Assembly (NCBI GenBank): GCA_026391735.1
Contig: JAPLDL010000013.1
Location: 62,001-126,000, forward strand
From: Bacteroidota bacterium
Lineage (GTDB): Bacteria; Bacteroidota; Bacteroidia; Bacteroidales; FEN-979
DNA length: 64,000 nucleotides
Reading direction: 5' to 3'
The notes under the pieces were generated by a model. That model worked only from the letters and a program-made list of their open reading frames with translations, searched no databases and was not told the origin of the DNA. How positions within the stretch are numbered: position 1 is the first letter of the stretch; each line of letters begins with the position of its first letter. The translations under genes and the position numbers were made by a program. Below, one piece after another: positions 1 through 64,000 of the stretch.

Positions 1-118
1 TGTTCTTTAGCCGGACTGTCTTAGTAACGATCAATAAATAACGTCACTCAGTACGTGGAGACTGACAAAACAACTGACGGATCAATTCAGCGAAGACCAA
101 TGAGGTTATGGCCGTCAT

Positions 119-126
119 TATATTTG
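119..126 (+). promoter_or_regulatory. candidate -7 promoter element for the FISUMP gene
   Basis: TATATTTG matches the Bacteroidota -7 consensus TAnnTTTG exactly and lies 76 bases before the first start codon. I do not see a TTG at the expected -33 spacing, so this rests on the -7 box alone. The rest of bases 1-201 shows no convincing gene. Confidence 0.35.
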
Positions 127-201
127 CAGTTCGTAAAACCCGGGAAATGGCTGCATTCAGGCTGCCCTGAATAGGATATCTTAAAACATACACCAGGTTC
201 A

Positions 202-909
202 ATGAAACATCTGGCAATACTATCATTAATCGTCCTGCAAAGTACTCTATCGCCCAAAGCTCAGGTCCTGAAAAATGATAGTATGACCGATATTAATGGC
301 AATGCATACAGGACTGTTGTCATTGGTAAATATGAGTGGATGGCAGATAATCTCAAAACCACCACTTATAGCGACGGCACTAAAATTCCCAATGTAACCG
401 ACAGCATTTTATGGACAGGCCTGACTATAGGCGCCTACTGTTGGTACAACAACAATGAAAATAATGCCAACACATATGGGGCACTTTACAACTGGCATGC
501 AGTTGGCACTGGAAGGCTTTGCCCCAATGGATGGAGGGTTCCATCCGATGAAGAGTGGAAGTATCTGGAAGGGGCAGCCGACAGCAGGTACGGCTCTGGA
601 GACCCAATCTGGGATAAGTTTGCAGGGCGTGGATTTGATGCCGGGCAAAGGCTTAAAACTAAATCAGGCTGGAGCTTTGGCGGAAGCGGCACTGATGATT
701 TCGGCTTTTCTGCCCTTCCGGGTGGTGAGCGCTGCAGTTATGGCCGCTTCTTCATCATGGGCAAGAGCGGTTTCTGGTGGAGCAGAACTGAAAATGATTC
801 CACCAGCGCCTGGTACCGTAATATCATTTATGGTGTGGAGGATGTAAACCGCCTGATCCACCCGAAGTGGATGGGGTTCTCGGTACGTTGTCTCAGGGAG
901 AAAAAATAA
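202..909 (+). CDS. secreted FISUMP-domain protein
   Basis: A 235-residue protein with an N-terminal signal peptide (residues 1-20, hydrophobic run ending near PKAQV). The rest is one Fibrobacter succinogenes major paralogous (FISUMP) domain. Visible hallmarks are the opening D-NGN-YRTVVIG--EWMADNL, the central GALYNWHAV----LCPNGWRVPSDEEW block and the closing FWWSRTENDS--AWYRN--------------GFSVRC. The domain belongs to the C-type-lectin-like/formylglycine-enzyme fold superfamily; the individual function of FISUMP proteins is unknown. It is probably exported to the periplasm or surface. Only 12 bases separate it from the thioredoxin-like gene downstream, so it may head that operon. Confidence 0.85.
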   Translation: MKHLAILSLIVLQSTLSPKAQVLKNDSMTDINGNAYRTVVIGKYEWMADNLKTTTYSDGTKIPNVTDSILWTGLTIGAYCWYNNNENNANTYGALYNWHAVGTGRLCPNGWRVPSDEEWKYLEGAADSRYGSGDPIWDKFAGRGFDAGQRLKTKSGWSFGGSGTDDFGFSALPGGERCSYGRFFIMGKSGFWWSRTENDSTSAWYRNIIYGVEDVNRLIHPKWMGFSVRCLREKK

Positions 910-921
910 AGTTTATAGAAC

Positions 922-2193
922 ATGAAAAAAACTTATTTAGTACTGATTATTTTTTTAATCGCCCTTTCTGGTGAATCAATTTGCCAGAATATAAATTGTA
1001 AACTTAAAGGGACTTTAGTAAACAGAGAGAGCAAGACAATTATACTATTGCGGATGACGGAAGATCCACGCTTCAACGGGGTCAGGATCCCGATCACCGA
1101 CAACCATTTTGAATATGAACTCAAAGCTCCTGTTAAAGAGATGTATAATCTTATTTTCCTGGATGAGCTTGAAAAAGGAGCCATGGGGCCGGTAAGCTTT
1201 TTCCCTGAGGATTGCACCATCGATTTTACCCTTTATGATTTTGAAAACTATAATAAAGCTAAGATAAGCGGAGGAAACCTGAATAAGGAAATGTCAGATT
1301 TTAACGGAAATCAAAAAATACTTTTCAGTCCGCTCTTTCAACCCTACAGCAGGATACTGGATTCCCTTTGGAATTCAAATAAATATTACAGTAGTAAAGG
1401 GCAGGCATTAGCTGATAAAATAAGCAATACCAGCAACCAGGATACCCTGGCGAAACTATACATTGAAAGGGAGAAACTCGAAAATTCAGGAGAGATGAAG
1501 TCAGACCTCGTGAAATCAATCCTTGTAAAATACGATTCGGTGAGCAGGATTAAAATGTACTGGGTAAATGGCTTTATCAAAGCACATGTCGACCTGTTTT
1601 CCTTTTCCCTAATGTATACAATGCTTAATGAATACAGCTACAATAAAACGAGTGTTGATCTTACTTTCATTAATGGGATCTATCCGGTTTTTGCAAAAAA
1701 ATTTCCTTCGCATCCATATACGAAGCGGATTGGTGAAATGCTTAATGCAATCAATAAGATCAAAGTGGGAAGTCATTACATTGATTTTGAAGCACCGTCA
1801 GCCGACGGGAAATCAGTCAGGGTTTCAGACTGCATCAGAGGAAAGTATGCATTGATTGATCTTTGGGCTTCCTGGTGCGGGCCATGCCGGTCGCTGGGCC
1901 GGAGTATGATCCCGGTATATGAAAAGTTTAAATCGAAGGGATTCGTAATCATCGGAGTCGCCTGCGAATTCAGGAATGATAACGCATTCAGGACTGCTCT
2001 CCAGAATGACAAATACCCCTGGCTGAATCTCATTGAGCTAGATAATAAAAATGGTATCTGGAGCAAATACAATATCTCGGGATCCGGAGGCTGCACTTAC
2101 CTGGTAAACCCTGAAGGAATTATCCTGGCCATACATCCCGACGCCCGGGAACTTGAAAATATTCTGGAAAGCAAACTAAATCAGCAAAAATGA
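922..2193 (+). CDS. TlpA-like thioredoxin-fold disulfide oxidoreductase (DUF4369 N-domain)
   Basis: 423 residues with a signal peptide (1-21, ending ESICQ). An N-terminal beta-rich DUF4369-like region (about 25-120) is followed by a helical linker and a C-terminal AhpC/TSA/thioredoxin-like domain (about 285-420). The redox motif WCGPC is visible within LWASWCGPCRSL near residue 320. The family works in the periplasm of Bacteroidota, reducing or isomerising disulfides; the substrate cannot be read here. The stop codon overlaps the next start (ATGA at 2190), which implies translational coupling to the esterase gene. Confidence 0.88.
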   Translation: MKKTYLVLIIFLIALSGESICQNINCKLKGTLVNRESKTIILLRMTEDPRFNGVRIPITDNHFEYELKAPVKEMYNLIFLDELEKGAMGPVSFFPEDCTIDFTLYDFENYNKAKISGGNLNKEMSDFNGNQKILFSPLFQPYSRILDSLWNSNKYYSSKGQALADKISNTSNQDTLAKLYIEREKLENSGEMKSDLVKSILVKYDSVSRIKMYWVNGFIKAHVDLFSFSLMYTMLNEYSYNKTSVDLTFINGIYPVFAKKFPSHPYTKRIGEMLNAINKIKVGSHYIDFEAPSADGKSVRVSDCIRGKYALIDLWASWCGPCRSLGRSMIPVYEKFKSKGFVIIGVACEFRNDNAFRTALQNDKYPWLNLIELDNKNGIWSKYNISGSGGCTYLVNPEGIILAIHPDARELENILESKLNQQK

Positions 2194-3005
2194 AAAAAAT
2201 CAGGGAACAATTTATCCTCTCACTCCTTCCGGCATTACTTTTAATACATATTAATGTCATGTTTGCCCAGTCAGACAGGACTGATTTTACTATTGGTGAC
2301 AAAGTTCATATTGAATCGAAGGTTCTTAATGAACGGAAAACCATCGTTGTGATCACGCCATTCAATTACAAAGACAATCCGGACCAGAAATATCCGGTCG
2401 TTTATGTTCTGGACCCCGGGAACAACCTGTTTGGAGCATTCGGGATTGAAAATTATTATTCAGAGATGTTGAAAATAATGCCACGGTCGATTATCGTTGG
2501 CATAGTCTCGAAAGACAGGGAAAAAGACTATCTCCCTGTGCCTGATAAAGAATATCCGACTGGTGGCGGTGCAGGTAATTTCCTTCAATTTTTCAGCTCA
2601 GAGTTAGTCCCATATATTGATTCAGCCTATCCGGCGACTTCTGAGCGTTGTATAATCGGGCATTCAGCCGGGGGCTTATTTGCAGTTTACGCCCTCTTAA
2701 ACCAGCCTGAACTCTTTACTTCCTTTATCTGTATTGATCCTAGCTTATGGTACGAAAATCAATCATGCCTTAAGAGATTACCCGATTTCTTTGCAAAAAA
2801 TAAAGACATTAAGAAATCCATGTTTATTTCCTTATCCAACGAAAAAGATATGGGAGTTTTCCCATTCATGGAAGCTCTTGAAAAGTATGCGCCTGAAGGA
2901 TTCAGGTGGGATTTTGTAAGGTATAAGGATGAAACGCATAACTCTCTTGGTTTTAAAAGCATGTGCGCAGGTTTTGAAATGATCTATAAAAACTGGAAAC
3001 CTTGA
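2190..3005 (+). CDS. secreted alpha/beta-hydrolase, putative esterase (PF00756-like)
   Basis: 271 residues with a signal peptide (about 1-26, ending MFAQS). It has the alpha/beta-hydrolase layout of the esterase D/Fes family: an early strand VVYVLDPGNNLFG, the nucleophile elbow GHSAGG, the following IDPSLWYEN segment and a late His in DETHNS. These fit a Ser-Asp/Glu-His triad. Relatives hydrolyse siderophore esters, acyl-glutathione or polysaccharide acetyl/feruloyl esters; nothing here decides the substrate. It overlaps both neighbours by 4 bases, placing it in a tight four-gene run. Confidence 0.85.
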   Translation: MKKIREQFILSLLPALLLIHINVMFAQSDRTDFTIGDKVHIESKVLNERKTIVVITPFNYKDNPDQKYPVVYVLDPGNNLFGAFGIENYYSEMLKIMPRSIIVGIVSKDREKDYLPVPDKEYPTGGGAGNFLQFFSSELVPYIDSAYPATSERCIIGHSAGGLFAVYALLNQPELFTSFICIDPSLWYENQSCLKRLPDFFAKNKDIKKSMFISLSNEKDMGVFPFMEALEKYAPEGFRWDFVRYKDETHNSLGFKSMCAGFEMIYKNWKP

Positions 3006-4330
3006 AACATCAGTTAACCGGCATTGGGCTAGACTTTCCCTTTCTCCTCATCCTTTGTTTCATTACCCTTCAAAGCCATCCGCAGACACAAGTAATAATT
3101 GGTAAATCATACGAAACGATTTACCCTCTGACTCCCAATCAGACCGATGATCAGGATGAACTGCTGCCATTGGCTTCCCTGTTGAAAGACAGAAAAGTCG
3201 TAGGGATGGGTGAAGCAACGCATGGCACAAAGGAATTCTTCAACATGAAAGCCAAAATGTTCAAATTCCTGGCCACTCATTGCGGGTACCGGGTTTTTAC
3301 CATTGAAGCAACTTACGGAGGGACACTGAAAGTGAATGATTATGTTTTATACGGAAAAGGTGATGTGTTAAGTGCGATGAAGGGGATGGAATTCTGGACC
3401 TGGGATACGGAAGAAGTGAAAGACCTGATCGAATGGATGAAAAGCTACAATGAAACCAGGCCCGACAAGGAAAAACTGAAATTTTACGGTTTCGACTGCC
3501 AATCATATAAAGGCCCCGCCAATGCACTGATAGAATATGTCAAAGAGTTTGACAAACCAAATCTTGATAAGTTTGTGAAAGGCTTGTCGGTTCTGAACGA
3601 CAGCAGCTACAACTATTTTTACACCCTCAAACCCGGTAAAGCTTCTGTCAAAGGAATATCGCAGATCCATGCGATCATTTCCTTCATCAGGGAATGGTTT
3701 CGGGATAACGAAAACCTGTATGCCCCACTTAGCGGAAGGCTAAAATTTGAACTGGCGAACCATAATGTTGAATCTTTAGAACAGGTGATACTTCTTTCGT
3801 CCAGTCAACGTAAAATAGCTTACACCCGGCGTGATAGTTGTATGGCCCAAAACATTAAATGGATATCTGAACTGGAACAGGCAAAGGTCTTTGCATGGGC
3901 CCATAACAGCCATATCTGTAAAAACGCCAAATATTATTTCAACAGGTATAAAACCATGGGATGTTATCTCAATGAGATTTTCGGTGATGCTTATTATAAT
4001 ACAGGATTCGTGTTTAACCAGGGCAGCTTCCAGGCCATTCCGAAAGCCGCAGCTAAGCTGCAGGAATTCACCATAACGGTTAACAGGAAGAATACCCTTA
4101 CCAATGAACTTGCCCTGGTTGGTATTGATTCATTTTTCATCGACCTGGACAGCTCAGAAAATGCATTGTTTAAGGTTTCAAAGCAGACTTATAATATAGG
4201 AGCGCTTTATAACCCCGAACACGCCTATGCTTTCACCGAAGCAATCATCGCAAAACAACTCTACGACGGGCTTATCTTCATCAACAACACTGCATCTGCA
4301 GTGCCCGTGAAAAGAGATTCCGTCAAATAG
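3002..4330 (+). CDS. erythromycin-esterase family protein, exported
   Basis: 442 residues. The start is a TTG at 3002 whose TTGA overlaps the TGA stop of the esterase gene. No ATG before the conserved core would give a signal peptide, so TTG is the best choice. A signal-like hydrophobic stretch (residues 10-25) precedes the erythromycin-esterase fold (PF05139). Motifs include GMGEATHGTKEFF (Glu and His of the active site), the FYGFDCQS block and WAHNSHI. Some family members open macrolide lactones, but many are uncharacterised hydrolases, so resistance should not be assumed. The signal peptide is unusual for resistance-type members, which are cytoplasmic. Confidence 0.85.
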   Translation: MKHQLTGIGLDFPFLLILCFITLQSHPQTQVIIGKSYETIYPLTPNQTDDQDELLPLASLLKDRKVVGMGEATHGTKEFFNMKAKMFKFLATHCGYRVFTIEATYGGTLKVNDYVLYGKGDVLSAMKGMEFWTWDTEEVKDLIEWMKSYNETRPDKEKLKFYGFDCQSYKGPANALIEYVKEFDKPNLDKFVKGLSVLNDSSYNYFYTLKPGKASVKGISQIHAIISFIREWFRDNENLYAPLSGRLKFELANHNVESLEQVILLSSSQRKIAYTRRDSCMAQNIKWISELEQAKVFAWAHNSHICKNAKYYFNRYKTMGCYLNEIFGDAYYNTGFVFNQGSFQAIPKAAAKLQEFTITVNRKNTLTNELALVGIDSFFIDLDSSENALFKVSKQTYNIGALYNPEHAYAFTEAIIAKQLYDGLIFINNTASAVPVKRDSVK

Positions 4331-4355
4331 ATAAACACCATTAAATTTAACCGAC

Positions 4356-4955
4356 ATGCTCAGATCAATTGGTAACCAATTTAAGAGGCCCACAGGATTG
4401 TTGGGGAAGATCATATCGAAGGTGATGATGAAGGGGAATATGCCCGACTATCTTAAACTCATCCCGGAATTGGATATTAAACAACATGATATAGTACTGG
4501 AAATTGGTTATGGTCACGGACTTGGAGTGAATATGATATTATCGAAGTATGATTGTACTGTATCAGGAATTGATTTCTCGGAATTAATGTTCAAACAGGC
4601 ATCGAAAAGGAATAAGAAGTTTATCGAAAGTGGAAAGCTCGAGTTGAAGTGTGGAAATTTCCTAGAGTCAGAAATGTCGCCGGATCAGTTTGACAAGATT
4701 TTCTGCATACATGTTATTTATTTCTGGGATGATCTTGCTAAACCATTTACAAAAATAAAAACAGCGTTAAAAGAACATGGAATGTTCTGCATTTTCATGG
4801 CCAATGTTGACTTTATTAAAAAAATGAAATTCACAAAGGATGGCATTTTTAATAAATACTCAAAAGATGAGGTAGTTGATGCCTTATATAAGGTTGGTTT
4901 CAAAGAGGTAAGTTACAGCCTCAACAGCAAAGGATATATTATTAAATGCTGCTGA
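4356..4955 (+). CDS. class I SAM-dependent methyltransferase
   Basis: 199 residues. Motif I is VLEIGYGHGLGVN (glycine-rich SAM loop), followed by the acidic strand end GIDFSE, a motif IV-like FDKIFCIHVIYFWDD and a post-motif helix. The length fits a minimal Methyltransf_11/25 domain with no substrate domain, so the target is unknown. It has no signal peptide. Its last 14 bases overlap the 3' end of the convergent membrane protein gene. Confidence 0.85.
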   Translation: MLRSIGNQFKRPTGLLGKIISKVMMKGNMPDYLKLIPELDIKQHDIVLEIGYGHGLGVNMILSKYDCTVSGIDFSELMFKQASKRNKKFIESGKLELKCGNFLESEMSPDQFDKIFCIHVIYFWDDLAKPFTKIKTALKEHGMFCIFMANVDFIKKMKFTKDGIFNKYSKDEVVDALYKVGFKEVSYSLNSKGYIIKCC

Positions 4956-5553
4956 CCGGCTCTTCTTGAAGCCGTTTCAGTCTTTTCCGACGTTTAAACA
5001 CCGTTGTATAGGTTAGCCCCGCTATAATTATGACCAGGCTTAAGCCGAAGTAAACCCAGGCAGGACATTCAAACCATGAGCTTCTCTTCAACAGGCTTAA
5101 TGCTACAGAAAGGCTCATCAATGAAGCCCACACAATGGTCATTTGCCTGCAGCCATGGACGAATCCGGGTTCATGCCATTTTTCTTCAGGAAGTCCCCTA
5201 CGTGCATACTGCAATACGAATGGTTTGCCCATCAGCAGGGTGAGCCACATCACAAATGCAAGTGCCGAATTTGACAGCAGGTCCATGTATGCCGCCACCC
5301 ACATCACATGAAACAGGTTGATCGCGACTGCACAAAAGCCAAAGAAGATCAAAGTGCCCCAGCTGAGGATGAATCCCAGTTTGAGTTCGCCATAATTTAA
5401 AAGCAGGCAAGCCACAAGACTTATTATAATTGCTCTTTCCAGACTCGCAAGAGATTTTCCTGCAAGGAAAAGGAAGAGCAGCCAGGGCAGGAATCCAAGG
5501 ATTAAACCGCCAAGTTCTTTCAGATCGGGAAGTATACTTTCAGGAGTTCTCAT
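4942..5553 (-). CDS. polytopic inner-membrane protein of unknown function
   Basis: 203 residues with about six hydrophobic segments (roughly residues 15-32, 36-52, 58-85, 92-108, 133-152 and 165-185) and a basic cytoplasmic tail (KRRKRLKRLQEE). A short polar loop carries RRGLPEEKWHEPGFVHGCRQMT between the fourth and fifth segments. I do not recognise a named family; it loosely resembles small VC0807/septation-type membrane proteins. It sits directly downstream of the small secreted ORF on the same strand (7 bases apart). Confidence 0.7.
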   Translation of the reverse strand: MRTPESILPDLKELGGLILGFLPWLLFLFLAGKSLASLERAIIISLVACLLLNYGELKLGFILSWGTLIFFGFCAVAINLFHVMWVAAYMDLLSNSALAFVMWLTLLMGKPFVLQYARRGLPEEKWHEPGFVHGCRQMTIVWASLMSLSVALSLLKRSSWFECPAWVYFGLSLVIIIAGLTYTTVFKRRKRLKRLQEEPVSSI

Positions 5554-5559
5554 AGCACA

Positions 5560-5775
5560 TTATTTTTTCAAAAACCTGTCAAACCAGTCCTCCTGGTGTA
5601 ACACTGCATAAACAAAGGTCGCACGGTGATCGGCCTTGCTGACTGTATGTATTGACCAGGTCCCGATCAGCTGGTACTGAACCCCGGAAGACACATTGAT
5701 GTATACATCAGTTGATTGCGCATCAGATTGTGAATAGAACAATACGAGTACAAGAGCTATTATTACTATTTTCAT
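5560..5775 (-). pseudogene. small secreted ORF, probable internal-deletion remnant of a secreted alpha/beta-hydrolase
   Basis: The 71-residue reading frame has a good signal peptide (about 1-19, ending SDAQ). The next stretch, VYINVSSGVQYQLIGTW, resembles the mature start of a Bacteroidota secreted alpha/beta-hydrolase family. The last 25 residues (DHRATFVYAVLHQEDWFDRF) look like the extreme C-terminus of such a hydrolase, around the catalytic His and the final helix. The body in between, normally some 300 residues with the GxSxG elbow, is absent. I infer an in-frame internal deletion. The alternative is a genuine small secreted protein. Both similarities are from memory of the family, not from a search. 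Confidence 0.45.
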
Positions 5776-5876
5776 TTATCCTGGTTATTTGATAAGCATC
5801 ACTTAAGGATTAAAAACATCTGCAAACAGTCCGCTGACAGCAACAAATTTAACACTAAATTTCCCGGCACTGGCAT

Positions 5877-5884
5877 TACCTTTG
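5877..5884 (+). promoter_or_regulatory. candidate -7 promoter element for the first YdeI gene
   Basis: TACCTTTG matches TAnnTTTG exactly. It overlaps the first possible ATG (5882), so that ATG would lie upstream of the transcription start. This supports the internal ATG at 5948 as the true start. No clear TTG is seen at -33. Confidence 0.4.
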
Positions 5885-5947
5885 TTCATTATTTTCTCGA
5901 AGAATTCTCGTAACGATTACATTTCATGGTTATCTGAAGATAAAAAG

Positions 5948-6589
5948 ATGCTGAAAAAAATTTCTGATCCTCCTAAAGGCGCTCAAGGGACTCCATATGA
6001 AGGCCAGGGAAAACCTGAGGTCGATATATTTTTAAGTAAGGCCAAAAAATGGCAGAAAGAATTCGAAAAATTGAGAATGATCATTCTCGATTGTGATCTT
6101 ATCGAGGAACTGAAATGGGGTGTTCCCTGTTACACTTTGCAGAATAAAAACCTGGTTTTAATGCATGGATTTAAAGAATACTGTGCCCTGTTGTTTTTTA
6201 AAGGAGCCCTGATAAAGGATCCCCATGGAATCCTGATCCGGCAAACGGAGAATTTGCAGGCATCAAGGCAGATTCGCTTCACCGGAATCCACGAAATTAT
6301 TAAACAGGAAGCTATCCTGAAAGCCTATATACGCGAAGCCATTGAATTGGAGAAAGCCGGTTTGAAAGTGGAATTAAAAAAGACCTCAGAATACCCGGTT
6401 CCTGATGAATTTCAAAAAATGCTTGATAAACTTCCTGCTTTGAAAACTGCTTTTGAGGCATTGACACCGGGACGTCAGAGAGCTTATCTTTTTTACTTTT
6501 CTCAACCCAAACAATCCAAAACCCGGGAAGCCAGGATTGAAAAATGCCTGACTCTGATTTTAAACGGGAAGGGATTGAACGACCAATGA
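5948..6589 (+). CDS. YdeI/OmdA-type protein with DUF1801 domain
   Basis: About 213 residues from the chosen ATG. The N-terminal part (about 20-130) is a DUF1801/YdhG-like domain, visible as LIEELKWGVPCYTLQNKNLVLMHGFKEYCALLFFKGALI. The C-terminal part is an OmdA/YdeI tail with ALTPGRQRAYLFYFSQPKQSKTREARIEKC. The frame opens earlier at 5882, but that ATG lies inside a -7 box and the extra residues do not look conserved. The YdeI family is linked to bacteriocin/peptide resistance in Salmonella by OmpD association; its biochemical role is unknown. A second, shorter OmdA-type protein lies at 15132. Confidence 0.85.
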   Translation: MLKKISDPPKGAQGTPYEGQGKPEVDIFLSKAKKWQKEFEKLRMIILDCDLIEELKWGVPCYTLQNKNLVLMHGFKEYCALLFFKGALIKDPHGILIRQTENLQASRQIRFTGIHEIIKQEAILKAYIREAIELEKAGLKVELKKTSEYPVPDEFQKMLDKLPALKTAFEALTPGRQRAYLFYFSQPKQSKTREARIEKCLTLILNGKGLNDQ

Positions 6590-6754
6590 AAGTTCACAAA
6601 AGTATTTAACTTTATCGGATAATAAGTCCACCCTTAATGAGCCTTTACGATCAGCTGCATCAAGCAAAAAGTGAAGAAGACGTCAAATTCCGATGAAAAC
6701 AAAGAATATATCCAAACCGTTACACATTGTAACGCTTGTAAACTTCTTGAAGCA

Positions 6755-6988
6755 ATGAAAACAATCTGGTTTAAGAAAATTGGATGGATTTACATCCCGG
6801 TTTCAGTCATAGGAATATTAATCAGCCTTTGTGTTGTCTTTTTCTGTGTTACCGTTTTTATCGCAGTTGACTGCCACTCTCATTCAGTGTCTGACACACT
6901 TTACGGGATTTTCCCGTTTTTTGTATCGGCTTTTACTATCCTGTTCTGGATCGCAACGAATACTTCAGAGCGTAAACAGGACAAATAA
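6755..6988 (+). CDS. small two-TM membrane protein
   Basis: From the internal ATG this is a 77-residue protein beginning MKTIWFKKIGWIYIPVS, with hydrophobic segments near residues 13-38 and 51-70 and the loop DCHSHSVSDTLYGIFPFF between them. The frame remains open upstream to a GTG at 6671, but the 28 extra residues are polar and begin inside the preceding intergenic DNA. The KIGWIY start and the HSHSVSDTLYGIFPFF loop recall a small conserved Bacteroidota membrane family of unknown function. The 6590-6754 gap holds nothing else I recognise. Confidence 0.65.
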   Translation: MKTIWFKKIGWIYIPVSVIGILISLCVVFFCVTVFIAVDCHSHSVSDTLYGIFPFFVSAFTILFWIATNTSERKQDK

Positions 6989-7027
6989 TTCATTGAGAGA
7001 CTTCATGTATTCTTTATAAATCCTACA

Positions 7028-7900
7028 ATGAAACAAAACATCACCCCCTGCCTCTGGTTCGACGGGAATGCGAAAGAGGCCGCAGAATTGTACACTTCCG
7101 TCTTTCCCGGCTCGGCGATAAAAAACATAAGCTACTTCGGGAAAGAGGGCTTCGAAACCCACAAACAGGAAGAGGGCAAGGTTCTCACGGTGAACTTCAC
7201 TCTCCACTCCCAACCCTTTACAATCCTCAATGGGGGGCCCATGTATAAGCTCAATCCCTCGGTTTCACTGTATGTTGCCTGCGAAAAAGCAGAGGATGTC
7301 GATTTTATTTATAATAAGCTGGCGGATGGAGGGATGGTTATGATGCCACTGGGCAGCTACAAGTGGAGCGAACGATATGCCTGGATCAGCGACCGTTTTG
7401 GAGTTTCCTGGCAAATTGCACTGGATGTCGTTACTTCGCAAAAAATCACACCCGCTTTTCTTTTCATGGGCAATCATCATCCGCAGGCCGATCAAGCCAT
7501 CGAATTCTACACATCGGTTTTCCCGGCATCTGCCACCGGCAGCATTCTAAGGTATCCCGGGGGCGGAAGTGAGCCCAAAGGATCGGTACAGCATGCCCAG
7601 TTCAGCCTCAACGGCAACAGGTTCATGATCATGGGCAATTCGATGCAGCATGCCTTTGACTTTACCGAAGCCTTCTCTTTCCAGGTCTTCTGCGACAGCC
7701 AGGAGGAGATCGATTACTTATGGGACCATCTCAGTAAAGGCGGTGCAAAACAACAATGTGGCTGGCTTAAAGACAGGTTCGGATTGTCGTGGCAGATCGT
7801 TCCTTCGGTCCTTGAAGAACTTCTGAAAGACCCTTCACACGCGGGAAAAGTGACGGAAAAGTTTCTGAAAATGAAAAAGTTCATTATCGATGAGCTTTAA
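7028..7900 (+). CDS. tandem VOC/PhnB-like glyoxalase-fold protein
   Basis: 290 residues made of two copies of a PhnB/3-demethylubiquinone-methyltransferase-like VOC domain (about 1-140 and 145-285). Each copy opens with the same signature: ITPCLWFDGNAKEAAELYTS and ITPAFLFMGN----QAIEFYTS. Each also ends in DRFGVSWQI or DRFGLSWQI. Single-domain members are about 140-160 residues, so this is an internal duplication or fusion giving both halves of a glyoxalase-type dimer in one chain. The enzymatic role is unknown. The 3' end overlaps the glycosidase gene by 11 bases. Confidence 0.87.
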   Translation: MKQNITPCLWFDGNAKEAAELYTSVFPGSAIKNISYFGKEGFETHKQEEGKVLTVNFTLHSQPFTILNGGPMYKLNPSVSLYVACEKAEDVDFIYNKLADGGMVMMPLGSYKWSERYAWISDRFGVSWQIALDVVTSQKITPAFLFMGNHHPQADQAIEFYTSVFPASATGSILRYPGGGSEPKGSVQHAQFSLNGNRFMIMGNSMQHAFDFTEAFSFQVFCDSQEEIDYLWDHLSKGGAKQQCGWLKDRFGLSWQIVPSVLEELLKDPSHAGKVTEKFLKMKKFIIDEL

Positions 7901-9989
7901 TAGAACCGTCCTGTATTTGCCGGTAATCCTGCTCTCCCTGCAATGCCTGGCTTTTTCGGGGAACGAACCCGGCCTGAAAATCCCACCCGATGCCCCGGCA
8001 AAGGTGTCATTGCGCGGTCAACACCTTGCGGTGATTTACGGTAGTGACACTATTCTCAAGGCTTTTATCATTTGCGATCCATCAGACTTTTACTTCAGGG
8101 AAGTAGTGGACAGCGCCGGTGGAAAGATCTTCCAGGCCTTTACCATCACCTCGAACGACGGAAAGCCTGTCTCCATCGAAGGAATGATAATTGCAAGTGA
8201 TCAGTCGTTCCCATGCGAAGAGAACCGGGCCATTGGCAGTACTTTTGTCAGGCATTCCGCAGGCCTCAGCCATAGTCTACTGAACAGGGCCGTGTACGAC
8301 AGGGCTGGCGACTGGTCGCTGTCGGTGGAACAGTCCCCGGTCAGGATCATACCACGGTCCTCATCCGCAAACCAGAACTTTTATATAATTTCGGTCAAAG
8401 GCCGGGAGATATGCTTTCTCTTCAAGCCCCGCTATTACCAGAAACACCGGGGGCTGCCGTATTTCGAACCCTGGCATTACAGGGTGTGGAACAAGCCTGT
8501 GGTCGGATGGTCTTCATGGTTTGCCTATTTTGATAAGGTGACTGCGGATGATGTTAAGCGAACCGCCGATGTGCTGGGTGAGGTGCTAAAGCCATACGGC
8601 CTGGAATATATCCAGATCGACGATGGTTACCAGCAGGAAACCTCCTATCCCGAGAAATGGACCGTTGCAAACAGCAAATTCCCCGAAGGACTGCCGGCAT
8701 TGTCGGCATACATCAGCTCAAAAGGACTTAAACCGGCCATCTGGACGAATGTGGCTTTTTCAGATAAAGAATGGGCTTATGCACATGCCTCCCTGTTTGT
8801 GAGAGATACCAACGGACTGCCAGTTAAAGGAAGATGGGTTGGCTATGTGATGGATGGTTCTAACCCTAATACCCTGGACCAGCTGGTAAGGCCTGTTTAC
8901 AGGCAATTCAATGAAACCGGCTGGAAATATTTCAAGCTGGATGCGCTGAGGCATCTGAGGTATGAGGGTTATAACAGCAATGCGGGATATTTTGAATTTA
9001 AAAAGACTGACCGGGTTGAAGCCTTCCGTAATGTCGTGAAGGCAGTACGTGAAGAGATCGGGAAAGATAATTTCCTGCTCGCCTGCTGGGGCATCAGGCC
9101 CGAACTTACCGGGATTGTTGACGGATGCAGGATTGGCGATGACGGTTACGGGCTGCGCACTCTAACCCAGTACAATTCATTCAATAACGTGGTGTGGAGA
9201 AACGACCCCGACCATATCGAACTGAAGCCGAAAGTCGCATACCCCGCCTGCATGGCCACTTCCATGACGGGTTCCCTGTTCATGCTCACCGACAGGCCCG
9301 AAGTTTACCGTACTCCTTACGTTGAAGCCGCTAAACGCTCAATCCCCGTGCTTTTCACGGTTCCCGGACAGATCTACGACGTAGACCCTTCTGCATCGAT
9401 GTACCTCGACAGGGTGGGTTCCGAACTAAGCGGTTCGGGAGTGAGGGTGTTTGATGCCCGCCTGAGTTCTCCTTACACCCACTTCATCCTGGAAATAAAC
9501 AAACCTTACGGAAACTGGCTGCTGCTCGGGCGCACCGATGAAAGCCGATCCTCATTCAGGTTTGAAGAACTCGGGCTGTTTCCATCGAAGGAATACCTGG
9601 TTTTCGAGTTCTGGACAAGGAAATTCCTTGGATCATTCAAAGAGGAATTCAGCCCTGGCCACATGGATACGGCATACAACTGCCAGCTGCTTTGCATCAG
9701 GGAAAAGGAGAAACATCCCCAGCTTCTTGCGACCAGCCGCCATATTTCATGCGGCGGACTGGAACTTGAAGAGTATTCATGGAAGGAGAACAGCCTTAAA
9801 GGAAGGAGCAGAATGGTTGCAGGGGACCCATACACCATATACATCTTCGAACCTGAAGGAAGTACGTTTGCAGGATTTGAGTGTAATGGCGCCATGCTTC
9901 TCAATAACACCTTCGATGGGAAAATGAGGGCGATCAGCATTCAATCCGACAGTGAAAAGGCGGTGGACTGGGAAGTCAGTTACAATTAA
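7890..9989 (+). CDS. clan GH-D glycosidase (GH36/GH27-like alpha-galactosidase)
   Basis: 699 residues with a signal peptide (about 6-23). A beta-sandwich N-domain (about 30-195) precedes a TIM barrel that opens with NKPVVGWSSWFAYFDKVT. Key motifs are YIQIDDGYQQE (243-250), the nucleophile motif KYFKLDALR (Asp351) and the acid/base region CRIGDDGYG (Asp417/418). A C-terminal beta domain follows (about 540-699). Motif order fits alpha-galactosidase/raffinose-synthase-like enzymes; the exact linkage and sugar are undecided. No SusC/SusD pair or regulator is nearby, so this is not a classical polysaccharide utilisation locus. The gene appears richer in G and C than the genes before 7 kb. Confidence 0.85.
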   Translation: MSFNRTVLYLPVILLSLQCLAFSGNEPGLKIPPDAPAKVSLRGQHLAVIYGSDTILKAFIICDPSDFYFREVVDSAGGKIFQAFTITSNDGKPVSIEGMIIASDQSFPCEENRAIGSTFVRHSAGLSHSLLNRAVYDRAGDWSLSVEQSPVRIIPRSSSANQNFYIISVKGREICFLFKPRYYQKHRGLPYFEPWHYRVWNKPVVGWSSWFAYFDKVTADDVKRTADVLGEVLKPYGLEYIQIDDGYQQETSYPEKWTVANSKFPEGLPALSAYISSKGLKPAIWTNVAFSDKEWAYAHASLFVRDTNGLPVKGRWVGYVMDGSNPNTLDQLVRPVYRQFNETGWKYFKLDALRHLRYEGYNSNAGYFEFKKTDRVEAFRNVVKAVREEIGKDNFLLACWGIRPELTGIVDGCRIGDDGYGLRTLTQYNSFNNVVWRNDPDHIELKPKVAYPACMATSMTGSLFMLTDRPEVYRTPYVEAAKRSIPVLFTVPGQIYDVDPSASMYLDRVGSELSGSGVRVFDARLSSPYTHFILEINKPYGNWLLLGRTDESRSSFRFEELGLFPSKEYLVFEFWTRKFLGSFKEEFSPGHMDTAYNCQLLCIREKEKHPQLLATSRHISCGGLELEEYSWKENSLKGRSRMVAGDPYTIYIFEPEGSTFAGFECNGAMLLNNTFDGKMRAISIQSDSEKAVDWEVSYN

Positions 9990-10036
9990 AACAGGGAACA
10001 AACAACAATATCAAAGCTTTTTAAAATACAATCATA

Positions 10037-11392
10037 ATGAAAGAAATCCGAATCCTGCTCCTGCTCAGCCTGCTTTGTGCTTCAGTTGATTTTGTGTTTT
10101 CCCAGGTCGATTATGATCATCAATGGCCCGCATTCCGCGGCCCCTGCGGCAGGGGGTACGTCGATGGAGGGGTAACTCCCGAAAAATGGAACGTCGACAG
10201 TAATATCAATATCAAGTGGAAGACTGCCATTCCCGGACTGGCCCACTCTTGTCCGGCGATATGGAATGATTACCTCATAGTGACATCCGCAGTCAATCTT
10301 AAAACTGAAGAATCACTTAAAGTCGGCCTGTACGGCGATATAGATGAAGCGGATGATTTACAGGAGCATGAGTTCAGGGTTTATTGCCTCGACAGGAATA
10401 CAGGGAAGATCATCTGGGAAAGGGTTGCACATAAAGGGATACCGAAATCCAAACGTCATACGAAATCCTCACAGGCCAATTGCACACCGGCCACCGACGG
10501 GCATTATATCGTTGCCCTGTTTGGTTCCGAGGGTCTGTATTGTTACGATTTCCAGGGAAATCCTGTATGGAGCAAAGACCTTGGGATACTGAATCCCGGT
10601 CCGTATACCGATCCCGGCGTTGAATGGGGTTATGCAAGTTCACCGGTCATCTATAACGGTACAATTATTTTGCAGTGTGATATCCCTGCCGGACCATTTA
10701 TTGCAGCCCTGGACCTGGCCACCGGGAAGGAAAAATGGAGGACATCCAGGGGCGATGAGGTTTCCACATGGTGCACTCCCGCCATCTGCCTTCATAAGGG
10801 CAAAACATTTATTATTGCCAATGGTTACAGGCATATCTGCGGATATGAGTTCGAAACGGGAAAAGTGATATGGACCATGAGCGGAGGAGGTGATGCGCCC
10901 GCCCCTACCCCTGTTGTTGCCAATGGATATATTTACCTGAACAGCGCCCATGGAAAATCATCTCCTATTTTTGTTGTAAACCCTGATGCCACAGGTGATA
11001 TTACGTTGGCACCCGACAGCACCAGGAGCAGGTACATTTTGTGGAATGTCAAACGCGGAGGGGCATATATGCAAACCCCGTTAATTTATAAAGGGTTCCT
11101 GTACAACCTGCAAGTCAATGGCATGCTTACGTGCTTTGATGCTTTCACCGGCGAAGTAAAGTACAAAGAGAGCCTGAAAGAAGCTTTCTCCGCATCAGGT
11201 GTTGCAGCAGACGGAAAGCTTTACTTTAGCTCCGAGGAAGGAAACGTTTATGTAATAAAGGCCGGTCCTGAGTTTAAACTGATCGCTAAAAATTCCATGA
11301 AGGATGTTTGCATGGCTACTCCTGCCATTTCGGGAAACGCCATATTCTTTCGCACTCAGCACTTTCTGATCGCTGTTGAACAACACAAATAA
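10037..11392 (+). CDS. secreted PQQ-like beta-propeller repeat protein
   Basis: 451 residues with a signal peptide (1-22, ending VFSQ). It begins with the typical WPAFRGPCGRGYVDGG motif of planctomycete/Bacteroidota PQQ-like outer-membrane-assembly (BamB-like) proteins. Repeated blades follow, such as YCLDRNTGKIIWERV, IAALDLATGKEKWRT, GYEFETGKVIWTM and LTCFDAFTGEVKYKE. These repeats form a propeller; most such proteins do not bind PQQ. Cofactor residues cannot be judged, and the role could be scaffold or enzyme. It lies 47 bases after the glycosidase and may be co-transcribed. Confidence 0.85.
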   Translation: MKEIRILLLLSLLCASVDFVFSQVDYDHQWPAFRGPCGRGYVDGGVTPEKWNVDSNINIKWKTAIPGLAHSCPAIWNDYLIVTSAVNLKTEESLKVGLYGDIDEADDLQEHEFRVYCLDRNTGKIIWERVAHKGIPKSKRHTKSSQANCTPATDGHYIVALFGSEGLYCYDFQGNPVWSKDLGILNPGPYTDPGVEWGYASSPVIYNGTIILQCDIPAGPFIAALDLATGKEKWRTSRGDEVSTWCTPAICLHKGKTFIIANGYRHICGYEFETGKVIWTMSGGGDAPAPTPVVANGYIYLNSAHGKSSPIFVVNPDATGDITLAPDSTRSRYILWNVKRGGAYMQTPLIYKGFLYNLQVNGMLTCFDAFTGEVKYKESLKEAFSASGVAADGKLYFSSEEGNVYVIKAGPEFKLIAKNSMKDVCMATPAISGNAIFFRTQHFLIAVEQHK

Positions 11393-11446
11393 CCCTTTAT
11401 AATAAAAAACCTGATTTCCGGGAACGATTGAAAATCAAATTCACAA

Positions 11447-12751
11447 ATGAAAAAGCTTTTTACAACAATGGCCTTGTTCTTATCGATTTATACTGTATCG
11501 GGACAAGCCGCTTCTTCAATGCCCGACAGCATTGAAAGGTATTTCGATGAGATTAAAACTGCTACTGCTACCTTTACAGGCCTCTGGAATAAAAACCTGT
11601 ATGGCCCGATCCTGCTGGTAAATCCGGCAACAAGGCGACTGTTTTCAAATGTCCCTGATTCCTCAGGACTATTGAAACTTACAGGCTCAGTTTATTCATG
11701 CATACTGCCTGAAAATGTCAATATTGCCAATACCTCCAGTCACTGGAACGGGAGGGATTGGGCTATGATCAAACTGCCTCTCCCTTTTAACAAAGAGGAC
11801 AGGATCAACCTGATGGCCCATGAATTATTTCATGTTTCACAGCCTTCATTGGGGTTCAGGTTAAATAATGTAGCAAACAATCACCTTGACCAGAAGGATG
11901 GAAGGATATATCTGCGGCTTGAACTGGAAGCCCTGAAGAAGGCAATACAATGCACTTCATCCGCCGAAAGAAAAAAATGCCTTACCGATGCGTTTACTTT
12001 TCGCATGTTTCGGTATTCCTTATACCCAGGGGCTGATTCAAGCGAAAATCTCCTGGAACTCAATGAGGGCATAGCTGAATATACCGGAGTAATTATAAGT
12101 AACAGGACCAGGGCTGATGCTGTTAAACACTTTGTTCAGACGATTGATGACTTTATGTCCAACCCTACCTTTGTCCGTTCGTTTCCATACGTCACAACGC
12201 CTGTTTACGGCTATTTGCTTAACCCAAACAGGGCCGGCTGGAACAGGGAAATCAGTGTAAAAACAAACCTGACCGCATATTTTATCAAAGCATTCAAAAT
12301 CATTCTGCCTCGTGATTTAAAGACCATAGTTACGAAGATCTCAGATGAGTATAACGGGAAACTGATCATTGCCCAGGAAACAGAAAGGGAGGTAAAAGCA
12401 AAACGCCTGATCGCAGAAATAAAAAGCAAGTTTGCGGAGCAGCCTCACTTTGAAATCAGGCTTGAGAAAATGAATATCTCATTTGACCCGAGGAATATCG
12501 TCCCGGTCGAAGATAAAGGCTCATTCTATAAAAATGCAAGGATCACTGATGTCTGGGGAATCCTTACGATTAATAACGGAGCCCTGATGAGTTCCGGCTG
12601 GGATAAAATTTCAGTGAGCGTTCCCTTGAAAATTGATAATAAATTGGTCAGCGGCGATGGCTGGACTCTGGAGTTAAACGAAGGATATAAGGTTTCTAAA
12701 AATGAGAATACCGGGAACTATATGCTTAAAAAGGATTCCCAGAATCCCTAA
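11447..12751 (+). CDS. secreted gluzincin-like metalloprotein (HELFH)
   Basis: 434 residues with a signal peptide (1-20, ending VSGQ). A zinc-binding HELFH motif sits at 125-129 within LMAHELFHVSQPSLGF. A candidate third ligand is the Glu in LELNEGIAEYTG, about 75 residues later, the usual gluzincin spacing. I do not recognise the named peptidase family, and there is no propeptide-like region. The C-terminal third is beta-rich with no motif I know. It is likely a periplasmic or secreted metallopeptidase of uncharacterised specificity. A strong hairpin follows at 12765. Confidence 0.7.
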   Translation: MKKLFTTMALFLSIYTVSGQAASSMPDSIERYFDEIKTATATFTGLWNKNLYGPILLVNPATRRLFSNVPDSSGLLKLTGSVYSCILPENVNIANTSSHWNGRDWAMIKLPLPFNKEDRINLMAHELFHVSQPSLGFRLNNVANNHLDQKDGRIYLRLELEALKKAIQCTSSAERKKCLTDAFTFRMFRYSLYPGADSSENLLELNEGIAEYTGVIISNRTRADAVKHFVQTIDDFMSNPTFVRSFPYVTTPVYGYLLNPNRAGWNREISVKTNLTAYFIKAFKIILPRDLKTIVTKISDEYNGKLIIAQETEREVKAKRLIAEIKSKFAEQPHFEIRLEKMNISFDPRNIVPVEDKGSFYKNARITDVWGILTINNGALMSSGWDKISVSVPLKIDNKLVSGDGWTLELNEGYKVSKNENTGNYMLKKDSQNP

Positions 12752-12764
12752 GACCATGAAAGAA

Positions 12765-12793
12765 GGGGAGACGTTTTTCGGGATCGTCTCCCC
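12765..12793. terminator. bidirectional hairpin terminator between convergent genes
   Basis: A perfect 9-bp stem, GGGGAGACG (12765-12773) with CGTCTCCCC (12785-12793), encloses an 11-base loop containing TTTTT. It sits 14 bases after the metalloprotein stop and 9 bases before the stop of the convergent SecD-like gene. The downstream tract (TTCTATTCTATTT) is T-rich but not a pure T run. Confidence 0.7.
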
Positions 12794-12801
12794 GTTCTAT
12801 T

Positions 12802-13464
12802 CTATTTGACGCAGATCATTATAAATTTCAAGGGCAGCTCCCCGTTTGAACATAAAGCGACGAGTTTCCTGACCTCTGATTTGGAAAAACCTTTTCCAGT
12901 CAATGTGATCTTGCCCCCGGCAATCTCAGCATTCACCCTCGGGGAAGCATTAACATTACCGTCAATCATCAGGGTTATAGGTTTATCAATATTCCTTGCC
13001 GTAGCCTCCTTGAATATATCCCAAAGGTTTTCTCTGAACGTGATACAAAGTTCCGGATGCTCCTTATTTGAAAAATCAGCATGGGCTTCGAGTATGATCT
13101 CCCTCGTGGATCTTTGTTTGAAGATCGGGATAAGACTGTCGTCCCTGCCGGCATTTTCATAAAAATTCAGTTTTCCGGGTGCCGTCAGGATATCCTGCAA
13201 CAACCCTGTACTTATGGTATCTTTAACTGTAACGATGAGGGCGGATTTCACTTCGTTCTTTGTGACACTGAAATCCCTCAGGCTCATACAGGTCAGCCTT
13301 GCTGAAAGTATTTCCGCTGATTCTCCCAGTAGCCTTGAAGAGGTATCTTCCCCCTGACCTTGCAATGTAATTACTCTCATTTTCGGGGCGGGTTCCTGTG
13401 AATAACCCGAATACATAAAAAGCAGTATGATCACTCCTGTCAATATATTTCTTATTGTTTTCAT
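12802..13464 (-). CDS. free-standing periplasmic protein resembling the SecD P1 domain
   Basis: From the ATG at 13464 the product is about 220 residues with a signal peptide (ending MYSGYSQ). The frame is open to 13515, but the extra residues lack signal character. The C-terminal half matches the conserved SecD P1 head/base core: an ELCITFRENLWDIFKEATA segment (SecD: ITF-E-A--F---T), NIDKPITLMIDGNVNASPRVN (SecD: lAIvLDg-V-SaP-i), EIAGGKITLTGKGFSKSEV and LVALCSNGELPLKF (SecD: La--LRsGaLP-pl). The earlier region carries the R--L----v---vk--l-v-v-- pattern and LTAPGKLNFYE (SecD: PG-L-F). No SecD transmembrane helices follow. It is therefore a SecD-like lumenal module without a translocase. Confidence 0.72.
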   Translation of the reverse strand: MKTIRNILTGVIILLFMYSGYSQEPAPKMRVITLQGQGEDTSSRLLGESAEILSARLTCMSLRDFSVTKNEVKSALIVTVKDTISTGLLQDILTAPGKLNFYENAGRDDSLIPIFKQRSTREIILEAHADFSNKEHPELCITFRENLWDIFKEATARNIDKPITLMIDGNVNASPRVNAEIAGGKITLTGKGFSKSEVRKLVALCSNGELPLKFIMICVK

Positions 13465-13711
13465 AGTATGAAAATTAAAATAATTAAAACGATTAAATAT
13501 GCAGATGATTTGCATGTAATAAATAAAAACGGATTAAGAATTATACAAGAGTGATTGCATCTTCATTCCTGTTTCCGGGAGGAATTTTCTTATGGAATGA
13601 AATGCATTTTAAGGGTTGGATAAAATAATAAATATGGGAATACCAGCTTAAGTGACATGAAAACAGACTTTCAGTGTTAAACGCCCGTCTATTCAGGCAA
13701 TCAGGGATGTT

Positions 13712-13939
13712 TTATATGCCTGAATGCCGACTGTTGAAAAGAAGCTTCAGGTCAGGACAAACTGTTGGCGTAACAGCAATGGCCGGGTCATTTGAAGTAT
13801 AGGATGTTGAAATAACAGAAAAGGAAAGGGAATAAACCGGAGTAGGATGTTCCTTTTCACGATGTAACCATGAAGTGAAGCAGATCACAAAGATCAACAG
13901 GAAGATGATCAGTGAAATATTTTTGTCTTTTCCCATCAT
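13712..13939 (-). CDS. doubtful short ORF with one N-terminal hydrophobic segment
   Basis: A 75-codon frame encodes one hydrophobic stretch (about residues 9-24) followed by a Ser/Thr/Pro-rich tail. It has no family resemblance I recognise, no matching promoter box upstream, and its stop lies inside a 9-bp inverted repeat. It could be a small membrane-anchored protein but is equally likely to be a chance frame. Confidence 0.22.
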   Translation of the reverse strand: MMGKDKNISLIIFLLIFVICFTSWLHREKEHPTPVYSLSFSVISTSYTSNDPAIAVTPTVCPDLKLLFNSRHSGI

Positions 13940-14009
13940 TGGAATTCAATTATAAGAAATTTTAACTGGTTTTCAAGGTGTCTAAAAAATTAGTGCCAGG
14001 CCTCCTCCC

Positions 14010-14025
14010 CTCCCTCATCCGCAGT
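14010..14025 (+). repeat. 16-base direct repeat, copy A
   Basis: CTCCCTCATCCGCAGT occurs here and again identically at 16450-16465. A looser relative (TTCATCCGCCGCCAATAA) lies at 16271-16288. The two exact copies bracket the nucleoid-associated, YdeI and TfoX-N genes and a peptidase remnant. Confidence 0.5.
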
Positions 14026-14033
14026 TAATACCT

Positions 14034-14064
14034 TTGATCACCTAAGCTCTGTTTGCTAACTTTG
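14034..14064 (+). promoter_or_regulatory. Bacteroidota-type promoter for the nucleoid-associated protein gene
   Basis: TTG at 14034-14036, a 20-base spacer, then TAACTTTG at 14057-14064. Both elements and the spacing match the Bacteroidota sigma-ABfr consensus. The predicted start of transcription is near 14071, about 17 bases before the chosen ATG. Confidence 0.65.
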
Positions 14065-14087
14065 CATCAGTTTTAATTTTGTGTTCG

Positions 14088-15128
14088 ATGGAAATGATTT
14101 TAAAGGATACCGCCTCAATTAATGGAATTGCAATTCATAAGGTAGGCAATAAATTAACCGAGGGGCTTCATCTGTCGAAATCGGCGTTTCAAACCAATGA
14201 TGAGCTGGATGGTTTGTTCCTGGATTACTTTCTGACGCCTTTTAAGAAGCAGGAATACTTTACCTTCTATCATGACAGCGATCTTGAACTTAACGAGGTT
14301 TATACCTATGCATGCAGGGTATTCGACGATCCCGGCTCGCTTTATATACAATCGGTAAGCCTGGCAAAACATCTGTATGAGAAAAGCACCCACCCGAAAA
14401 TCAAAGGCGGGGAGTTTTACACGGTTTATTTCAAGGATTGTTCCCTGGGCGGGGAAAGAGTCGATGCCCTGGGGCTCTTTAAATCGGAAAACAAGGATAC
14501 TTTCCTGAAAGTTTTTGCACTTGGCGATGGTTATGAAATTTTAAGCGAACAGGGCATCAATATTCATAAACTGGATAAAGGTTGCCTGATATTCAATACT
14601 GAAAGAGAAAAGGGTTTTATTGTTGCTGTTGTTGATAATACCAACAAAGGTGATGAAGCGCAATACTGGATCGACGACTTTCTTCATATAAAGCAGCGCA
14701 AGGACGAGTATTACAATACCCGGAATGTGCTTTCGTTATGCAAAGACTTCGTCACGAAAGAACTTCCGCAGCAATTCGACGTCTCCAAAGCCGACCAGGT
14801 GGACCTGCTCAACAAATCGGTAAAGTTTTTCAAGGAGAATGAAAGCTTCGACATGAAGGAATTTTCAACTGAAGTGATAGAAAACCCTGAAATTATTGAA
14901 TCGTTCAAACGCTTCAAAGACTCTTACCAGCGCGACCAGGATATAGACATAGCCGAACATTTTGATATCTCAGATAGTGCAGTAAAGAAGCAGGCCAGGG
15001 TCTTTAAAAGCGTGATCAAACTCGACAAGAACTTCCATATTTATATTCACGGCAACCGTGAGATGATCGAACAGGGTTCCGATGAAAGGGGAAAATATTA
15101 CAAAGTATACTATAAAGTTGAAGCATAA
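14088..15128 (+). CDS. nucleoid-associated protein (NdpA/YejK family, PF04245)
   Basis: About 346 residues. Family features include the opening INGIAIHKVGNK, LDGLFLDYFLTPFKKQEYFTFYHDSDLELNEVY, the KGGEFYTVYFKDC block with VDALGLFK, and a C-terminal domain ending KYYKVYYKVEA. The family binds nucleoids or nucleic acid; the mechanism is unsettled. The frame opens at a TTG (14079), but ATG codons at 14088 and 14094 fit the promoter at 14034-14064 better. The YdeI-type gene follows after 3 bases, so the two are probably co-transcribed. Confidence 0.87.
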   Translation: MEMILKDTASINGIAIHKVGNKLTEGLHLSKSAFQTNDELDGLFLDYFLTPFKKQEYFTFYHDSDLELNEVYTYACRVFDDPGSLYIQSVSLAKHLYEKSTHPKIKGGEFYTVYFKDCSLGGERVDALGLFKSENKDTFLKVFALGDGYEILSEQGINIHKLDKGCLIFNTEREKGFIVAVVDNTNKGDEAQYWIDDFLHIKQRKDEYYNTRNVLSLCKDFVTKELPQQFDVSKADQVDLLNKSVKFFKENESFDMKEFSTEVIENPEIIESFKRFKDSYQRDQDIDIAEHFDISDSAVKKQARVFKSVIKLDKNFHIYIHGNREMIEQGSDERGKYYKVYYKVEA

Positions 15129-15131
15129 ATA

Positions 15132-15716
15132 ATGAAGGCCACCGTTAAACATGATGTCCCCATTATTTCATTCAGTTCCCGAAAGGAACTGGCGTCATGG
15201 CTGGAGAACAACCATACTCTTGAAACCGGCATCTGGATTAAATTTTACAAGAAGAACTCAGGGGTTCCGACTGTCACATACCATGAAGCCTTGCTGGAAG
15301 CTCTATGCTATGGCTGGATTGACGGGCAACTGAAAAAATTTGACGAAGCCGCCTATATTCAGAAATTCACGCCAAGACGATCAAAAAGTGGCTGGTCAAA
15401 ACGGAATATCGGATTAGTGGTCCAACTGGAACTGGAAGGAAAAATGAAACCTTCGGGCTTAAAACAGGTCGAATCTGCGAAAGCGGATGGCCGATGGGAA
15501 TTTGCATACGACTCACCAAGCAAAATGACCGTCCCTGCTGATTTCATTCAAAGACTGTCAAAAGATAAAAAAGGTCTTGAATTTTTCAAGACTCTCGACA
15601 AAACAAACCTTTACTCTATTGCTTTCCGCCTGCAAACTGCCAAAACTCCCGAAGTCAGGGAGAAACGAATGACAGCTATGCTCGGAATGATGTCACGGAA
15701 GGAGAAATTTCACTGA
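15132..15716 (+). CDS. YdeI/OmdA family protein
   Basis: 194 residues, the usual length for the bacteriocin-protection YdeI/OmpD-associated family. Signature stretches are SRKELASWLENNH----GIWIKFYKK, VTYHEALLEALCYGWIDGQLK, the RRSKSGWSKRNI motif and the C-terminal KTPEVREKRMTAMLGMM. It is cytoplasmic by composition. Its role is known only genetically, from polymyxin/peptide resistance in Salmonella. It follows the nucleoid-associated gene by 3 bases. The window's other YdeI-type protein (5948) joins this tail to a DUF1801 domain. Confidence 0.87.
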   Translation: MKATVKHDVPIISFSSRKELASWLENNHTLETGIWIKFYKKNSGVPTVTYHEALLEALCYGWIDGQLKKFDEAAYIQKFTPRRSKSGWSKRNIGLVVQLELEGKMKPSGLKQVESAKADGRWEFAYDSPSKMTVPADFIQRLSKDKKGLEFFKTLDKTNLYSIAFRLQTAKTPEVREKRMTAMLGMMSRKEKFH

Positions 15717-15840
15717 CAGGTTCAGCCAGCTAATTTCAGGGAGAGCTTCCGCGAGGGATTCATGTCCGCCTTGCCCCTCCCATTGATAATGAATAACTCA
15801 CAATTCGATCACTGCTCATCATTGTTTTGACAATATCCAA

Positions 15841-16173
15841 TCATTTTTGCGCCTTTTTCTTTTTGGGTTTAGGCTCGGGAAGTTCCCTGGCTGTGATCCT
15901 GATCAGCTCACAAAGCCATTCCCTGTCCTCAAGCTTATCTTCTATGAGAAAACTCATTTTAGCTCCGGGGTAAGCAGGTGCTTCAACAGGATTTCCGATG
16001 AAAGCCCTTCCTCCTTCAGTGGGCTTGACGAAAAATTTATTATCGGCAGCCAGAGCAACGACCTTGCCATCAAGATATATGGCGTACTCGCCAAACATCA
16101 GTTTGCTGCTTACCTCACCTGCGCTTTCAAGCTGGTCGGTGATGAATTCAATGAAATTTTTATTTGTGGCCAT
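15841..16173 (-). CDS. TfoX N-terminal domain protein
   Basis: About 110 residues from the ATG at 16173. The frame opens at 16215, but those 14 residues are not TfoX-like. It matches the TfoX_N domain: FIEFITDQLESAGEVSSKLMFGEYAIYLDGKVVALAADNKFFVKPTEGGR followed by APAYPGAKMSFLIED. The tail is Lys/Pro-rich (PEPKPKKKKAQK). TfoX/Sxy full-length proteins regulate competence in gammaproteobacteria. Stand-alone N-domains in Bacteroidota have no established function. Confidence 0.85.
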   Translation of the reverse strand: MATNKNFIEFITDQLESAGEVSSKLMFGEYAIYLDGKVVALAADNKFFVKPTEGGRAFIGNPVEAPAYPGAKMSFLIEDKLEDREWLCELIRITARELPEPKPKKKKAQK

Positions 16174-16287
16174 GGGGTTCGGGTTTTTCGTTGGGTTGAC
16201 AAGAATTTTATACAAAACTACTGGATTTCATAAATTTTCTCTAGGATACCTTTCCCTCTTTCTTCCCTTCTTCATCCGCCGCCAATA

Positions 16288-16440
16288 AGACAGGGAGCAA
16301 GGATAGGTAATCCCGAGGGACGGGAAACCCAGAGAGTGGGAATCGTTCCCGATCTTGAAGTAAATCCTACCATTGAAGGAATTATTGCGCATCAGGATGA
16401 ACCTCTGCTGAAAGCGATTGAGATAATCAGGGCGCCATAA
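16288..16440 (+). pseudogene. remnant of an S41 (tail-specific/tricorn-like) peptidase C-terminus
   Basis: In the frame that ends at TAA 16438-16440, bases from about 16303 read I-G-N-P-E-G-R-E-T-Q-R-V-G-I-V-P-D-L-E-V, then N-P-T-I-E-G, I-I-A-H-Q-D-E-P-L-L and K-A-I-E-I-I. This is the typical end of S41 peptidases: GIVPD-EV-PT--GI---D--L-KAIE. There is no start codon, and the upstream frame (16261-16302) is low-complexity and unrelated. The protease core, with its Ser-Lys dyad, is gone. The remnant lies between a degenerate copy (16271) and an exact copy (16450) of the CTCATCCGC repeat. The rest of 16174-16566 shows no gene. Confidence 0.6.
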
Positions 16441-16449
16441 TTGCCACCG

Positions 16450-16465
16450 CTCCCTCATCCGCAGT
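16450..16465 (+). repeat. 16-base direct repeat, copy B
   Basis: Identical to CTCCCTCATCCGCAGT at 14010-14025. It lies 9 bases after the stop of the peptidase remnant. Confidence 0.5.
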
Positions 16466-16566
16466 AATAAACAGTATAATCTAAGCACATATTTTTCATC
16501 TTAATTATTGTATAGATAAATATTTTATAACTTGCAACTCCATACTAATTTCTTCATCCTGCCCGT

Positions 16567-19500
16567 ATGAATGATCATAATTTAACCCGGATGATACCCA
16601 GGTACCTGAGGCTTATCTTCCTGTTATTTTGTCTGAATATTGCTACAACCAACCTGACCGCTCAGGACCAGGATGCCGACACTTCCGGTTCCAATGCCCT
16701 GATCGGGAAAGGAGTCAAACTCCATGACCAGGGTAAATACAGGGAGGCCCTGGATTGTTACAGCCAGGTGAGCAAGTGTGACCCGAATTACAAATGGGCA
16801 CTTTTTGAAAGTGCGCTAAGCCTCAATGAAAGCGACCGGCGGTCAGAAGCCTTGAAGAAAATCGATGAAGCGCTCAGCCTTCATTATGAAATACCCCAGA
16901 TTTACGCTCTTAAAGGTTCAATCCTTGACCAGGAAGGAAAGACCCGCGAAGGCGCTGCAATCATTGATTCGGCCCTTATGATCTGGCCCTACAACCAGAA
17001 CCTCCTGTTCAACCTGGCCGTTTGCCTTGTGAATATGACGGAGTATGAACAGGCTGAAAAGATCCTTTTAAAGAGCCTGCGGATTAATCCGTATCATGCC
17101 GGAAGCAACATGGCCCTTGCCAAAGTAAATCTGTTCATGGGAAGGAACGCACAGGCCTATCTTGCTTTCAATATGGCGATTCTGCTCAATCCGGGTATTT
17201 CAGCGATGAACCAGTTCGAAAAAGCGATTTTCGGGAAATATGATACCCTGATCCATTCATATAAATACTCTTACAGGAATAATCCTGATTCGGCAAAATG
17301 GAAGGAGCTGACTATGCTATTGCAATCGGGTTTCCCTTACCAGGAAAATTTTGAATATCCATACAAACCCGACTATAAGATTTTTCGTATGTCTCTTCTT
17401 GTGTTCCGGTCCCTTAAGTTTGATTCAAATGATACAAGCCTCTATAATCAGTTTTATGCGAGGTTCTTCGTTGAGATGATGGATGAGTTTGGTTTTGAAA
17501 TGTACCTGAATTACTGCCTGAAGAACCTCGAAAATGCCGGCGTTGATGAATGGCTGGCTAAGAACAAGGAAAAATATGAGAAGTTTGTGAAATGGGCCCA
17601 GACCAGCATCAATAGCCGGAAAAGTTATGGTTTTTCCTATATTGACGAGATAGCGGGAATTCCAGAATATCATTATAACAACAAGGGTTCTCTCGAGGCT
17701 ATCGGTTCTTTCCCTTCGCAGAGAGGGAGCAAGCAGGGAGAATGGATCACCCTTGACGGCAACGGTTGCGTGAAGGACAGGGGAAGTTATGTGAATGATA
17801 AAAAAACAGGTAACTGGACCATTTACTGGCCTGATGCAAAGGTTAAACAACGACTGAATTATACAAATGACAGCCTTGACGGTACATGTTCTACCTGGTA
17901 TCAAAACGGAGCAAAAAACGGACAATATTATTTCAAAGCAGGCAAACAGGAAGGCAGGGAGGAACATTTCAGGGCATCGGGTGAAATGAGCCGTTTTGTA
18001 ACCTATTCGAGGGATTCTGCTGAAGGCCCAGCTATGCTGATCAATTATGAAGAATGGTTTAAAAGAGAGTATACGAATAAAGCCGGCGAGGTTGATGGAA
18101 TGGTGACCGAGACCTGGCTGAACGGGGTGAAAAAATTTACAGGGAATTATAAAAACGGAATCCGCGAAGGGATTCACCGTTTCTGGTATTCTAACGATAC
18201 ACTTGAATCTGTTGAAAACTATGCCAACGACACCCTGAGAGGACCCTTCATCAGCTATTACAGGAATGGTAAGGTATGGAGGGAAGGCCGATATGATTCA
18301 CAAGGCCGGATGCAGGGGATCGTCAGGACCTTCTATCCGGGCGGAAAAATTGAAACTGTCGATTCAGCTTATACCGATGGTCTGCTTTGCGGTACCCGCA
18401 CAGAGTATTACAATTCGGGCATTGTGAAGGAGGTGCTAAAGTTTGATAAAGACCTGGCGGTGGGGATGAAAGCTTACGACAGCAGTGGAAATAGGATCTG
18501 GCAGGCTGAACCGGTGAACGGGACTTTCAGGTACAAAGGATTTTACCCCGACGGAAGGCTCATGACCGAAGGCGATTATGTCAATGGCAAACATAATGGG
18601 GAATGGATCTCATATACCCCCGCAGGTATCAAAATCAAATCGTCGAACTACATCAACGATGAACTAACGGGCGCTCAGCAAACCAACTATAAGACCGGTA
18701 AGCCTAAAGAGCGTTTCAATAGCGACAGCAGCAGGATCATTGGCAGGTATATTGAATATTTCTCCAGGGGAAACATTAAATCCAAAGGAGACTATAAATT
18801 CTCAGGAGCCTCAGGGGAATGGTTTTATTACTATCCCGACGACTCTGTTGAAACCAGAAGTTTTTTAATTGATGGCCACCCGGCAGGATGTACGATCAAC
18901 TACAGCATATCAAATAATCCCGAAACGGAGGTTTTTTATGAAGATGACGGGAGCGAGATCCGCACCCTGTTTTTTGACCGGCTGGGGAAGATGACATCCG
19001 ACTGGGACTATCATTATGGTGAATCAAAGTATGTTGAGCGGTATCCTGGAGGGGTACTGCACCGGGTTATACATACGCGTGACAACCTCAAAACCGGTAA
19101 CAGCGAATTATATTATCCTAACGGGAAGATGTGGCAGCAGGTTCCATACTGTTACGGGAAAGTGGAAGGGACAATAAAGACATGGGATCCGAAAGGAAAT
19201 CTGGTAAACGAAATGCCATTTGACATGGGAGAACGCAACGGACTTCGCAAAGATTACACTGACGGGAAACTGAATAGTGTTTCCATGATGGAAAACAACG
19301 ATCTGAACGGGACAGAAACAGATTATTACGAGAACGGGAAGATCAGCAGGGTGATTGAATGGGCCGATGATACCCGGGAGGGGAAATCTGATTATTTTGC
19401 ACCTGACGGAAGTTTTATGTATCGGATTATTTACTGGGCGGATGTCATCGCCGGATATACCTGCTGTGGCCCCGATGGCAAACTTCTTCCTGTTAAGCCT

Positions 19501-19893
19501 GTCACTTCGGAGACTACCGAAATAAGCACATCGTATGCCGACGGGAAGCCGTCAATGAAGGCAGGCCTGAAATCGGGATGCTATCACGGAAAGTTCACTT
19601 CCTGGTACCCGGGCGGAAATGTCATGAAGGAAGCAACTTATGTTGATGATGATGAAGAAGGGTTATTTAAAGTATGGTTTCAGGGAAACATCCTTAAAGA
19701 ATCCATAACCTATAAAAACGGATACAGGAACGGGAAATACAGTCTGTATTATCCCGGAGGAAGCCTTCGGCTTAAAGGTTCATATTACTATGATGAAGAA
19801 GACGGGGAATGGGAACTGTATAATGAAAACGGAAAGCATACGGCAACGTATATATACAATAGCGGTAAACTCTATGAGATCAGGACCTTTTAA
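16567..19893 (+). CDS. large exported TPR plus MORN-repeat (YwqK-like) protein
   Basis: 1108 residues. A basic N-terminus and hydrophobic stretch (about 14-32) look like a signal peptide ending LTAQD. Residues about 40-235 form TPR helices, for example LIGKGVKLHDQGKYREALDCYSQVSKCDPNYKWALFESALSL. From about residue 370 to the end there are more than 20 consecutive MORN_2/YwqK-type repeats of the form G-Y-NGK--G-W--YY-NGK. These proteins are often named YwqK antitoxins, but the fold is a generic beta-repeat, and no toxin partner is visible. The position ahead of two DUF3857 genes and the signal peptide suggest an envelope scaffold. Its end overlaps the next gene by 20 bases. Confidence 0.85.
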   Translation: MNDHNLTRMIPRYLRLIFLLFCLNIATTNLTAQDQDADTSGSNALIGKGVKLHDQGKYREALDCYSQVSKCDPNYKWALFESALSLNESDRRSEALKKIDEALSLHYEIPQIYALKGSILDQEGKTREGAAIIDSALMIWPYNQNLLFNLAVCLVNMTEYEQAEKILLKSLRINPYHAGSNMALAKVNLFMGRNAQAYLAFNMAILLNPGISAMNQFEKAIFGKYDTLIHSYKYSYRNNPDSAKWKELTMLLQSGFPYQENFEYPYKPDYKIFRMSLLVFRSLKFDSNDTSLYNQFYARFFVEMMDEFGFEMYLNYCLKNLENAGVDEWLAKNKEKYEKFVKWAQTSINSRKSYGFSYIDEIAGIPEYHYNNKGSLEAIGSFPSQRGSKQGEWITLDGNGCVKDRGSYVNDKKTGNWTIYWPDAKVKQRLNYTNDSLDGTCSTWYQNGAKNGQYYFKAGKQEGREEHFRASGEMSRFVTYSRDSAEGPAMLINYEEWFKREYTNKAGEVDGMVTETWLNGVKKFTGNYKNGIREGIHRFWYSNDTLESVENYANDTLRGPFISYYRNGKVWREGRYDSQGRMQGIVRTFYPGGKIETVDSAYTDGLLCGTRTEYYNSGIVKEVLKFDKDLAVGMKAYDSSGNRIWQAEPVNGTFRYKGFYPDGRLMTEGDYVNGKHNGEWISYTPAGIKIKSSNYINDELTGAQQTNYKTGKPKERFNSDSSRIIGRYIEYFSRGNIKSKGDYKFSGASGEWFYYYPDDSVETRSFLIDGHPAGCTINYSISNNPETEVFYEDDGSEIRTLFFDRLGKMTSDWDYHYGESKYVERYPGGVLHRVIHTRDNLKTGNSELYYPNGKMWQQVPYCYGKVEGTIKTWDPKGNLVNEMPFDMGERNGLRKDYTDGKLNSVSMMENNDLNGTETDYYENGKISRVIEWADDTREGKSDYFAPDGSFMYRIIYWADVIAGYTCCGPDGKLLPVKPVTSETTEISTSYADGKPSMKAGLKSGCYHGKFTSWYPGGNVMKEATYVDDDEEGLFKVWFQGNILKESITYKNGYRNGKYSLYYPGGSLRLKGSYYYDEEDGEWELYNENGKHTATYIYNSGKLYEIRTF

Positions 19894-21820
19894 AATCTTC
19901 ATAGTTTTTCAGTGGATCTTATTCTCCCTATGTCCCGGCCAGCTGAGATCACAAGCTTCTGCCGAACTGTTGCGGTTTCAGCAGAAATACCCCGGGAACT
20001 CAATGGTTTATGAGTTGGAGCAGCAGGAAATGACGGTTGAAATGAAAAAAGGCAAACCGTTGATCAGGATGAAAGAGTATTCTTCCCGTATCGTTCTCCA
20101 GGATAATGCAACAATATTGAGCGACTACAAATATTATTTCAACAAGACCCATCAGCTGAAAGATATTCATGCATACAGCCTTGTCCCCGAAGGTGACAGG
20201 TACAATAAAGTTCCTGTGAAGGATTTCGTGAGGACATCTGAAATTGACGACGGGATCTTTTATGACGATGAATACGCCTATAATTTCAATTTCAAATCAG
20301 TCGGGAAAGGGACCAAACTGGTTGTTGAGTCTGAAACGGAGCTACCTGAACTTTTTATTCCTGTCACATTCACTTTTAAGCGTCATGCTCCAGTCGAAAA
20401 GGCCAGGCTCAGCTTAAGTTACCCGGGCAATGTTAAAATACGTTACAGGTTGTTTGGTGACTCTGATACCTCTCTCATAAAATGCACATCCATCCGGCAG
20501 GGGAATAAAACCATTATTACCTGGGAAGCAGATGAGATCAAGGGTTTCGAAACCGATAATGTGGCCCCCGACAGCCGGTATTTTATTCCTCATATCATTA
20601 TCCAGGTGGCTGCTTACGAAGCTGAAGGACAGATAGTCCCGGTGATAGGGACCGTAGGCGATCTTTACACCTACTGTTATAAAAACCTGAAGGATACCAT
20701 CCAGGCGGTCGGCAGCAAGGTTAAAAAGCTGAGTGATTCACTTTCGGAAGGCAAAGAAAGGGATGAAGATAAAGTCAATGCAATTTACCAATGGGTTCAG
20801 CGGCAGATCCGGTATGTTGCCATCGAAGATGGTGAAAACGGGGTTGTCCCGTGTAACGCAGAACTGGTCCTCCAAAGGATGTACGGTGACTGTAAAGGGA
20901 AGACCAGCCTGCTTGTCGGGCTGCTCCGTTCCCAAAACCTTAAAGTAAGTTATGCCTGGGTAGGGACTCGGTCCATCCCATACTCGTTTTCGGAATTTCC
21001 TCAGAGAGGTTGCAGCAACCATATGGTGGCAGTTTGGTGGAATGAAAAGGGGGAACCTGTGATCCTTGACGGAACGACTCAGTTTCATCGGATGTACGAA
21101 ATACCAGCTGCAATACAGGGCAAGGAATGCATGATCGAGAAAGGAGTAAACGATTACATGATCTATTCCATCCCTGTTGCCCCGCCATCGGCCAATACAT
21201 GCATAGATTCCATGTATATCAGTTTTTCCGGAAAAACCCTGGTTGGAACCGGAACTGAAAGCTATACCGGGGATAGAAGGGCTGAAATGCTTTACTTGTT
21301 CAGCAGATCCGACACTTCGCATTACAGTGAGATCCTGAGTTCAAAATTACCAAAAGCAAGCAATAAGTTCATTGTCAACTCGGTGAGTATCCAGGATCCT
21401 TCCGGTGCGAGTAAATCTTTTATCGTGAACTTTTCTTTCACCGTGCCGGATTATCTTACCCAGGACAAGGACCGGATTTATGTGAACCTAAACCTTGACC
21501 GGTTCCCGGGAAACCTCTCGATTGATGATGACCGCACAATGCCTGTTGAAGCGGAACAACCGTTCGACAATATCTTCAGATGTACGCTCAAAATCCCTGA
21601 ATCCTACATCCTCGAAAAGATCCCCGATTCATCTGAATTTAACGAGCCTGAATTCGGATTCTCACAGCATTACAGCCTTAAAAATGGTTCGCTCACTCTT
21701 ACAACAAGGGTTTATTTTGCCTTCCAGGTGATCAACGGTGAAAAAATGAAAAGTTTTTCGCGTATGCTTTCAGCCTTGCACCGGGCTTACTCCAAATCCA
21801 TTGTACTGATCAAAAAGTGA
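19874..21820 (+). CDS. DUF3857/transglutaminase-like periplasmic protein with intact catalytic triad
   Basis: About 648 residues from the ATG at 19874, chosen because a signal peptide (ending CPGQLRSQA) follows it. An earlier ATG at 19790 lies deep inside the MORN gene. The N-terminal DUF3857 beta domain (about 60-250) precedes a transglutaminase-like core. Catalytic Cys is in MYGDCKGKTSLLVGLLRS, His in CSNHMVAVWW and Asp in VILDGTTQF. A C-terminal DUF3858-like beta region ends the protein. The fold is that of Cys proteases/transglutaminases acting on peptides. It lies 4 bases before a paralogue without the triad, so the two products may act together. Confidence 0.87.
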   Translation: MRSGPFKIFIVFQWILFSLCPGQLRSQASAELLRFQQKYPGNSMVYELEQQEMTVEMKKGKPLIRMKEYSSRIVLQDNATILSDYKYYFNKTHQLKDIHAYSLVPEGDRYNKVPVKDFVRTSEIDDGIFYDDEYAYNFNFKSVGKGTKLVVESETELPELFIPVTFTFKRHAPVEKARLSLSYPGNVKIRYRLFGDSDTSLIKCTSIRQGNKTIITWEADEIKGFETDNVAPDSRYFIPHIIIQVAAYEAEGQIVPVIGTVGDLYTYCYKNLKDTIQAVGSKVKKLSDSLSEGKERDEDKVNAIYQWVQRQIRYVAIEDGENGVVPCNAELVLQRMYGDCKGKTSLLVGLLRSQNLKVSYAWVGTRSIPYSFSEFPQRGCSNHMVAVWWNEKGEPVILDGTTQFHRMYEIPAAIQGKECMIEKGVNDYMIYSIPVAPPSANTCIDSMYISFSGKTLVGTGTESYTGDRRAEMLYLFSRSDTSHYSEILSSKLPKASNKFIVNSVSIQDPSGASKSFIVNFSFTVPDYLTQDKDRIYVNLNLDRFPGNLSIDDDRTMPVEAEQPFDNIFRCTLKIPESYILEKIPDSSEFNEPEFGFSQHYSLKNGSLTLTTRVYFAFQVINGEKMKSFSRMLSALHRAYSKSIVLIKK

Positions 21821-21824
21821 TACT

Positions 21825-23780
21825 ATGATTAAAAAATTCTGTTTTGCTATCCTTATCCTGTTACCTGCCAGCCTATTTTCCCAAACCAGGTATGAGACTT
21901 ACACCTGGAATACTTTTCCCGCTGAAACAAATAATGATACGGTTAAAAGCACTAACGGATCGGTGATCCTGCTGGAAAGGGATATCAAAGAAGTTTACCT
22001 GAACAAAGAGAACCTCTTCGAGGAGATACTTGTGCGCCATCGAAAAATCCGTGTTGATACGTATTCGGCTATCAACCAGAATAATAAGATTTTCATTCCC
22101 ACCAGCGATGCCATCGATATGATCGCGATAAGGGCCAGGTTCATCTCCCCTACCGGGAAAATCACAGAACTTCCCAAAGAGAGTATCAGGCAGGTCGAAA
22201 ACCTGGAAAACAAAGGTAATTACCAAAGCTTTGTAATAGAAGGGGCTGAGGTGGGCGGACAAATTGAATATTATTTCGTTCTCAGGAAGAAGTTCAACCC
22301 ATATGGTACAATAGTAAAACAGGATAACCAGACCCGGACTAACGTAGATCTCATATTCACCTATCCTTCCAAACTTGAATTTATCATTAAGAGTTACAAC
22401 GGATTCCCCCGGTTTACAAAGGTGACCGATTCGACAGGGTTTACTGAACAACGAGCCAGGGCAAGCTATATTCCTGCCCTGGAACAGGAAAAGTATGCTT
22501 TTTATGAGGCTTCGCTGCAGAAGTGCGAATATACTCTGGCTTACAATTATTATAACTCACTGGTTAGAGCATATTCCTGGAGTAAAGCTGCGGCAAGATT
22601 TTACGAACTTTTTTACGATATAAGCAAAAAGGAATCCAATGCAGCGAAAGACTGGCTGCAAAGCATGAACCCTGACCTGAAAAATACAGAAACGGCGATC
22701 AGGGAAATCGAAAACCACCTGAAATCGGAAGTAGCCATTGTGGAATCATCTGATAAGGAAATGACCCTCGACTTGATTTTTAAAGCAAAGCAGGCCCGTA
22801 AACTCGATCTTGTTCGGTTGTTCGTCGCCCTTTACAGGGAAGCCGGAATTGATTTTTATCTTGTGGCGACCACCGACAGGGAGAAACACCCGTTCGACCC
22901 CGATTTCAACGGATGGAATTTCATGGATCAATTTGCCTTGTTTTTCCCTGGAAGCGGAAATTATATAATTCCAGATGATGAGACACAGCGATATGGGTTG
23001 ATCCCTTCGGAATACCAGGAAAATTACGGCATGTTCTTTAAGCCGGTATCATTCCAGGAGAAAATGAACACTCTTGGTTACGAGATCAGGTTTATTCCCC
23101 TCAAAATCACAAGTGAAGTAACGGATTCACTCATGGTAAGCATTGAGGTGGATCCGTTAAAACTTAGTCTCAAAGCCAATACTCACCGGATTTTTTCGAA
23201 GGATGTGGCAGTGAATTTCCAGGCCTGGTGGCATCTTTGGGATGACAGCAGAAAAAAAGAGATCATAAAGAACGTATTCGATATGGGGGATCCGAACATC
23301 CGTATAATAAGTTATAATCTGCAGCATAATAGTCCGGCAGATATAGGAGTTTTCCCGCTTACATGGAATGTTTTGGCTGTTTCAGATGCATTGATGGAAT
23401 CGGCAGGAGAAGATATTCTTGTGAAGATCGGGGAAAGTATAGGTGCGCAATCGGAACTTTACCAGGCATCAAAGAGGAAGCTCCCCGTGGCTATCAGTGA
23501 CCTGCATAGTTATTACCGCCGGATAGAGCTTCAGATCCCGGCCGGTTATCATACCGGCGACATCAGTTCACTCAACATGAACGTAAGTATGATGAACAAT
23601 GGAAAGATCAGTTGTTTCTTCAGATCCGAAGCAGTAATGCAAGGGAATATGCTCATTATCACATCCGAAGAAAAATATACTGAGACCTATTATCCGAAAG
23701 AAAAATTTGAGGAGTTCCGTAGTGTGATCAACGCAGCTGCCGACTTTAATAAAAGGACCGTTCTGCTCAAGAAGAATTAA
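21825..23780 (+). CDS. DUF3857 protein with degenerate transglutaminase core
   Basis: 651 residues with a signal peptide (1-20, ending ASLFSQT). It shares the order of its upstream neighbour: a DUF3857 domain (about 35-245), a transglutaminase-fold region and a beta-rich tail. Where the neighbour has GDCKGKTSLLVGLLR, this protein reads KQARKLDLVRLFVALYREAG, so the nucleophilic Cys is lost. The His position (neighbour NHMVAV) reads NFMDQF; only an Asp-containing IIPDD stretch remains. I infer a non-catalytic pseudoenzyme, perhaps substrate-binding or regulatory. The spacing (4 bases) and shared architecture indicate an old tandem duplication in one operon. Confidence 0.82.
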   Translation: MIKKFCFAILILLPASLFSQTRYETYTWNTFPAETNNDTVKSTNGSVILLERDIKEVYLNKENLFEEILVRHRKIRVDTYSAINQNNKIFIPTSDAIDMIAIRARFISPTGKITELPKESIRQVENLENKGNYQSFVIEGAEVGGQIEYYFVLRKKFNPYGTIVKQDNQTRTNVDLIFTYPSKLEFIIKSYNGFPRFTKVTDSTGFTEQRARASYIPALEQEKYAFYEASLQKCEYTLAYNYYNSLVRAYSWSKAAARFYELFYDISKKESNAAKDWLQSMNPDLKNTETAIREIENHLKSEVAIVESSDKEMTLDLIFKAKQARKLDLVRLFVALYREAGIDFYLVATTDREKHPFDPDFNGWNFMDQFALFFPGSGNYIIPDDETQRYGLIPSEYQENYGMFFKPVSFQEKMNTLGYEIRFIPLKITSEVTDSLMVSIEVDPLKLSLKANTHRIFSKDVAVNFQAWWHLWDDSRKKEIIKNVFDMGDPNIRIISYNLQHNSPADIGVFPLTWNVLAVSDALMESAGEDILVKIGESIGAQSELYQASKRKLPVAISDLHSYYRRIELQIPAGYHTGDISSLNMNVSMMNNGKISCFFRSEAVMQGNMLIITSEEKYTETYYPKEKFEEFRSVINAAADFNKRTVLLKKN

Positions 23781-23853
23781 TAAAATGTCTTGAATACCGC
23801 TCTTGAAACTGTGTAATTCTAATAATTAATTACTTTTACAAAAAATCCCTCCA

Positions 23854-25893
23854 ATGAAAAAACAACATGTATTTCTGTTGATTACACTCCCGGTGATGGC
23901 GATGTTCCTCACTGTTTCATGTAACAGCAATAAAACAAAGAAATCCGAAATCAAAGTTCCGGCATTTGATATTGCCTCCCTTGATTCGAGCCAGAAACCC
24001 TGTATTGATTTTGATGGATTTGCCAACGGCAACTGGAAAAAACATAATCCTATTCCTTCCACTGAAAGTTCCTGGGGGTCATTTGATATCCTGGACAAAG
24101 AGAACAGGGAAGTGAAGATCAAAGGGATTATCAATGAATTGCTTACACAGGAAAACCCTGTAAAAGGCAGCGAAGCTCAGCTCATTACAGGATATTACCG
24201 CTCTTATCTTGACACTGCAACCATTACCAGGCGCGGGATCAACCCTATTATCCCTATCGCTGATAAGATCATGGCTGCAAAAAGCACGTCCGATCTTGTT
24301 GCAATTGAAGGAGAACTGGCAAAAATGAATATTGCAGGCCCATTTGAAGTGTATGTTAATGCCGATGACCGGAACAGTAAAATGAATGCCATTTTCATGG
24401 GCCAGGGCGGATTGTCGATGGGCGACCGTAATTATTACGAGAATAAGGACTCTTCCATGGTAAAGATCAGGGCTGAATTTGTAAAACTCGTTGATAATTT
24501 ATTCTCGATGGCGGGATGGAAGGTCTCCTCTGCAGGTAAGACCGTGCTGGATTTTGAAACGAAAATGGCGCTTATCCAGCTTAAAAATTTTGAGATGCGC
24601 GACCCTGTTAAAATCTATAACAAGATCCCATTTGCAGAACTGCAGAAGCTGGCTCCTGCCATAAACTGGTCCAATTATTATAAAAACTTTGGCCTTCAGG
24701 CCGACACAGTGATTGTTCAGGACAAAAACTATTTGAAGAACCTGGGATTGCTGTTCGAATCAACCCCGGTCGATGTGCTTAAAACCTATTTCCGCTGGCA
24801 GGTTCTTTTGACCTTTTCCAATCTACTGCCTTCACAATTCAATAAAGAATCATTTCATTTTTTCAGTACGGTCATGTTTGGCGTAAAAACCCAGCGTCCC
24901 CGCGAAGAAAGAGCTGTGATGAGCGTGAACCGAAGACTTGGCATGCCTTTGGGTAAACTGTATGTGGCCAAATTTTTCCCTGAATCTTCTAAGAAAAAAG
25001 TTTCGGAAATGATAGAAAATGTGCGTTCGGTATATGGCGAACGTATTGATAAACTTACCTGGATGAGCTCCTCAACCAAAGAAAAAGCAAAGAAAAAGCT
25101 GGCAGCCTTTACCTGGAAGATAGGATACCCCGATACATGGAAAGATTATTCAAGTATCGATATCCAGCCCGACAAACTCATTGAGAACAGTATCAATATC
25201 GCTCTTTGGGAACACAATGACATGATAAAAAAAGCAGGAAAACCTGTTGATAAAAAGGAATGGGATATGTCGCCTCAAACGATCAATGCATACAATAACC
25301 CTACCAATAACGAAATTGTATTTCCGGCAGCCATACTCCAGCCTCCGTTTTTCAATCCGGATGCCGATGATGCCATCAACTACGGAGCTATCATTGCTGT
25401 GATAGGGCATGAGATGACTCACGGGTTCGATGACCAGGGTGCGCAGTATGATGGGAACGGGAACCTGAGTAACTGGTGGACACCCCAGGATTCCAAAAAT
25501 TTTGTCGCTCTGGGTAAGAAGCTGGAAGATTATTTCAATGCAATGGAAGTTACCAAAGGTTTCAGAATCAATGGCAAACTAACTCTGGGCGAAAACATTG
25601 CTGATCTGGGCGGATTAACACTAGGTTATTATGCCCTTGAAAAATCCCTTACAGGGAAACAGAAACCCGGAAAGATCGACGGGTTTACATACCAGCAGCG
25701 CTTTTTCCTGGGATGGGCCCAGGTTTGGCGTGAAAACATGACCAACGAGAGCCTCATCAACCAGGTACAAACCAATGAGCACTCTCCGGCACGCTGGAGG
25801 ATCAACGCAACACTTCCATTGATGAAAGAATTTAATGATGCTTTCGGATGTAAGAGTGCCAGCGCTGATTCATTACAGATTGTGATCTGGTAA
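23854..25893 (+). CDS. pepO: M13 family zinc endopeptidase (PepO/neprilysin-like) lipoprotein
   Basis: 679 residues with a lipoprotein signal (lipobox TVSC, Cys23). It has the full M13 layout: an N-terminal helical domain with PCIDFDGFANGNWKKHNPIP, then the catalytic domain. HEMTH (519-523) lies within VIGHEMTHGFDDQGAQYDGNGNL, the third ligand Glu580 in GENIADLGG, and the C-terminal substrate-binding block NEHSPARWRIN. The size is standard. It probably degrades small peptides on the cell surface or in the periplasm. A weak -7-like TACTTTTA lies just upstream near 23830. The gene runs convergently into the B12-binding gene with only 25 bases between stops. Confidence 0.92.
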   Translation: MKKQHVFLLITLPVMAMFLTVSCNSNKTKKSEIKVPAFDIASLDSSQKPCIDFDGFANGNWKKHNPIPSTESSWGSFDILDKENREVKIKGIINELLTQENPVKGSEAQLITGYYRSYLDTATITRRGINPIIPIADKIMAAKSTSDLVAIEGELAKMNIAGPFEVYVNADDRNSKMNAIFMGQGGLSMGDRNYYENKDSSMVKIRAEFVKLVDNLFSMAGWKVSSAGKTVLDFETKMALIQLKNFEMRDPVKIYNKIPFAELQKLAPAINWSNYYKNFGLQADTVIVQDKNYLKNLGLLFESTPVDVLKTYFRWQVLLTFSNLLPSQFNKESFHFFSTVMFGVKTQRPREERAVMSVNRRLGMPLGKLYVAKFFPESSKKKVSEMIENVRSVYGERIDKLTWMSSSTKEKAKKKLAAFTWKIGYPDTWKDYSSIDIQPDKLIENSINIALWEHNDMIKKAGKPVDKKEWDMSPQTINAYNNPTNNEIVFPAAILQPPFFNPDADDAINYGAIIAVIGHEMTHGFDDQGAQYDGNGNLSNWWTPQDSKNFVALGKKLEDYFNAMEVTKGFRINGKLTLGENIADLGGLTLGYYALEKSLTGKQKPGKIDGFTYQQRFFLGWAQVWRENMTNESLINQVQTNEHSPARWRINATLPLMKEFNDAFGCKSASADSLQIVIW

Positions 25894-25918
25894 TACAGAT
25901 TACCGATTTTCACTGTCC

Positions 25919-26977
25919 TCAGGCAGCCAGCAGATTATCAGCTAGCTTAATAGCATCGAGTGCATCCAGCGCAAACCCGTCGGCCCCGACTTTCTCCCAG
26001 AGGAGGTTGGCTACTTTAAACGGATAACCGCCCACCATGATTTTCAGCCCGGAGGGGATACCAGGATCGCTGCGTATCAAGCTGATCATTTCTTCAACAG
26101 CGCTTACATGAAAAGTCATGGTCGCTGAAATTGCCAGGAGTTTAGGTTTGATTTCCTTGATAAACCTAATCAATCCTGCAACAGGCATGTTTGCTCCAAG
26201 ATAATACGTGTCCCAACCATTCATTTCAAAAAAATCGGTGACAATCCTGGCTCCCATCTCATGCAGTTCTCCTGAAACACAGGTTGTGACCATCTTCCTG
26301 TCTTTCTTTTCACCGGTAAATAAAAATGGATACAGCTGAGACATGACAAGTTGGGTGGCCCCTGTGCAAAAATGCTCCTGTGCCACACTGATCCTGTTGG
26401 TCTGCCATAACCTCCCGATCTCATATTGAACGGGTTGAAATACATTAAGATAAATATCTTTAACCGGAACTCCCGATTTAACTTCATCCAGGATAAGTGA
26501 CAAGGCATTATTCCGGTTCCCCTTGAGTAAATAATTGAGGTAGTTCTGGGCCAGTGGAGTCAGAAAGTTTTCCATGGCAGGTATTGATACCTGTTGCTCT
26601 GCTGACAATAAGAGGATGACAGCCTTGTCGAGAATGGGATTGACAACGAGGTTTTCATCCTCTGTACACACCTTGTTAATCCTGGCTTTTATTAACATCA
26701 TGCTTTCTGCTACATCCTTCATTGGAACTTTAACCGAGGAAAGAAAAGTCCTGAGCCAGGAAATAAATTCCTCGAACAGTGCCGGCTGCCCGGCCCAGAC
26801 CGATTCAGCCAGGAAAGACAATATCCATGCAACATCCTTCTGAAAGTTTTCCTTCTGGTGCTCAGTGTAATTGTCTGCCATATCGGGTCGCAGAAGAAAA
26901 TGATCGGCAAGGATCAAAGCAGGAAGAGTGGATTTCAAACCCAGCAGCTTCTCATTAAGGAACATTTTCTTTTCCAT
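25919..26977 (-). CDS. B12-binding protein with Wx9EH photoreceptor signature
   Basis: 352 residues, no signal peptide. Residues 1-130 are helical and resemble the N-terminal sensory/co-antagonist helices of RsbR-type proteins, although this assignment is weak. Residues about 135-222 are the four-helix cap of B12-binding proteins. They contain W191, nine residues, then E201-H202 (LWQTNRISVAQEHF), the Wx9EH motif of CarH-type photoreceptors. Residues about 227-352 are the Rossmann-like B12 domain with SGELHEMG (lower ligand His239), SATMTFH and MVGGYPF. No MerR DNA-binding domain or methyltransferase domain is fused. A light- or cobalamin-responsive signalling role is inferred. Confidence 0.82.
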   Translation of the reverse strand: MEKKMFLNEKLLGLKSTLPALILADHFLLRPDMADNYTEHQKENFQKDVAWILSFLAESVWAGQPALFEEFISWLRTFLSSVKVPMKDVAESMMLIKARINKVCTEDENLVVNPILDKAVILLLSAEQQVSIPAMENFLTPLAQNYLNYLLKGNRNNALSLILDEVKSGVPVKDIYLNVFQPVQYEIGRLWQTNRISVAQEHFCTGATQLVMSQLYPFLFTGEKKDRKMVTTCVSGELHEMGARIVTDFFEMNGWDTYYLGANMPVAGLIRFIKEIKPKLLAISATMTFHVSAVEEMISLIRSDPGIPSGLKIMVGGYPFKVANLLWEKVGADGFALDALDAIKLADNLLAA

Positions 26978-27050
26978 AATGTAAATAATAATTTTTCAGA
27001 TATTTACAAAACAGCCTATAAATCTGGTCTTTATTGAATGGTTGAAATTT

Positions 27051-28715
27051 TTATTTCACAACCTTCCCCGTCCAGGTGAAGCTTTCGCAGGTCATCTTCA
27101 ATAAATAAATACCATGGCTTTTATCTGACAAGCCATTAAGAGAAAAAACATTCTGGCCCTGCAGGCTTTTTACTGAACGTTTCATGACAGGATTGCCGGT
27201 TTGATCATACATGACCAGGTTTACCTGTTCATCACGGCTGCAAACATAGTTTACTGTAATATGATCATCAAAAGGGTTTGGATAGACCGATATATTCAAA
27301 CGCGGCGTCTCCCTGATTTTAAGAACCAGGGCAGCATTTGCAAAATCAGGGATCCCGAATCCAAGCAATGAATCAGGACTGGCAAATTGGCTGGAGGAGC
27401 GTTCGATGGCCTGGTATACTTCGAAATTGGTGACCGATGGTTTGGATTGCCATAAACAGGCAACCAGCCCGGCAATAAGTGGTGAGGAAAATGATGTCCC
27501 GCTTCCCCGGGTTACAGATCCGCTTGTAGAGGAGACTACCGTTTCAACACCCATCGCTGCGACATTCGGTTTTACCCTGCCGGAAGTGTCGACTCCCACG
27601 CTGCTGAAGTAGGCCCTGTATCCATTTGAATCCACTGCGGCAATAGCCAGCACTCCATCACCGTCGGCAGGAGCGCTCATGCAGTCCCAGCCTGAACCGC
27701 CCGAATTACCTGCACTGTTCACAACAGCGATTCCTTTGCTGGCGGCAAAATTTGCGCCTCTCGTGGCGGGAGTGGAATGACCATTCATATCGGCACAGGT
27801 ATGATTGTATTTCGGTTCGTCAAATGTTGTATACCCCAGAGATGAATTGATCACATCAGCCCCGACGCTGTCGGCAAACTCAGCTGCGGAGACCCAGTTG
27901 TATTCCTCAATGATATTCTCTGAATTGACATCTTCAGAACGAAGTAACCAGAAATTAGCTTTCGGAGCCGTGCCGACCAGCAATCCAGGGAGGTTTCCTC
28001 CCATGATTGAAAGCACGCACATACCATGGTAATACTCATTATACACATTGTTCCCGGCTAAAACGAAATCGCGGGTCCCTAGAATCTGTCCATTGGCACG
28101 CAAACTGTCAAAAGCAGGAAGCACATCGGCATTGAGGAATCCTGCATCCAGAACCGCGATCACCTTACCCTCGCCATGAAATCCAAGATTATGCAGGGCT
28201 TCTCCCCTAACCTGGTGGATCTGGGTGTAGGAGATGCCGTAATTGTATGAAGCCGGGGAGTTCACCGATTTAGCCGTAACTGACTGAACAACATCAGAAA
28301 ACCTTGACTCGATCTGGAATTTATCATCCGGCCCAGGCACTCCTTTTTTACCTCCCGTGCTTTTATACACCCTTGAAACAAAAGGCAAAGCCCTGATGGC
28401 AGCTATTACTGAGGTATCTGCTGCATAAACAGTTATCCCGTTCAGCCATTTTGTAGGGTTAAGAATTGACACACCCAAATTTTTCACCTGCTGAATATAA
28501 GAAGGATTAACAGGGAGGTCGTCTTCTACCACCGGGATGCCCTGGGCATTCCTTCTATCAATAGCACGCTGGGTCAGAAACGCCTGAGGATTATTGGTTG
28601 AATAAGGTGTCCCGTTTTTATCAGTAAAAGCGACAAAAAATTTATTCGGTGCAACCTGCCCCGAAACTGCCAGGACCATGAAAAGAAAAAATATAGTCAA
28701 TATATGGCTTCTCAT
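27051..28715 (-). CDS. T9SS-exported subtilisin-like serine protease (S8)
   Basis: 554 residues with a signal peptide (ending LAVSGQ). An N-terminal prodomain-like region (about 24-150) precedes an S8 catalytic domain. Asp190 lies in VIAVLDAGF, His230 in EYYHGMCVLSI, oxyanion Asn337 in NSAGNSGG and Ser408 in GTSFSSPLIAG. The last 80 residues form a T9SS type A sorting domain: NISVYPNPFDDHITVNY, YDQTGNPVMK, GIYLLKM, TGKVVK. It should be secreted through the type IX system and released or anchored after sorting. The start is an ATG followed by a good signal; no overlap with neighbours. Confidence 0.92.
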   Translation of the reverse strand: MRSHILTIFFLFMVLAVSGQVAPNKFFVAFTDKNGTPYSTNNPQAFLTQRAIDRRNAQGIPVVEDDLPVNPSYIQQVKNLGVSILNPTKWLNGITVYAADTSVIAAIRALPFVSRVYKSTGGKKGVPGPDDKFQIESRFSDVVQSVTAKSVNSPASYNYGISYTQIHQVRGEALHNLGFHGEGKVIAVLDAGFLNADVLPAFDSLRANGQILGTRDFVLAGNNVYNEYYHGMCVLSIMGGNLPGLLVGTAPKANFWLLRSEDVNSENIIEEYNWVSAAEFADSVGADVINSSLGYTTFDEPKYNHTCADMNGHSTPATRGANFAASKGIAVVNSAGNSGGSGWDCMSAPADGDGVLAIAAVDSNGYRAYFSSVGVDTSGRVKPNVAAMGVETVVSSTSGSVTRGSGTSFSSPLIAGLVACLWQSKPSVTNFEVYQAIERSSSQFASPDSLLGFGIPDFANAALVLKIRETPRLNISVYPNPFDDHITVNYVCSRDEQVNLVMYDQTGNPVMKRSVKSLQGQNVFSLNGLSDKSHGIYLLKMTCESFTWTGKVVK

Positions 28716-28810
28716 TTTTATTTAGATTAATTTCATGGTAAAATTACATATTTTCTGACTGATGGCTGAGTTCAGAAATATAATCCGCCGAAAAAAAATA
28801 AAATCTTTAT

Positions 28811-30469
28811 TTAATTGCTCCTGACGATACTTTCCTCGGATATCAGGACAGGAACATAACCGGGAACCGGGTTCCCGCTCCCGCTGTCAAGGTTGTACTG
28901 AAACAAGGAGACGACATCAAGTTCAGAACCAGTCCAGGCCCCCGGTTTAATTACCAGGAATGTCCGCACAGGTTTGGATGACAATTCTGCATTGACCCAT
29001 GAACCCGTGTTTGCATAGATGCCGGTATATTGTTTCCCTGCAGGATAGACTGATATCATTGGATTATGAGTATGCCCAAAAACGACCAGCTTATAAACTC
29101 CCGGAGCTTCCGGCTGCATGAATTCATATGAAGCAGCAAAAGAAAGATCGAGGCTGCCGTTCAGAATGGCCATCAACACCGGCATCATGACCGGGACAGC
29201 GTTCCTGGATTCAGTGGCAGACCAAAACTCCTCGATGTTGGAAGCATACATATCCCTGGCTCCGTTGTAACTGAAAGGGCCCGGATAATTATCTATGCCA
29301 CCCATCAGAACGTTTGATGAATCTGCAGCAAGATTAAGAGTGTAATGGATTTTCAGGTATTCAATGGCAGCAGTCCAGGCTGTCATGAATTCCAGCTGTC
29401 CCTTTTCTGATTTGGTCTGCGGATGTCCTTTTCCCCCGTGCTCCATCAACCCTTCGGCATCAAGCCTGGAAACAAAATATCCGGGTGGCAGGATATGGCC
29501 CGGGTTTGACAAGGGCTGGGGACAATTAAAGAAATCATAACGGTGGCCATGCTCCATGATCATTTCATCCACAGGAGAATAATGACCCAAACCGGTGGAA
29601 TCCCCTTTCCAAATAACTCCCGGGATAATCTCCTGGAGGATCTCATTTGTCAAAAGCATATCATGGTTACCCGGAACATAAACCAGTTGTATCGTCCCGC
29701 TTGATGCAATGGCTTTAAGCTCACTTATAATATTGACATTCACTGGCGCATTTGCAATAGAATGGAAGTAATCCCTGGAATCCCGGATACCGGCCCCCGT
29801 ATCAAAGGGAGCAAGCCGGTAAGGGACAATCCATTCGTCGAAGAGATCGCCAAGGATCACTACTTGCCTCACCTGGGAATTCACGAGCACAGCGTTGAGC
29901 AGACTTTCAAGAGCTGACTGGTTCCTGGTGAACCAGCAATATCCGAGTGCCGCTGACCTTGGATCCCCCATATGGATATCACTTATACAAACTATGGAGG
30001 TTCGCTGTAAGGTATCGTTATCGATGAGCAGCTGCTTTGCAGCGGTCCTTACTTCAATCGTCGTATTCGAAGCCAGTGTAAGACCCGAAACTGATCTCAG
30101 CCCGGTTTTAATCAGAATCTCGTATCTCCAGCCATCACGCAAGTTGAAATCAGGTTTGAAAGCCATGATCAGTTTCCGCCCCGAAGAAATCATCGTAAAC
30201 TTTGAGTCCAGGTTACCTTCTTTCCCTGAAAAGGAGATATTTCCCTGGACAGTTGAAGAGTCAAGAGCCTGGCTGAAATCCAGTTCGATCGAACGTTCCT
30301 GGTAATTCAAAGGATAATACAAACCGTTCTGCATCATCGATCTTGACAGATTTACGGTCAGGTAAACCGGTTCGGGTTGGGGTTCCTTCTTCTTACAGGA
30401 TACATGGATTACAGCAATACAAACTAAAGCTGTCATCATGAATAATGCGGTAATTCGCGGAGATTTCAT
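28811..30469 (-). CDS. lipoprotein metallophosphoesterase with N-terminal Ig-like domain
   Basis: 552 residues. The lipobox is VSC near residue 25, followed by KKKEPQPEP. The N-terminal region (about 35-145) looks like a bacterial Ig-like (Big_5/SbsA) domain. The calcineurin-like core shows all motifs: SDIHMGD, ILGDLFDEW, VPGNHDML and VFGHTHNP, giving the two-metal site. A large insert lies between the GNHD and GHTH blocks. It acts outside the inner membrane. The substrate could be a nucleotide, a phospholipid headgroup or another phosphoester; not decided. It is transcribed toward the subtilase gene, 95 bases apart. Confidence 0.87.
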   Translation of the reverse strand: MKSPRITALFMMTALVCIAVIHVSCKKKEPQPEPVYLTVNLSRSMMQNGLYYPLNYQERSIELDFSQALDSSTVQGNISFSGKEGNLDSKFTMISSGRKLIMAFKPDFNLRDGWRYEILIKTGLRSVSGLTLASNTTIEVRTAAKQLLIDNDTLQRTSIVCISDIHMGDPRSAALGYCWFTRNQSALESLLNAVLVNSQVRQVVILGDLFDEWIVPYRLAPFDTGAGIRDSRDYFHSIANAPVNVNIISELKAIASSGTIQLVYVPGNHDMLLTNEILQEIIPGVIWKGDSTGLGHYSPVDEMIMEHGHRYDFFNCPQPLSNPGHILPPGYFVSRLDAEGLMEHGGKGHPQTKSEKGQLEFMTAWTAAIEYLKIHYTLNLAADSSNVLMGGIDNYPGPFSYNGARDMYASNIEEFWSATESRNAVPVMMPVLMAILNGSLDLSFAASYEFMQPEAPGVYKLVVFGHTHNPMISVYPAGKQYTGIYANTGSWVNAELSSKPVRTFLVIKPGAWTGSELDVVSLFQYNLDSGSGNPVPGYVPVLISEESIVRSN

Positions 30470-30576
30470 AAAAATGGTTCTTAACCACCAGCAAGTTAAG
30501 CAGAAAATTCAAATTTCGTATATAATTAAGCTAAATTCTTATTTACCTTTACATGGCTGAACTATTGCTGTGATAA

Positions 30577-31063
30577 ATAAACATCTGCCTTTTATTTGAC
30601 GTCAATATCAAGGTACTCGGGACAAGCACCGGGACAGCGACCGATAAATCGGGCCGGTTTGCTCTGAAATTGGAAAATATTCCGGTTTCACTTTTATTTT
30701 CCTGCGTGGGATATGAGGATGAGAAGTTCAGGGTAACTAAAACCCCCGGCAAGGAATTCGAATTTCTTTTGCGGTCGAAGGCCTATAACCTGAAGGAAGT
30801 GAACATCACCTCAACCAATTATTCTTTTCTCTTTAAAGACAGGGACTATTCTGTACTTGATTATGTATACTCTATATCTTAAAAATGACTTAGTGCGGAT
30901 ACACCGTATTGATCTGGAAACCGGTCAGTTAAAGAAAGGGACTATATTGCCCCTGCCCTATCCGGAAAAAATTGAAATTTACAATGGTGAGGCTTATTTT
31001 CTGAATAAAGGAATGAATGAAAACTGTAAACTTGCCAAATGCAGATTGTCGTACCTGGTTTGA
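30577..31063 (+). pseudogene. broken CarboxypepD_reg-like/beta-propeller gene
   Basis: The frame from 30577 has no start codon but reads D-V-N-I-K-V-L-G-T-S-T-G-T-A-T-D, K-S-G-R-F. This is a CarboxypepD_reg-like domain, with LLFSCVGYEDEKF and YNLKEVNITS further on. It stops at 30880-30882, just after FKDRDYSVLDYVYS. A second frame (30857-31063) continues with KNDLVRIHRIDLETGQL and IEIYNGEAYFLNKG, which resemble the inner strands of the propeller-like body normally following such a domain. The pieces are out of frame with each other, lack a signal peptide and are far too short for the family. I infer 5' truncation plus a frameshift and deletion. Confidence 0.6.
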
Positions 31064-31144
31064 AATCGCTTTGTGGCATAGTTTGAAAAACGATTGTACT
31101 GAAGATAAATTCTAGCATTAGGAATAATTCTCCTGAAAAAGTAT

Positions 31145-31152
31145 TAACTTTG
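31145..31152 (+). promoter_or_regulatory. candidate -7 element for the lipoprotein gene
   Basis: TAACTTTG fits TAnnTTTG exactly and lies 82 bases before the chosen ATG at 31234. This implies an untranslated leader of about 75 bases. No TTG at the ideal distance is seen. Confidence 0.4.
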
Positions 31153-31233
31153 AAACTGTTCAACATCAACCTAAAAAAAATTGCATATCATGAAGAGTGC
31201 GGAGTCAGCACTTTAATCACTGACAAGAAAAAA

Positions 31234-31821
31234 ATGAAAAAGATCCTTGTATTCCTTTCCGCGATTGCCTTGATCTCAATGGTCGGCTGTAAAAAAGACT
31301 CATCCTCATCAGAACCCACTGGCCTCAACAACCAGGATATCGTTTCTGCGATTTTTCAGGCAGGTATGGCCTGGAACACTCCGACAAAATCCCTGAATTC
31401 GATATACCCGATTAATATTACTGTTGAGAGTACAATAGCCGGACCTGAAGGTGGAAACATCCATGTGCTCGGAAGCGTAACCGGCTCTATGACGGTCAAC
31501 GACCAAACAGGAGCAATAATAAGCGGTACAATGCTGCTCGGACTTACTGAAACGATCAATGCGTATGCATTTAAATCCAACGGTCAGACCTACACAATGA
31601 ACGGGGCACCCTATATCTCACTGGCAGGGACATTCACCCTGGTTAACGGAGGCACTTTCGGGACAGCTTCCAGTATGGATATCGGAGGCGGCGTAAGAGT
31701 TACCGGCCCGGGAGTTGATAAAACAATCAACATCAATCTCACCATCATTCTCAATTCACACGGAACCGGCGGCAGCGTTAGCGGAACAATAGACGGGGTC
31801 TCTGTTAATTATAAATTGTAA
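31234..31821 (+). CDS. hypothetical lipoprotein
   Basis: About 195 residues from the ATG at 31234, where a lipoprotein signal MKKILVFLSAIALISMVGC begins (Cys19). The frame extends upstream to 31150, but that part is charged and overlaps the promoter. After a Ser-rich tether the mature part is Gly/Thr/Ser-rich and beta-repetitive (VLGSVTGSMTVNDQTGAIISG, GGSVSGTIDGVSV). This suggests a small beta-sandwich on the outer membrane. I recognise no family or function. Confidence 0.72.
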   Translation: MKKILVFLSAIALISMVGCKKDSSSSEPTGLNNQDIVSAIFQAGMAWNTPTKSLNSIYPINITVESTIAGPEGGNIHVLGSVTGSMTVNDQTGAIISGTMLLGLTETINAYAFKSNGQTYTMNGAPYISLAGTFTLVNGGTFGTASSMDIGGGVRVTGPGVDKTININLTIILNSHGTGGSVSGTIDGVSVNYKL

Positions 31822-31878
31822 TCGGTTCGCCTGTTCGTTGAGAAGCTTCCTTTTCAGTACCTCAGAAATCATTTTATC

Positions 31879-33306
31879 ATGAAGTTATCCAGTATTAGTT
31901 TGCTATTTGGGATGGCTATTGCTTTGGGATTCTATCCGTTAACGGGTAATACCTTTGGAACAGGCCATTCAGCAACCGCAAAATCCGGCAGGCCTGTCTC
32001 TGTTATGCTAACAAGCTACAGCACGACCCTGCTGGCCAATGGGAAAGATCATACCCGGCTGCGGATAGCACTCACCGACAGCCTGTCGAGGGAAGTCACT
32101 TCAGCCAAAGACACAGTAAGGGTTTACATAAGCGGTGACGGCAAACTTGCAGCCACCGATTCGGGTACACTTGTTATTTGTCAGGATACCGCCGGAATGA
32201 AATATGCTGCATGCAAGCTGGTGAAAGGAGTTTACAACCTCATCTTCATTGCCGGCACCAAACCAGGAAAAGTGAAGGTCGAAGCACGTTGCGGGAAATT
32301 ATGGCCCGGGTCTCATGAAATCCATACGCTTAATCCCGGCTTTCACATGATGAAACCAAAACCTGAGCAATTGCCGAAAACAACCAAAACTATCGATAAG
32401 ATGATAGGCGCCGATATCTCATTCCTCCCTGAGATCGAGGCCAGGGGAAACAATTTTTCAGATTCCGGGAAAGTCAAAGATGCCATCAGGCTGCTTAAAG
32501 ATCATGGATTCAATTATATCCGATTAAGGGTCTTCGTTAACCCTTCCGGCAAAAAAGGGTATTCACCAGGTAAGGGATTTTGTGACCTTAAACACACTCT
32601 TGACATGGCAAGGCGGATCAATGAAGCCGGGCTGAAACTCCTGCTTGATTTTCATTACAGTGATTACTGGGCCGATCCGCAGCAACAGAATAAGCCTGAG
32701 GCATGGGCAAACCTGGGTTTCTCGGCACTAAAAGATTCGGTGAGAACATACACGGCAAAGGTGCTTCTTGCCTTGAAAAAACAAGGCACCCTACCCGCCA
32801 TGGTCCAGATCGGAAATGAGATCAACCACGGAATCCTTTGGCCCGAAGGCCACATTGGCAACCCCGACCAGCTTGCCGCGCTGCTTAAGGCAGGCATGGA
32901 AGGTGTTGAAGATGTTGATCCCGGGCTTATTGTCATGATGCATCTTGCCCTTGGAGGACAAAATTCAGAGGCGGTATTCTGGCTCGACAACATGATCGCC
33001 AGGGGAGTAAAGTTCGACATCATAGGTCTCTCCTATTATCCGAGATGGCATGGAACCCTCGACGACCTTAAATTCAACCTCAATGATCTTCTGAAACGGT
33101 ATCATAAACCCCTTAATATAGTTGAATATTCTGACTTCAAACATGAAGTTCATGATATTGTTTTCGGCTTGCCCGATAACATGGGGAAAGGGGCATGCAT
33201 CTGGGAGCCCCTCAACAACTGGAGCGGGCTGTTTGACCAGAAAAACAACACTACAGTACTAATGCAGGTTTACAATGAACTTAATACAAAATATCTGAAA
33301 CCTTGA
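31879..33306 (+). CDS. ganB: GH53 endo-beta-1,4-galactanase with N-terminal Ig-like domain
   Basis: 475 residues with a signal peptide (about 1-25). Residues 38-155 are an invasin/Big-type Ig-like module (VMLTSYSTTLLANGKDHTRLRIALTD). The GH53 barrel (about 172-475) opens with MIGADISFLPEIEARG and continues with FNYIRLRVFVNP and LLDFHYSDYWADPQQQNKPEAW. Acid/base Glu314 is in QIGNEINHG and nucleophile Glu416 in NIVEYSDF. The family hydrolyses beta-1,4-galactan side chains of pectin (arabinogalactan I). No SusC/SusD genes are nearby. The symbol follows the family name and is tentative. The stop is 2 bases before the SDR gene. Confidence 0.9.
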   Translation: MKLSSISLLFGMAIALGFYPLTGNTFGTGHSATAKSGRPVSVMLTSYSTTLLANGKDHTRLRIALTDSLSREVTSAKDTVRVYISGDGKLAATDSGTLVICQDTAGMKYAACKLVKGVYNLIFIAGTKPGKVKVEARCGKLWPGSHEIHTLNPGFHMMKPKPEQLPKTTKTIDKMIGADISFLPEIEARGNNFSDSGKVKDAIRLLKDHGFNYIRLRVFVNPSGKKGYSPGKGFCDLKHTLDMARRINEAGLKLLLDFHYSDYWADPQQQNKPEAWANLGFSALKDSVRTYTAKVLLALKKQGTLPAMVQIGNEINHGILWPEGHIGNPDQLAALLKAGMEGVEDVDPGLIVMMHLALGGQNSEAVFWLDNMIARGVKFDIIGLSYYPRWHGTLDDLKFNLNDLLKRYHKPLNIVEYSDFKHEVHDIVFGLPDNMGKGACIWEPLNNWSGLFDQKNNTTVLMQVYNELNTKYLKP

Positions 33307-33307
33307 A

Positions 33308-34036
33308 ATGAACATATCCGGAAATAAAATCCTGATCACAGGAGGGGCATCAGGCATAGGACTGGGCCTTGCCGAACGGTTCGTTAAAGAAAACAATACG
33401 GTTATTGTCTGCGGAAGGCGTGAGGCGCTATTAAAGGATTTAAAGGGAAAGCTTCCGGGCATTATCACATGGGTTTGTGATCTCTCATTAGCCCCGGAAA
33501 GGGAAGAGCTTTTCAACTGGATATCCGCAGAGCATCACGACCTGAACGTGCTTATCAACAATGCCGGTATCCAGCAGATCATGGGGATTCACGATACTGA
33601 CTTTTTCCCAAGGGCAGAAGAAGAAATAAAGATCAACATCGAAGCCCCGCTCCATCTGACATCCTTGTTTCTTAAACTCCAAAAACCTGACACCATCATC
33701 AATGTCACCTCCGGACTTGCGTTCGCCCCTTTGACTTCAGTCCCGATATATTCCGCTTCAAAGGCATTCTTTCATTCTTTCACACTTTCGCTCAGGCATC
33801 TGTTGCTAGCGAAGAACGTTGAGGTTATCGAATTGATCCCTCCTGCCCTGAATACCGATCTTGGTGGTAAAGGCCGTCATACTTACGCCCCTCCTGTTGG
33901 TGATTTCATTAACGCAGTGTTTGAGCAGCTGGAACAGGGCAAAACTGAGATCAGCTACGGCTTCAGTGAAAACATGTTAAAAGCCGGACCGGAAGATCTG
34001 AAAAAAGCATTCGAGAGGATGAATGCACCAAGGTAA
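33308..34036 (+). CDS. SDR family oxidoreductase (DltE-like)
   Basis: 242 residues, classical short-chain dehydrogenase. The nucleotide-binding motif is ILITGGASGIGLGLAERF, followed by LINNAGIQ, catalytic Ser in INVTSGLAF and the YSASKAFFHSF Tyr-Lys pair. DltE-like proteins share this overall sequence, but the substrate is not known. No cofactor preference can be stated with confidence; the RRE after the second strand (VCGRREALL) suggests NADP. It starts 2 bases after the galactanase stop. Confidence 0.88.
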   Translation: MNISGNKILITGGASGIGLGLAERFVKENNTVIVCGRREALLKDLKGKLPGIITWVCDLSLAPEREELFNWISAEHHDLNVLINNAGIQQIMGIHDTDFFPRAEEEIKINIEAPLHLTSLFLKLQKPDTIINVTSGLAFAPLTSVPIYSASKAFFHSFTLSLRHLLLAKNVEVIELIPPALNTDLGGKGRHTYAPPVGDFINAVFEQLEQGKTEISYGFSENMLKAGPEDLKKAFERMNAPR

Positions 34037-34061
34037 TTCATTATTTTTCAAGAAAAGCCCC

Positions 34062-34736
34062 ATGATCAACTTTGAAGCATTATTCAGAATCTCATATGGG
34101 ATGTACATTGTTTGCTCTGGCGATAAAGCCAGAGGCAACGGATTCATTTCAAACACTGTATTCCAGGTCACTGCCGAACCTCCGAAGTTCGCAGCCTGCT
34201 GCCATAAAAACAATTTCACCTCCGGGTTGATCCTGAAGTCAGGGGCATTTTCAGTTTCGATACTGAATCAAAATGCCTCCTCGGATATCTTCGGCAGATT
34301 CGGATACAAAAGCGGAAAAGATTTTGACAAACTAGCAGGGATGAATGTAAAGTATGGAGATACCGGCGTTCCCGTTGTCCTGGACGAAAGCATTGCATTC
34401 CTTGAATGCAGGCTGGTCGAGACCATCGATGTGGGAACCCACCTGATGTTCATCGGCGAGCTGGTAAATGCCGAAATGACGGATGATTCAAAAGAGCCAA
34501 TGACTTACCTGTACTACAGAAAGGTAAAAAAGGCTGCCTCTCCTAAAAATGCCCCGACCTATATTGACAGGTCAAAACTTGCAGAGAATCAGAAACCTGC
34601 ATTCAATAAGTATGAGTGCCCCGCATGCGGATATATCTATGATGAAGCTACAGAAAAGATAAAATTTGAGGAGCTGCCCCAGGACTGGGTATGCCCGGCA
34701 TGCGGAAGCAGAAAAACTGATTTTATTAAACTATAA
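34062..34736 (+). CDS. flavin reductase-rubredoxin fusion (Hrb-like)
   Basis: About 224 residues from the ATG at 34062. The earlier ATG at 34023 overlaps the SDR gene and adds a non-conserved tail. Residues 1-150 are a flavin reductase/flavoredoxin domain (GMYIVCSGD---GNGFISNTVFQVTAEPPKFAACCHKNN). The last 50 residues are a rubredoxin with two CPxCG knuckles: CPACGYIYDEATEK and WVCPACGSRKTDF. High-molecular-weight rubredoxins of this design shuttle electrons from NADH to flavodiiron oxygen/NO reductases or to rubrerythrin. The rubrerythrin gene follows after 19 bases, which supports a peroxide/oxygen detoxification pair. Confidence 0.88.
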   Translation: MINFEALFRISYGMYIVCSGDKARGNGFISNTVFQVTAEPPKFAACCHKNNFTSGLILKSGAFSVSILNQNASSDIFGRFGYKSGKDFDKLAGMNVKYGDTGVPVVLDESIAFLECRLVETIDVGTHLMFIGELVNAEMTDDSKEPMTYLYYRKVKKAASPKNAPTYIDRSKLAENQKPAFNKYECPACGYIYDEATEKIKFEELPQDWVCPACGSRKTDFIKL

Positions 34737-34755
34737 CAAATAAAAACATTGTGCT

Positions 34756-35334
34756 ATGTCAACATCATTGAAAGGAACAAAAACAGAGCAAAACCTGTTG
34801 AAATCATTTGCAGGCGAATCTCAGGCAAGGAACCGGTATGAATTTTTTGCCAGTGTTGCGAAAAAAGAAGGCTTTGAGCAGATCGCAGCAATTTTCATGG
34901 AAACCTCGAACCAGGAGAAAGAACATGCAAAGCGTTTCTTTAAATTTCTGGAAGGCGGGATGACCGAGATCACTGCAATGTATCCTGCCGGAATTATAGG
35001 AACTACCAAAGAAAACCTGAAAGCCGCAGCTGAAGGCGAACATGAGGAATGGACTGAATTATATCCTCATTTTGCCGAGATTGCAAAAGAAGAAGGGTTT
35101 ATGGAAATTGCAGTAGCTTACCAGATGATCGCCAAAGTCGAAGCTGAACATGAACGCCGGTACCTGAAGCTTCTGCAAAACGTTTCAGAAGACAAGGTTT
35201 TTATGAAGGACGGTAAGGTATGGTGGAAATGCCTTAACTGCGGCTATGTATACGAATCTGAAAAAGCCCTTGAGAAATGCCCTGCCTGCCAGCACCCGAA
35301 AGCATACATGCAGGTGAGAGAGGAAAATTATTAA
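34756..35334 (+). CDS. rbr: rubrerythrin
   Basis: 192 residues, normal rubrerythrin length. The four-helix diiron domain carries the expected Glu/His ligands: [48 protein letters not shown] and [15 protein letters not shown]. The C-terminal rubredoxin domain has CLNCGYVYE and [11 protein letters not shown]. It is an NADH-linked peroxidase in anaerobes, protecting against hydrogen peroxide, and needs an electron donor such as the Hrb-like protein encoded just upstream. Confidence 0.95.
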
Positions 35335-35342
35335 AGAGAATC

Positions 35343-36716
35343 ATGAAAAATTGTTTCAACTCACTGCCCTTACTGATATGCCTGCTGATGACATTATCCC
35401 TTCATGCCGGCAATCCTCCCGATGACAAGCTGCAGGCCGATAAGGCTGCTTATGCAAAAAGAGTCAGAACAGCTTTTCTGAAGGCATGGTCATGCTACAA
35501 AACCTATGCATGGGGAATGGATGCCGTGAACCCGCTATCGATGAAGGGACATAACTGGTATGCTGAATCCCTTTTAATGACACCTGTGGATGCCTTCACC
35601 ACAATGCATATCATGGGCCTGACCAATGAGAAAGAGGAAGTCAAAAAGCTGATCTTTGAGAATCTTAATTTCAACAAAGATTTCGAGGTCCAGCAGTTCG
35701 AAATCACCATCAGGATGCTGGGGGGATTGCTTAGTTCCTACCAGCTCGACGGCGATAAACGCTTTCTCGACCTGGCCACCGACCTGGGGAACCGTATGCT
35801 TCCGGTATTCAATTCCCCAACAGGAATGCCTTACCGAATGATAAACCTTAAAACAGGCAAAGTCTCAGGGAAGATATCAAATCCGGCGGAGATCGGGACC
35901 ATGCTCCTGGAATACGGAATGCTTTCAAGGCTTACCGGAAATCCTTTGTATTACGAAAAATGCAAAAAAGGAGTCATGACGATCTATAATCTCAGGGGTA
36001 AGACCGGCCTTATGGGATCACAGATCAATGTTGAAACTGGTGAATGGGTTGACAGGCAAACCCATATCAGCGGGGGGATCGACTCTTTTTATGAATACCT
36101 GCTCAAAGGCTGGTTGCTTCTGGGAGATCCTGACCTGAAACGCATGTGGGATTCATCCCGTGATGCAATTAATAAATACCTTGCAACAGAGGTCAGCAGC
36201 GGCTTCTGGTATGGATGGGCAGATATGGATTCGGGCAAACGGACAGCCACTGAATTCGGAGCCCTGGATTGCTTTTTTGGAGCAGTCCTCTGCCTGGACG
36301 GCGACCTGGTCAGGGCTGCAAAGCTAGATAAATCCATACTTAAAATGTGGGACCTTTATGGGCTGGAGCCTGAAAGCATAAACTACATGACTATGGCCGT
36401 CACTTCACCCTCATACATTGTCAGGCCTGAAGCAATCGAAACCACTTATTATTTATGGCATTTCACGAAGGACCTGCAGTATTTTGAAGCGGGAAAGCAT
36501 CTTTTCGAATCAATCGAAAAGTACTGCCAGGTCGATAAAGGATATGTTGAGATAAAGGATGTGAGGACAATGGAGAAACTGGATGCACTTGAAAGCTTCT
36601 TTTTCGCCGAAACCATGAAATACTGTTATCTGTTCTTTGCCCCCGATGAGGCATTCAACCTCGACAAGGTGGTACTGAATACCGAAGCTCACCCTTTTTA
36701 TAAAACCATAAAATAA
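35343..36716 (+). CDS. GH47 class I alpha-1,2-mannosidase
   Basis: About 457 residues from the ATG at 35343, which begins a signal peptide (ending SLHAG). The frame opens at 35277 inside the rubrerythrin gene. Class I mannosidase motifs run the full length: YKTYAWGMDAVNPLS, FEITIRMLGGLLSSY, AEIGTMLLEYGMLSRLTG, GGIDSFYEYLLKGWLLLGD, VRPEAIETTYYLWH and the calcium-loop NTEAHPF at the C-terminus. The family is well known in eukaryotic N-glycan trimming and also occurs in bacteria. Here it would act on mannose-rich glycans outside the cell. The gene seems complete. Confidence 0.88.
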   Translation: MKNCFNSLPLLICLLMTLSLHAGNPPDDKLQADKAAYAKRVRTAFLKAWSCYKTYAWGMDAVNPLSMKGHNWYAESLLMTPVDAFTTMHIMGLTNEKEEVKKLIFENLNFNKDFEVQQFEITIRMLGGLLSSYQLDGDKRFLDLATDLGNRMLPVFNSPTGMPYRMINLKTGKVSGKISNPAEIGTMLLEYGMLSRLTGNPLYYEKCKKGVMTIYNLRGKTGLMGSQINVETGEWVDRQTHISGGIDSFYEYLLKGWLLLGDPDLKRMWDSSRDAINKYLATEVSSGFWYGWADMDSGKRTATEFGALDCFFGAVLCLDGDLVRAAKLDKSILKMWDLYGLEPESINYMTMAVTSPSYIVRPEAIETTYYLWHFTKDLQYFEAGKHLFESIEKYCQVDKGYVEIKDVRTMEKLDALESFFFAETMKYCYLFFAPDEAFNLDKVVLNTEAHPFYKTIK

Positions 36717-36769
36717 TTAAAAAATCCTGATTTCCGGTTATTGATAAAGGTTTGCTTCACAAATTCAAA

Positions 36770-37792
36770 ATGAAAAATTTTCTTTTCCCACTGCTTTTGT
36801 GGGCCTGTTTTTCGGCTTTCTCACAGCCGTGGAAACCACCCAGGCATGTGATCCTGATCAGGAACAATCACAAGGAAAAATTATCCCAGCTCACAGAAAA
36901 CTACAGTATATCTGTCATAATCAAATCAGGAAAATTGATTTCAGGAAAGGTGAAACTGATCAGGGCTGATACGGTTTTTTTTCCTGATACTATTCTTTTG
37001 GCCAGTGAAATTGACAGCCTCTTCTCCCACTCAATAAAAGATATTCCTCGTCCTTTCCCTAAAAGACAGATACCACCAAACTATGTGGCCGGATCTCCTG
37101 ACTGGCAACTGATTTTTCCGCCTGATTCCGTCTACCGGGACCATCGTTCTTATGGCTTGTATTTCAAGTCCTGCCTCAGACAGGCAAGATCAGACTGGAG
37201 GGAAAAGAAGAATCCCCTTGTGTTCAGGAATTTCCTGAAATTCAATGTATCCAAACTGGCCCATCTTGAGATCGCATTCTCTTATGAGCGCGTGATCAGC
37301 AAAGATTTCACATGGGAAACCGAACTGAGCACCATTTTCGGGATACCGGGTGCCGACGCCTATTACATGATCAATTATCCCTTGTACAATTACAGCGGGT
37401 TTTCGGTGACCACAAATCCAAAATATTATGTAATCAATCCCAGTACCTATATAGGGCTTGTGTTCATGTACAGGTATCTTTGGGCGGAAAATTTGCGCAC
37501 AAACTGGCCCGAAGGAGGCAGTAACGGTGATCTCCAGGACCAGTACAGGAATGATTTCGGGCTGAGCTTACGCATTGGCGTAATGAAGCGCTACAAATTC
37601 TTCATAGTCGATTATTACCTGGGAGGAGGGGTCAAATTAATACAGCTGCATCAGCTTCTCTATGGGTATTACCTTTATCACGACAGCAATGCGATGCAAT
37701 GGTATAACCCTGATCATTCTCCCAATATAAATAACCTGAGTCTCTTTGGGCCTGTTATCAATCTCGGGATCAAAATCGGGTTTGGATTTTAA
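36770..37792 (+). CDS. probable outer-membrane beta-barrel protein
   Basis: About 340 residues from the ATG at 36770, where a signal peptide starts (ending FSAFSQ). An N-terminal soluble part (about 20-120) carries a short beta region (ISVIIKSGKLISGKVKL). From about residue 140 the sequence alternates polar and aromatic residues in strands (HLEIAFSYERV, YIGLVFMYRYLW, FGLSLRIGVM, FIVDYYLGGGVKL) and ends in GIKIGFGF. The terminal Phe fits a BAM-assembled barrel. I recognise no specific family. Confidence 0.7.
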   Translation: MKNFLFPLLLWACFSAFSQPWKPPRHVILIRNNHKEKLSQLTENYSISVIIKSGKLISGKVKLIRADTVFFPDTILLASEIDSLFSHSIKDIPRPFPKRQIPPNYVAGSPDWQLIFPPDSVYRDHRSYGLYFKSCLRQARSDWREKKNPLVFRNFLKFNVSKLAHLEIAFSYERVISKDFTWETELSTIFGIPGADAYYMINYPLYNYSGFSVTTNPKYYVINPSTYIGLVFMYRYLWAENLRTNWPEGGSNGDLQDQYRNDFGLSLRIGVMKRYKFFIVDYYLGGGVKLIQLHQLLYGYYLYHDSNAMQWYNPDHSPNINNLSLFGPVINLGIKIGFGF

Positions 37793-37844
37793 ATGTCATC
37801 TTTATACTCAGCATATACCAGGATGATATCCGCAAACAAATAAA

Positions 37845-38597
37845 ATGATGAAAAAGCTTTTCTTATTGATACTGGTAATTGGCGGATGGCAGGGTTCGTT
37901 TGCCCAGGCCCTGAGCGCAAAAGAGATCATACAGAAGGCTGATGACAAGAACCGTGGACTCTCCAGCCAGGGAACTATGACTATGACTGTGATCCGTCCC
38001 GACTGGACCAGGACCATCAGCATGAAGACCTGGTCGAAGTTCAGAGAATATTCGCTGGTGCTGATCACTGCTCCGGCCAAGGACAAGGGGCAGGTGTTCC
38101 TGAAAATAAAAACCGAGATGTGGAACTGGGTGCCTTCGATTGATAAAACCATCAAGATCCCTCCATCGATGATGCTGCAGAGCTGGATGGGTTCCGACTT
38201 TACCAATGACGACCTCGTGAAACAGTCGTCGATCGTGGTCGATTATACCCATAAGCTGCTGGGTCGTGAGAAAGTCAGGGAGATGGACTGCTACAAGATA
38301 GAGCTTACACCTTTGCCAGATGCACCGGTTGTATGGGGCAAAGTGCTCATGTGGGTGACCGTAAACGGTTATGATGTATGGATGGCCGAATATTACGATG
38401 AAGACAACAAACTGGTGAACGTTTCCAATAATTATGATATACGGCGGATGGGCGACCGCGATATCCCAACCCGGCTTGAGATGATACCTGTAAATAAAAA
38501 GGGTCAGAAGACCGTAATGCATATCGTCGAGATGAAATTCAATACAGGTATCGATGAGAGTTTCTTTTCCCAGCAGAACATGAAAAAGATCAAATAA
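37845..38597 (+). CDS. LolA-like outer-membrane lipoprotein-sorting protein
   Basis: 250 residues with a signal peptide (ending GSFAQA). It has the LolA/LolB-type half-barrel order: SAKEIIQKADDKNRGLSSQGTMTMTVIRP, SLVLITAPAKDKGQVFLKI, MWNWVPSIDKTIKIPPSMM and LQSWMGSDFTNDDLV. These recur in proteins annotated outer membrane lipoprotein-sorting protein that sit beside FtsX-type transporters. It should be a periplasmic carrier for a lipidated or hydrophobic cargo. It is 1 base from the first permease gene and heads a five-gene cluster. Which cargo it carries is unknown. Confidence 0.83.
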   Translation: MMKKLFLLILVIGGWQGSFAQALSAKEIIQKADDKNRGLSSQGTMTMTVIRPDWTRTISMKTWSKFREYSLVLITAPAKDKGQVFLKIKTEMWNWVPSIDKTIKIPPSMMLQSWMGSDFTNDDLVKQSSIVVDYTHKLLGREKVREMDCYKIELTPLPDAPVVWGKVLMWVTVNGYDVWMAEYYDEDNKLVNVSNNYDIRRMGDRDIPTRLEMIPVNKKGQKTVMHIVEMKFNTGIDESFFSQQNMKKIK

Positions 38598-38598
38598 A

Positions 38599-39819
38599 AT
38601 GGGCGATTTAAGGCTTGCATGGCGTAATATATGGAGGAACAAGCGCCGGACTCTGCTCACAGCGGCATCGATCTTCCTCGCGATTTTCCTTGCCCTGATA
38701 GTTCGATCACTTCAGATAGGCTGGTTCGACAACCTCGCCGAGATTGTGGTGCAGTCGTACACGGGGCATATCCAAATACATAAAAAAGGGTACTGGGACG
38801 ATCGGGATATAAATAACTCCATGGCTTTTAACGATTCCCTGGCTGCAGTGGTGAAGTCGAATGCCAATGTCGACAAGACCGTTCCCCGCCTTGAATATTT
38901 TGCACTCTCATCCTTTGAAAAACAAACCAAGGGCGTGATGCTTGCAGGGACAGATCCTTTAAAGGAAGATGCTCTTACAAAGCTCTCGGCCAAGGTTGTT
39001 AAAGGGCATTACTTATCCACCGGCGAAAATAGCATACTTGTTTCCCAGGGCCTGGCATCTTATCTCGGGCTTACCGCAGGCGATACGCTGGTGTTGCTTG
39101 GCCAGGGCTACCACGGAATCAGCGCTGCAGGGAAATACCCGGTTTGCGGGATTGTCCATTTTCCATCTCCTGTGCTGGACAACCAGATGGTGTATATGAA
39201 CCTTGCCACGGCCCAGGAATTTTTCAGCGCCGATAGCAGAATCACATCCCTTTCATTAACTCTTAAGAATCCTGATGAAATTGGCAACACTGCAGCTGCA
39301 CTCAAGGCAGAGGTCGACGGGGGGAAGTTTGAGGTCATGCGCTGGGATGAGATGATGGTCGAGATCACTCAGCAGCTGAAAGTCAAAACTGCAGGCGGAA
39401 AGATCATCATTGCCATATTATACATGATCGTCGGGTTCGGGGTGTTTGGCACTGTGATCATGATGACCAACGAGAGGACCAGGGAATTTGGCGTTATCGT
39501 TTCGGTGGGAATGCAGAAGAGCAAACTGGCTATGATACTGGTGCTTGAAATGATCCTGATCGGGCTTACCGGGCTTATTACGGGAGTGGCTTTTGCAATG
39601 CCCATCATGCTTTACTTCAAGCTGAATCCCATCCACATCTGGGGGAGCATGGCGCAGGCCTTTATCTCATATGGCATCCAGCCGCTGATGCCTCTTGCAT
39701 TGAAGGCCAATTTTATCCTGTCAAATGTGGCCACTGTGCTGGTCATCGTTTCCCTCACTTGCATCTACCCGGTTCGCAGGATATTCAAACTTAAGGTTGC
39801 TGATGCACTTCATAAATAA
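38599..39819 (+). CDS. ABC transporter permease, FtsX/LolC-E type (first of pair)
   Basis: 406 residues. The topology is one N-terminal TM (about 17-37), a large periplasmic MacB_PCD-like domain (about 40-265) and three C-terminal TMs (about 275-300, 315-345 and 365-390). The FtsX-domain signature GFGVFGTVIMMTNERTREFGVIVSVGMQKSKL is visible. The opening LRLAWRNIWRNKRRTLLTA is the usual pre-TM segment. With its partner and the ATPase it should form a heterodimeric LolCDE/MacB-like mechanotransmission transporter that moves cargo from the outer leaflet of the inner membrane to the LolA-like protein. Confidence 0.88.
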   Translation: MGDLRLAWRNIWRNKRRTLLTAASIFLAIFLALIVRSLQIGWFDNLAEIVVQSYTGHIQIHKKGYWDDRDINNSMAFNDSLAAVVKSNANVDKTVPRLEYFALSSFEKQTKGVMLAGTDPLKEDALTKLSAKVVKGHYLSTGENSILVSQGLASYLGLTAGDTLVLLGQGYHGISAAGKYPVCGIVHFPSPVLDNQMVYMNLATAQEFFSADSRITSLSLTLKNPDEIGNTAAALKAEVDGGKFEVMRWDEMMVEITQQLKVKTAGGKIIIAILYMIVGFGVFGTVIMMTNERTREFGVIVSVGMQKSKLAMILVLEMILIGLTGLITGVAFAMPIMLYFKLNPIHIWGSMAQAFISYGIQPLMPLALKANFILSNVATVLVIVSLTCIYPVRRIFKLKVADALHK

Positions 39820-39827
39820 ACCAGGCC

Positions 39828-41048
39828 ATGATCTTTAAAATCGCATTCAAGAACGTTTGGAGAAATAAGGTGAGGAGCCTTATCGTGATCACGGCTATCA
39901 CCCTGGGTTTGGCCGGTGGGATCCTTACGGTTTCAGTCATCACCGGCATGGTAGAACAGAAAGTAAGGTCGGGCATCAACAACGAGGTTGCCCACATCCA
40001 GCTCCACAACCCTGAATTCCTTAAAAACTATGAGTCAAGGTATACTATTCCCCGGGCCGACAGCATTGCCCGAATTATTTCGGGAGTTTCATCGGTTAAA
40101 GCCGTTTGCCTGAGGTCACGCCTTACAGGTATGGCCGCATCTCCAAATTCTGCGACCGGTGTGCAGATCCTTGGGGTTGACCCCGCGGCTGAAAAAAACG
40201 TATTCACTTTGTATAAAGCCATACCCGATTCTGCCGGAGGCTTTTTCACAGGAAGCCGCAAAAACCTGGTGGTGATTGGGAGGAAGCTGGCCGACAAACT
40301 CAAGGTGAGGCTGAAATCAAAGATCGTTCTGCGTTTCCAAAACCCCGACGGCAACCTTACTGAGGCTGCATTTTCGGTCAATGGAATATTCCAGAGCGCC
40401 AACACCATGTTCGATGAGATTAATGTTTTTATCAAAAAAACTGACCTGGACCGGGTGACCGAAATGGATAACGGGATACAGGAAATAGCATTGATTGCCA
40501 ATGATAACAGCAATATCCCTCTCGTCAAGGCTGCACTTAAATCTAAATTCCCGGGATTGCTTGTCCAGGACTGGTCAGAGATCAGGCCCGATATGGGAAT
40601 GGTTACAACCGCTATTGCTATCGAGGTGTATGTCATCCTCGGGATCATATTGTTTGCCTTGGCCTTCGGTATCGTAAACACAATGCTTATGATTGTTTTT
40701 GAGCGGACGAGGGAACTCGGTATGCTGATGGCTGTTGGCATGAGCAAGTCAAGGGTCTTCAGGATGATTATGCTTGAAACTATATTTCTCACAATTATCG
40801 GCGGAATCGCGGGCATGGCCGTTAGTGCCACCCTTGTTTCTGTTTTTCATAGTTACGGGATAGACCTGTCGGCCTTTTCAAAAGGGTTGGGGGCTTTCGG
40901 TTTCGACCCGAAGATCTACCCCTTCATTAAACCTGAACTTTACATTAACCTCTCAATAATGATAATATTAACCGGGATTTTATCGGCAGTCATGCCTGCG
41001 AGGAAAGCCCTGCAGCTGAAGCCAGTGGAAGCGATAAGGATAGAATGA
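39828..41048 (+). CDS. ABC transporter permease, FtsX/LolC-E type (second of pair)
   Basis: 406 residues, exactly the length of the preceding paralogue and with the same 1+3 TM layout. It opens FKIAFKNVWRNKVRSLIVI. The FtsX signature is AFGIVNTMLMIVFERTRELGMLMAVGMSKSRVF, and the tail VMPARKALQLKPVEAIRIE is typical for the group. It lies 8 bases after the first permease. Its stop codon overlaps the first unit of a GATTTAC heptamer array, which separates it from the ATPase gene by 78 bases. The two permeases are diverged, suggesting an obligate heterodimer. Confidence 0.88.
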   Translation: MIFKIAFKNVWRNKVRSLIVITAITLGLAGGILTVSVITGMVEQKVRSGINNEVAHIQLHNPEFLKNYESRYTIPRADSIARIISGVSSVKAVCLRSRLTGMAASPNSATGVQILGVDPAAEKNVFTLYKAIPDSAGGFFTGSRKNLVVIGRKLADKLKVRLKSKIVLRFQNPDGNLTEAAFSVNGIFQSANTMFDEINVFIKKTDLDRVTEMDNGIQEIALIANDNSNIPLVKAALKSKFPGLLVQDWSEIRPDMGMVTTAIAIEVYVILGIILFALAFGIVNTMLMIVFERTRELGMLMAVGMSKSRVFRMIMLETIFLTIIGGIAGMAVSATLVSVFHSYGIDLSAFSKGLGAFGFDPKIYPFIKPELYINLSIMIILTGILSAVMPARKALQLKPVEAIRIE

Positions 41049-41095
41049 TTTACGATTTACGATGTACGATTTACGATTTACGATTTACGATTTAC
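41047..41095 (+). repeat. GATTTAC heptamer tandem array
   Basis: Seven back-to-back 7-base units, six GATTTAC and one GATGTAC (third unit). The array begins inside the TGA stop of the second permease gene and fills the gap before the ATPase gene. There is no self-complementary partner, so it should not fold as a terminator. Heptamer arrays recur at 59549 and, degenerately, at 61343. Confidence 0.9.
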
Positions 41096-41126
41096 GAATG
41101 CGGGTGATAAGACTAAAGACAACATT

Positions 41127-41813
41127 ATGAACATCATCGAGATTAAAAACCTGAGCAAGGTTTACGACGAAAAAACGATACCGGTTTACGCATTGAACGG
41201 CGTTGACCTTGCATTCAAACAAGGCGAATTCACCAGCATCGTCGGACCATCCGGATCAGGTAAGACTACTATGCTGAACATGCTGGGAGGATTGGATACT
41301 CCGAGCGGCGGAAAGATAATGATAGACGGCACCGATATTACCGGTTTAAAGTCCCGCCAACTGATCGATTTCAGGATGAGAAACATTGGTTTCGTCTTCC
41401 AGTCTTTCAACCTGATACCTGTGCTTACTGCAAAGGAGAACGTTGAATTCATTATGCAGTTGCAGGGTGTTGACCGGGAACAACGGGATAAGCGAACCCT
41501 TGAATTGCTCCAAAGTGTTGGCCTTGGAGAAAAGATAAATACCAGGCCGAACAAGCTTTCAGGCGGACAGCAGCAAAGAGTTGCTGTTGCCAGAGCCCTT
41601 GCATCAAAGCCCAAGTTCATCCTCGCCGATGAACCCACAGCTAACCTGGATTCGAAATCCGCCGAAAACCTTCTTGAAATCATGGAAAAGCTGAACCGGG
41701 AAGAAAACATCACATTCATATTTTCGACCCATGATTCAAGAGTTGTGGCTAAAGCCCGCAGGGTGGTTACACTGGAAGACGGGAAAATCGTTTCGGATGT
41801 TTCAAAGAATTAA
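41127..41813 (+). CDS. ABC transporter ATP-binding protein (LolD/MacB class)
   Basis: 228 residues, one complete nucleotide-binding domain. It has Walker A GPSGSGKTT, Q-loop FVFQSFNLIP, signature LSGGQQQRVAVARALA, Walker B FILADEPTANLD and switch FSTHD. The length and the LIPVLTAKENVEF segment match the LolD/FtsE/MacB group that pairs with FtsX-type permeases. It powers the transporter formed with the two upstream permeases. Its TAA stop overlaps the ATG of the outer-membrane gene by one base. Confidence 0.93.
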   Translation: MNIIEIKNLSKVYDEKTIPVYALNGVDLAFKQGEFTSIVGPSGSGKTTMLNMLGGLDTPSGGKIMIDGTDITGLKSRQLIDFRMRNIGFVFQSFNLIPVLTAKENVEFIMQLQGVDREQRDKRTLELLQSVGLGEKINTRPNKLSGGQQQRVAVARALASKPKFILADEPTANLDSKSAENLLEIMEKLNREENITFIFSTHDSRVVAKARRVVTLEDGKIVSDVSKN

Positions 41814-43051
41814 TGTTTGAAGCTATGCCTTGCAACCCAAAGCAGCGCTCTTATAAAACACTTAACCCAAAGCCTCACTGGCTGGCATTAATTCTTGCAA
41901 TTCTGCTGTTTTATTCTGGCGGGAATGTTGTTGCACAGGACTCTGTTGTTGAAAAGAAAGAGAAAAGCTGGTCCTTCAATGGTTATCTGAAGGACATGCA
42001 AACGGTGGTCATCCATAAGATAGACGAACCCTGGGTAACCGATAACCTGATCCACAACCGAAATAATTTCAAATGGAATATCTCAAAAAGCTTTACTTTC
42101 TGTCTGCAGGAAAGAAACCGTTTTTACTGGGGTGACTTTGCTGCTATAAGTCCGCAGTACGCCGACTTTATTGCTTACGATAACGGATTGGTAAATATGA
42201 CCTGGAATATTTTCTCAGGTAATTCATACATCCTGAACATTGCTATCGACAGGCTCTGGCTTGATTATACAAAAGATAATTTCCAAGCGACGATCGGAAG
42301 GCAAAGGATCAACTGGAGCCAGACTTTTGTGTGGAACCCCAATGATATCTTCAATACATACTCTTACTTCGATTTTGATTATGAAGAGAAGCCGGGAAGC
42401 GATGCAGTGAGATTGCAGTACTTTACCAGCCCTTCATCTAGAGCCGAAATTGCCGTGAAGGCTGATAAGGATAAAAAGATAACTGCTGCAGGCCTGTACA
42501 GGTTTAATAAATGGCAATATGATTTTCAAGGGATTGCCGGCATTTACACTCAGAGCGACCTGGTGCTGGGCCTTGGTTGGGCCGGGCAAATAGCAAAAGG
42601 CGGGTTCAAAGGTGAAATGAGCTGGTTCCAGCCCCTTCAGCATTTTGGCGACACAACAGGAGTATTCCTTTCATCGATTGAATATGATTACACCTTCAGA
42701 AATTCGATCTTCCTCCAGTTCGAAGGTTTCTACAATTCTAACCATATAAATTCATCCAACGTCCTGATCAACCAGTTCAACCCTGCTCTCTTAAATGCTA
42801 AGAATCCATTCCTGACGGGGTTCTCGATATTCAGCAATATCTCCTACCCAATTACTCCGCTTATCAGTATTGCGGTTGCAGGAATTTACAATCCAACCAA
42901 CAAAATGTATTTTATCATCCCCACTTTTACTTTTTCCCTGATGAACAACCTGGATCTTTCGCTGATCTCACAAACATTCCAGACCTATGACCCGGCTCTG
43001 ATGAGTTCATGCCAGACTTCAGTCTTCATAAGACTTAAAGGATCATTTTAG
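41813..43051 (+). CDS. outer-membrane beta-barrel, DUF1302/porin-like
   Basis: 412 residues. The first codon overlaps the ATPase stop; after a basic stretch a signal-like segment (about 24-42, ending NVVAQD) follows. The mature part is strand-rich. A diagnostic region, FQATIGRQRINWSQTFVWNPNDIFNTY, is the common motif of DUF1302-type and related porins. Later strands alternate aromatics (FRNSIFLQFEGFYNSNH), and the end is SVFIRLKGSF with a terminal Phe. Its position as last gene of the transporter cluster suggests it receives or exports the cargo at the outer membrane; this is inference from context. Confidence 0.8.
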   Translation: MFEAMPCNPKQRSYKTLNPKPHWLALILAILLFYSGGNVVAQDSVVEKKEKSWSFNGYLKDMQTVVIHKIDEPWVTDNLIHNRNNFKWNISKSFTFCLQERNRFYWGDFAAISPQYADFIAYDNGLVNMTWNIFSGNSYILNIAIDRLWLDYTKDNFQATIGRQRINWSQTFVWNPNDIFNTYSYFDFDYEEKPGSDAVRLQYFTSPSSRAEIAVKADKDKKITAAGLYRFNKWQYDFQGIAGIYTQSDLVLGLGWAGQIAKGGFKGEMSWFQPLQHFGDTTGVFLSSIEYDYTFRNSIFLQFEGFYNSNHINSSNVLINQFNPALLNAKNPFLTGFSIFSNISYPITPLISIAVAGIYNPTNKMYFIIPTFTFSLMNNLDLSLISQTFQTYDPALMSSCQTSVFIRLKGSF

Positions 43052-43059
43052 TTCCAACG

Positions 43060-43103
43060 AATCTTATGTATATATAAGATTAAAAACAATATTGTAACTT
43101 TAC
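43060..43103 (+). promoter_or_regulatory. AT-rich palindrome and candidate -7 element
   Basis: An 8-bp inverted repeat AATCTTAT (43060-43067) / ATAAGATT (43074-43081) with a 6-base loop precedes TAACTTTA (43095-43102). The latter is one mismatch from TAnnTTTG. The palindrome could be an operator or the end of the upstream transcript; there is no T run after it. Confidence 0.35.
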
Positions 43104-43120
43104 ACATCATTCATGGTCAT

Positions 43121-44713
43121 ATGAAAAACTTCAGCTATCTTAAATTTGTATCACTTTTCATTTTTCTGGTAAATGGACTGCTTCCGGTTTCAGCCCAGCA
43201 GTCAATGTTTACAAGGGTATTTTACGATGACACTGCCTTCCGATCTGTCCAGGTTTTCGGAGCAGTAAGAACCCCTGACCTCAACTACCTTTTTGGAGGA
43301 TATAAAGACTGGCGGCCATCGGTCATTAAAATGGACCAGGCAGGTAATATTATCTGGAGCAAATCATACAGTGATTCCACTGGAAATATTTTCTGCTTAA
43401 CACCGACGAATGATTCAGGTTTCCTGCTGGCAGGCAATGTTACCAATTTTAACGGAAATCAATCGGAGTTGCTGTTCCTTAAGATCAACCAGGATGGTAA
43501 CATGGTCTGGTTTAAAATAGTTTATATGGGAAATGCTGCCTCAGCATTTTTTATTTCCCAAACCAGCGACCATGGTTTTATCGCCGGCGGAAATTTCGAG
43601 GACAGTTCACCTCCGTATCAAAAGTCGTTTGTCATGAAGTTAGATTCTGCAGGAAACCTGGGCTGGTGCAAAGCATTTTCTTCACCGACCTATAATAATG
43701 CAACGTATGCGGCTGTTGAACTTTCCGACGGGAATTTCATTGTAACTGGTTCTGTCGGGAATGGCAGCGGGTATTCAAGCAATCTCCTGCTGATGAAGTT
43801 AAGCCCTGCAGGTTCAATAATATGGTCGAAAAGACAATATCTTGCCAGTAATTACCTCTCTGAAGGGAATGATCTTAAACTATTGCCTGATGGGATATTA
43901 TGTTATTTCACAGACGAGAATTCACAAATGGCCCTGATGAAGATCGACACTGCCGGGACCGTTCTTTGGTCCAGGGCCGTAGGGTATGAAGGCTCATATG
44001 CATATTCAAGACCAAACGGGAAAATGTGCCCAACTACCGACGGGGGCTATCTTCTCATGAACGCTTCCGAAATGTACGGGCCCTTTGGCTCCCTTGTAAA
44101 AGTGGATTCAACAATGGAAACCGTATGGGCCAGGTCACTCTGGATACTGCCAAGTGTTGTAATACCCTCCTTTGACAGCGGGTTTATTGTCACAGGCAAC
44201 GGACCGATCATGGGGGTAAGAATGAGCCGTACAGATAACCAGCAGATAGGGATCATCAAACTCACATCATCAGGAAACAGTTCATATTGCATAACATCCA
44301 ATTCTTTCCCTGATAATACCATTTCAGTAACGTTGACACCAATCACACTCAGTACGTCTTACGTAGGAAGTATTAGCAATTTTCAGGCTTCCGCTTATGC
44401 TGTTGTTTTGAAAGCTGATACAGGATGTGTTGCCTATACAGGCGGCATTAAAGAATCTTCCTGGGTGAATCCATTAAAAGTGATCCCTAACCCTTCAAAC
44501 GGCGAATTCCGTTTTGAATTAAACGGAATGCCTGAGACCGATATACAAAGTCTCTGTGTTTACAACTCCATTGGCGAGATGATCTTCCGTTCAGCCGGAA
44601 TAGCAAGCCGGGGAACAAGCTTAAATTTTGGGTTCCTGTCCAACGGGATATATGAGATCAGGGTAATGACAAGCGGTAAAGTTTATTCCCAAAAGATCAT
44701 CATCATACATTAA
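43121..44713 (+). CDS. T9SS-secreted delta-60/propeller-like repeat protein
   Basis: 530 residues with a signal peptide (ending LLPVSAQ). The body consists of repeated units of the kind KMDQAGNIIWSKSYSDST, KINQDGNMVWFKIV, KLDSAGNLGWCKAF, KLSPAGSIIWSKRQ and KIDTAGTVLWSRAV. These are spaced about 50 residues apart, as in Bacteroidota lectin/beta-propeller secreted proteins. The C-terminal 80 residues are a T9SS type A sorting domain: VIPNPSNGEFRFEL, VYNSIGEMIFRS, LSNGIYEIRVMTSGKVYSQKIII. It should be exported to the surface or medium. No enzymatic motif is seen. Confidence 0.88.
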   Translation: MKNFSYLKFVSLFIFLVNGLLPVSAQQSMFTRVFYDDTAFRSVQVFGAVRTPDLNYLFGGYKDWRPSVIKMDQAGNIIWSKSYSDSTGNIFCLTPTNDSGFLLAGNVTNFNGNQSELLFLKINQDGNMVWFKIVYMGNAASAFFISQTSDHGFIAGGNFEDSSPPYQKSFVMKLDSAGNLGWCKAFSSPTYNNATYAAVELSDGNFIVTGSVGNGSGYSSNLLLMKLSPAGSIIWSKRQYLASNYLSEGNDLKLLPDGILCYFTDENSQMALMKIDTAGTVLWSRAVGYEGSYAYSRPNGKMCPTTDGGYLLMNASEMYGPFGSLVKVDSTMETVWARSLWILPSVVIPSFDSGFIVTGNGPIMGVRMSRTDNQQIGIIKLTSSGNSSYCITSNSFPDNTISVTLTPITLSTSYVGSISNFQASAYAVVLKADTGCVAYTGGIKESSWVNPLKVIPNPSNGEFRFELNGMPETDIQSLCVYNSIGEMIFRSAGIASRGTSLNFGFLSNGIYEIRVMTSGKVYSQKIIIIH

Positions 44714-44735
44714 CCCAATCAGGAAGAAACCAGAA

Positions 44736-45269
44736 ATGAGAATCGGTCTCATCATCATCGCTTTGGTTGCTGGCTCAGTCATGGCCTTTAGCCAATCAAA
44801 ACATGATACCGTTCCCCAGGTATACCAGGATAACAGCATCTATATGGAGCTTCTTGGCCAGACTGTATTAGGCGTTTCCCTGAATTACGAAAGGGTACTC
44901 CTCCACAGGAAGTTCTATTACCTAACAGCCCGCGGAGGATTTGGAGCAGGAGTGGTATACCCATTTGCAAGTTTGATTGCATTTCCTGTCATGGTGAACT
45001 CAATTTTCCAGGTTCACAAAGGGTTGAGCATAGAAGCAGGAACAGGGATATGTATGATGTTTATGGATGTTGAAGAGGGTGAAGGCGGTGAACTGAGCCT
45101 TTGGGAGAAAGGGAACGCCCCAATTCCAACAGGCACCCTGGGCATCAGGTACCAGGGTAAGAAGGGATTTTTGCTCAGACTGGACTTCACTCCTTTTACG
45201 AATTTTCAGGAGATATATTATTTTTTCGGAATAAGCTTTGGATACAGCTTCCCAAAGAAAAAAGATTAA
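44736..45269 (+). CDS. small outer-membrane beta-barrel-like protein
   Basis: 177 residues with a signal peptide (ending VMAFSQ). The mature region shows alternating strands (IYMELLGQTVLGVSLNYERVLL, YYLTARGGFGAGVVY, KGLSIEAGTGICMMF, KGFLLRLDFTPF). It ends IYYFFGISFGYSFPKKKD. An eight-strand barrel of the OMP_b-brl type is plausible. The function is unknown. It overlaps nothing if the next gene starts at 45283. Confidence 0.68.
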   Translation: MRIGLIIIALVAGSVMAFSQSKHDTVPQVYQDNSIYMELLGQTVLGVSLNYERVLLHRKFYYLTARGGFGAGVVYPFASLIAFPVMVNSIFQVHKGLSIEAGTGICMMFMDVEEGEGGELSLWEKGNAPIPTGTLGIRYQGKKGFLLRLDFTPFTNFQEIYYFFGISFGYSFPKKKD

Positions 45270-45282
45270 AAAGATAACTGAT

Positions 45283-45960
45283 ATGAAAATAAAACCTGTT
45301 ATCACCGGAACAACCGGAATGGTTGGCAAAGGGGTCCTGCTCGAATGCCTCGACAGCCCCGATGTTGAATCGGTACTTGTGATCAACCGCAAGCCCCTGG
45401 GGATCAAACATCCGAAGTTAAAGGAGATTCTGCATAAGGACTTTTTTGACCTTTCTGCCATAGAATCAGAGATGAAAGGATATGATGCCTGTTTTTTCTG
45501 CCTGGGTGTTTCTTCTGCAGGGATGAAAGAACCTGAATATACTGATCTGACCTATAACCTGACCCTGGCTTTTGCAAAAGTTTTTATTGCCCAGAACCCG
45601 GGTTCGGTATTTTGCTATGTTTCTGGGGCAGGTACCGATTCATCTGAAAAAGGCAGGATCATGTGGGCCAGGGTGAAAGGCCGCATCGAGAATGCCTTGC
45701 TGGACTTACCATTCAAAGCAGCATACATGTTCAGACCCGGATTTATCGAGCCCTTAAAAGGTATAAAATCAAGCACCAGGCTGTATAATACACTCTATGT
45801 GGTGCTCAGGCCCTTGTTCCCGGTTTTCAGGGCCATGCCGAAATTTGCCACAGATACTGCCAGGGTCGGGAAAGCCATGATTAACATTGCTATAAAAGGA
45901 TATGGGAAAAAACATCTTGAATGTATTGACATAAATGAAATCAGCAAACAATCTTTATAA
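45283..45960 (+). CDS. NAD(P)-binding SDR-like protein (TIP30/HTATIP2-like)
   Basis: About 225 residues from the ATG at 45283. The longer frame (from 45238) overlaps the preceding gene and reads charged residues. The N-terminus has an atypical-SDR fingerprint VITGTTGMVGKGVLLECLD, followed by VLVINRKPLGIKHPKLKEIL, then CFFCLGVSSAGMKEPEYTDLTYNLT and YVSGAGTDSSEKGRIMWARVKGRIE with the Lys of the active site. This matches small extended SDRs annotated as NAD-dependent epimerase/HTATIP2-like. The substrate is unknown. Confidence 0.8.
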   Translation: MKIKPVITGTTGMVGKGVLLECLDSPDVESVLVINRKPLGIKHPKLKEILHKDFFDLSAIESEMKGYDACFFCLGVSSAGMKEPEYTDLTYNLTLAFAKVFIAQNPGSVFCYVSGAGTDSSEKGRIMWARVKGRIENALLDLPFKAAYMFRPGFIEPLKGIKSSTRLYNTLYVVLRPLFPVFRAMPKFATDTARVGKAMINIAIKGYGKKHLECIDINEISKQSL

Positions 45961-45972
45961 AAAAGGAAAAGT

Positions 45973-46266
45973 ATGAAAAAAATGAATCTTTTACTTATTT
46001 GCATGATCGGCCTTGCGATCATCTTCCTGTTTACAGGATGTGCTCACCGTGAAATAGTTACGCATTGCCTGCAAGGCCACACTTACGGCTTCTGGGGCGG
46101 ATTATGGCATGGTTTTATCTCTCCTTTTGACCTGATTGGAATGCTTATTTACAATGATGTAACCGTTTTTGCACAGAACAATAACGGGGCCTGGTATGCC
46201 TTCGGATTCCTTATCGGCAGCGGCGGATGGGGGTTGTTGGGTGGTAACAGGCTTGGAAGAAGATAA
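45973..46266 (+). CDS. small lipoprotein with aromatic/Gly-rich mature part
   Basis: 97 residues. The lipoprotein signal ends in LFTGC (Cys23). The mature part contains CLQGHTYGFWGGLWHGFISPFDLIGMLIYNDVTVFAQNNNGAWYAFGFLIGSGGWGL, a pattern that recurs in small uncharacterised proteins of Bacteroidota and some other phyla. Two short hydrophobic stretches could be membrane helices. The function is unknown. Confidence 0.75.
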   Translation: MKKMNLLLICMIGLAIIFLFTGCAHREIVTHCLQGHTYGFWGGLWHGFISPFDLIGMLIYNDVTVFAQNNNGAWYAFGFLIGSGGWGLLGGNRLGRR

Positions 46267-46306
46267 TTCCCTATATTTATCGGCTCAAAACCTTAAAACC
46301 ATTTTC

Positions 46307-46981
46307 ATGAAAAAAACAGTCCTGTTATTTTGTATAATTTTCGCTCTTCCTTTGATCTCAAATGCAGGAGGCGGAAAATTTGAAGGTGTTATCTCCTATT
46401 CCATCACAATCCCCAACAGTACAATGCCCGCCGAACAGATTGCCATGTTCCCTAAAGCAATGACACTTTTAGTGAAAGGGTCAAATACACGCAATGAATC
46501 AACTTCAGCTATGGGGACTATGGTTGAGATCACTAATTACGATAAAAAGTTCACCGTTAGCCTTATGGATATCATGGGGAAAAAACTTGCCATCAGAAAA
46601 ACGATGGATGAAATCAGCAAAGATCTCGGCAAAGAACCGAAACCCACAATTGAACTTAAAAACGACATCAAGGATATTGCAGGTTATAAATGCAAAAAAG
46701 CAATCGTTACCGTTGAAAAGAACGGGAAAAAGATCGCCTTCGAAATATGGTATACCAATGAGTTGGGAGGCAAAGAAACTAACTTTGGAAACCCGGTTTA
46801 CCAGGATATTGATGGGATGCTGATGGAATTCACTTTTCAGGAGCAATCTCTGTCAATGCAGTATTTGGTCACGAAAGTTGAGAAGAAAGCACTGACCGAC
46901 AGTATTTTTGAAATTCCTTCTGATTACAAGCTTACAACTGAAGCCGAACTTAAGTCTATGTTCGGCGGAGGGATGAAATAA
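46307..46981 (+). CDS. secreted DUF4412-like protein
   Basis: About 224 residues from the ATG at 46307, where a signal peptide begins (ending LPLISNAGG). The frame opens at 46169 inside the preceding gene. The layout FEGVISYSI--------, a long beta region with IELKNDIKDIAGYKCKKAIVT and IWYTNELGG, and a C-terminal ALTDSIFEIPSDYKL are typical of DUF4412 proteins. These resemble LolA-like half-barrels in general shape. The molecular role is unknown. The last residues are MFGGGMK. Confidence 0.8.
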   Translation: MKKTVLLFCIIFALPLISNAGGGKFEGVISYSITIPNSTMPAEQIAMFPKAMTLLVKGSNTRNESTSAMGTMVEITNYDKKFTVSLMDIMGKKLAIRKTMDEISKDLGKEPKPTIELKNDIKDIAGYKCKKAIVTVEKNGKKIAFEIWYTNELGGKETNFGNPVYQDIDGMLMEFTFQEQSLSMQYLVTKVEKKALTDSIFEIPSDYKLTTEAELKSMFGGGMK

Positions 46982-47001
46982 GTCCTGGACAATTTTTCAA
47001 T

Positions 47002-48810
47002 ATGCTGTCGTTACGGCATATCCTCATATGCTTGCACATTATGCTTTCCCTGCCCTTATTGGCGCAGCAGGCCTATAAGGGAATGGTATATGATGCCAGG
47101 ACCCGTGTACCCGTCCCTTACGCAACTATAAGATTGCTTGGGAAACAAGGCGGGATGATCGCCAATGAGGATGGTCATTATTATTTGCCTTCAAATGTTT
47201 TCCTGAAATCCGATACTGTTTTGGTTTCCTCAGTAGGCTATTACAGCAGAAAGATACAGGTAAAGACTCTAAGGGATTCAGCCAACATAGGGCTGAGACC
47301 CATGATTTACGATCTGAAAGAAGTTAATATTATTGCAAAAGGCCAGCCTGATTATCTTTACAGGATGTTTTATGAGGCATGCCAGAAATACCGTAAAACC
47401 GACGAACTGGTTTTTACAAAGGCATACTTCTCTTTTCTCAGCGAATGCAACAGTGAGCCTTTGGAAATCATTGAAACATACTTTAATGCTTCTGTTTCTG
47501 CAGGCGATGGTATACGTATGCTTACCCCAAAGAATGGCAGGATTGGATTGACGATCAGAAACTTCTGGAGCCTGAATACGACCGATATCCTGATGCATCT
47601 GTTCCCCTTTGCCAGTGGTGGTCATTATACCGTCCCCCAGTGTGCAGGAAATTTAAGCTATCATCGTTTCAAGGAACTTTACTATGTGAACCTTATAAAA
47701 CATTCCGGTGAAGCAAAGAACATGAATTATGTTCTCAGGCTTGTGCCTAAGAACGACAGCGTGAAGCTTTTTGAAAGTGTTGTTTACCTAAACGAAAATG
47801 ACAATACTATCGACAGGATAGAAAATTCGATTAAAAATACCGATTTCTATTACCTGAGAACTCCGATCAAGGGCGACAAGGTGGATTCAGTCAATCTTTC
47901 CTGGTCGGTAAGCTATGATAATACTGATAAAGAACATCCGAAAACTGACAGAATGTCGCTCAATTATTCCCTGCAGTACACTGAGAAACAGGATGGCAGG
48001 CTTACTAACCTTTCTGCTGATGCAGAACTGATATTTTACGATTTCGGCAAGCCTTACCTGAATACCCTCGGTTATCCAGGGGACCAGCCCAACGATTATC
48101 AGAGGATCATGAGTATTCCTTATGATTCTGTCTTCTGGATATATCCGGGAATAACGCCTGAGAGCAAAAAACAATCTGCATTCAGGGACTTTTTCAGATC
48201 AAATGGAGTATTACTGAACTATTCGCCTGGCTTAAACAGTTTTGTTCGTTCAGTTTATATTCCCTGGACTGCCGACCGCAACCTCGAATTTTATGAGCTT
48301 GGCACCTCGCCTCCTATATCAAAAAAAGTCTATATTCCTGCTGCCCAAGGGAAGGGAGACCCTTTGAAGGGTTCACAGATCCTTGGTTTAATTCTGATCA
48401 ATCCGGTTGAAATAAATGACAGCCTGCATATGAGTTCAGCCACCCTGGTGAATGCTCATGGATCCTTTATGAATGAGAGGCAGAGCTACAGGGCAACTGC
48501 ATTTATCAACGTAATCTTTGATCTGTATGAACTGAAAAGGCGGGAAATACTTCACCAGTTCCATTCAATGAAATACGGTTCCCATACATCATGGAACAAT
48601 TATAAAGATCTGTACGAAAAGGAAATTAGCGGGCTGCACGACAGCATCCAGCTTTTTTACAGGGAGAGCTGGGAGGGAACAAATGTGGAAATGATTTCCA
48701 ACTGGTATGAACATGTTTCTGCAAAACTCGGGGTGAAGCGTACAGCCCTGATCCAACGCATGATGGTTGAAGAGAAGGAGAAAAAGAAACGAAAGAAATC
48801 AAAACCCTGA
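47002..48810 (+). CDS. CarboxypepD_reg-like domain exported protein
   Basis: 602 residues with a signal peptide (ending LPLLAQ). Residues about 25-110 are a CarboxypepD_reg-like beta sandwich: KGMVYDARTRVPVPYATIRLLGKQGGMIANEDGHYYL, TVLVSSVGYYSRKIQV, IYDLKEVNIIAK. The long remainder (about 110-590) is mixed alpha/beta with no family I can name. It lacks a TonB-dependent receptor barrel. A Lys-rich tail (EEKEKKKRKKSKP) ends it. It is probably periplasmic or surface-associated. The broken gene at 30577 carries the same type of N-domain. Confidence 0.78.
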   Translation: MLSLRHILICLHIMLSLPLLAQQAYKGMVYDARTRVPVPYATIRLLGKQGGMIANEDGHYYLPSNVFLKSDTVLVSSVGYYSRKIQVKTLRDSANIGLRPMIYDLKEVNIIAKGQPDYLYRMFYEACQKYRKTDELVFTKAYFSFLSECNSEPLEIIETYFNASVSAGDGIRMLTPKNGRIGLTIRNFWSLNTTDILMHLFPFASGGHYTVPQCAGNLSYHRFKELYYVNLIKHSGEAKNMNYVLRLVPKNDSVKLFESVVYLNENDNTIDRIENSIKNTDFYYLRTPIKGDKVDSVNLSWSVSYDNTDKEHPKTDRMSLNYSLQYTEKQDGRLTNLSADAELIFYDFGKPYLNTLGYPGDQPNDYQRIMSIPYDSVFWIYPGITPESKKQSAFRDFFRSNGVLLNYSPGLNSFVRSVYIPWTADRNLEFYELGTSPPISKKVYIPAAQGKGDPLKGSQILGLILINPVEINDSLHMSSATLVNAHGSFMNERQSYRATAFINVIFDLYELKRREILHQFHSMKYGSHTSWNNYKDLYEKEISGLHDSIQLFYRESWEGTNVEMISNWYEHVSAKLGVKRTALIQRMMVEEKEKKKRKKSKP

Positions 48811-48843
48811 ATAATCTCAGTTAAGCAATATTATCACCCGGGT

Positions 48844-50619
48844 TCAGTCGCGGGAATAACGGGAAGCAACGGCAACAGCAAGCTGGATAGCCTGCTGCAA
48901 GGTCTCGGCTGTGAATGGCTTACTAACATAGCCATCCATCCCGGCAGCCAGGTATAATTCACGGTCCCCTTTCATTGCATTAGCCGTAAGTGCGATTATG
49001 GGAATGTGTTTAAAGGTGTTTTGTTCCTTGATCCTGATCGCTTTTGCAACCTGGTAGCCATCCATCAAGGGCATCTGGATGTCAAGCACGACGACGTCAA
49101 AACTACCCCCGGTATATTTTTCATAAGCAGATTGTCCGTTATCAGCCAGTTCTACCTCAAAACCCATCCGCCTTAGCTGAAAGCAGACTATCTTCTGGTT
49201 TATCAGGTTGTCTTCAGCCACTAAGACCTTCTGCCCTGTATACAACAATTCTTGGAAAGTCTCAGTTTTAAATGGGTCAAATACTTTGATGCCGCTCAAC
49301 TCAAAAGGAAGGATGAACCAAAAGGTTGACCCTGCACCCAGCATGCTCTCAACCCCGATCTCTCCTCCCAGCAGGTCGGTCAGCTTTTTACAGATCGAAA
49401 GCCCAAGCCCGGTTCCGGCAATAAGCTTGTGCTGGTTTTGCTTTATCCTTGAGAAAACTTTGAATAATGAATCTTTGGCTTCCGGCGGAATACCGATCCC
49501 TGTATCTATGACTTCAAATCTAAGCAAGGCACGGTCGGCCGAACGGTTCTCAAGAGAAATCCTGATCTCTATCTTGCCCTGATCAGTAAACTTAACGGCA
49601 TTGTTGGCCAGATTTATAATAATCTGACGCAGCCTTTGAGAATCTCCAACCAGGTGGGTTGGCACGGCATCGGCTATTTTGACTGAGAAATCAAGAGACT
49701 TCTCCCTTGCTTTCAGGTTCAGCATCTGAAAAATATCCTCCAGAACCCGGTCAAGCATGAAAGGATGGAAATCAAGTTCCATTTTTCCCGCTTCAATGGC
49801 AGAAAAATCAAGTAGGTCATTCACAAGCACAAGCAGGTTCTCGGCCGATGTTATAATACCTTTTAAATGATCCATCTGATTCTCGTCAAGAGCGGTGGTT
49901 CTCAGAATTTCGGCAAGGCCAAGAATGCCGTTCATAGGTGTGCGGAATTCATGGGAAATACTCGCAATAAATTCATTCTTTGCCATAGTTCCTGCTTCAG
50001 CTAATTCCTTGGAATACCTTAATTCTGATTCGTAGTGCTTTCGTTCCGTTATATCCCATGAAATCCCGATCAGGCCAATGATCTGATCTTCAACATTACG
50101 GATCGGAGCAAGATTTGTGCTCACCCAACGTAATCTTCCATTAAATTCAATTTCCTCTTCTATATCATAAACTGCAGTTCCTGAATTAATAACCTTATTC
50201 TCTTGCTCAAAATACCCTGGGTTATTATACCCGGGCAAAATTTCTTTAATTCTTTTACCATGAATTTGATCGGTGTCGGCTCCAAAAAGTTCAGCAAAAC
50301 TCTGATTTACAAGTATATATTTAAGATCTATGTCTTTAAAATAAACATAAGCCGGGATAGTGGAAAGAATTGTGGACAGTTCCTCGGCCCTGATTTTAAG
50401 ATGTTCCGAAACTTTTTTTAAATCTGCCGAAGTCCGGGTCAGAAGTGAGGAAAGAATGTTTTTCTCTTTATTTGACCGTTCGTATTTGAATTTCAGCTTG
50501 GAATATTCTGATGCTACCAATGATAATTCTTCCTGCACCCTGTCCCAGTATAAAGTAAACTCGTCAGGCGTTTGTAATCGTCGCAAATCTTCGATGAGCA
50601 ACTTAAAATCCACCAACAT
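48844..50619 (-). CDS. PAS-containing hybrid histidine kinase
   Basis: 591 residues, no TM segment, so a cytoplasmic sensor kinase. A coiled-coil N-terminus (about 1-80) precedes a PAS domain (about 82-192, with YVYFKDIDLKYILVNQSF and GISWDITERK). HisKA follows (about 213-280) with phosphoacceptor His223 in SISHEFRTPMNG, then HATPase_c (about 325-440) with DTGIGIP and GTGLGLSICKKL. A receiver (about 463-585) has phosphoacceptor Asp513 in VVLDIQMPLMDG and Lys567 in SKPF. Output must pass to a separate HPt or partner, none of which is in the window. The start lies 1 base after the stop of the FIST gene. Confidence 0.93.
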   Translation of the reverse strand: MLVDFKLLIEDLRRLQTPDEFTLYWDRVQEELSLVASEYSKLKFKYERSNKEKNILSSLLTRTSADLKKVSEHLKIRAEELSTILSTIPAYVYFKDIDLKYILVNQSFAELFGADTDQIHGKRIKEILPGYNNPGYFEQENKVINSGTAVYDIEEEIEFNGRLRWVSTNLAPIRNVEDQIIGLIGISWDITERKHYESELRYSKELAEAGTMAKNEFIASISHEFRTPMNGILGLAEILRTTALDENQMDHLKGIITSAENLLVLVNDLLDFSAIEAGKMELDFHPFMLDRVLEDIFQMLNLKAREKSLDFSVKIADAVPTHLVGDSQRLRQIIINLANNAVKFTDQGKIEIRISLENRSADRALLRFEVIDTGIGIPPEAKDSLFKVFSRIKQNQHKLIAGTGLGLSICKKLTDLLGGEIGVESMLGAGSTFWFILPFELSGIKVFDPFKTETFQELLYTGQKVLVAEDNLINQKIVCFQLRRMGFEVELADNGQSAYEKYTGGSFDVVVLDIQMPLMDGYQVAKAIRIKEQNTFKHIPIIALTANAMKGDRELYLAAGMDGYVSKPFTAETLQQAIQLAVAVASRYSRD

Positions 50620-50620
50620 G

Positions 50621-51751
50621 TTATTTCTGCTTTAATGAAACGAGTGTAAAGGTCTGATTGTAAAAATCACAGGAGTTCCTGTAATTATTCCCAATCTCTC
50701 CGTAAGTAAAGAAACCGATAAGGGGCTTTTTCCATTTCATCCAGGCCTCCTCTATCTCTTCTGAAATAGTTGGTCCAAGGGCATTATGTCTTGCCATGCA
50801 GGAAAACAGGATCAGGAGATCGGTTGCGGGGTTGGATTCAAAAAATTCATTCACTTTTTTCTTGGTAAAATCAACAATCTCAAAGCCCGGAGAACTTGAA
50901 AAAGTCACAACCGCGCCGTTCGGAACAGTCCCTGCGAAGATCAGTGCTTTCTTTTCCCTGTCCACATTAAGCACTGCCCTCAATATGAAATCAGGTTCTT
51001 TTTTCCGGATAAGTAAAGGATATTCCACACCTATTTCAGGCAGGTCTTCGTCATTCACATTAAGGTAATGCTTATAAACATCAAGCGCGGGTTCATTATC
51101 TATGGTATACACAACATTGCCTTCGGAATGTGTGATCACTTTATCGGCCCCGATACTGACCCAGCCACTGGTGGCAATCCCCTGTATATTATAAACCGAT
51201 TTATCAAAAACCATCAGGACCGCCCCATTGGTATCGGAGTTGTCTTCGGTAAACACAGCTGTTTCTTTAAAATGTGCATCATCGCCAGCCAGCCCACCAT
51301 ACATAATGATATCCTGACCTGCAGCCTCCTGGATTCCATGAACCAATTGCTCACCGTCAATCGTAAGTCCGCTTGCAACCACAAGTACTGCAGGATCCTT
51401 GTATTCATTTGCAGCCCATTCACCGGCCTTTTTGCCTAAATAAAATGAACTCAGTCCTTGACCGCTGAACAGCCGGAGGTTAAACGAACCGGGTTTCAGA
51501 AGAAGCATTGAACAGACCAATCCTCCTTCACTTATTGTCTTACCTTCACTGTCATACAGGAACTCACCGCAGGAAGTGCAGCCAAATACCCTGACGCCCA
51601 TTGGCTGAAGGAATTGAATGATTTCATTCCGGTCCAGTTCAATTGAAGAAAAAATAACTGCTGCGTTCGCACTGAACCCATCAGAAGTATTTATCTCCCA
51701 GGTTTGGCGAAACTCTTTTACCGAATTTGTGCTGAATGTCCTTACCTCCAT
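50621..51751 (-). CDS. FIST N/C domain sensor protein
   Basis: 376 residues, no signal peptide. The N-terminal FIST domain (about 30-220) shows VFGCTSCGEFLYDSEGKTISEGGLVCSMLL, then YGGLAGDDAHFKETAVF. The FIST_C part contains DNEPALDVYKHYL, IRKKEPDFILRAVLNVDREKKALIFAGTVPNGAVV, and the end GFFTYGEIGNNYRNSCDFYNQTFTLVSLK. FIST proteins are predicted small-ligand sensors, often next to kinases. It is translated directly ahead of the hybrid kinase, so it probably feeds it a signal. Confidence 0.9.
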   Translation of the reverse strand: MEVRTFSTNSVKEFRQTWEINTSDGFSANAAVIFSSIELDRNEIIQFLQPMGVRVFGCTSCGEFLYDSEGKTISEGGLVCSMLLLKPGSFNLRLFSGQGLSSFYLGKKAGEWAANEYKDPAVLVVASGLTIDGEQLVHGIQEAAGQDIIMYGGLAGDDAHFKETAVFTEDNSDTNGAVLMVFDKSVYNIQGIATSGWVSIGADKVITHSEGNVVYTIDNEPALDVYKHYLNVNDEDLPEIGVEYPLLIRKKEPDFILRAVLNVDREKKALIFAGTVPNGAVVTFSSSPGFEIVDFTKKKVNEFFESNPATDLLILFSCMARHNALGPTISEEIEEAWMKWKKPLIGFFTYGEIGNNYRNSCDFYNQTFTLVSLKQK

Positions 51752-51854
51752 ACACGGATTTTATAAAATTATTCAATTATGATCTCACCTTTAATGTAAG
51801 TGAATACCCCGTTTGAGAAAGCATCAACTGTATAAATCTTCAGTGTTTTCAAGG

Positions 51855-52547
51855 TTATTTTTCTATGATCCTTGCCCCTTCAGAATATTTTTCAGTCCGC
51901 ATAACATCACCGTTCTCCTCATAAAAGGTCCAGGTTCCATCCTTGTGGCCCGACTTATAAGCTCCCGACATATTGATCCTTCCGCCGGGAAAATACCCGG
52001 TGAATGCACCTTCTTTCTCATCCCCTGCATACCCTCCTTTAAACTTCAGCTTGCCGTCTTCAAAATTCTGAATCCACTCCCCTTCCTTCAGCCCTTCCCT
52101 GTAATGGAGTATCTCGGCAATATTTCCGTTAGGATAAAATGTACGTGATACTCCTTCTTTAACTCCTTGAATATACGTCTCTTCCGACAGAAGCACCCCA
52201 TCCTGATCACTGTAATACCTCCAGGTACTGTCTTTTTTCTCACTTCTGTAATTACCTTCTGCTATCTTCCGCCCATTATATGAATACGAGATCGTTCTTG
52301 CCGTTTTGCCCTGATCCGAAAGGTAAGATATGGTTTTCAGCTTCCCATCAGGATAATAATACCTGAATGCCCCGGTTGGAATCCCGTTAATGAATTGCCC
52401 GTCATAGACCTTGTGCCCGTCTTTATCAAATTTCCTCCATGCTCCCTGTCTGCGGCCTGATGCATCGGTCCTATTCAGGCTATCCTGGCTGAATGTAAAG
52501 GAATTTATTCCCAGAAACAAAAAAAGCAGAAGCAGTCTGGTTATCAT
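51855..52547 (-). CDS. secreted MORN-repeat (YwqK-like) protein
   Basis: 230 residues with a signal peptide (ending SFTFSQD). About eight MORN_2-type repeats follow, for example [68 protein letters not shown] and [19 protein letters not shown]. It is much shorter than the MORN region of the 1108-residue protein at 16567. The antitoxin label often attached to YwqK proteins is not supported by any neighbour here. It is divergently transcribed from recR. Confidence 0.83.
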
Positions 52548-52563
52548 GAAACAGCTAAAAGAT

Positions 52564-52571
52564 TACATTTG
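52564..52571 (+). promoter_or_regulatory. candidate -7 element for recR
   Basis: TACATTTG matches TAnnTTTG and lies 18 bases before the GTG at 52590. It overlaps the earlier possible TTG start (52569), which argues for the GTG as the real start and a very short leader. Confidence 0.5.
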
Positions 52572-52589
52572 CAAATTAAACATTTTTTA

Positions 52590-53216
52590 GTGAATTCACT
52601 ACCATCAAAAGTATTTGAAACTGCTGTAAATGAATTGGCCAAACTGCCAGGCATCGGCAGAAAGACTGCTCTTAGAATGGCATTGCATCTGCTTAAATCC
52701 AGAAAAGAAGAAGCAGAATCTTTTGGCATGGCAATTATCCGAATGCATAATGAGATAAGGTATTGCAGGGATTGCGGGAATATCAGCGACGAGGAATTAT
52801 GTTCCATTTGCGGCAGCCCTAAGCGCGACAAATCAATTGTTTGCGTGGTCGAAGACATCCGCGATGTAATAGCAATTGAAAACACGGGGCAATATAACGG
52901 TGTGTACCATGTTTTAGGAGGAATAATTTCTCCCATGGAAGGAATAGGTCCGGGCGAACTCAATATCACAGGGCTTGTCGCCAGAGTCGAATCCGGTAGC
53001 ATCTTCGAGATAATCCTTGCTCTGCCCACGACCATTGAAGGGGATACAACAAATTTTTACATATATAAAAAGCTTCATGCCTCCGAAATACCTGTAACAA
53101 CGATTGCCCGGGGAATCTCGGTAGGTGATGAACTGGAACATACCGATGAAGTGACCCTTGGCAGGTCTATAATAAACCGTACCCCTTACGAGAATACAAT
53201 TCAAAAAAAGAAATAA
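52590..53216 (+). CDS. recR: recombination mediator RecR
   Basis: 208 residues from the GTG at 52590. The TTG at 52569 would place the start inside the -7 box and add non-conserved residues. RecR order is clear: the helix-hairpin-helix region [21 protein letters not shown], the four-Cys zinc finger [17 protein letters not shown], and the Toprim domain with [36 protein letters not shown]. It loads RecA at gapped DNA with RecO/RecF. It ends 6 bases from the convergent small basic protein. Confidence 0.96.
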
Positions 53217-53222
53217 AAGATC

Positions 53223-53447
53223 TTATTCCATGCTGAATAGCTGGAGCTGGTTAACCTTTGAGGAAACATGGTTCACTTCCAGGTCATGGTAATTTTCAAG
53301 AAGGGGGCGAATTGCCTTTTTAATGACTTTGTTCGGAGTGCTCTTTCTTGATTTGCAGAAATTCATCAGGGATTTTTTCTGACGTGCAGAAATGGTGATA
53401 GATACCTGTTTGTATTTTACTGCATTTTTCTTTTTTTTCTTACTCAT
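53223..53447 (-). CDS. small basic protein overlapping the glmM 3' end
   Basis: About 74 residues from the ATG at 53447, which overlaps the glmM stop region by 8 bases; the frame opens at 53474. The sequence starts with a Lys run (SKKKKKNAVKYK). A short strand QVSITIS and two helices (ARQKKSLMNFCKSRKST and NKVIKKAIRPLLENY) then suggest a ribbon-helix-helix-like DNA-binding fold. I do not recognise a named family. Translational coupling to glmM is likely. It could be a small nucleoid or regulator protein. Confidence 0.6.
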   Translation of the reverse strand: MSKKKKKNAVKYKQVSITISARQKKSLMNFCKSRKSTPNKVIKKAIRPLLENYHDLEVNHVSSKVNQLQLFSME

Positions 53448-54837
53448 TTTCCTTGATGATTTCCTCAATATCACGCATTAGTTTCAACGCAAGGTTATCA
53501 GCCTTAGCCTGCATATTGCTTTCGGCATAAATCCTTACAATTGGTTCGGTATTTGACTTTCTAAGGTGGACCCATTCTCCGTCAAAATGAATTTTAATCC
53601 CGTCGATCGATGAAACCGGGAGGTTCTTATACCGCAGAGCTATCTTTTTAAAGATAATATCAATATCTACATCTGAAGAAAAGCTCATCTTGTTTTTGGA
53701 AATATGATAGTCAGGATATTTATCCCTCAGCTGGGAACAGTTTTTACCCGAACGGGCCAGGTAAGAAAGAAACAAGGCAATCCCTACCATGGCATCCCTT
53801 CCGTAATGCAATTCAGGGTATATAACCCCCCCGTTTCCTTCACCTCCTATCACGGCATGGTGCTTTTTCATGCATTCCACCACATTGACTTCCCCCACGG
53901 CCGAGGCAAAATATTTTCCTCCATGTTGTTCGGTAATTATTTTAAGAGCTTGGGTGGATGAAAGGTTTGATACAGTATTCCCGGTTTTTTTTTCTAATAT
54001 ATAATCCGCAACAGCAACCAGTGTATATTCCTCTCCTAACGGCTCGCCAAGCTGGTTTACGATAGCAAGGCGGTCAACGTCTGGATCAACTGCAAACCCT
54101 ACATCAGCCTTGCTTTTAACAATAATTTCACAGAGTTCGCCGAGGTTTTCCGAAAGAGGTTCAGGGTTATGAGCAAAATCCCCGCTGGGATCGCAAAAAA
54201 GCGGTACTATTTTATGAACTCCCAAGGCATGCAGTAACAAGGGAACTGCAATTCCTCCCGAACTGTTTACGGCATCGATCGCCACTGTAAAGCCAGCCTT
54301 TTTAATTGCTTCCACATCAACTAGTTCAAGCTCAAGTATTTTTTCAATATGCTTCTCAATGCAGGAATCATCGGATGAGCATATCCCCAGATTCTTAACA
54401 TCAGTAAAATTATAGTCTTTCTTCCTCGACAGTTCCAGTATCTTTTCACCATCGGCAGCTGTGAGGAACTCACCTTTTGAATTTAAAAGTTTCAACGCAT
54501 TCCATTGCCTGGGATTATGGCTTGCTGTAAGAATGATCCCGCCGTCGGCATTATGAAAACCTATTGCCAGCTCGGTTGTGGGTGTTGTAGTAAGACCGAT
54601 ATCGATAATGTCAACTCCGCAAGACATCAAGGTTCCACAAACCAGGTAGTTGACCATTTCACCTGAAATTCTGGCATCCCTGCCAATAATAAGCAGAGGA
54701 GCATCCTTCCCTGAATCATTTCTGACCCACTGTGCAAAGGCGGAAGTAAATTTCAGTATGTCAAACGGAGTAAGCCCAAGCCCTTCCTTCCCCCCTATTG
54801 TTCCTCGAATCCCGCTGATTGAAGCGATTAATGTCAT
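53440..54837 (-). CDS. glmM: phosphoglucosamine mutase-type phosphohexomutase
   Basis: 465 residues. The alpha-D-phosphohexomutase motifs are all present. Catalytic Ser106 is in ILTASHNPRQWNALK, the metal loop DPDVDRLAIV lies at 251-260, the sugar-binding loop GGEGNGGVIYPELHYGRDA near 331-349 and the phosphate loop RKSNTEPIVRIYAES near the C-terminus. The GEGNGG sugar loop is the form usual in Bacteroidota and archaeal-type GlmM rather than GEQSGH. It makes glucosamine-1-phosphate for UDP-GlcNAc and peptidoglycan; phosphomannomutase activity cannot be excluded. Confidence 0.92.
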   Translation of the reverse strand: MTLIASISGIRGTIGGKEGLGLTPFDILKFTSAFAQWVRNDSGKDAPLLIIGRDARISGEMVNYLVCGTLMSCGVDIIDIGLTTTPTTELAIGFHNADGGIILTASHNPRQWNALKLLNSKGEFLTAADGEKILELSRKKDYNFTDVKNLGICSSDDSCIEKHIEKILELELVDVEAIKKAGFTVAIDAVNSSGGIAVPLLLHALGVHKIVPLFCDPSGDFAHNPEPLSENLGELCEIIVKSKADVGFAVDPDVDRLAIVNQLGEPLGEEYTLVAVADYILEKKTGNTVSNLSSTQALKIITEQHGGKYFASAVGEVNVVECMKKHHAVIGGEGNGGVIYPELHYGRDAMVGIALFLSYLARSGKNCSQLRDKYPDYHISKNKMSFSSDVDIDIIFKKIALRYKNLPVSSIDGIKIHFDGEWVHLRKSNTEPIVRIYAESNMQAKADNLALKLMRDIEEIIKENE

Positions 54838-54843
54838 AGAATA

Positions 54844-54873
54844 TTTATTTCAGTTTATTTCAATTTATTTCTG
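54844..54873. repeat. three 10-base tandem units upstream of glmM
   Basis: TTTATTTCAG, TTTATTTCAA and TTTATTTCTG lie back to back between the glmM start and the pentapeptide-repeat gene stop. They form an AT-rich leader for glmM with no identified function. Confidence 0.6.
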
Positions 54874-54878
54874 CGGAT

Positions 54879-56351
54879 TTATTTTCCCGTTTTTTTACCT
54901 CCCCGGTCAGCCTTTTTGCCAGAACTTCTCATCAATTTCACTTTCTCCCTTATCCTGTAAACAGCTTGCCCATCCTTCTTGCAACCAATAACTTCGTATT
55001 TCCTCTCTATATCCTCTGTACCTGTACATTTCCAGTCTTTTAGTTTGGTTATCCAGTCAGGACGATCTATAAATGCCTCACTCAGGTTTGCCGGACTCAG
55101 GTTGGTCCCTCTCATTTCGGTATTACTCAGGTCTGATTTGCTCAGGTCTGATTTGCTCAGGTTGGCCTCACTCAGGTTTGCCCCGCTCAGGTTTGCCCCG
55201 GTAAGGTTTGTACCGCTGAGAATTGCCCCGCCGAGGTTGACTTTACAGAGATTTGCCCCGCTAAGGTTAGTTCTGATAAGAAGGGCCCAACCCATTTTTG
55301 CTCCTGTCAGACAGGAATTATTCAGGTTGGCCTCACTCAGGTTTGCTTCATTCATATAAACCTCGGTAAGATCTGCCTCACTAAGGTCAGCCCCACTCAG
55401 GTCGGCCTCACTCATGATTGCCTGTCTGAACGTTGCCCCACTAAGATCAGCCCCTTTGAGATCTGCTTTACTCAATGAAGCTTTGCTCAATTCTGCTTTA
55501 CTCAGGTTAGCTTCGCTCAGGTTTGTACTGATAAGAAGCGCCCCCCTGAGATTTGCCAGGCTCAGATCGGCCTTGCTCAGGTCGGCTTCACTCAGATTTG
55601 TCCCTCTTAGATTGGCCCCTCTAAGGTTGGCGCCATTCAGGTTTGCCTTGCATAGGTTAACTGCTCTGAGATCAGCCCTGCTCAGATCGGCCCTGTTCAG
55701 GTTTGCCGTACTCAAGTTTGCCTCGCCCAGGTATGCTTCACAAAGATTTGCCCCGCTCAAGTTTGTTCCATTCAGATCGGTTTCGCTTAAGTTTGCCTTA
55801 CTCAGGTTGGCCCCTTTCAGGTTTGCCTTTCCTAAGGTTGCCTTACTCAGGTTTGCCGAACTCAGATCTGCCCCTTTGATGTATGCCCCCCTCAGATCAG
55901 CCCCCCTCAGGTCGGCCCCTCTCAGGTCAGCCTGACTTAAATCGGCCCCCCTCAAACTTGCTCCCTTCAGATTTGACTTACTCAGATTAACCGCCTTCAG
56001 GTCGGCCCCCCTCAAATCAGCTCCTTTCAGAATAGCCCTCTGAAAATAACTCTCGTGCAGATCGGCAGGCAGGTCTTTATATATTACTCTCTCGGTTTCA
56101 TCGCAAATTAAAAGATTTAAGATATTCTGAATCTTGAAACTAGGCCGTTCCCTTAAACGATACTCTTCAGATGAAGTTACTTTTCGAACAAACGAACATA
56201 AATTGTCAAAAACATTCTGGCGAAAATCTTCCGAATGCTTTGCAATACGATGCAGCTTGTTAATTGCCTCAAGATTAACAGTTTCATTGATATTATCAAG
56301 ATCCTCAACAACATTTTTAATGTCCTGGGGTACCCGAATTGCTCTATCCAT
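54879..56351 (-). CDS. long pentapeptide-repeat protein
   Basis: 490 residues. The N-terminal 100 residues are helical and non-repetitive (NINETVNLEAINKLHRIAKH, RPSFKIQNILNLLICDE). From about residue 103 to 425 there are roughly 64 uninterrupted A(D/N)LXX pentapeptides, many of them ADLRG, ANLSE or ADLSK. This predicts a right-handed quadrilateral beta-helix of about 16 coils. A basic C-terminal tail of about 60 residues ends GKKADRGGKKTGK. There is no signal peptide or TM. Such proteins may mimic DNA (Qnr/MfpA) or act as scaffolds, but neither can be claimed here. A -7-like box for this strand lies at 56392. Confidence 0.88.
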   Translation of the reverse strand: MDRAIRVPQDIKNVVEDLDNINETVNLEAINKLHRIAKHSEDFRQNVFDNLCSFVRKVTSSEEYRLRERPSFKIQNILNLLICDETERVIYKDLPADLHESYFQRAILKGADLRGADLKAVNLSKSNLKGASLRGADLSQADLRGADLRGADLRGAYIKGADLSSANLSKATLGKANLKGANLSKANLSETDLNGTNLSGANLCEAYLGEANLSTANLNRADLSRADLRAVNLCKANLNGANLRGANLRGTNLSEADLSKADLSLANLRGALLISTNLSEANLSKAELSKASLSKADLKGADLSGATFRQAIMSEADLSGADLSEADLTEVYMNEANLSEANLNNSCLTGAKMGWALLIRTNLSGANLCKVNLGGAILSGTNLTGANLSGANLSEANLSKSDLSKSDLSNTEMRGTNLSPANLSEAFIDRPDWITKLKDWKCTGTEDIERKYEVIGCKKDGQAVYRIREKVKLMRSSGKKADRGGKKTGK

Positions 56352-56391
56352 ATCTGTTATGTTTAAATCTTACGTAAAGTGAATTGATTCA

Positions 56392-56399
56392 CAAAGATA
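56392..56399 (-). promoter_or_regulatory. candidate -7 element for the pentapeptide-repeat gene
   Basis: CAAAGATA on the plus strand is TATCTTTG on the minus strand, an exact TAnnTTTG. It lies 41 bases before the ATG. A CAA (TTG on the minus strand) at 56422-56424 gives a 22-base spacer, slightly long. Confidence 0.45.
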
Positions 56400-56564
56400 T
56401 AATTATTTATCAACAGGATTACAATTTGAATTTAAACTGATTAGCGAATAAAAGCTATTGGGTTTCCCCGATCCGCCTTTGTTTTCAATTCACGATTTAG
56501 AACATTTTCCGGGCCTGAAAAATAAAGCATATGCCCGAATAGGGTATCACATGCCGGAATTTAT

Positions 56565-56572
56565 TACTTTTG
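56565..56572 (+). promoter_or_regulatory. candidate -7 element for the TPR gene
   Basis: TACTTTTG matches TAnnTTTG and lies 41 bases before the TPR protein's ATG. No TTG is found at the expected -33. The 56400-56560 stretch otherwise shows nothing I recognise. Confidence 0.45.
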
Positions 56573-56612
56573 CAGGGAATTTGTTTATTGCGCTTTTCTG
56601 AGGCGTCATTTT

Positions 56613-58016
56613 ATGGAAGATCCTTTTGAATCACAGTTCGACCCTGAGCTGATTGCCCTTGTAAGAAATTACGAGGACATGGTCAACCATAAGGAACAGC
56701 ATTTCTTTGATGTCTTTGAATACGAAGATATTATTGACTATTATCTTTATCTGAACGACTTCCCTTCAGCTCTTCAATGTTTAAAAAAAGCTCTGCGCCA
56801 GCATCAGAACAATCCGTTGATCCTGCTGAAGCAGGTACAATACTATATCTATAATAAAAAAGACCATGAAGCGCTGAACCTGCTTGATCAACTTGACCAG
56901 ACTGATGTAAGTGACGCCGACTTTCAGGTTCAGAAAGGTAACCTCTACAGCCAGCTTGAACGGTCCGAGAAAGCAATTCAGTCATTCAAGAAAGCGCTGG
57001 AAAACGGTGAGGAACAGGATGACATTTATGTGAGCCTGGCATTTGAGTACGAAAATCTTGGCAAATACAAGCATGCCATTGGTCATCTTACCGAAGCTAT
57101 CCGCATTAATCCGGAAAATGAAGCAGCCCTGTTTGAAATTTCCTTTTGCTTCGAAATCACCAAGCAATCCGAAAAATGCATTGAATTCTTTTCAAACCTT
57201 CTCAACGACCATCCCTATTCGAAGGTTTCCTGGTTCAACCTGGGTGTGGCATACGGGAATATGGAAGAGTTTGACAAATCGATTGAGGCCTATGATTATG
57301 CTATTGCAATTGACGAGTCGTTCTCTTCCGCTTATTTCAACAAAGCCAATTGTTACGCAAATGCCGGCATGTACGAGAAAGCCATACAGACTTATCTCGA
57401 GACCTTGTATTATGAAGATCCTGAACCTTTGACCTATTATTACATAGGTGAATGTTATGAAAAACTTTGCCAGTTTGATTACTCAATCGACTATTACAAG
57501 AAAGCCATCACGCTTGACAGTGATTTTGCCGACGCATGGATGGGGATCGGCATTGCCTATGATGAGCTTGGAAAACCACAGACTGCGCTCTCTTATATCA
57601 GGAAAGCCATAAAATTATCTCCTGCAGTCCCAGAATACTGGTCAATGCTGGGCGACATGTATGTCAAACTGAATCGTTTGGATGAAGGCATCCCTGCATA
57701 CAGGAAAGCTATAGAGCTGAATCCTGATGACCCTGACGTATGGCTTGATCTTTCTGTTGCTTATGCGGATGCCCGGCTCTACCAGGAAGCATATGAAGTG
57801 CTTCTTGAAGGATTGAAATACCATGATGAGAATCCCGATTTCTTCTTCGGGATGGCTTACTACCTCTACCTTTTGGGCCGGAGTAAACATGCCGGAGAGA
57901 CCCTTTCGAAAGCCCTTACTATGGACTTCGATGGCTATAAGAGATTATTTACCATGTTCCCTGAAGCCCAGCATCACCCTGCAGTCGTCGGGATTATTGA
58001 AGCACACAAAAAATAA
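56613..58016 (+). CDS. tetratricopeptide repeat protein
   Basis: 467 residues, no signal peptide. At least ten TPR units of 34 residues can be traced, for example SEKAIQSFKKALENGEEQDDIYVSLAFEYENLGKYKHAIGHLTEAIRINPENEAALFEISFCFE and DELGKPQTALSYIRKAIKLSPAVPEYWSMLGDMYVKLNRLDEGIPAYRKAIELNPDDPDVW. It is a cytoplasmic scaffold with no catalytic domain. It precedes the ComA-like and aroE genes with only 5 bases to the next gene, so the three are probably one operon. Confidence 0.88.
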   Translation: MEDPFESQFDPELIALVRNYEDMVNHKEQHFFDVFEYEDIIDYYLYLNDFPSALQCLKKALRQHQNNPLILLKQVQYYIYNKKDHEALNLLDQLDQTDVSDADFQVQKGNLYSQLERSEKAIQSFKKALENGEEQDDIYVSLAFEYENLGKYKHAIGHLTEAIRINPENEAALFEISFCFEITKQSEKCIEFFSNLLNDHPYSKVSWFNLGVAYGNMEEFDKSIEAYDYAIAIDESFSSAYFNKANCYANAGMYEKAIQTYLETLYYEDPEPLTYYYIGECYEKLCQFDYSIDYYKKAITLDSDFADAWMGIGIAYDELGKPQTALSYIRKAIKLSPAVPEYWSMLGDMYVKLNRLDEGIPAYRKAIELNPDDPDVWLDLSVAYADARLYQEAYEVLLEGLKYHDENPDFFFGMAYYLYLLGRSKHAGETLSKALTMDFDGYKRLFTMFPEAQHHPAVVGIIEAHKK

Positions 58017-58021
58017 ACCAT

Positions 58022-58810
58022 ATGATGAACATTGACCTTCCTTATTTGCCCGATCGATCTTTAAAACCCCGCCAAACGGGTATTGCAATGGTTATGGATA
58101 AAAGCCTGAGTGTTCGTGAAGCCGAAGACCTGGTATCAGTCGGCAGCGATTATATCGACTATGTCAAGCTTGGCTTTGGCACTGCCCTGGTTACCCGTGA
58201 CCTTCAGAAAAAAATCCAGGTATATAAAGACGGTGGTATAAAAGTCTATCTCGGAGGCACCCTCTTTGAGGCTTTCTTCATCCGCGACCGTTTCGATGAC
58301 TTCCGTAAGTACATTGACCAGCTGGGTCTCGATACGGTAGAGATTTCCGATGGCTCAATGAGTATTGACCATGATGTTAAATGCGAACATATTAACATCC
58401 TTTCCAGACAATATACTGTTCTTTCTGAGGTAGGATCAAAGGAATCGGGTATACTCATTTCACCGGGCAAATGGATAGAAATGATGCAGAAAGAGCTGCA
58501 GGCCGGATCTTTTAAAGTTATTGGTGAAGCCAGGGAAACTGGCAATGTCGGTATTTACAGGCCCACAGGCAAAGCTCATGTGGCCCTGATCAATAAGATA
58601 TTAAGCAAGGTCGACATCCAGAAAATTATCTGGGAGGCCCCGCTGAAATCCCAGCAGGTATGGTTTATCAAACATTTTGGAGCAAATGTAAACCTCGGTA
58701 ACATTCCCCCCGCTGAAATCATTCCTTTGGAAACTTTAAGACTGGGTTTAAGAGGAGATACTTTTTTCCAGTTTCTTCCTGAAAAACTAAAAAAGTTCCA
58801 GCAGGTTTGA
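58022..58810 (+). CDS. comA: ComA-like phosphosulfolactate synthase
   Basis: 262 residues, standard length for the PF02679 TIM-barrel family. Visible conserved stretches are RQTGIAMVMDKSLSV, GSDYIDYVKLGFGTAL, VYLGGTLFEAFFIRDR, LDTVEISDGSMSI, SEVGSKE and the IIWEAPLKSQQVWFIKHFGANVNLGNIPP block. ComA joins sulfite to phosphoenolpyruvate, giving phosphosulfolactate, the first step of coenzyme M synthesis in methanogens. No ComB, ComC or later CoM genes are seen, so another end product (sulfolactate or a sulfonate) or another reaction is possible. It sits between the TPR gene and aroE, whose TTG start overlaps its stop. Confidence 0.88.
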   Translation: MMNIDLPYLPDRSLKPRQTGIAMVMDKSLSVREAEDLVSVGSDYIDYVKLGFGTALVTRDLQKKIQVYKDGGIKVYLGGTLFEAFFIRDRFDDFRKYIDQLGLDTVEISDGSMSIDHDVKCEHINILSRQYTVLSEVGSKESGILISPGKWIEMMQKELQAGSFKVIGEARETGNVGIYRPTGKAHVALINKILSKVDIQKIIWEAPLKSQQVWFIKHFGANVNLGNIPPAEIIPLETLRLGLRGDTFFQFLPEKLKKFQQV

Positions 58811-59565
58811 ACACACAGCCCAACCGGTTCGGACTGATCGGTTACCCGCTTGAACATTCAGCATCAGCTGAATATTTCGCTGAAAAATTTAAACGCGAAG
58901 GCCTCACTCATTCCTATTCTCTTTTCCCATTATTGTCGGCGGATGAGGTACTGCCTCTGCTCCATGCCGTACCCGGTTTGCAAGGTTTTAATGTGACCAT
59001 CCCATTCAAACAAAGCATAATTCCGCTGCTTGATCAGCTGGACCCTATTGCCGAAGAAATCGCCGCGGTGAACACGGTTGTTGTAAAGCGTTCAGATTCC
59101 GGGTTCCAACTTTCAGGATATAATACCGATGCCGACGGATTCGGAAAATCCCTGAAACCCGGCTTCCGGCATACCCATGCATTGATCCTGGGAACAGGAG
59201 GTTCGTCAAAAGCTGTCACTTACTGCCTGAAGAGAAAAGGGCTTAATGTCCTGCATGTTTCACGAAATAAGAGGGATAACTCGACCATCGGTTATGAGGA
59301 CATCGGCAGTGATTTGCTGAACCGGTTTACATTTATTGTGAATTGCACGCCTTTAGGAATGTTCCCTCTTACCGATGCTGCCCCTGACCTGCCTTATGAA
59401 CTGCTGAAACCCTTCCATGAAGCATATGACCTCATCTACAACCCAATTGAGACCAGGTTCTTACGTTACGCGCGTGAAGCTGGTGCTGTTACTCAGAACG
59501 GAAGGAACATGTTCGAGAACCAGGCAGATCTCTCGTTTGAGATCTGGATGACATCTGACATCTGA
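58807..59565 (+). CDS. aroE: shikimate dehydrogenase
   Basis: 252 residues. The start is TTG, within TTGA that overlaps the comA stop; the protein begins NTQPNRFGLIGYPLEHSASAEYF, so no other start is possible. Catalytic Lys68 is in FNVTIPFKQS, Asp108 in GYNTDADGFG, and the NADP fingerprint ILGTGGSSKAV is near 128. The C-terminal GAVTQNGRNMFENQADLSFEIW is typical. It makes shikimate in aromatic amino acid synthesis. The last five codons (MTSDI) come from a heptamer repeat that also forms the terminator. Confidence 0.94.
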   Translation: MNTQPNRFGLIGYPLEHSASAEYFAEKFKREGLTHSYSLFPLLSADEVLPLLHAVPGLQGFNVTIPFKQSIIPLLDQLDPIAEEIAAVNTVVVKRSDSGFQLSGYNTDADGFGKSLKPGFRHTHALILGTGGSSKAVTYCLKRKGLNVLHVSRNKRDNSTIGYEDIGSDLLNRFTFIVNCTPLGMFPLTDAAPDLPYELLKPFHEAYDLIYNPIETRFLRYAREAGAVTQNGRNMFENQADLSFEIWMTSDI

Positions 59566-59621
59566 CATCAGATACCAGATGTCAGATATCAGATGTCAGA
59601 TGTCAGATGTCAGTCTTTTTT
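59549..59621. terminator. heptamer-array hairpin shared by convergent aroE and DUF4342 genes
   Basis: Nine 7-base units occupy 59550-59612: GACATCT twice, then GACATCA, GATACCA, and five GATGTCA or GATATCA units. The two ends are reverse complements. Bases 59549-59569 pair perfectly with 59592-59612 in a 21-bp stem with a 22-base loop. On the plus strand TTTTTT (59616-59621) follows three bases later, an intrinsic terminator for aroE. The aroE stop (59563-59565) and the DUF4342 stop (59610-59612) both lie inside the arms. Confidence 0.8.
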
Positions 59622-59873
59622 CTCAGGTTCTTCATTGCGGATGACCTCGATCTTCAGGTGTGCGACCATCGCCGCGATGGCTCCCACTGCAGCCAGCATC
59701 GGAGCTATAAGCGCCCCAATAACTCCTATCGTTACAGGGATCTCAAGATAAACCTTTCCGGTTTCATCCTTAATAATAATCCGTCTGACATTGCCCTCGT
59801 GAATAAGCTGCTTGACTTTTTCAACCACCTCTTCACTTTTTACCCTGAATTCTTCCTTTATGTTTTCCATCAC
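59610..59873 (-). CDS. DUF4342 protein
   Basis: 87 residues (or 86 from the second ATG). The family pattern is evident: a charged helix SEEVVEKVKQLIHEGNVRRIIIKDETGKVYLEIPVTIGVIGALIAPMLAAVGAIAAMVAHLKIEVIR. A basic RRIII strand is followed by a hydrophobic TIGVIG---APMLAAVGAIAAM segment that could insert in the membrane. The function is unknown. Its stop codon lies inside the heptamer hairpin. Confidence 0.85.
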   Translation of the reverse strand: MMENIKEEFRVKSEEVVEKVKQLIHEGNVRRIIIKDETGKVYLEIPVTIGVIGALIAPMLAAVGAIAAMVAHLKIEVIRNEEPEKKD

Positions 59874-59932
59874 TAGTTCAATTTATACCTCATTTTGACG
59901 AAGCCTGAAACCCAATGTTACATTGTACAGGC

Positions 59933-61312
59933 TTATCTTAACAACATTTTCAATAACCGGAATTTACCCTTATACGGAGGATATCTCACAGGAATATCAA
60001 CCCTCGTGGATTTACTTAGGACAGACCTGTGATGCGAGAAGGTGTCAAAGCTGAACTGTCCGTGATATTGCCCCATACCCGAATTCCCCACTCCCCCGAA
60101 TGGCAGGTTCGGATTGGCAATATGGGTAATAACATCGTTGATACAGGCTCCTCCTGATGAGGTTTTTGCTATGAAAGCATCCTGTCTGGCTTTGTCTTCA
60201 GAGAAATAATATAAAGCCAAAGGTTTTGGGTTGGAGTTGATGAACCTAATGACTTCTTCTATGTCTGAAAACTCCATGACAGGCAGGATCGGACCGAAGA
60301 TCTCTTCCTGCATCACAGGGTCACCGGGTCCGATACCGTCAAGAATCGTAGGAGCAATATAGCGGTCGTGGATATTCACCTCACCTCCGCATATGACTTT
60401 TCCCTGCCCAAGGAAAGCCGCGAGCCTCTGGGTTTTTTCCTCACTCACAATGCGCGGATAATCGCTGCTTTCTTTCGGATGGGCACTAAAATATTGGATT
60501 ATTTTATTACTCATTAGCCGTAGCAACTCATCCTTAACAGAAGTATGCACGAACAGATAATCCGGGGCGATACAAGTTTGCCCTGAATTCAGAAATTTGC
60601 CCCAGGTAATGCGGCTTGCAGCAACTTTCAGGTCGGCATCCGCATCTACGACGCAAGGACTTTTCCCGCCGAGTTCCAGGACAACAGGACTGAGGTTCCT
60701 GGCTGCTGATTCCATCACAATCCTGCCTACTGCAGGGCTTCCTGTGAAGAAAATATGATCCCATTTTTCCCTGAGCAGGGCCTTGCTTGTTTCAACATCA
60801 CCATTGAAAATTGATATATACCGGGGATCAAAGAACCGGGTGATCATTTCTTCCATCACACCGGCTATTGCCGGGGTTAATTCGGATGGTTTCAGTGCCA
60901 CGCAATTTCCTGCTGAAACAGCTCCAATAAGTGGGTTGATCAGAAGCTGAAACGGATAATTCCAGGGAGCCATGATCAGCACAAGACCAAATGGCTCCTT
61001 ATATATCCTGCTCTTCGACCAGAAATGAAGTACCTGGTTCGTTCCTGTTTTTAAAGGTTTTGCCCATTGGTGCAACTTATGGATATGCCTCCCTGCTTCT
61101 TCCAGCACCAGTCCGATCTCGGTCTCGTAAACCTCGAACTTTGACTTGCCGAGGTCTGTCCTGAAGGCTTCATAAAGCTGGTCTTCATAAGCAAGAATGG
61201 CCTTTCGGAGAGTCTTTAATTGCTCGATTCTGAAATCCAGATCCCTGGTCAGGTAGGCGTTGAAGAACTCCCGCTGGGACTGGAGTACAGAAGGTATGTT
61301 CTGAATTTGCAT
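59933..61312 (-). CDS. aldehyde dehydrogenase, class 3-like
   Basis: 459 residues. Catalytic Cys247 lies in NSGQTCIAPDY, Glu213 in VLELGGKSPCV, and the NAD-binding Gly in FFTGSPAVGR. The short length, the KEPFGLVLIMAPWNYPFQLLINPLIGAV block and the C-terminal NLPFGGVGNSGMGQYHGQFSFDTFSHHRSV match class 3 (fatty/long-chain aldehyde) dehydrogenases. It would oxidise medium- or long-chain aldehydes using NAD(P). No membrane anchor is seen. A degenerate heptamer repeat lies just upstream of its start. Confidence 0.92.
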   Translation of the reverse strand: MQIQNIPSVLQSQREFFNAYLTRDLDFRIEQLKTLRKAILAYEDQLYEAFRTDLGKSKFEVYETEIGLVLEEAGRHIHKLHQWAKPLKTGTNQVLHFWSKSRIYKEPFGLVLIMAPWNYPFQLLINPLIGAVSAGNCVALKPSELTPAIAGVMEEMITRFFDPRYISIFNGDVETSKALLREKWDHIFFTGSPAVGRIVMESAARNLSPVVLELGGKSPCVVDADADLKVAASRITWGKFLNSGQTCIAPDYLFVHTSVKDELLRLMSNKIIQYFSAHPKESSDYPRIVSEEKTQRLAAFLGQGKVICGGEVNIHDRYIAPTILDGIGPGDPVMQEEIFGPILPVMEFSDIEEVIRFINSNPKPLALYYFSEDKARQDAFIAKTSSGGACINDVITHIANPNLPFGGVGNSGMGQYHGQFSFDTFSHHRSVLSKSTRVDIPVRYPPYKGKFRLLKMLLR

Positions 61313-61342
61313 GGGTTCAAAATTTAATTATCCGGGTCACTA

Positions 61343-61356
61343 TTCACGATTCACGG
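61343..61356. repeat. degenerate heptamer repeat upstream of the aldehyde dehydrogenase
   Basis: Two exact ATTCACG units in tandem, followed by two 7-base units GGTCAAG and GTCAAAG with a shared core. The 7-base period is the same as in the arrays at 41047 and 59549. Confidence 0.45.
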
Positions 61357-61418
61357 GTCAAGGTCAAAGGTACTTAATTTCAATTCCCTGAAAAAATTAA
61401 GCAATTTCTCGTTAACAT

Positions 61419-61449
61419 TTGGTAAACTCCAAAGAATTATGTAATTTTG
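61419..61449 (+). promoter_or_regulatory. Bacteroidota-type promoter for rpsO
   Basis: TTG at 61419-61421, a 20-base spacer, then TAATTTTG at 61442-61449, matching the consensus in both boxes and in spacing. It places the transcription start near 61456 and leaves about 44 bases of leader before rpsO. Confidence 0.7.
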
Positions 61450-61499
61450 CAGCCCGATTTTAATACCCTAAAAAATACGTTAATTTAAGTTTTCAGAAA

Positions 61500-61769
61500 A
61501 TGAATTTTGCACCTGAAGTAAAGAAGACAGCATTTAAAGAGCACGGAAAATCTGAATTTGACACTGGTTCAGCAGAAGCCCAGATTGCATTGTTTACCAT
61601 GAAGATCCAGCATCTTACCGAGCATCTTAAAATAAACAAAAAAGACATGGCCACCGAAAGATCCCTTGTTGGCATGGTTGGAAAGCGCCGCCGTTTGCTC
61701 GACTACCTGAAGCAAAAAGAGATTGGCCGTTACAGGGCTATCATCAAGAAACTGAATATCCGTAAGTAA
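61500..61769 (+). CDS. rpsO: 30S ribosomal protein S15
   Basis: 89 residues, the usual S15 length. The conserved helices are present: FDTGSAEAQIALFTMKIQHLTEHLKINKKDMATERSLVGMVGKRRRLLDYLKQKEIGRYRAIIKKLNIRK. It binds 16S rRNA in the central domain. It is followed by a strong hairpin and then pnp, the classic rpsO-pnp arrangement. Confidence 0.97.
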   Translation: MNFAPEVKKTAFKEHGKSEFDTGSAEAQIALFTMKIQHLTEHLKINKKDMATERSLVGMVGKRRRLLDYLKQKEIGRYRAIIKKLNIRK

Positions 61770-61788
61770 GGTATTTCTTTACGGAATT

Positions 61789-61820
61789 GTAAAAGAGGCA
61801 ATGTGAATTGCCTCTTTTAC
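61789..61820 (+). terminator. perfect hairpin between rpsO and pnp
   Basis: GTAAAAGAGGCAA (61789-61801) pairs perfectly with TTGCCTCTTTTAC (61808-61820), a 13-bp stem with a 6-base loop. The T run is inside the stem, so it can serve as a terminator on either strand or as an RNase III-type processing hairpin. Confidence 0.75.
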
Positions 61821-61911
61821 TATCTGAAAGACTGTAAGAATTTTATCCCGGGCTTGCAGCTTCCTTTAATAAACCAGAAAATCCGGGCCCATACATAAAG
61901 AATTATTCCAG

Positions 61912-64000
61912 ATGAACCCTATTTTAAAAACTTTCCAGCTCCCCGACGGTCGCGAGGTAAGTATTGAAACCGGACGCCTCGCAAAGCAGGCCGACGGTTC
62001 CGTTGTCGTCAAGCTGGGCGATACTATGTTACTGGCCACCGTGGTTGCCAGGCAGGAAGCAGGCGAAAATGTTGATTTCATGCCGCTTTCCGTTGAATAC
62101 CGTGAAAAATATGCTGCAGCTGGCCGTTTCCCCGGTGGTTTCTTCAAACGTGAAACCAGACCGTCCGATTACGAGGTACTGATCGCACGCCTCGTCGACC
62201 GCGTATTAAGACCTCTCTTCCCCGATGATTTTCATGCAGAAGTACAGGTTATCATAACCCTCATCTCTGCCGACAGGAATATCATGCCCGATGCACTTGC
62301 AGGACTTGCTGCATCAGCTGCTCTTGCTGTTAGTGACATTCCTTTCCTCGGACCAATCTCCGAAGTGCGCGTGGCCAGGATCAATGGACAATTTGTTGTC
62401 AACCCTAACATTTCAGACCTTGCCAATGCAGATATCGACATCCTGGTCGGTGCAACCATGGAAAACATAATGATGGTGGAAGGTGAAATGAAAGAAGTTT
62501 CGGAAGACGCGATGGTGGAAGCCCTCCGTGTTGCCCATGATGCTATAAAAGTTCAATGCCAGGCTCAGATGGACCTTGCTTCTCAGATCGAGTCATCAAA
62601 AGTCAAGCGGGTATATTGCCATGAGGTCAATGATGCAGAATACATGCAAAAGATACATGCCGCTTGTTACGATAAGATATATGCCATGGCAGCTAAAGGA
62701 GTTGCCGACAAACACGAACGCAAAACTATCATTGATACTATAAAAGAAGAATTTGTTGCTGCACTTACCGAAGAAGAAAAGGTAAAGTACGCTCCTATGA
62801 CAGGCCGTTATTACCATCATCTTGAAAAGGAAGCTGTCAGGAATGCAACTCTTGACGCACGTATTCGCGTTGACGGCCGTAAACTCGATCAGATCCGCCC
62901 TATCTGGAGCTCGGTCGATTATCTTCCGGCAGCCCATGGTTCGGCTGTCTTTACCAGGGGTGAGACCCAGTCACTGACTACCGTCACTTTGGGAACCAAA
63001 CTTGATGAACAGGTCGTAGACGGTGCGGTGATCGAAGGTAAAACAAATTTTATGCTGCATTATAACTTCCCTCCCTTTGCAACAAAGGAAGTGAAACCCA
63101 TCCGCAGTACAAGCAGAAGAGAGATCGGCCACGGCAATCTCGCTCTCCGTGCATTAAAACCTGTCCTGCCCACAGATGAGGACAGCCACTATACCATCCG
63201 CATTGTTTCGGACATTCTGGAATCCAACGGTTCGTCATCCATGGCGACCGTCTGTGCAGGAACGCTTGCTCTGATGGATGCCGGTGTGAAGATCAAAAAA
63301 CCTGTATCAGGCATTGCCATGGGCCTCATTACCGATATGAAGACTGGAAAATATGCTGTTCTTTCTGATATCCTTGGCGACGAAGACCACCTCGGTGACA
63401 TGGACTTCAAGGTTTGCGGTACTGCCGACGGTATAACAGCCTGCCAGATGGATATTAAATGTGACGGTCTATCCTATGATATTCTAAAAGAAGCTCTGGA
63501 ACAGGCAAAACGTGGAAGAATGCATATTCTCGGCGAAATGGCTAAGACCATCACTGAACCCCGTGCAGATTACAAACCATTCGTACCTCGTATCACCCAG
63601 ATTAAGATACCCCGTGAATTTATCGGCGCTATTATCGGCCCTGGAGGAAAGGTCATACAGGAAATGCAACGTGAAACAGGAACCACCATTGTTATCGAAG
63701 AAGTCGGCGAATTCGGCGTTATCGATATTGTGGCCGATAATGTTGACGCAAGGGATGCCGTTCTCAACAAGATCAAGAGGATCGTTGCCGTACCTGAGGT
63801 TGGAGAAATATATAAAGGCAAAGTGAAAAATATCCAGCCTTTTGGAGCCTTTATCGAGATCCTTCCAAACCAGGACGGGCTGCTTCATATCTCCGAAATT
63901 GAGTGGAGACGCCTTGAAAAGGTCGAGGATGCTCTGAAAGTCGGTGATGAAGTGGAAGTGAAACTTATCGAGGTCGACCCTAAGACAGGGAAACTAAAAC
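61912..64000 (+). CDS. pnp: polynucleotide phosphorylase, 3' end beyond the window
   Basis: The frame from the ATG at 61912 stays open to the last base (about 696 codons). It starts [15 protein letters not shown] and contains the first RNase PH domain ([28 protein letters not shown]), the helical linker and the second RNase PH domain ([40 protein letters not shown] and [14 protein letters not shown]). A KH domain ([20 protein letters not shown]) and the start of an S1 domain ([36 protein letters not shown]) follow. It degrades RNA from the 3' end with phosphate. Only the last part of the S1 domain and any tail are missing. Confidence 0.96.

Follow-up and report, generated by a model that had tools for sequence, protein, structure and literature searches.

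What might a cobalamin-binding protein sense and signal when it carries the adenosyl-capping motif of CarH-type photoreceptors and no DNA-binding domain? The question is raised by one gene in a 64,000-nucleotide stretch of Bacteroidota DNA (contig JAPLDL010000013.1; hereafter the window). The answer that we favour, with a probability of about 0.72, is that the gene encodes a photocobilin-type light sensor, with the globin domain first and the adenosylcobalamin (AdoCbl) domain last, that would feed a histidine kinase encoded elsewhere in the genome. Photocobilins are light sensors that use AdoCbl plus biliverdin (PMC10979010). Comparison loci and genomes are cited below by their numbers (L and G), the genome of the window being G000.

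Domain architecture and putative ligand sites of the sensor

The motif W-x9-EH occurs once in the window protein, with exactly the spacing given in the original prediction, and the lower-ligand histidine H239 lies, as predicted, in an E-L-H-x-x-G loop, here ELHEMG (Table 1). The motif arises in 135 of 20,000 shuffled versions of the protein and would on its own be weak evidence; its weight comes from its setting in a clear pair of Pfam domains (B12-binding_2, 4.2e-15; B12-binding, 1.2e-17) and from its invariance among relatives, W191, E201, H202 and H239 being identical in 92/92 aligned sequences (20 rows of A1 and 72 named loci, with at least nine rows representing the same gene under two locus identifiers).

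Table 1. Features of the sensor gene and its neighbours in the window.
Feature	Position	Strand	Basis or remark
M13 peptidase, convergent downstream neighbour	23854..25893	+	Profile scan
Globin-first photocobilin-type protein, ATG start, 352 aa	25919..26977	-	ORF call, Pfam, phmmer against PDB, model, fold comparison
Photoglobin (phycobiliprotein-like) domain, residues 1-126	26600..26977	-	PF00502, fold match, conservation of D48/W74
B12 four-helix bundle, about residues 138-220; B12 Rossmann domain, about residues 226-352		-	Pfam, model
W191-x9-E201-H202 adenosyl-capping motif	26372..26407	-	Invariant in 92/92 rows
E237-L-H239-E-M-G242 lower-ligand loop	26252..26269	-	Translation; H239 in 92/92 rows
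S8 peptidase with Por secretion tail	27051..28715	-	Same strand, 73 bases upstream of sensor gene

An AlphaFold2 model built from a 20-sequence alignment reached a mean pLDDT of 90.6 and a pTM of 0.84, and the structure aligners paired each of its domains separately. Residues 137-352 matched photocobilins best (8j2w_A, Z 26.8, rmsd 1.8, 208 residues aligned), with corrinoid proteins, AerR and CarH next (Z about 20-23); for CarH itself, the comparison originally suggested gave Z 20.8 with 5c8e and 18.4 with 3whp. In the ranking by Foldseek E-value, a Chloracidobacterium MerR-family protein came first through its B12 domain (8jbs_B, 7.8e-11) and photocobilins fifth and lower, from 4.7e-10. A phmmer search of solved structures placed 8j2x and 8j2w at the top (E 2.8e-26), with the photocobilin globin appearing as a second, weak stretch (8j2x, 11.2 bits, i-E 1.3; 8j2y, 10.0 bits, i-E 3.2), which is separate because the domain order is swapped. 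Both by sequence and by fold, the protein thus contains the AdoCbl-type four-helix bundle and Rossmann domain with W-x9-EH and E/DxH that are found in photocobilins. The predicted lack of a fused MerR domain was borne out, as none was reported by Pfam, and CarH was rejected as an assignment on this ground and on the NCBIfam CarH score (57.7 bits, cut-off 400). Pfam, phmmer, fold comparison and conservation all support the earlier view of a CarH-like AdoCbl sensor domain that is not joined to a DNA-binding one and probably has another output.

The N-terminal helical domain that had been described is real in the model, but its proposed likeness to RsbR-type co-antagonists did not hold. The profile check against RsbR families returned PF00502 (Phycobilisome) instead, on residues 35-119 (E 6.1e-9; 36.5 bits, cut-off 22.2), and an RsbR co-antagonist was rejected because neither the RsbR N-domain nor a C-terminal STAS domain matched in Pfam up to E 1. 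Residues 1-124 of the model matched allophycocyanin (9i1r_A, Z 18.2, rmsd 1.5, 123 residues aligned) and the biliverdin-binding smURFP (Z 17.6-17.7). A phycobiliprotein-like domain is therefore fused to the B12 part, as in photocobilins, on the evidence of the PF00502 score above cut-off and the 9i1r_A match.

In the photocobilin SasPcob, Asp270 and Trp296 touch biliverdin, which has no cysteine attachment to the protein, and in AbPcob, which binds biliverdin weakly, His replaces that Asp (PMC10979010). Residues D48 and W74 of the window protein align with Asp270 and Trp296, so that the biliverdin-contact pair is present, although on an alignment stretch below significance (11.2 bits, i-E 1.3). 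The register was taken from the phmmer alignments with a numbering offset of 5, fixed by W61, and was checked by the AbPcob row, which shows His opposite D48, as the paper states for Asp270. D48 and W74 are each kept in 91/92 rows, with L062 as the exception to both, while position 45 is Cys in 22 of 92 rows and Phe in the window protein. At L062 (8301-9410), D48 and W74 are replaced by Gln and His, the downstream kinase is likewise missing, and receiver-type and kinase-type genes lie divergently upstream.

Within the family of the window's genome, 8/43 genomes matched the sensor at 1e-15, six with a full-length protein and two with a short B12-only relative; across the phylum, 51/395 genomes matched, 18 of them with the globin part (a number that includes G000 and G226, whose copy is split). 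The named loci, the best 80 of 349 that were confirmed, come from Bacteroidales, Ignavibacteria, Anaerolineae, other Chloroflexi, Thiomargarita, heliobacteria, Paenibacillus, Adhaeribacter, Verrucomicrobia and others. Being the best 80 of 349, this set is biased to close relatives; its taxa are record titles as deposited, with binning taken as given, and GTDB places the Ignavibacteria loci within the phylum of the window (G258, which counts as same-phylum, appears to be the genome of L124). A separate family of short (210-270 aa) B12-only proteins with W-x9-EH was seen at L008, L009, L010, L030-L034 and L036-L040, and L011 lacks W-x9-EH. The sensor gene lies in two ORFs at L060 (8339-9402) and L113 (1712-2770), through sequencing error or decay.

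A probable histidine kinase partner and its separation from the sensor gene

A same-strand histidine-kinase gene lies directly downstream of the sensor gene in 20/20 globin-first loci L041-L060, counting L060, where the sensor is split, and L049 and L052, where the ORF caller started late and separate placement puts the kinase next to the sensor. It is missing in three globin-first cases: the window, L062 and L063. Among the best 80 of 349 named loci, the next gene is on the same strand and fits a kinase profile in 72 of the 76 that had a callable sensor and any following gene, and 54 of the sensor-kinase gaps fall between -4 and +38 nt; by comparison, 48/389 (12%) of the other same-strand neighbour pairs in these loci fit the profile, which was derived from the partners themselves. 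The four misses under this strict rule are L113 (split sensor), L126, L181 and L190, and in L113 and L126 the kinase is one ORF later. In three kinases tested with Pfam, only HisKA and HATPase types reached their cut-offs, and none did so in the first 150 residues.

The association extends across genomes. In the window's family, a kinase match below 1e-90 was obtained in six genomes, precisely those that have a full-length sensor. With the kinase of G000 as query and four candidates scored per genome, 13 of the 395 phylum genomes matched at 1e-60; 12 of these matches cover the N-domain and all 12 are in sensor-positive genomes, whereas the thirteenth, in G344, covers residues 135-398 alone. 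Six of the 18 sensor-positive phylum genomes had no match at 1e-60, four of them having a diverged adjacent kinase and two (G429 and G114) none. At L138 the sensor is naturally fused to PAS/histidine-kinase parts in two genes (2682-5282 and 5965-9810), one ending in REC-REC-Hpt. In Adhaeribacter (L137 6976-7491, L152 7017-7511 and L154 6986-7507), the partner consists of the N-domain and a coiled coil without a kinase. The output varies, since the PAS-like part, the kinase or the helix motif described below has each been lost in some lineages, the PAS-like part in most Paenibacillus; judged from this gene neighbourhood, a histidine kinase is most likely the output of the sensor.

An alignment of 30 partners has N148, N149, L151 and R156 as its invariant columns, all in the coiled coil; kinase columns could not be invariant because the kinase is missing from three of these rows. 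The corresponding motif, NN[ED][LM]x4R, was found in 65/72 partners against 3/56 further kinase-profile genes at these loci, and in 22 of the 29 partners that score below 310 on the kinase profile. It is kept in a Paenibacillus partner whose HisKA starts at residue 71 (L175) and in the three kinase-less Adhaeribacter partners, heads a GGDEF partner protein (L177) and follows immediately behind the sensor in both L138 fusions. It is absent from seven partners (L129, L138_06, L147, L168, L174, L179 and L182, two of them from Paenibacillus) and from the kinase-like genes that follow short B12-only genes at L066, L067 and L068. Shared descent of the partners accounts for part of this retention, and the NNEL-x4-R helix is perhaps a contact site for the sensor.

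The genome of the window carries its own intact kinase orthologue on a different contig from the sensor gene (G000:C18:39104-40306). This kinase shares 72% identity with its operon counterpart in G004, a genome of the same genus, and has H181, N296, N300, D328, G330 and G332 at columns that are nearly invariant in the 30-partner alignment. Its model (pLDDT 80.2, pTM 0.50) aligned over its full length with PAS/LOV histidine kinases, for example 4gcz (Z 20.7, 302 residues aligned, rmsd 14.9), and its core aligned with HK853 (Z 24.6); the PAS-like nature of the N-domain is a reading of strand order in the model rather than a solid match.

Contig 18 and the G004 operon locus run collinear as far as the kinase start, and collinearity resumes 2,175 bases later; the G004 stretch in between, with the sensor gene and a dCache gene, is replaced on contig 18 by 191 bases. 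In G007, also of the same genus, the M13 gene adjoins the S8 gene with no sensor between them, and in four other same-genus genomes with usable flanks neither a sensor nor an S8 gene lies within 1.5 kb of M13. Together, the collinearity with G004 and the arrangement in G007 indicate that the sensor-kinase pair was split in the lineage of the window. The sensor tree leaves G000 unplaced and the kinase tree groups it with its family; the sensor is closer to that of L111 than to that of G004 (74.4% against 70.8% identity), and for the kinase the order is reversed (58.2% against 72.0%). The split may have come about either because the sensor gene moved or because it was lost and later re-acquired. 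No mobile-element marks were evident at the insertion by eye or by short blastn, and its GC content is 45.2%, compared with 44.2% for the window. No response regulator adjoins the kinase within 19.5 kb, save a response-regulator-type ORF about 8 kb off (L091 406-1101).

With the kinase gene away from the sensor gene, the pair would act in trans. In the dark, AdoCbl would be bound base-off/His-on, with H239 beneath and the adenosyl group capped by W191, E201 and H202, and a head-to-tail dimer would be held. Green light, and also red light if a bilin fills the globin pocket around D48 and W74, would cleave the Co-C bond, which would loosen the dimer and alter the contact of the sensor with its partner. 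That partner would be a soluble histidine kinase composed of a PAS-like N-domain, a coiled coil, HisKA and HATPase, touched perhaps at the NNEL-x4-R helix. We infer AdoCbl binding, photochemistry and dimer change by homology with the characterised photocobilins, and kinase control, the docking helix and the direction of the effect from genomics.

Possible pocket ligands and alternative readings

Canonical haem oxygenase (PF01126) was found neither in the genome of the window nor in any of the 43 family genomes. It is present in 38/395 phylum genomes and in 0/18 of those with a globin-first protein, where about 1.7 would be expected, a deficit that is not significant. Among the genomes of named relatives (50 of the best 80 of 349 loci were asked and 48 genomes covered), nine contain it, namely seven of Paenibacillus and those of L133 and L136, and 39/48 do not. 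The radical-SAM haem-opening family HutW exceeded its cut-off in 0/34 genomes; TIGR04107 matched in 33/34, all but the window's own, each time below cut-off, and we read these matches as HemN/HemW relatives. An anaerobic bilin route through HutW/ChuW was therefore dropped. The bilin-site residues are kept despite the lack of a detected PF01126 in, among others, three heliobacteria (L141, L142 and L144) and Bacteroidales. A bilin may come from outside or from an enzyme that PF01126 does not cover, or the pocket may hold another ligand; which linear tetrapyrrole, if any, occupies it is the question that these kept residues raise. At L047 (10615-15401), a haem-synthesis cluster (uroporphyrinogen decarboxylase, HemN-type, ferrochelatase and amine-oxidase-type genes) lies closely upstream of the sensor-kinase genes, and L060 seems to have genes of the same clusters. 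For the cobalamin side, an ATP:cobalamin adenosyltransferase (PF01923) is present in the genome of the window.

These supply data bear most directly on the possibility that the protein senses light through AdoCbl alone, with the globin serving for structure or docking and carrying no bilin, an idea put forward for AbDPcob, which binds biliverdin weakly. The oxygenase and HutW counts speak for it, and we regard it as a substantial possibility at somewhat less than even odds; yet D48 and W74 are retained almost throughout, whereas the weak binder AbPcob has lost the Asp (PMC10979010), the oxygenase deficit among the 18 phylum genomes lacks significance, and external or non-PF01126 sources would leave no trace in such counts. 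That AdoCbl occupancy rather than photolysis is the input to the kinase is mainly a logical alternative, given that B12 is also bound by this fold where a protein does not sense light. We consider it unlikely in view of the fused phycobiliprotein-like domain and of the universally conserved adenosyl-capping motif, which is missing from MetH according to PMC8156234.

A partner switch, the output originally favoured, would make the protein an RsbR-type co-antagonist with B12 input. The RsbR N-domain and photoglobins are related non-haem globins (PMC10151467), and STAS, SpoIIE and PP2C proteins are listed as possible SasPcob partners by Zhang 2024 (PMC10979010), but with no RsbR family matching up to E 1 and a histidine kinase as the conserved genomic partner, this output is very improbable. 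Still harder to credit is a corrinoid subunit of a methyltransferase, the homology that the original prediction had named as its refutation. The NCBIfam MtgC and MtbC models do match (E 3.7e-19 and 7.6e-18), but far under their cut-offs (69.1 of 370 and 64.8 of 350 bits); corrinoid-subunit models as a whole gave at most 69.1 bits against cut-offs of at least 215.3, so that MtaC, MtbC and MtgC were rejected as below the curated family thresholds. The retained W-x9-EH and the lack of a methyltransferase among six neighbouring proteins scanned also argue against this role.

Kai loci and relation to known sensors

KaiB and/or KaiC homologues lie within the flanks of seven of the best 80 of 349 named loci (L113, L114, L135, L150, where the sensor ORF was not called, L154, L155 and L156). 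In three of these (L114 9-4836, L135 3010-7941 and L155 5974-10864), the sensor and kinase genes precede, on one strand, those for the receiver, KaiB and KaiC, and another kinase-profile gene comes next; the sensor-kinase-receiver-kaiB-kaiC order is common to Bacteroidetes, Anaerolineae and Ignavibacteriales. L113 resembles a decayed copy of this cluster with a shortened receiver. KaiB also adjoins the sensor-kinase pair in G226 and G415, and in G009 it shares the contig at a distance of about 22 kb; overall it was found in 6/37 same-phylum genomes tested and was not found in the window's own genome, which is 80% complete.

Synechocystis KaiA3 combines a receiver with a KaiA-like domain, a fold common to RsbU, and has orthologues in Chloroflexus and others (PMC11372060). 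The C-terminal part of the receiver matched KaiA below threshold (18.1 bits, cut-off 22.2) at L041, which is on the same contig as L114, and RsbU_N below threshold (16.2 of 25.5) at L135; the L155 receiver matched neither. In Rhodobacter, a kinase is already located inside the kaiBC operon (PMC5520375), so the link between the sensor and kai may be indirect. A literature search by titles and the beginnings of abstracts returned nothing on a globin-B12 sensor adjoining kaiBC. As a tentative proposal, which we think possible but doubtful, globin-first photocobilins would be a trans-acting input for signalling enzymes through the portable NNEL-x4-R helix, and in L114, L135 and L155 the pair would phosphorylate a perhaps KaiA3-like receiver in the light and so set the Kai timer.

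Photoglobins, reportedly described by Schneider et al. 2022, are said to be globin-B12 fusions associated with signal-transduction genes, and the kinase association may thus be partly in print already. The solved photocobilins SasPcob (8j2w, 8j2x) and AbPcob (8j2y) share with the window protein an AdoCbl domain with W-x9-EH, the lower-ligand His, a phycobiliprotein-like globin and a stand-alone architecture, and SasPcob also has, in a weak alignment, Asp and Trp at the biliverdin-contact positions (PMC10979010). In these structures, however, the B12 domain comes first and the globin last, the reverse of the window protein. The globin-first order is not new, because Zhang 2024 already mentions putative photocobilins predicted with AdoCbl domains at either end; in the available text of that paper it comes without experimental characterisation, and the function of stand-alone photocobilins is described as less clear (PMC10979010). 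CarH and LitR have the same AdoCbl domain with W-x9-EH and a MerR DNA-binding domain where the window protein has its globin. The bilin-binding globins BBAG-2 (Rockwell et al. 2023, PMC10151467) belong to the same globin lineage as photoglobins, to which the RsbR N-domain is an outgroup; they bind biliverdin and have B12-protein partners but, unlike the window protein, they occur as polypeptides apart from those partners, in association with haem oxygenase.

Should the link to kai prove functional, Kai systems beyond cyanobacteria would have a photoreceptor input. Genome comparison gives globin-first photocobilins a specific partner, a histidine kinase with a candidate contact helix, represented here by one gene on another contig, and with this partner named a clean in vitro test of sensor plus kinase with light on and off becomes possible.
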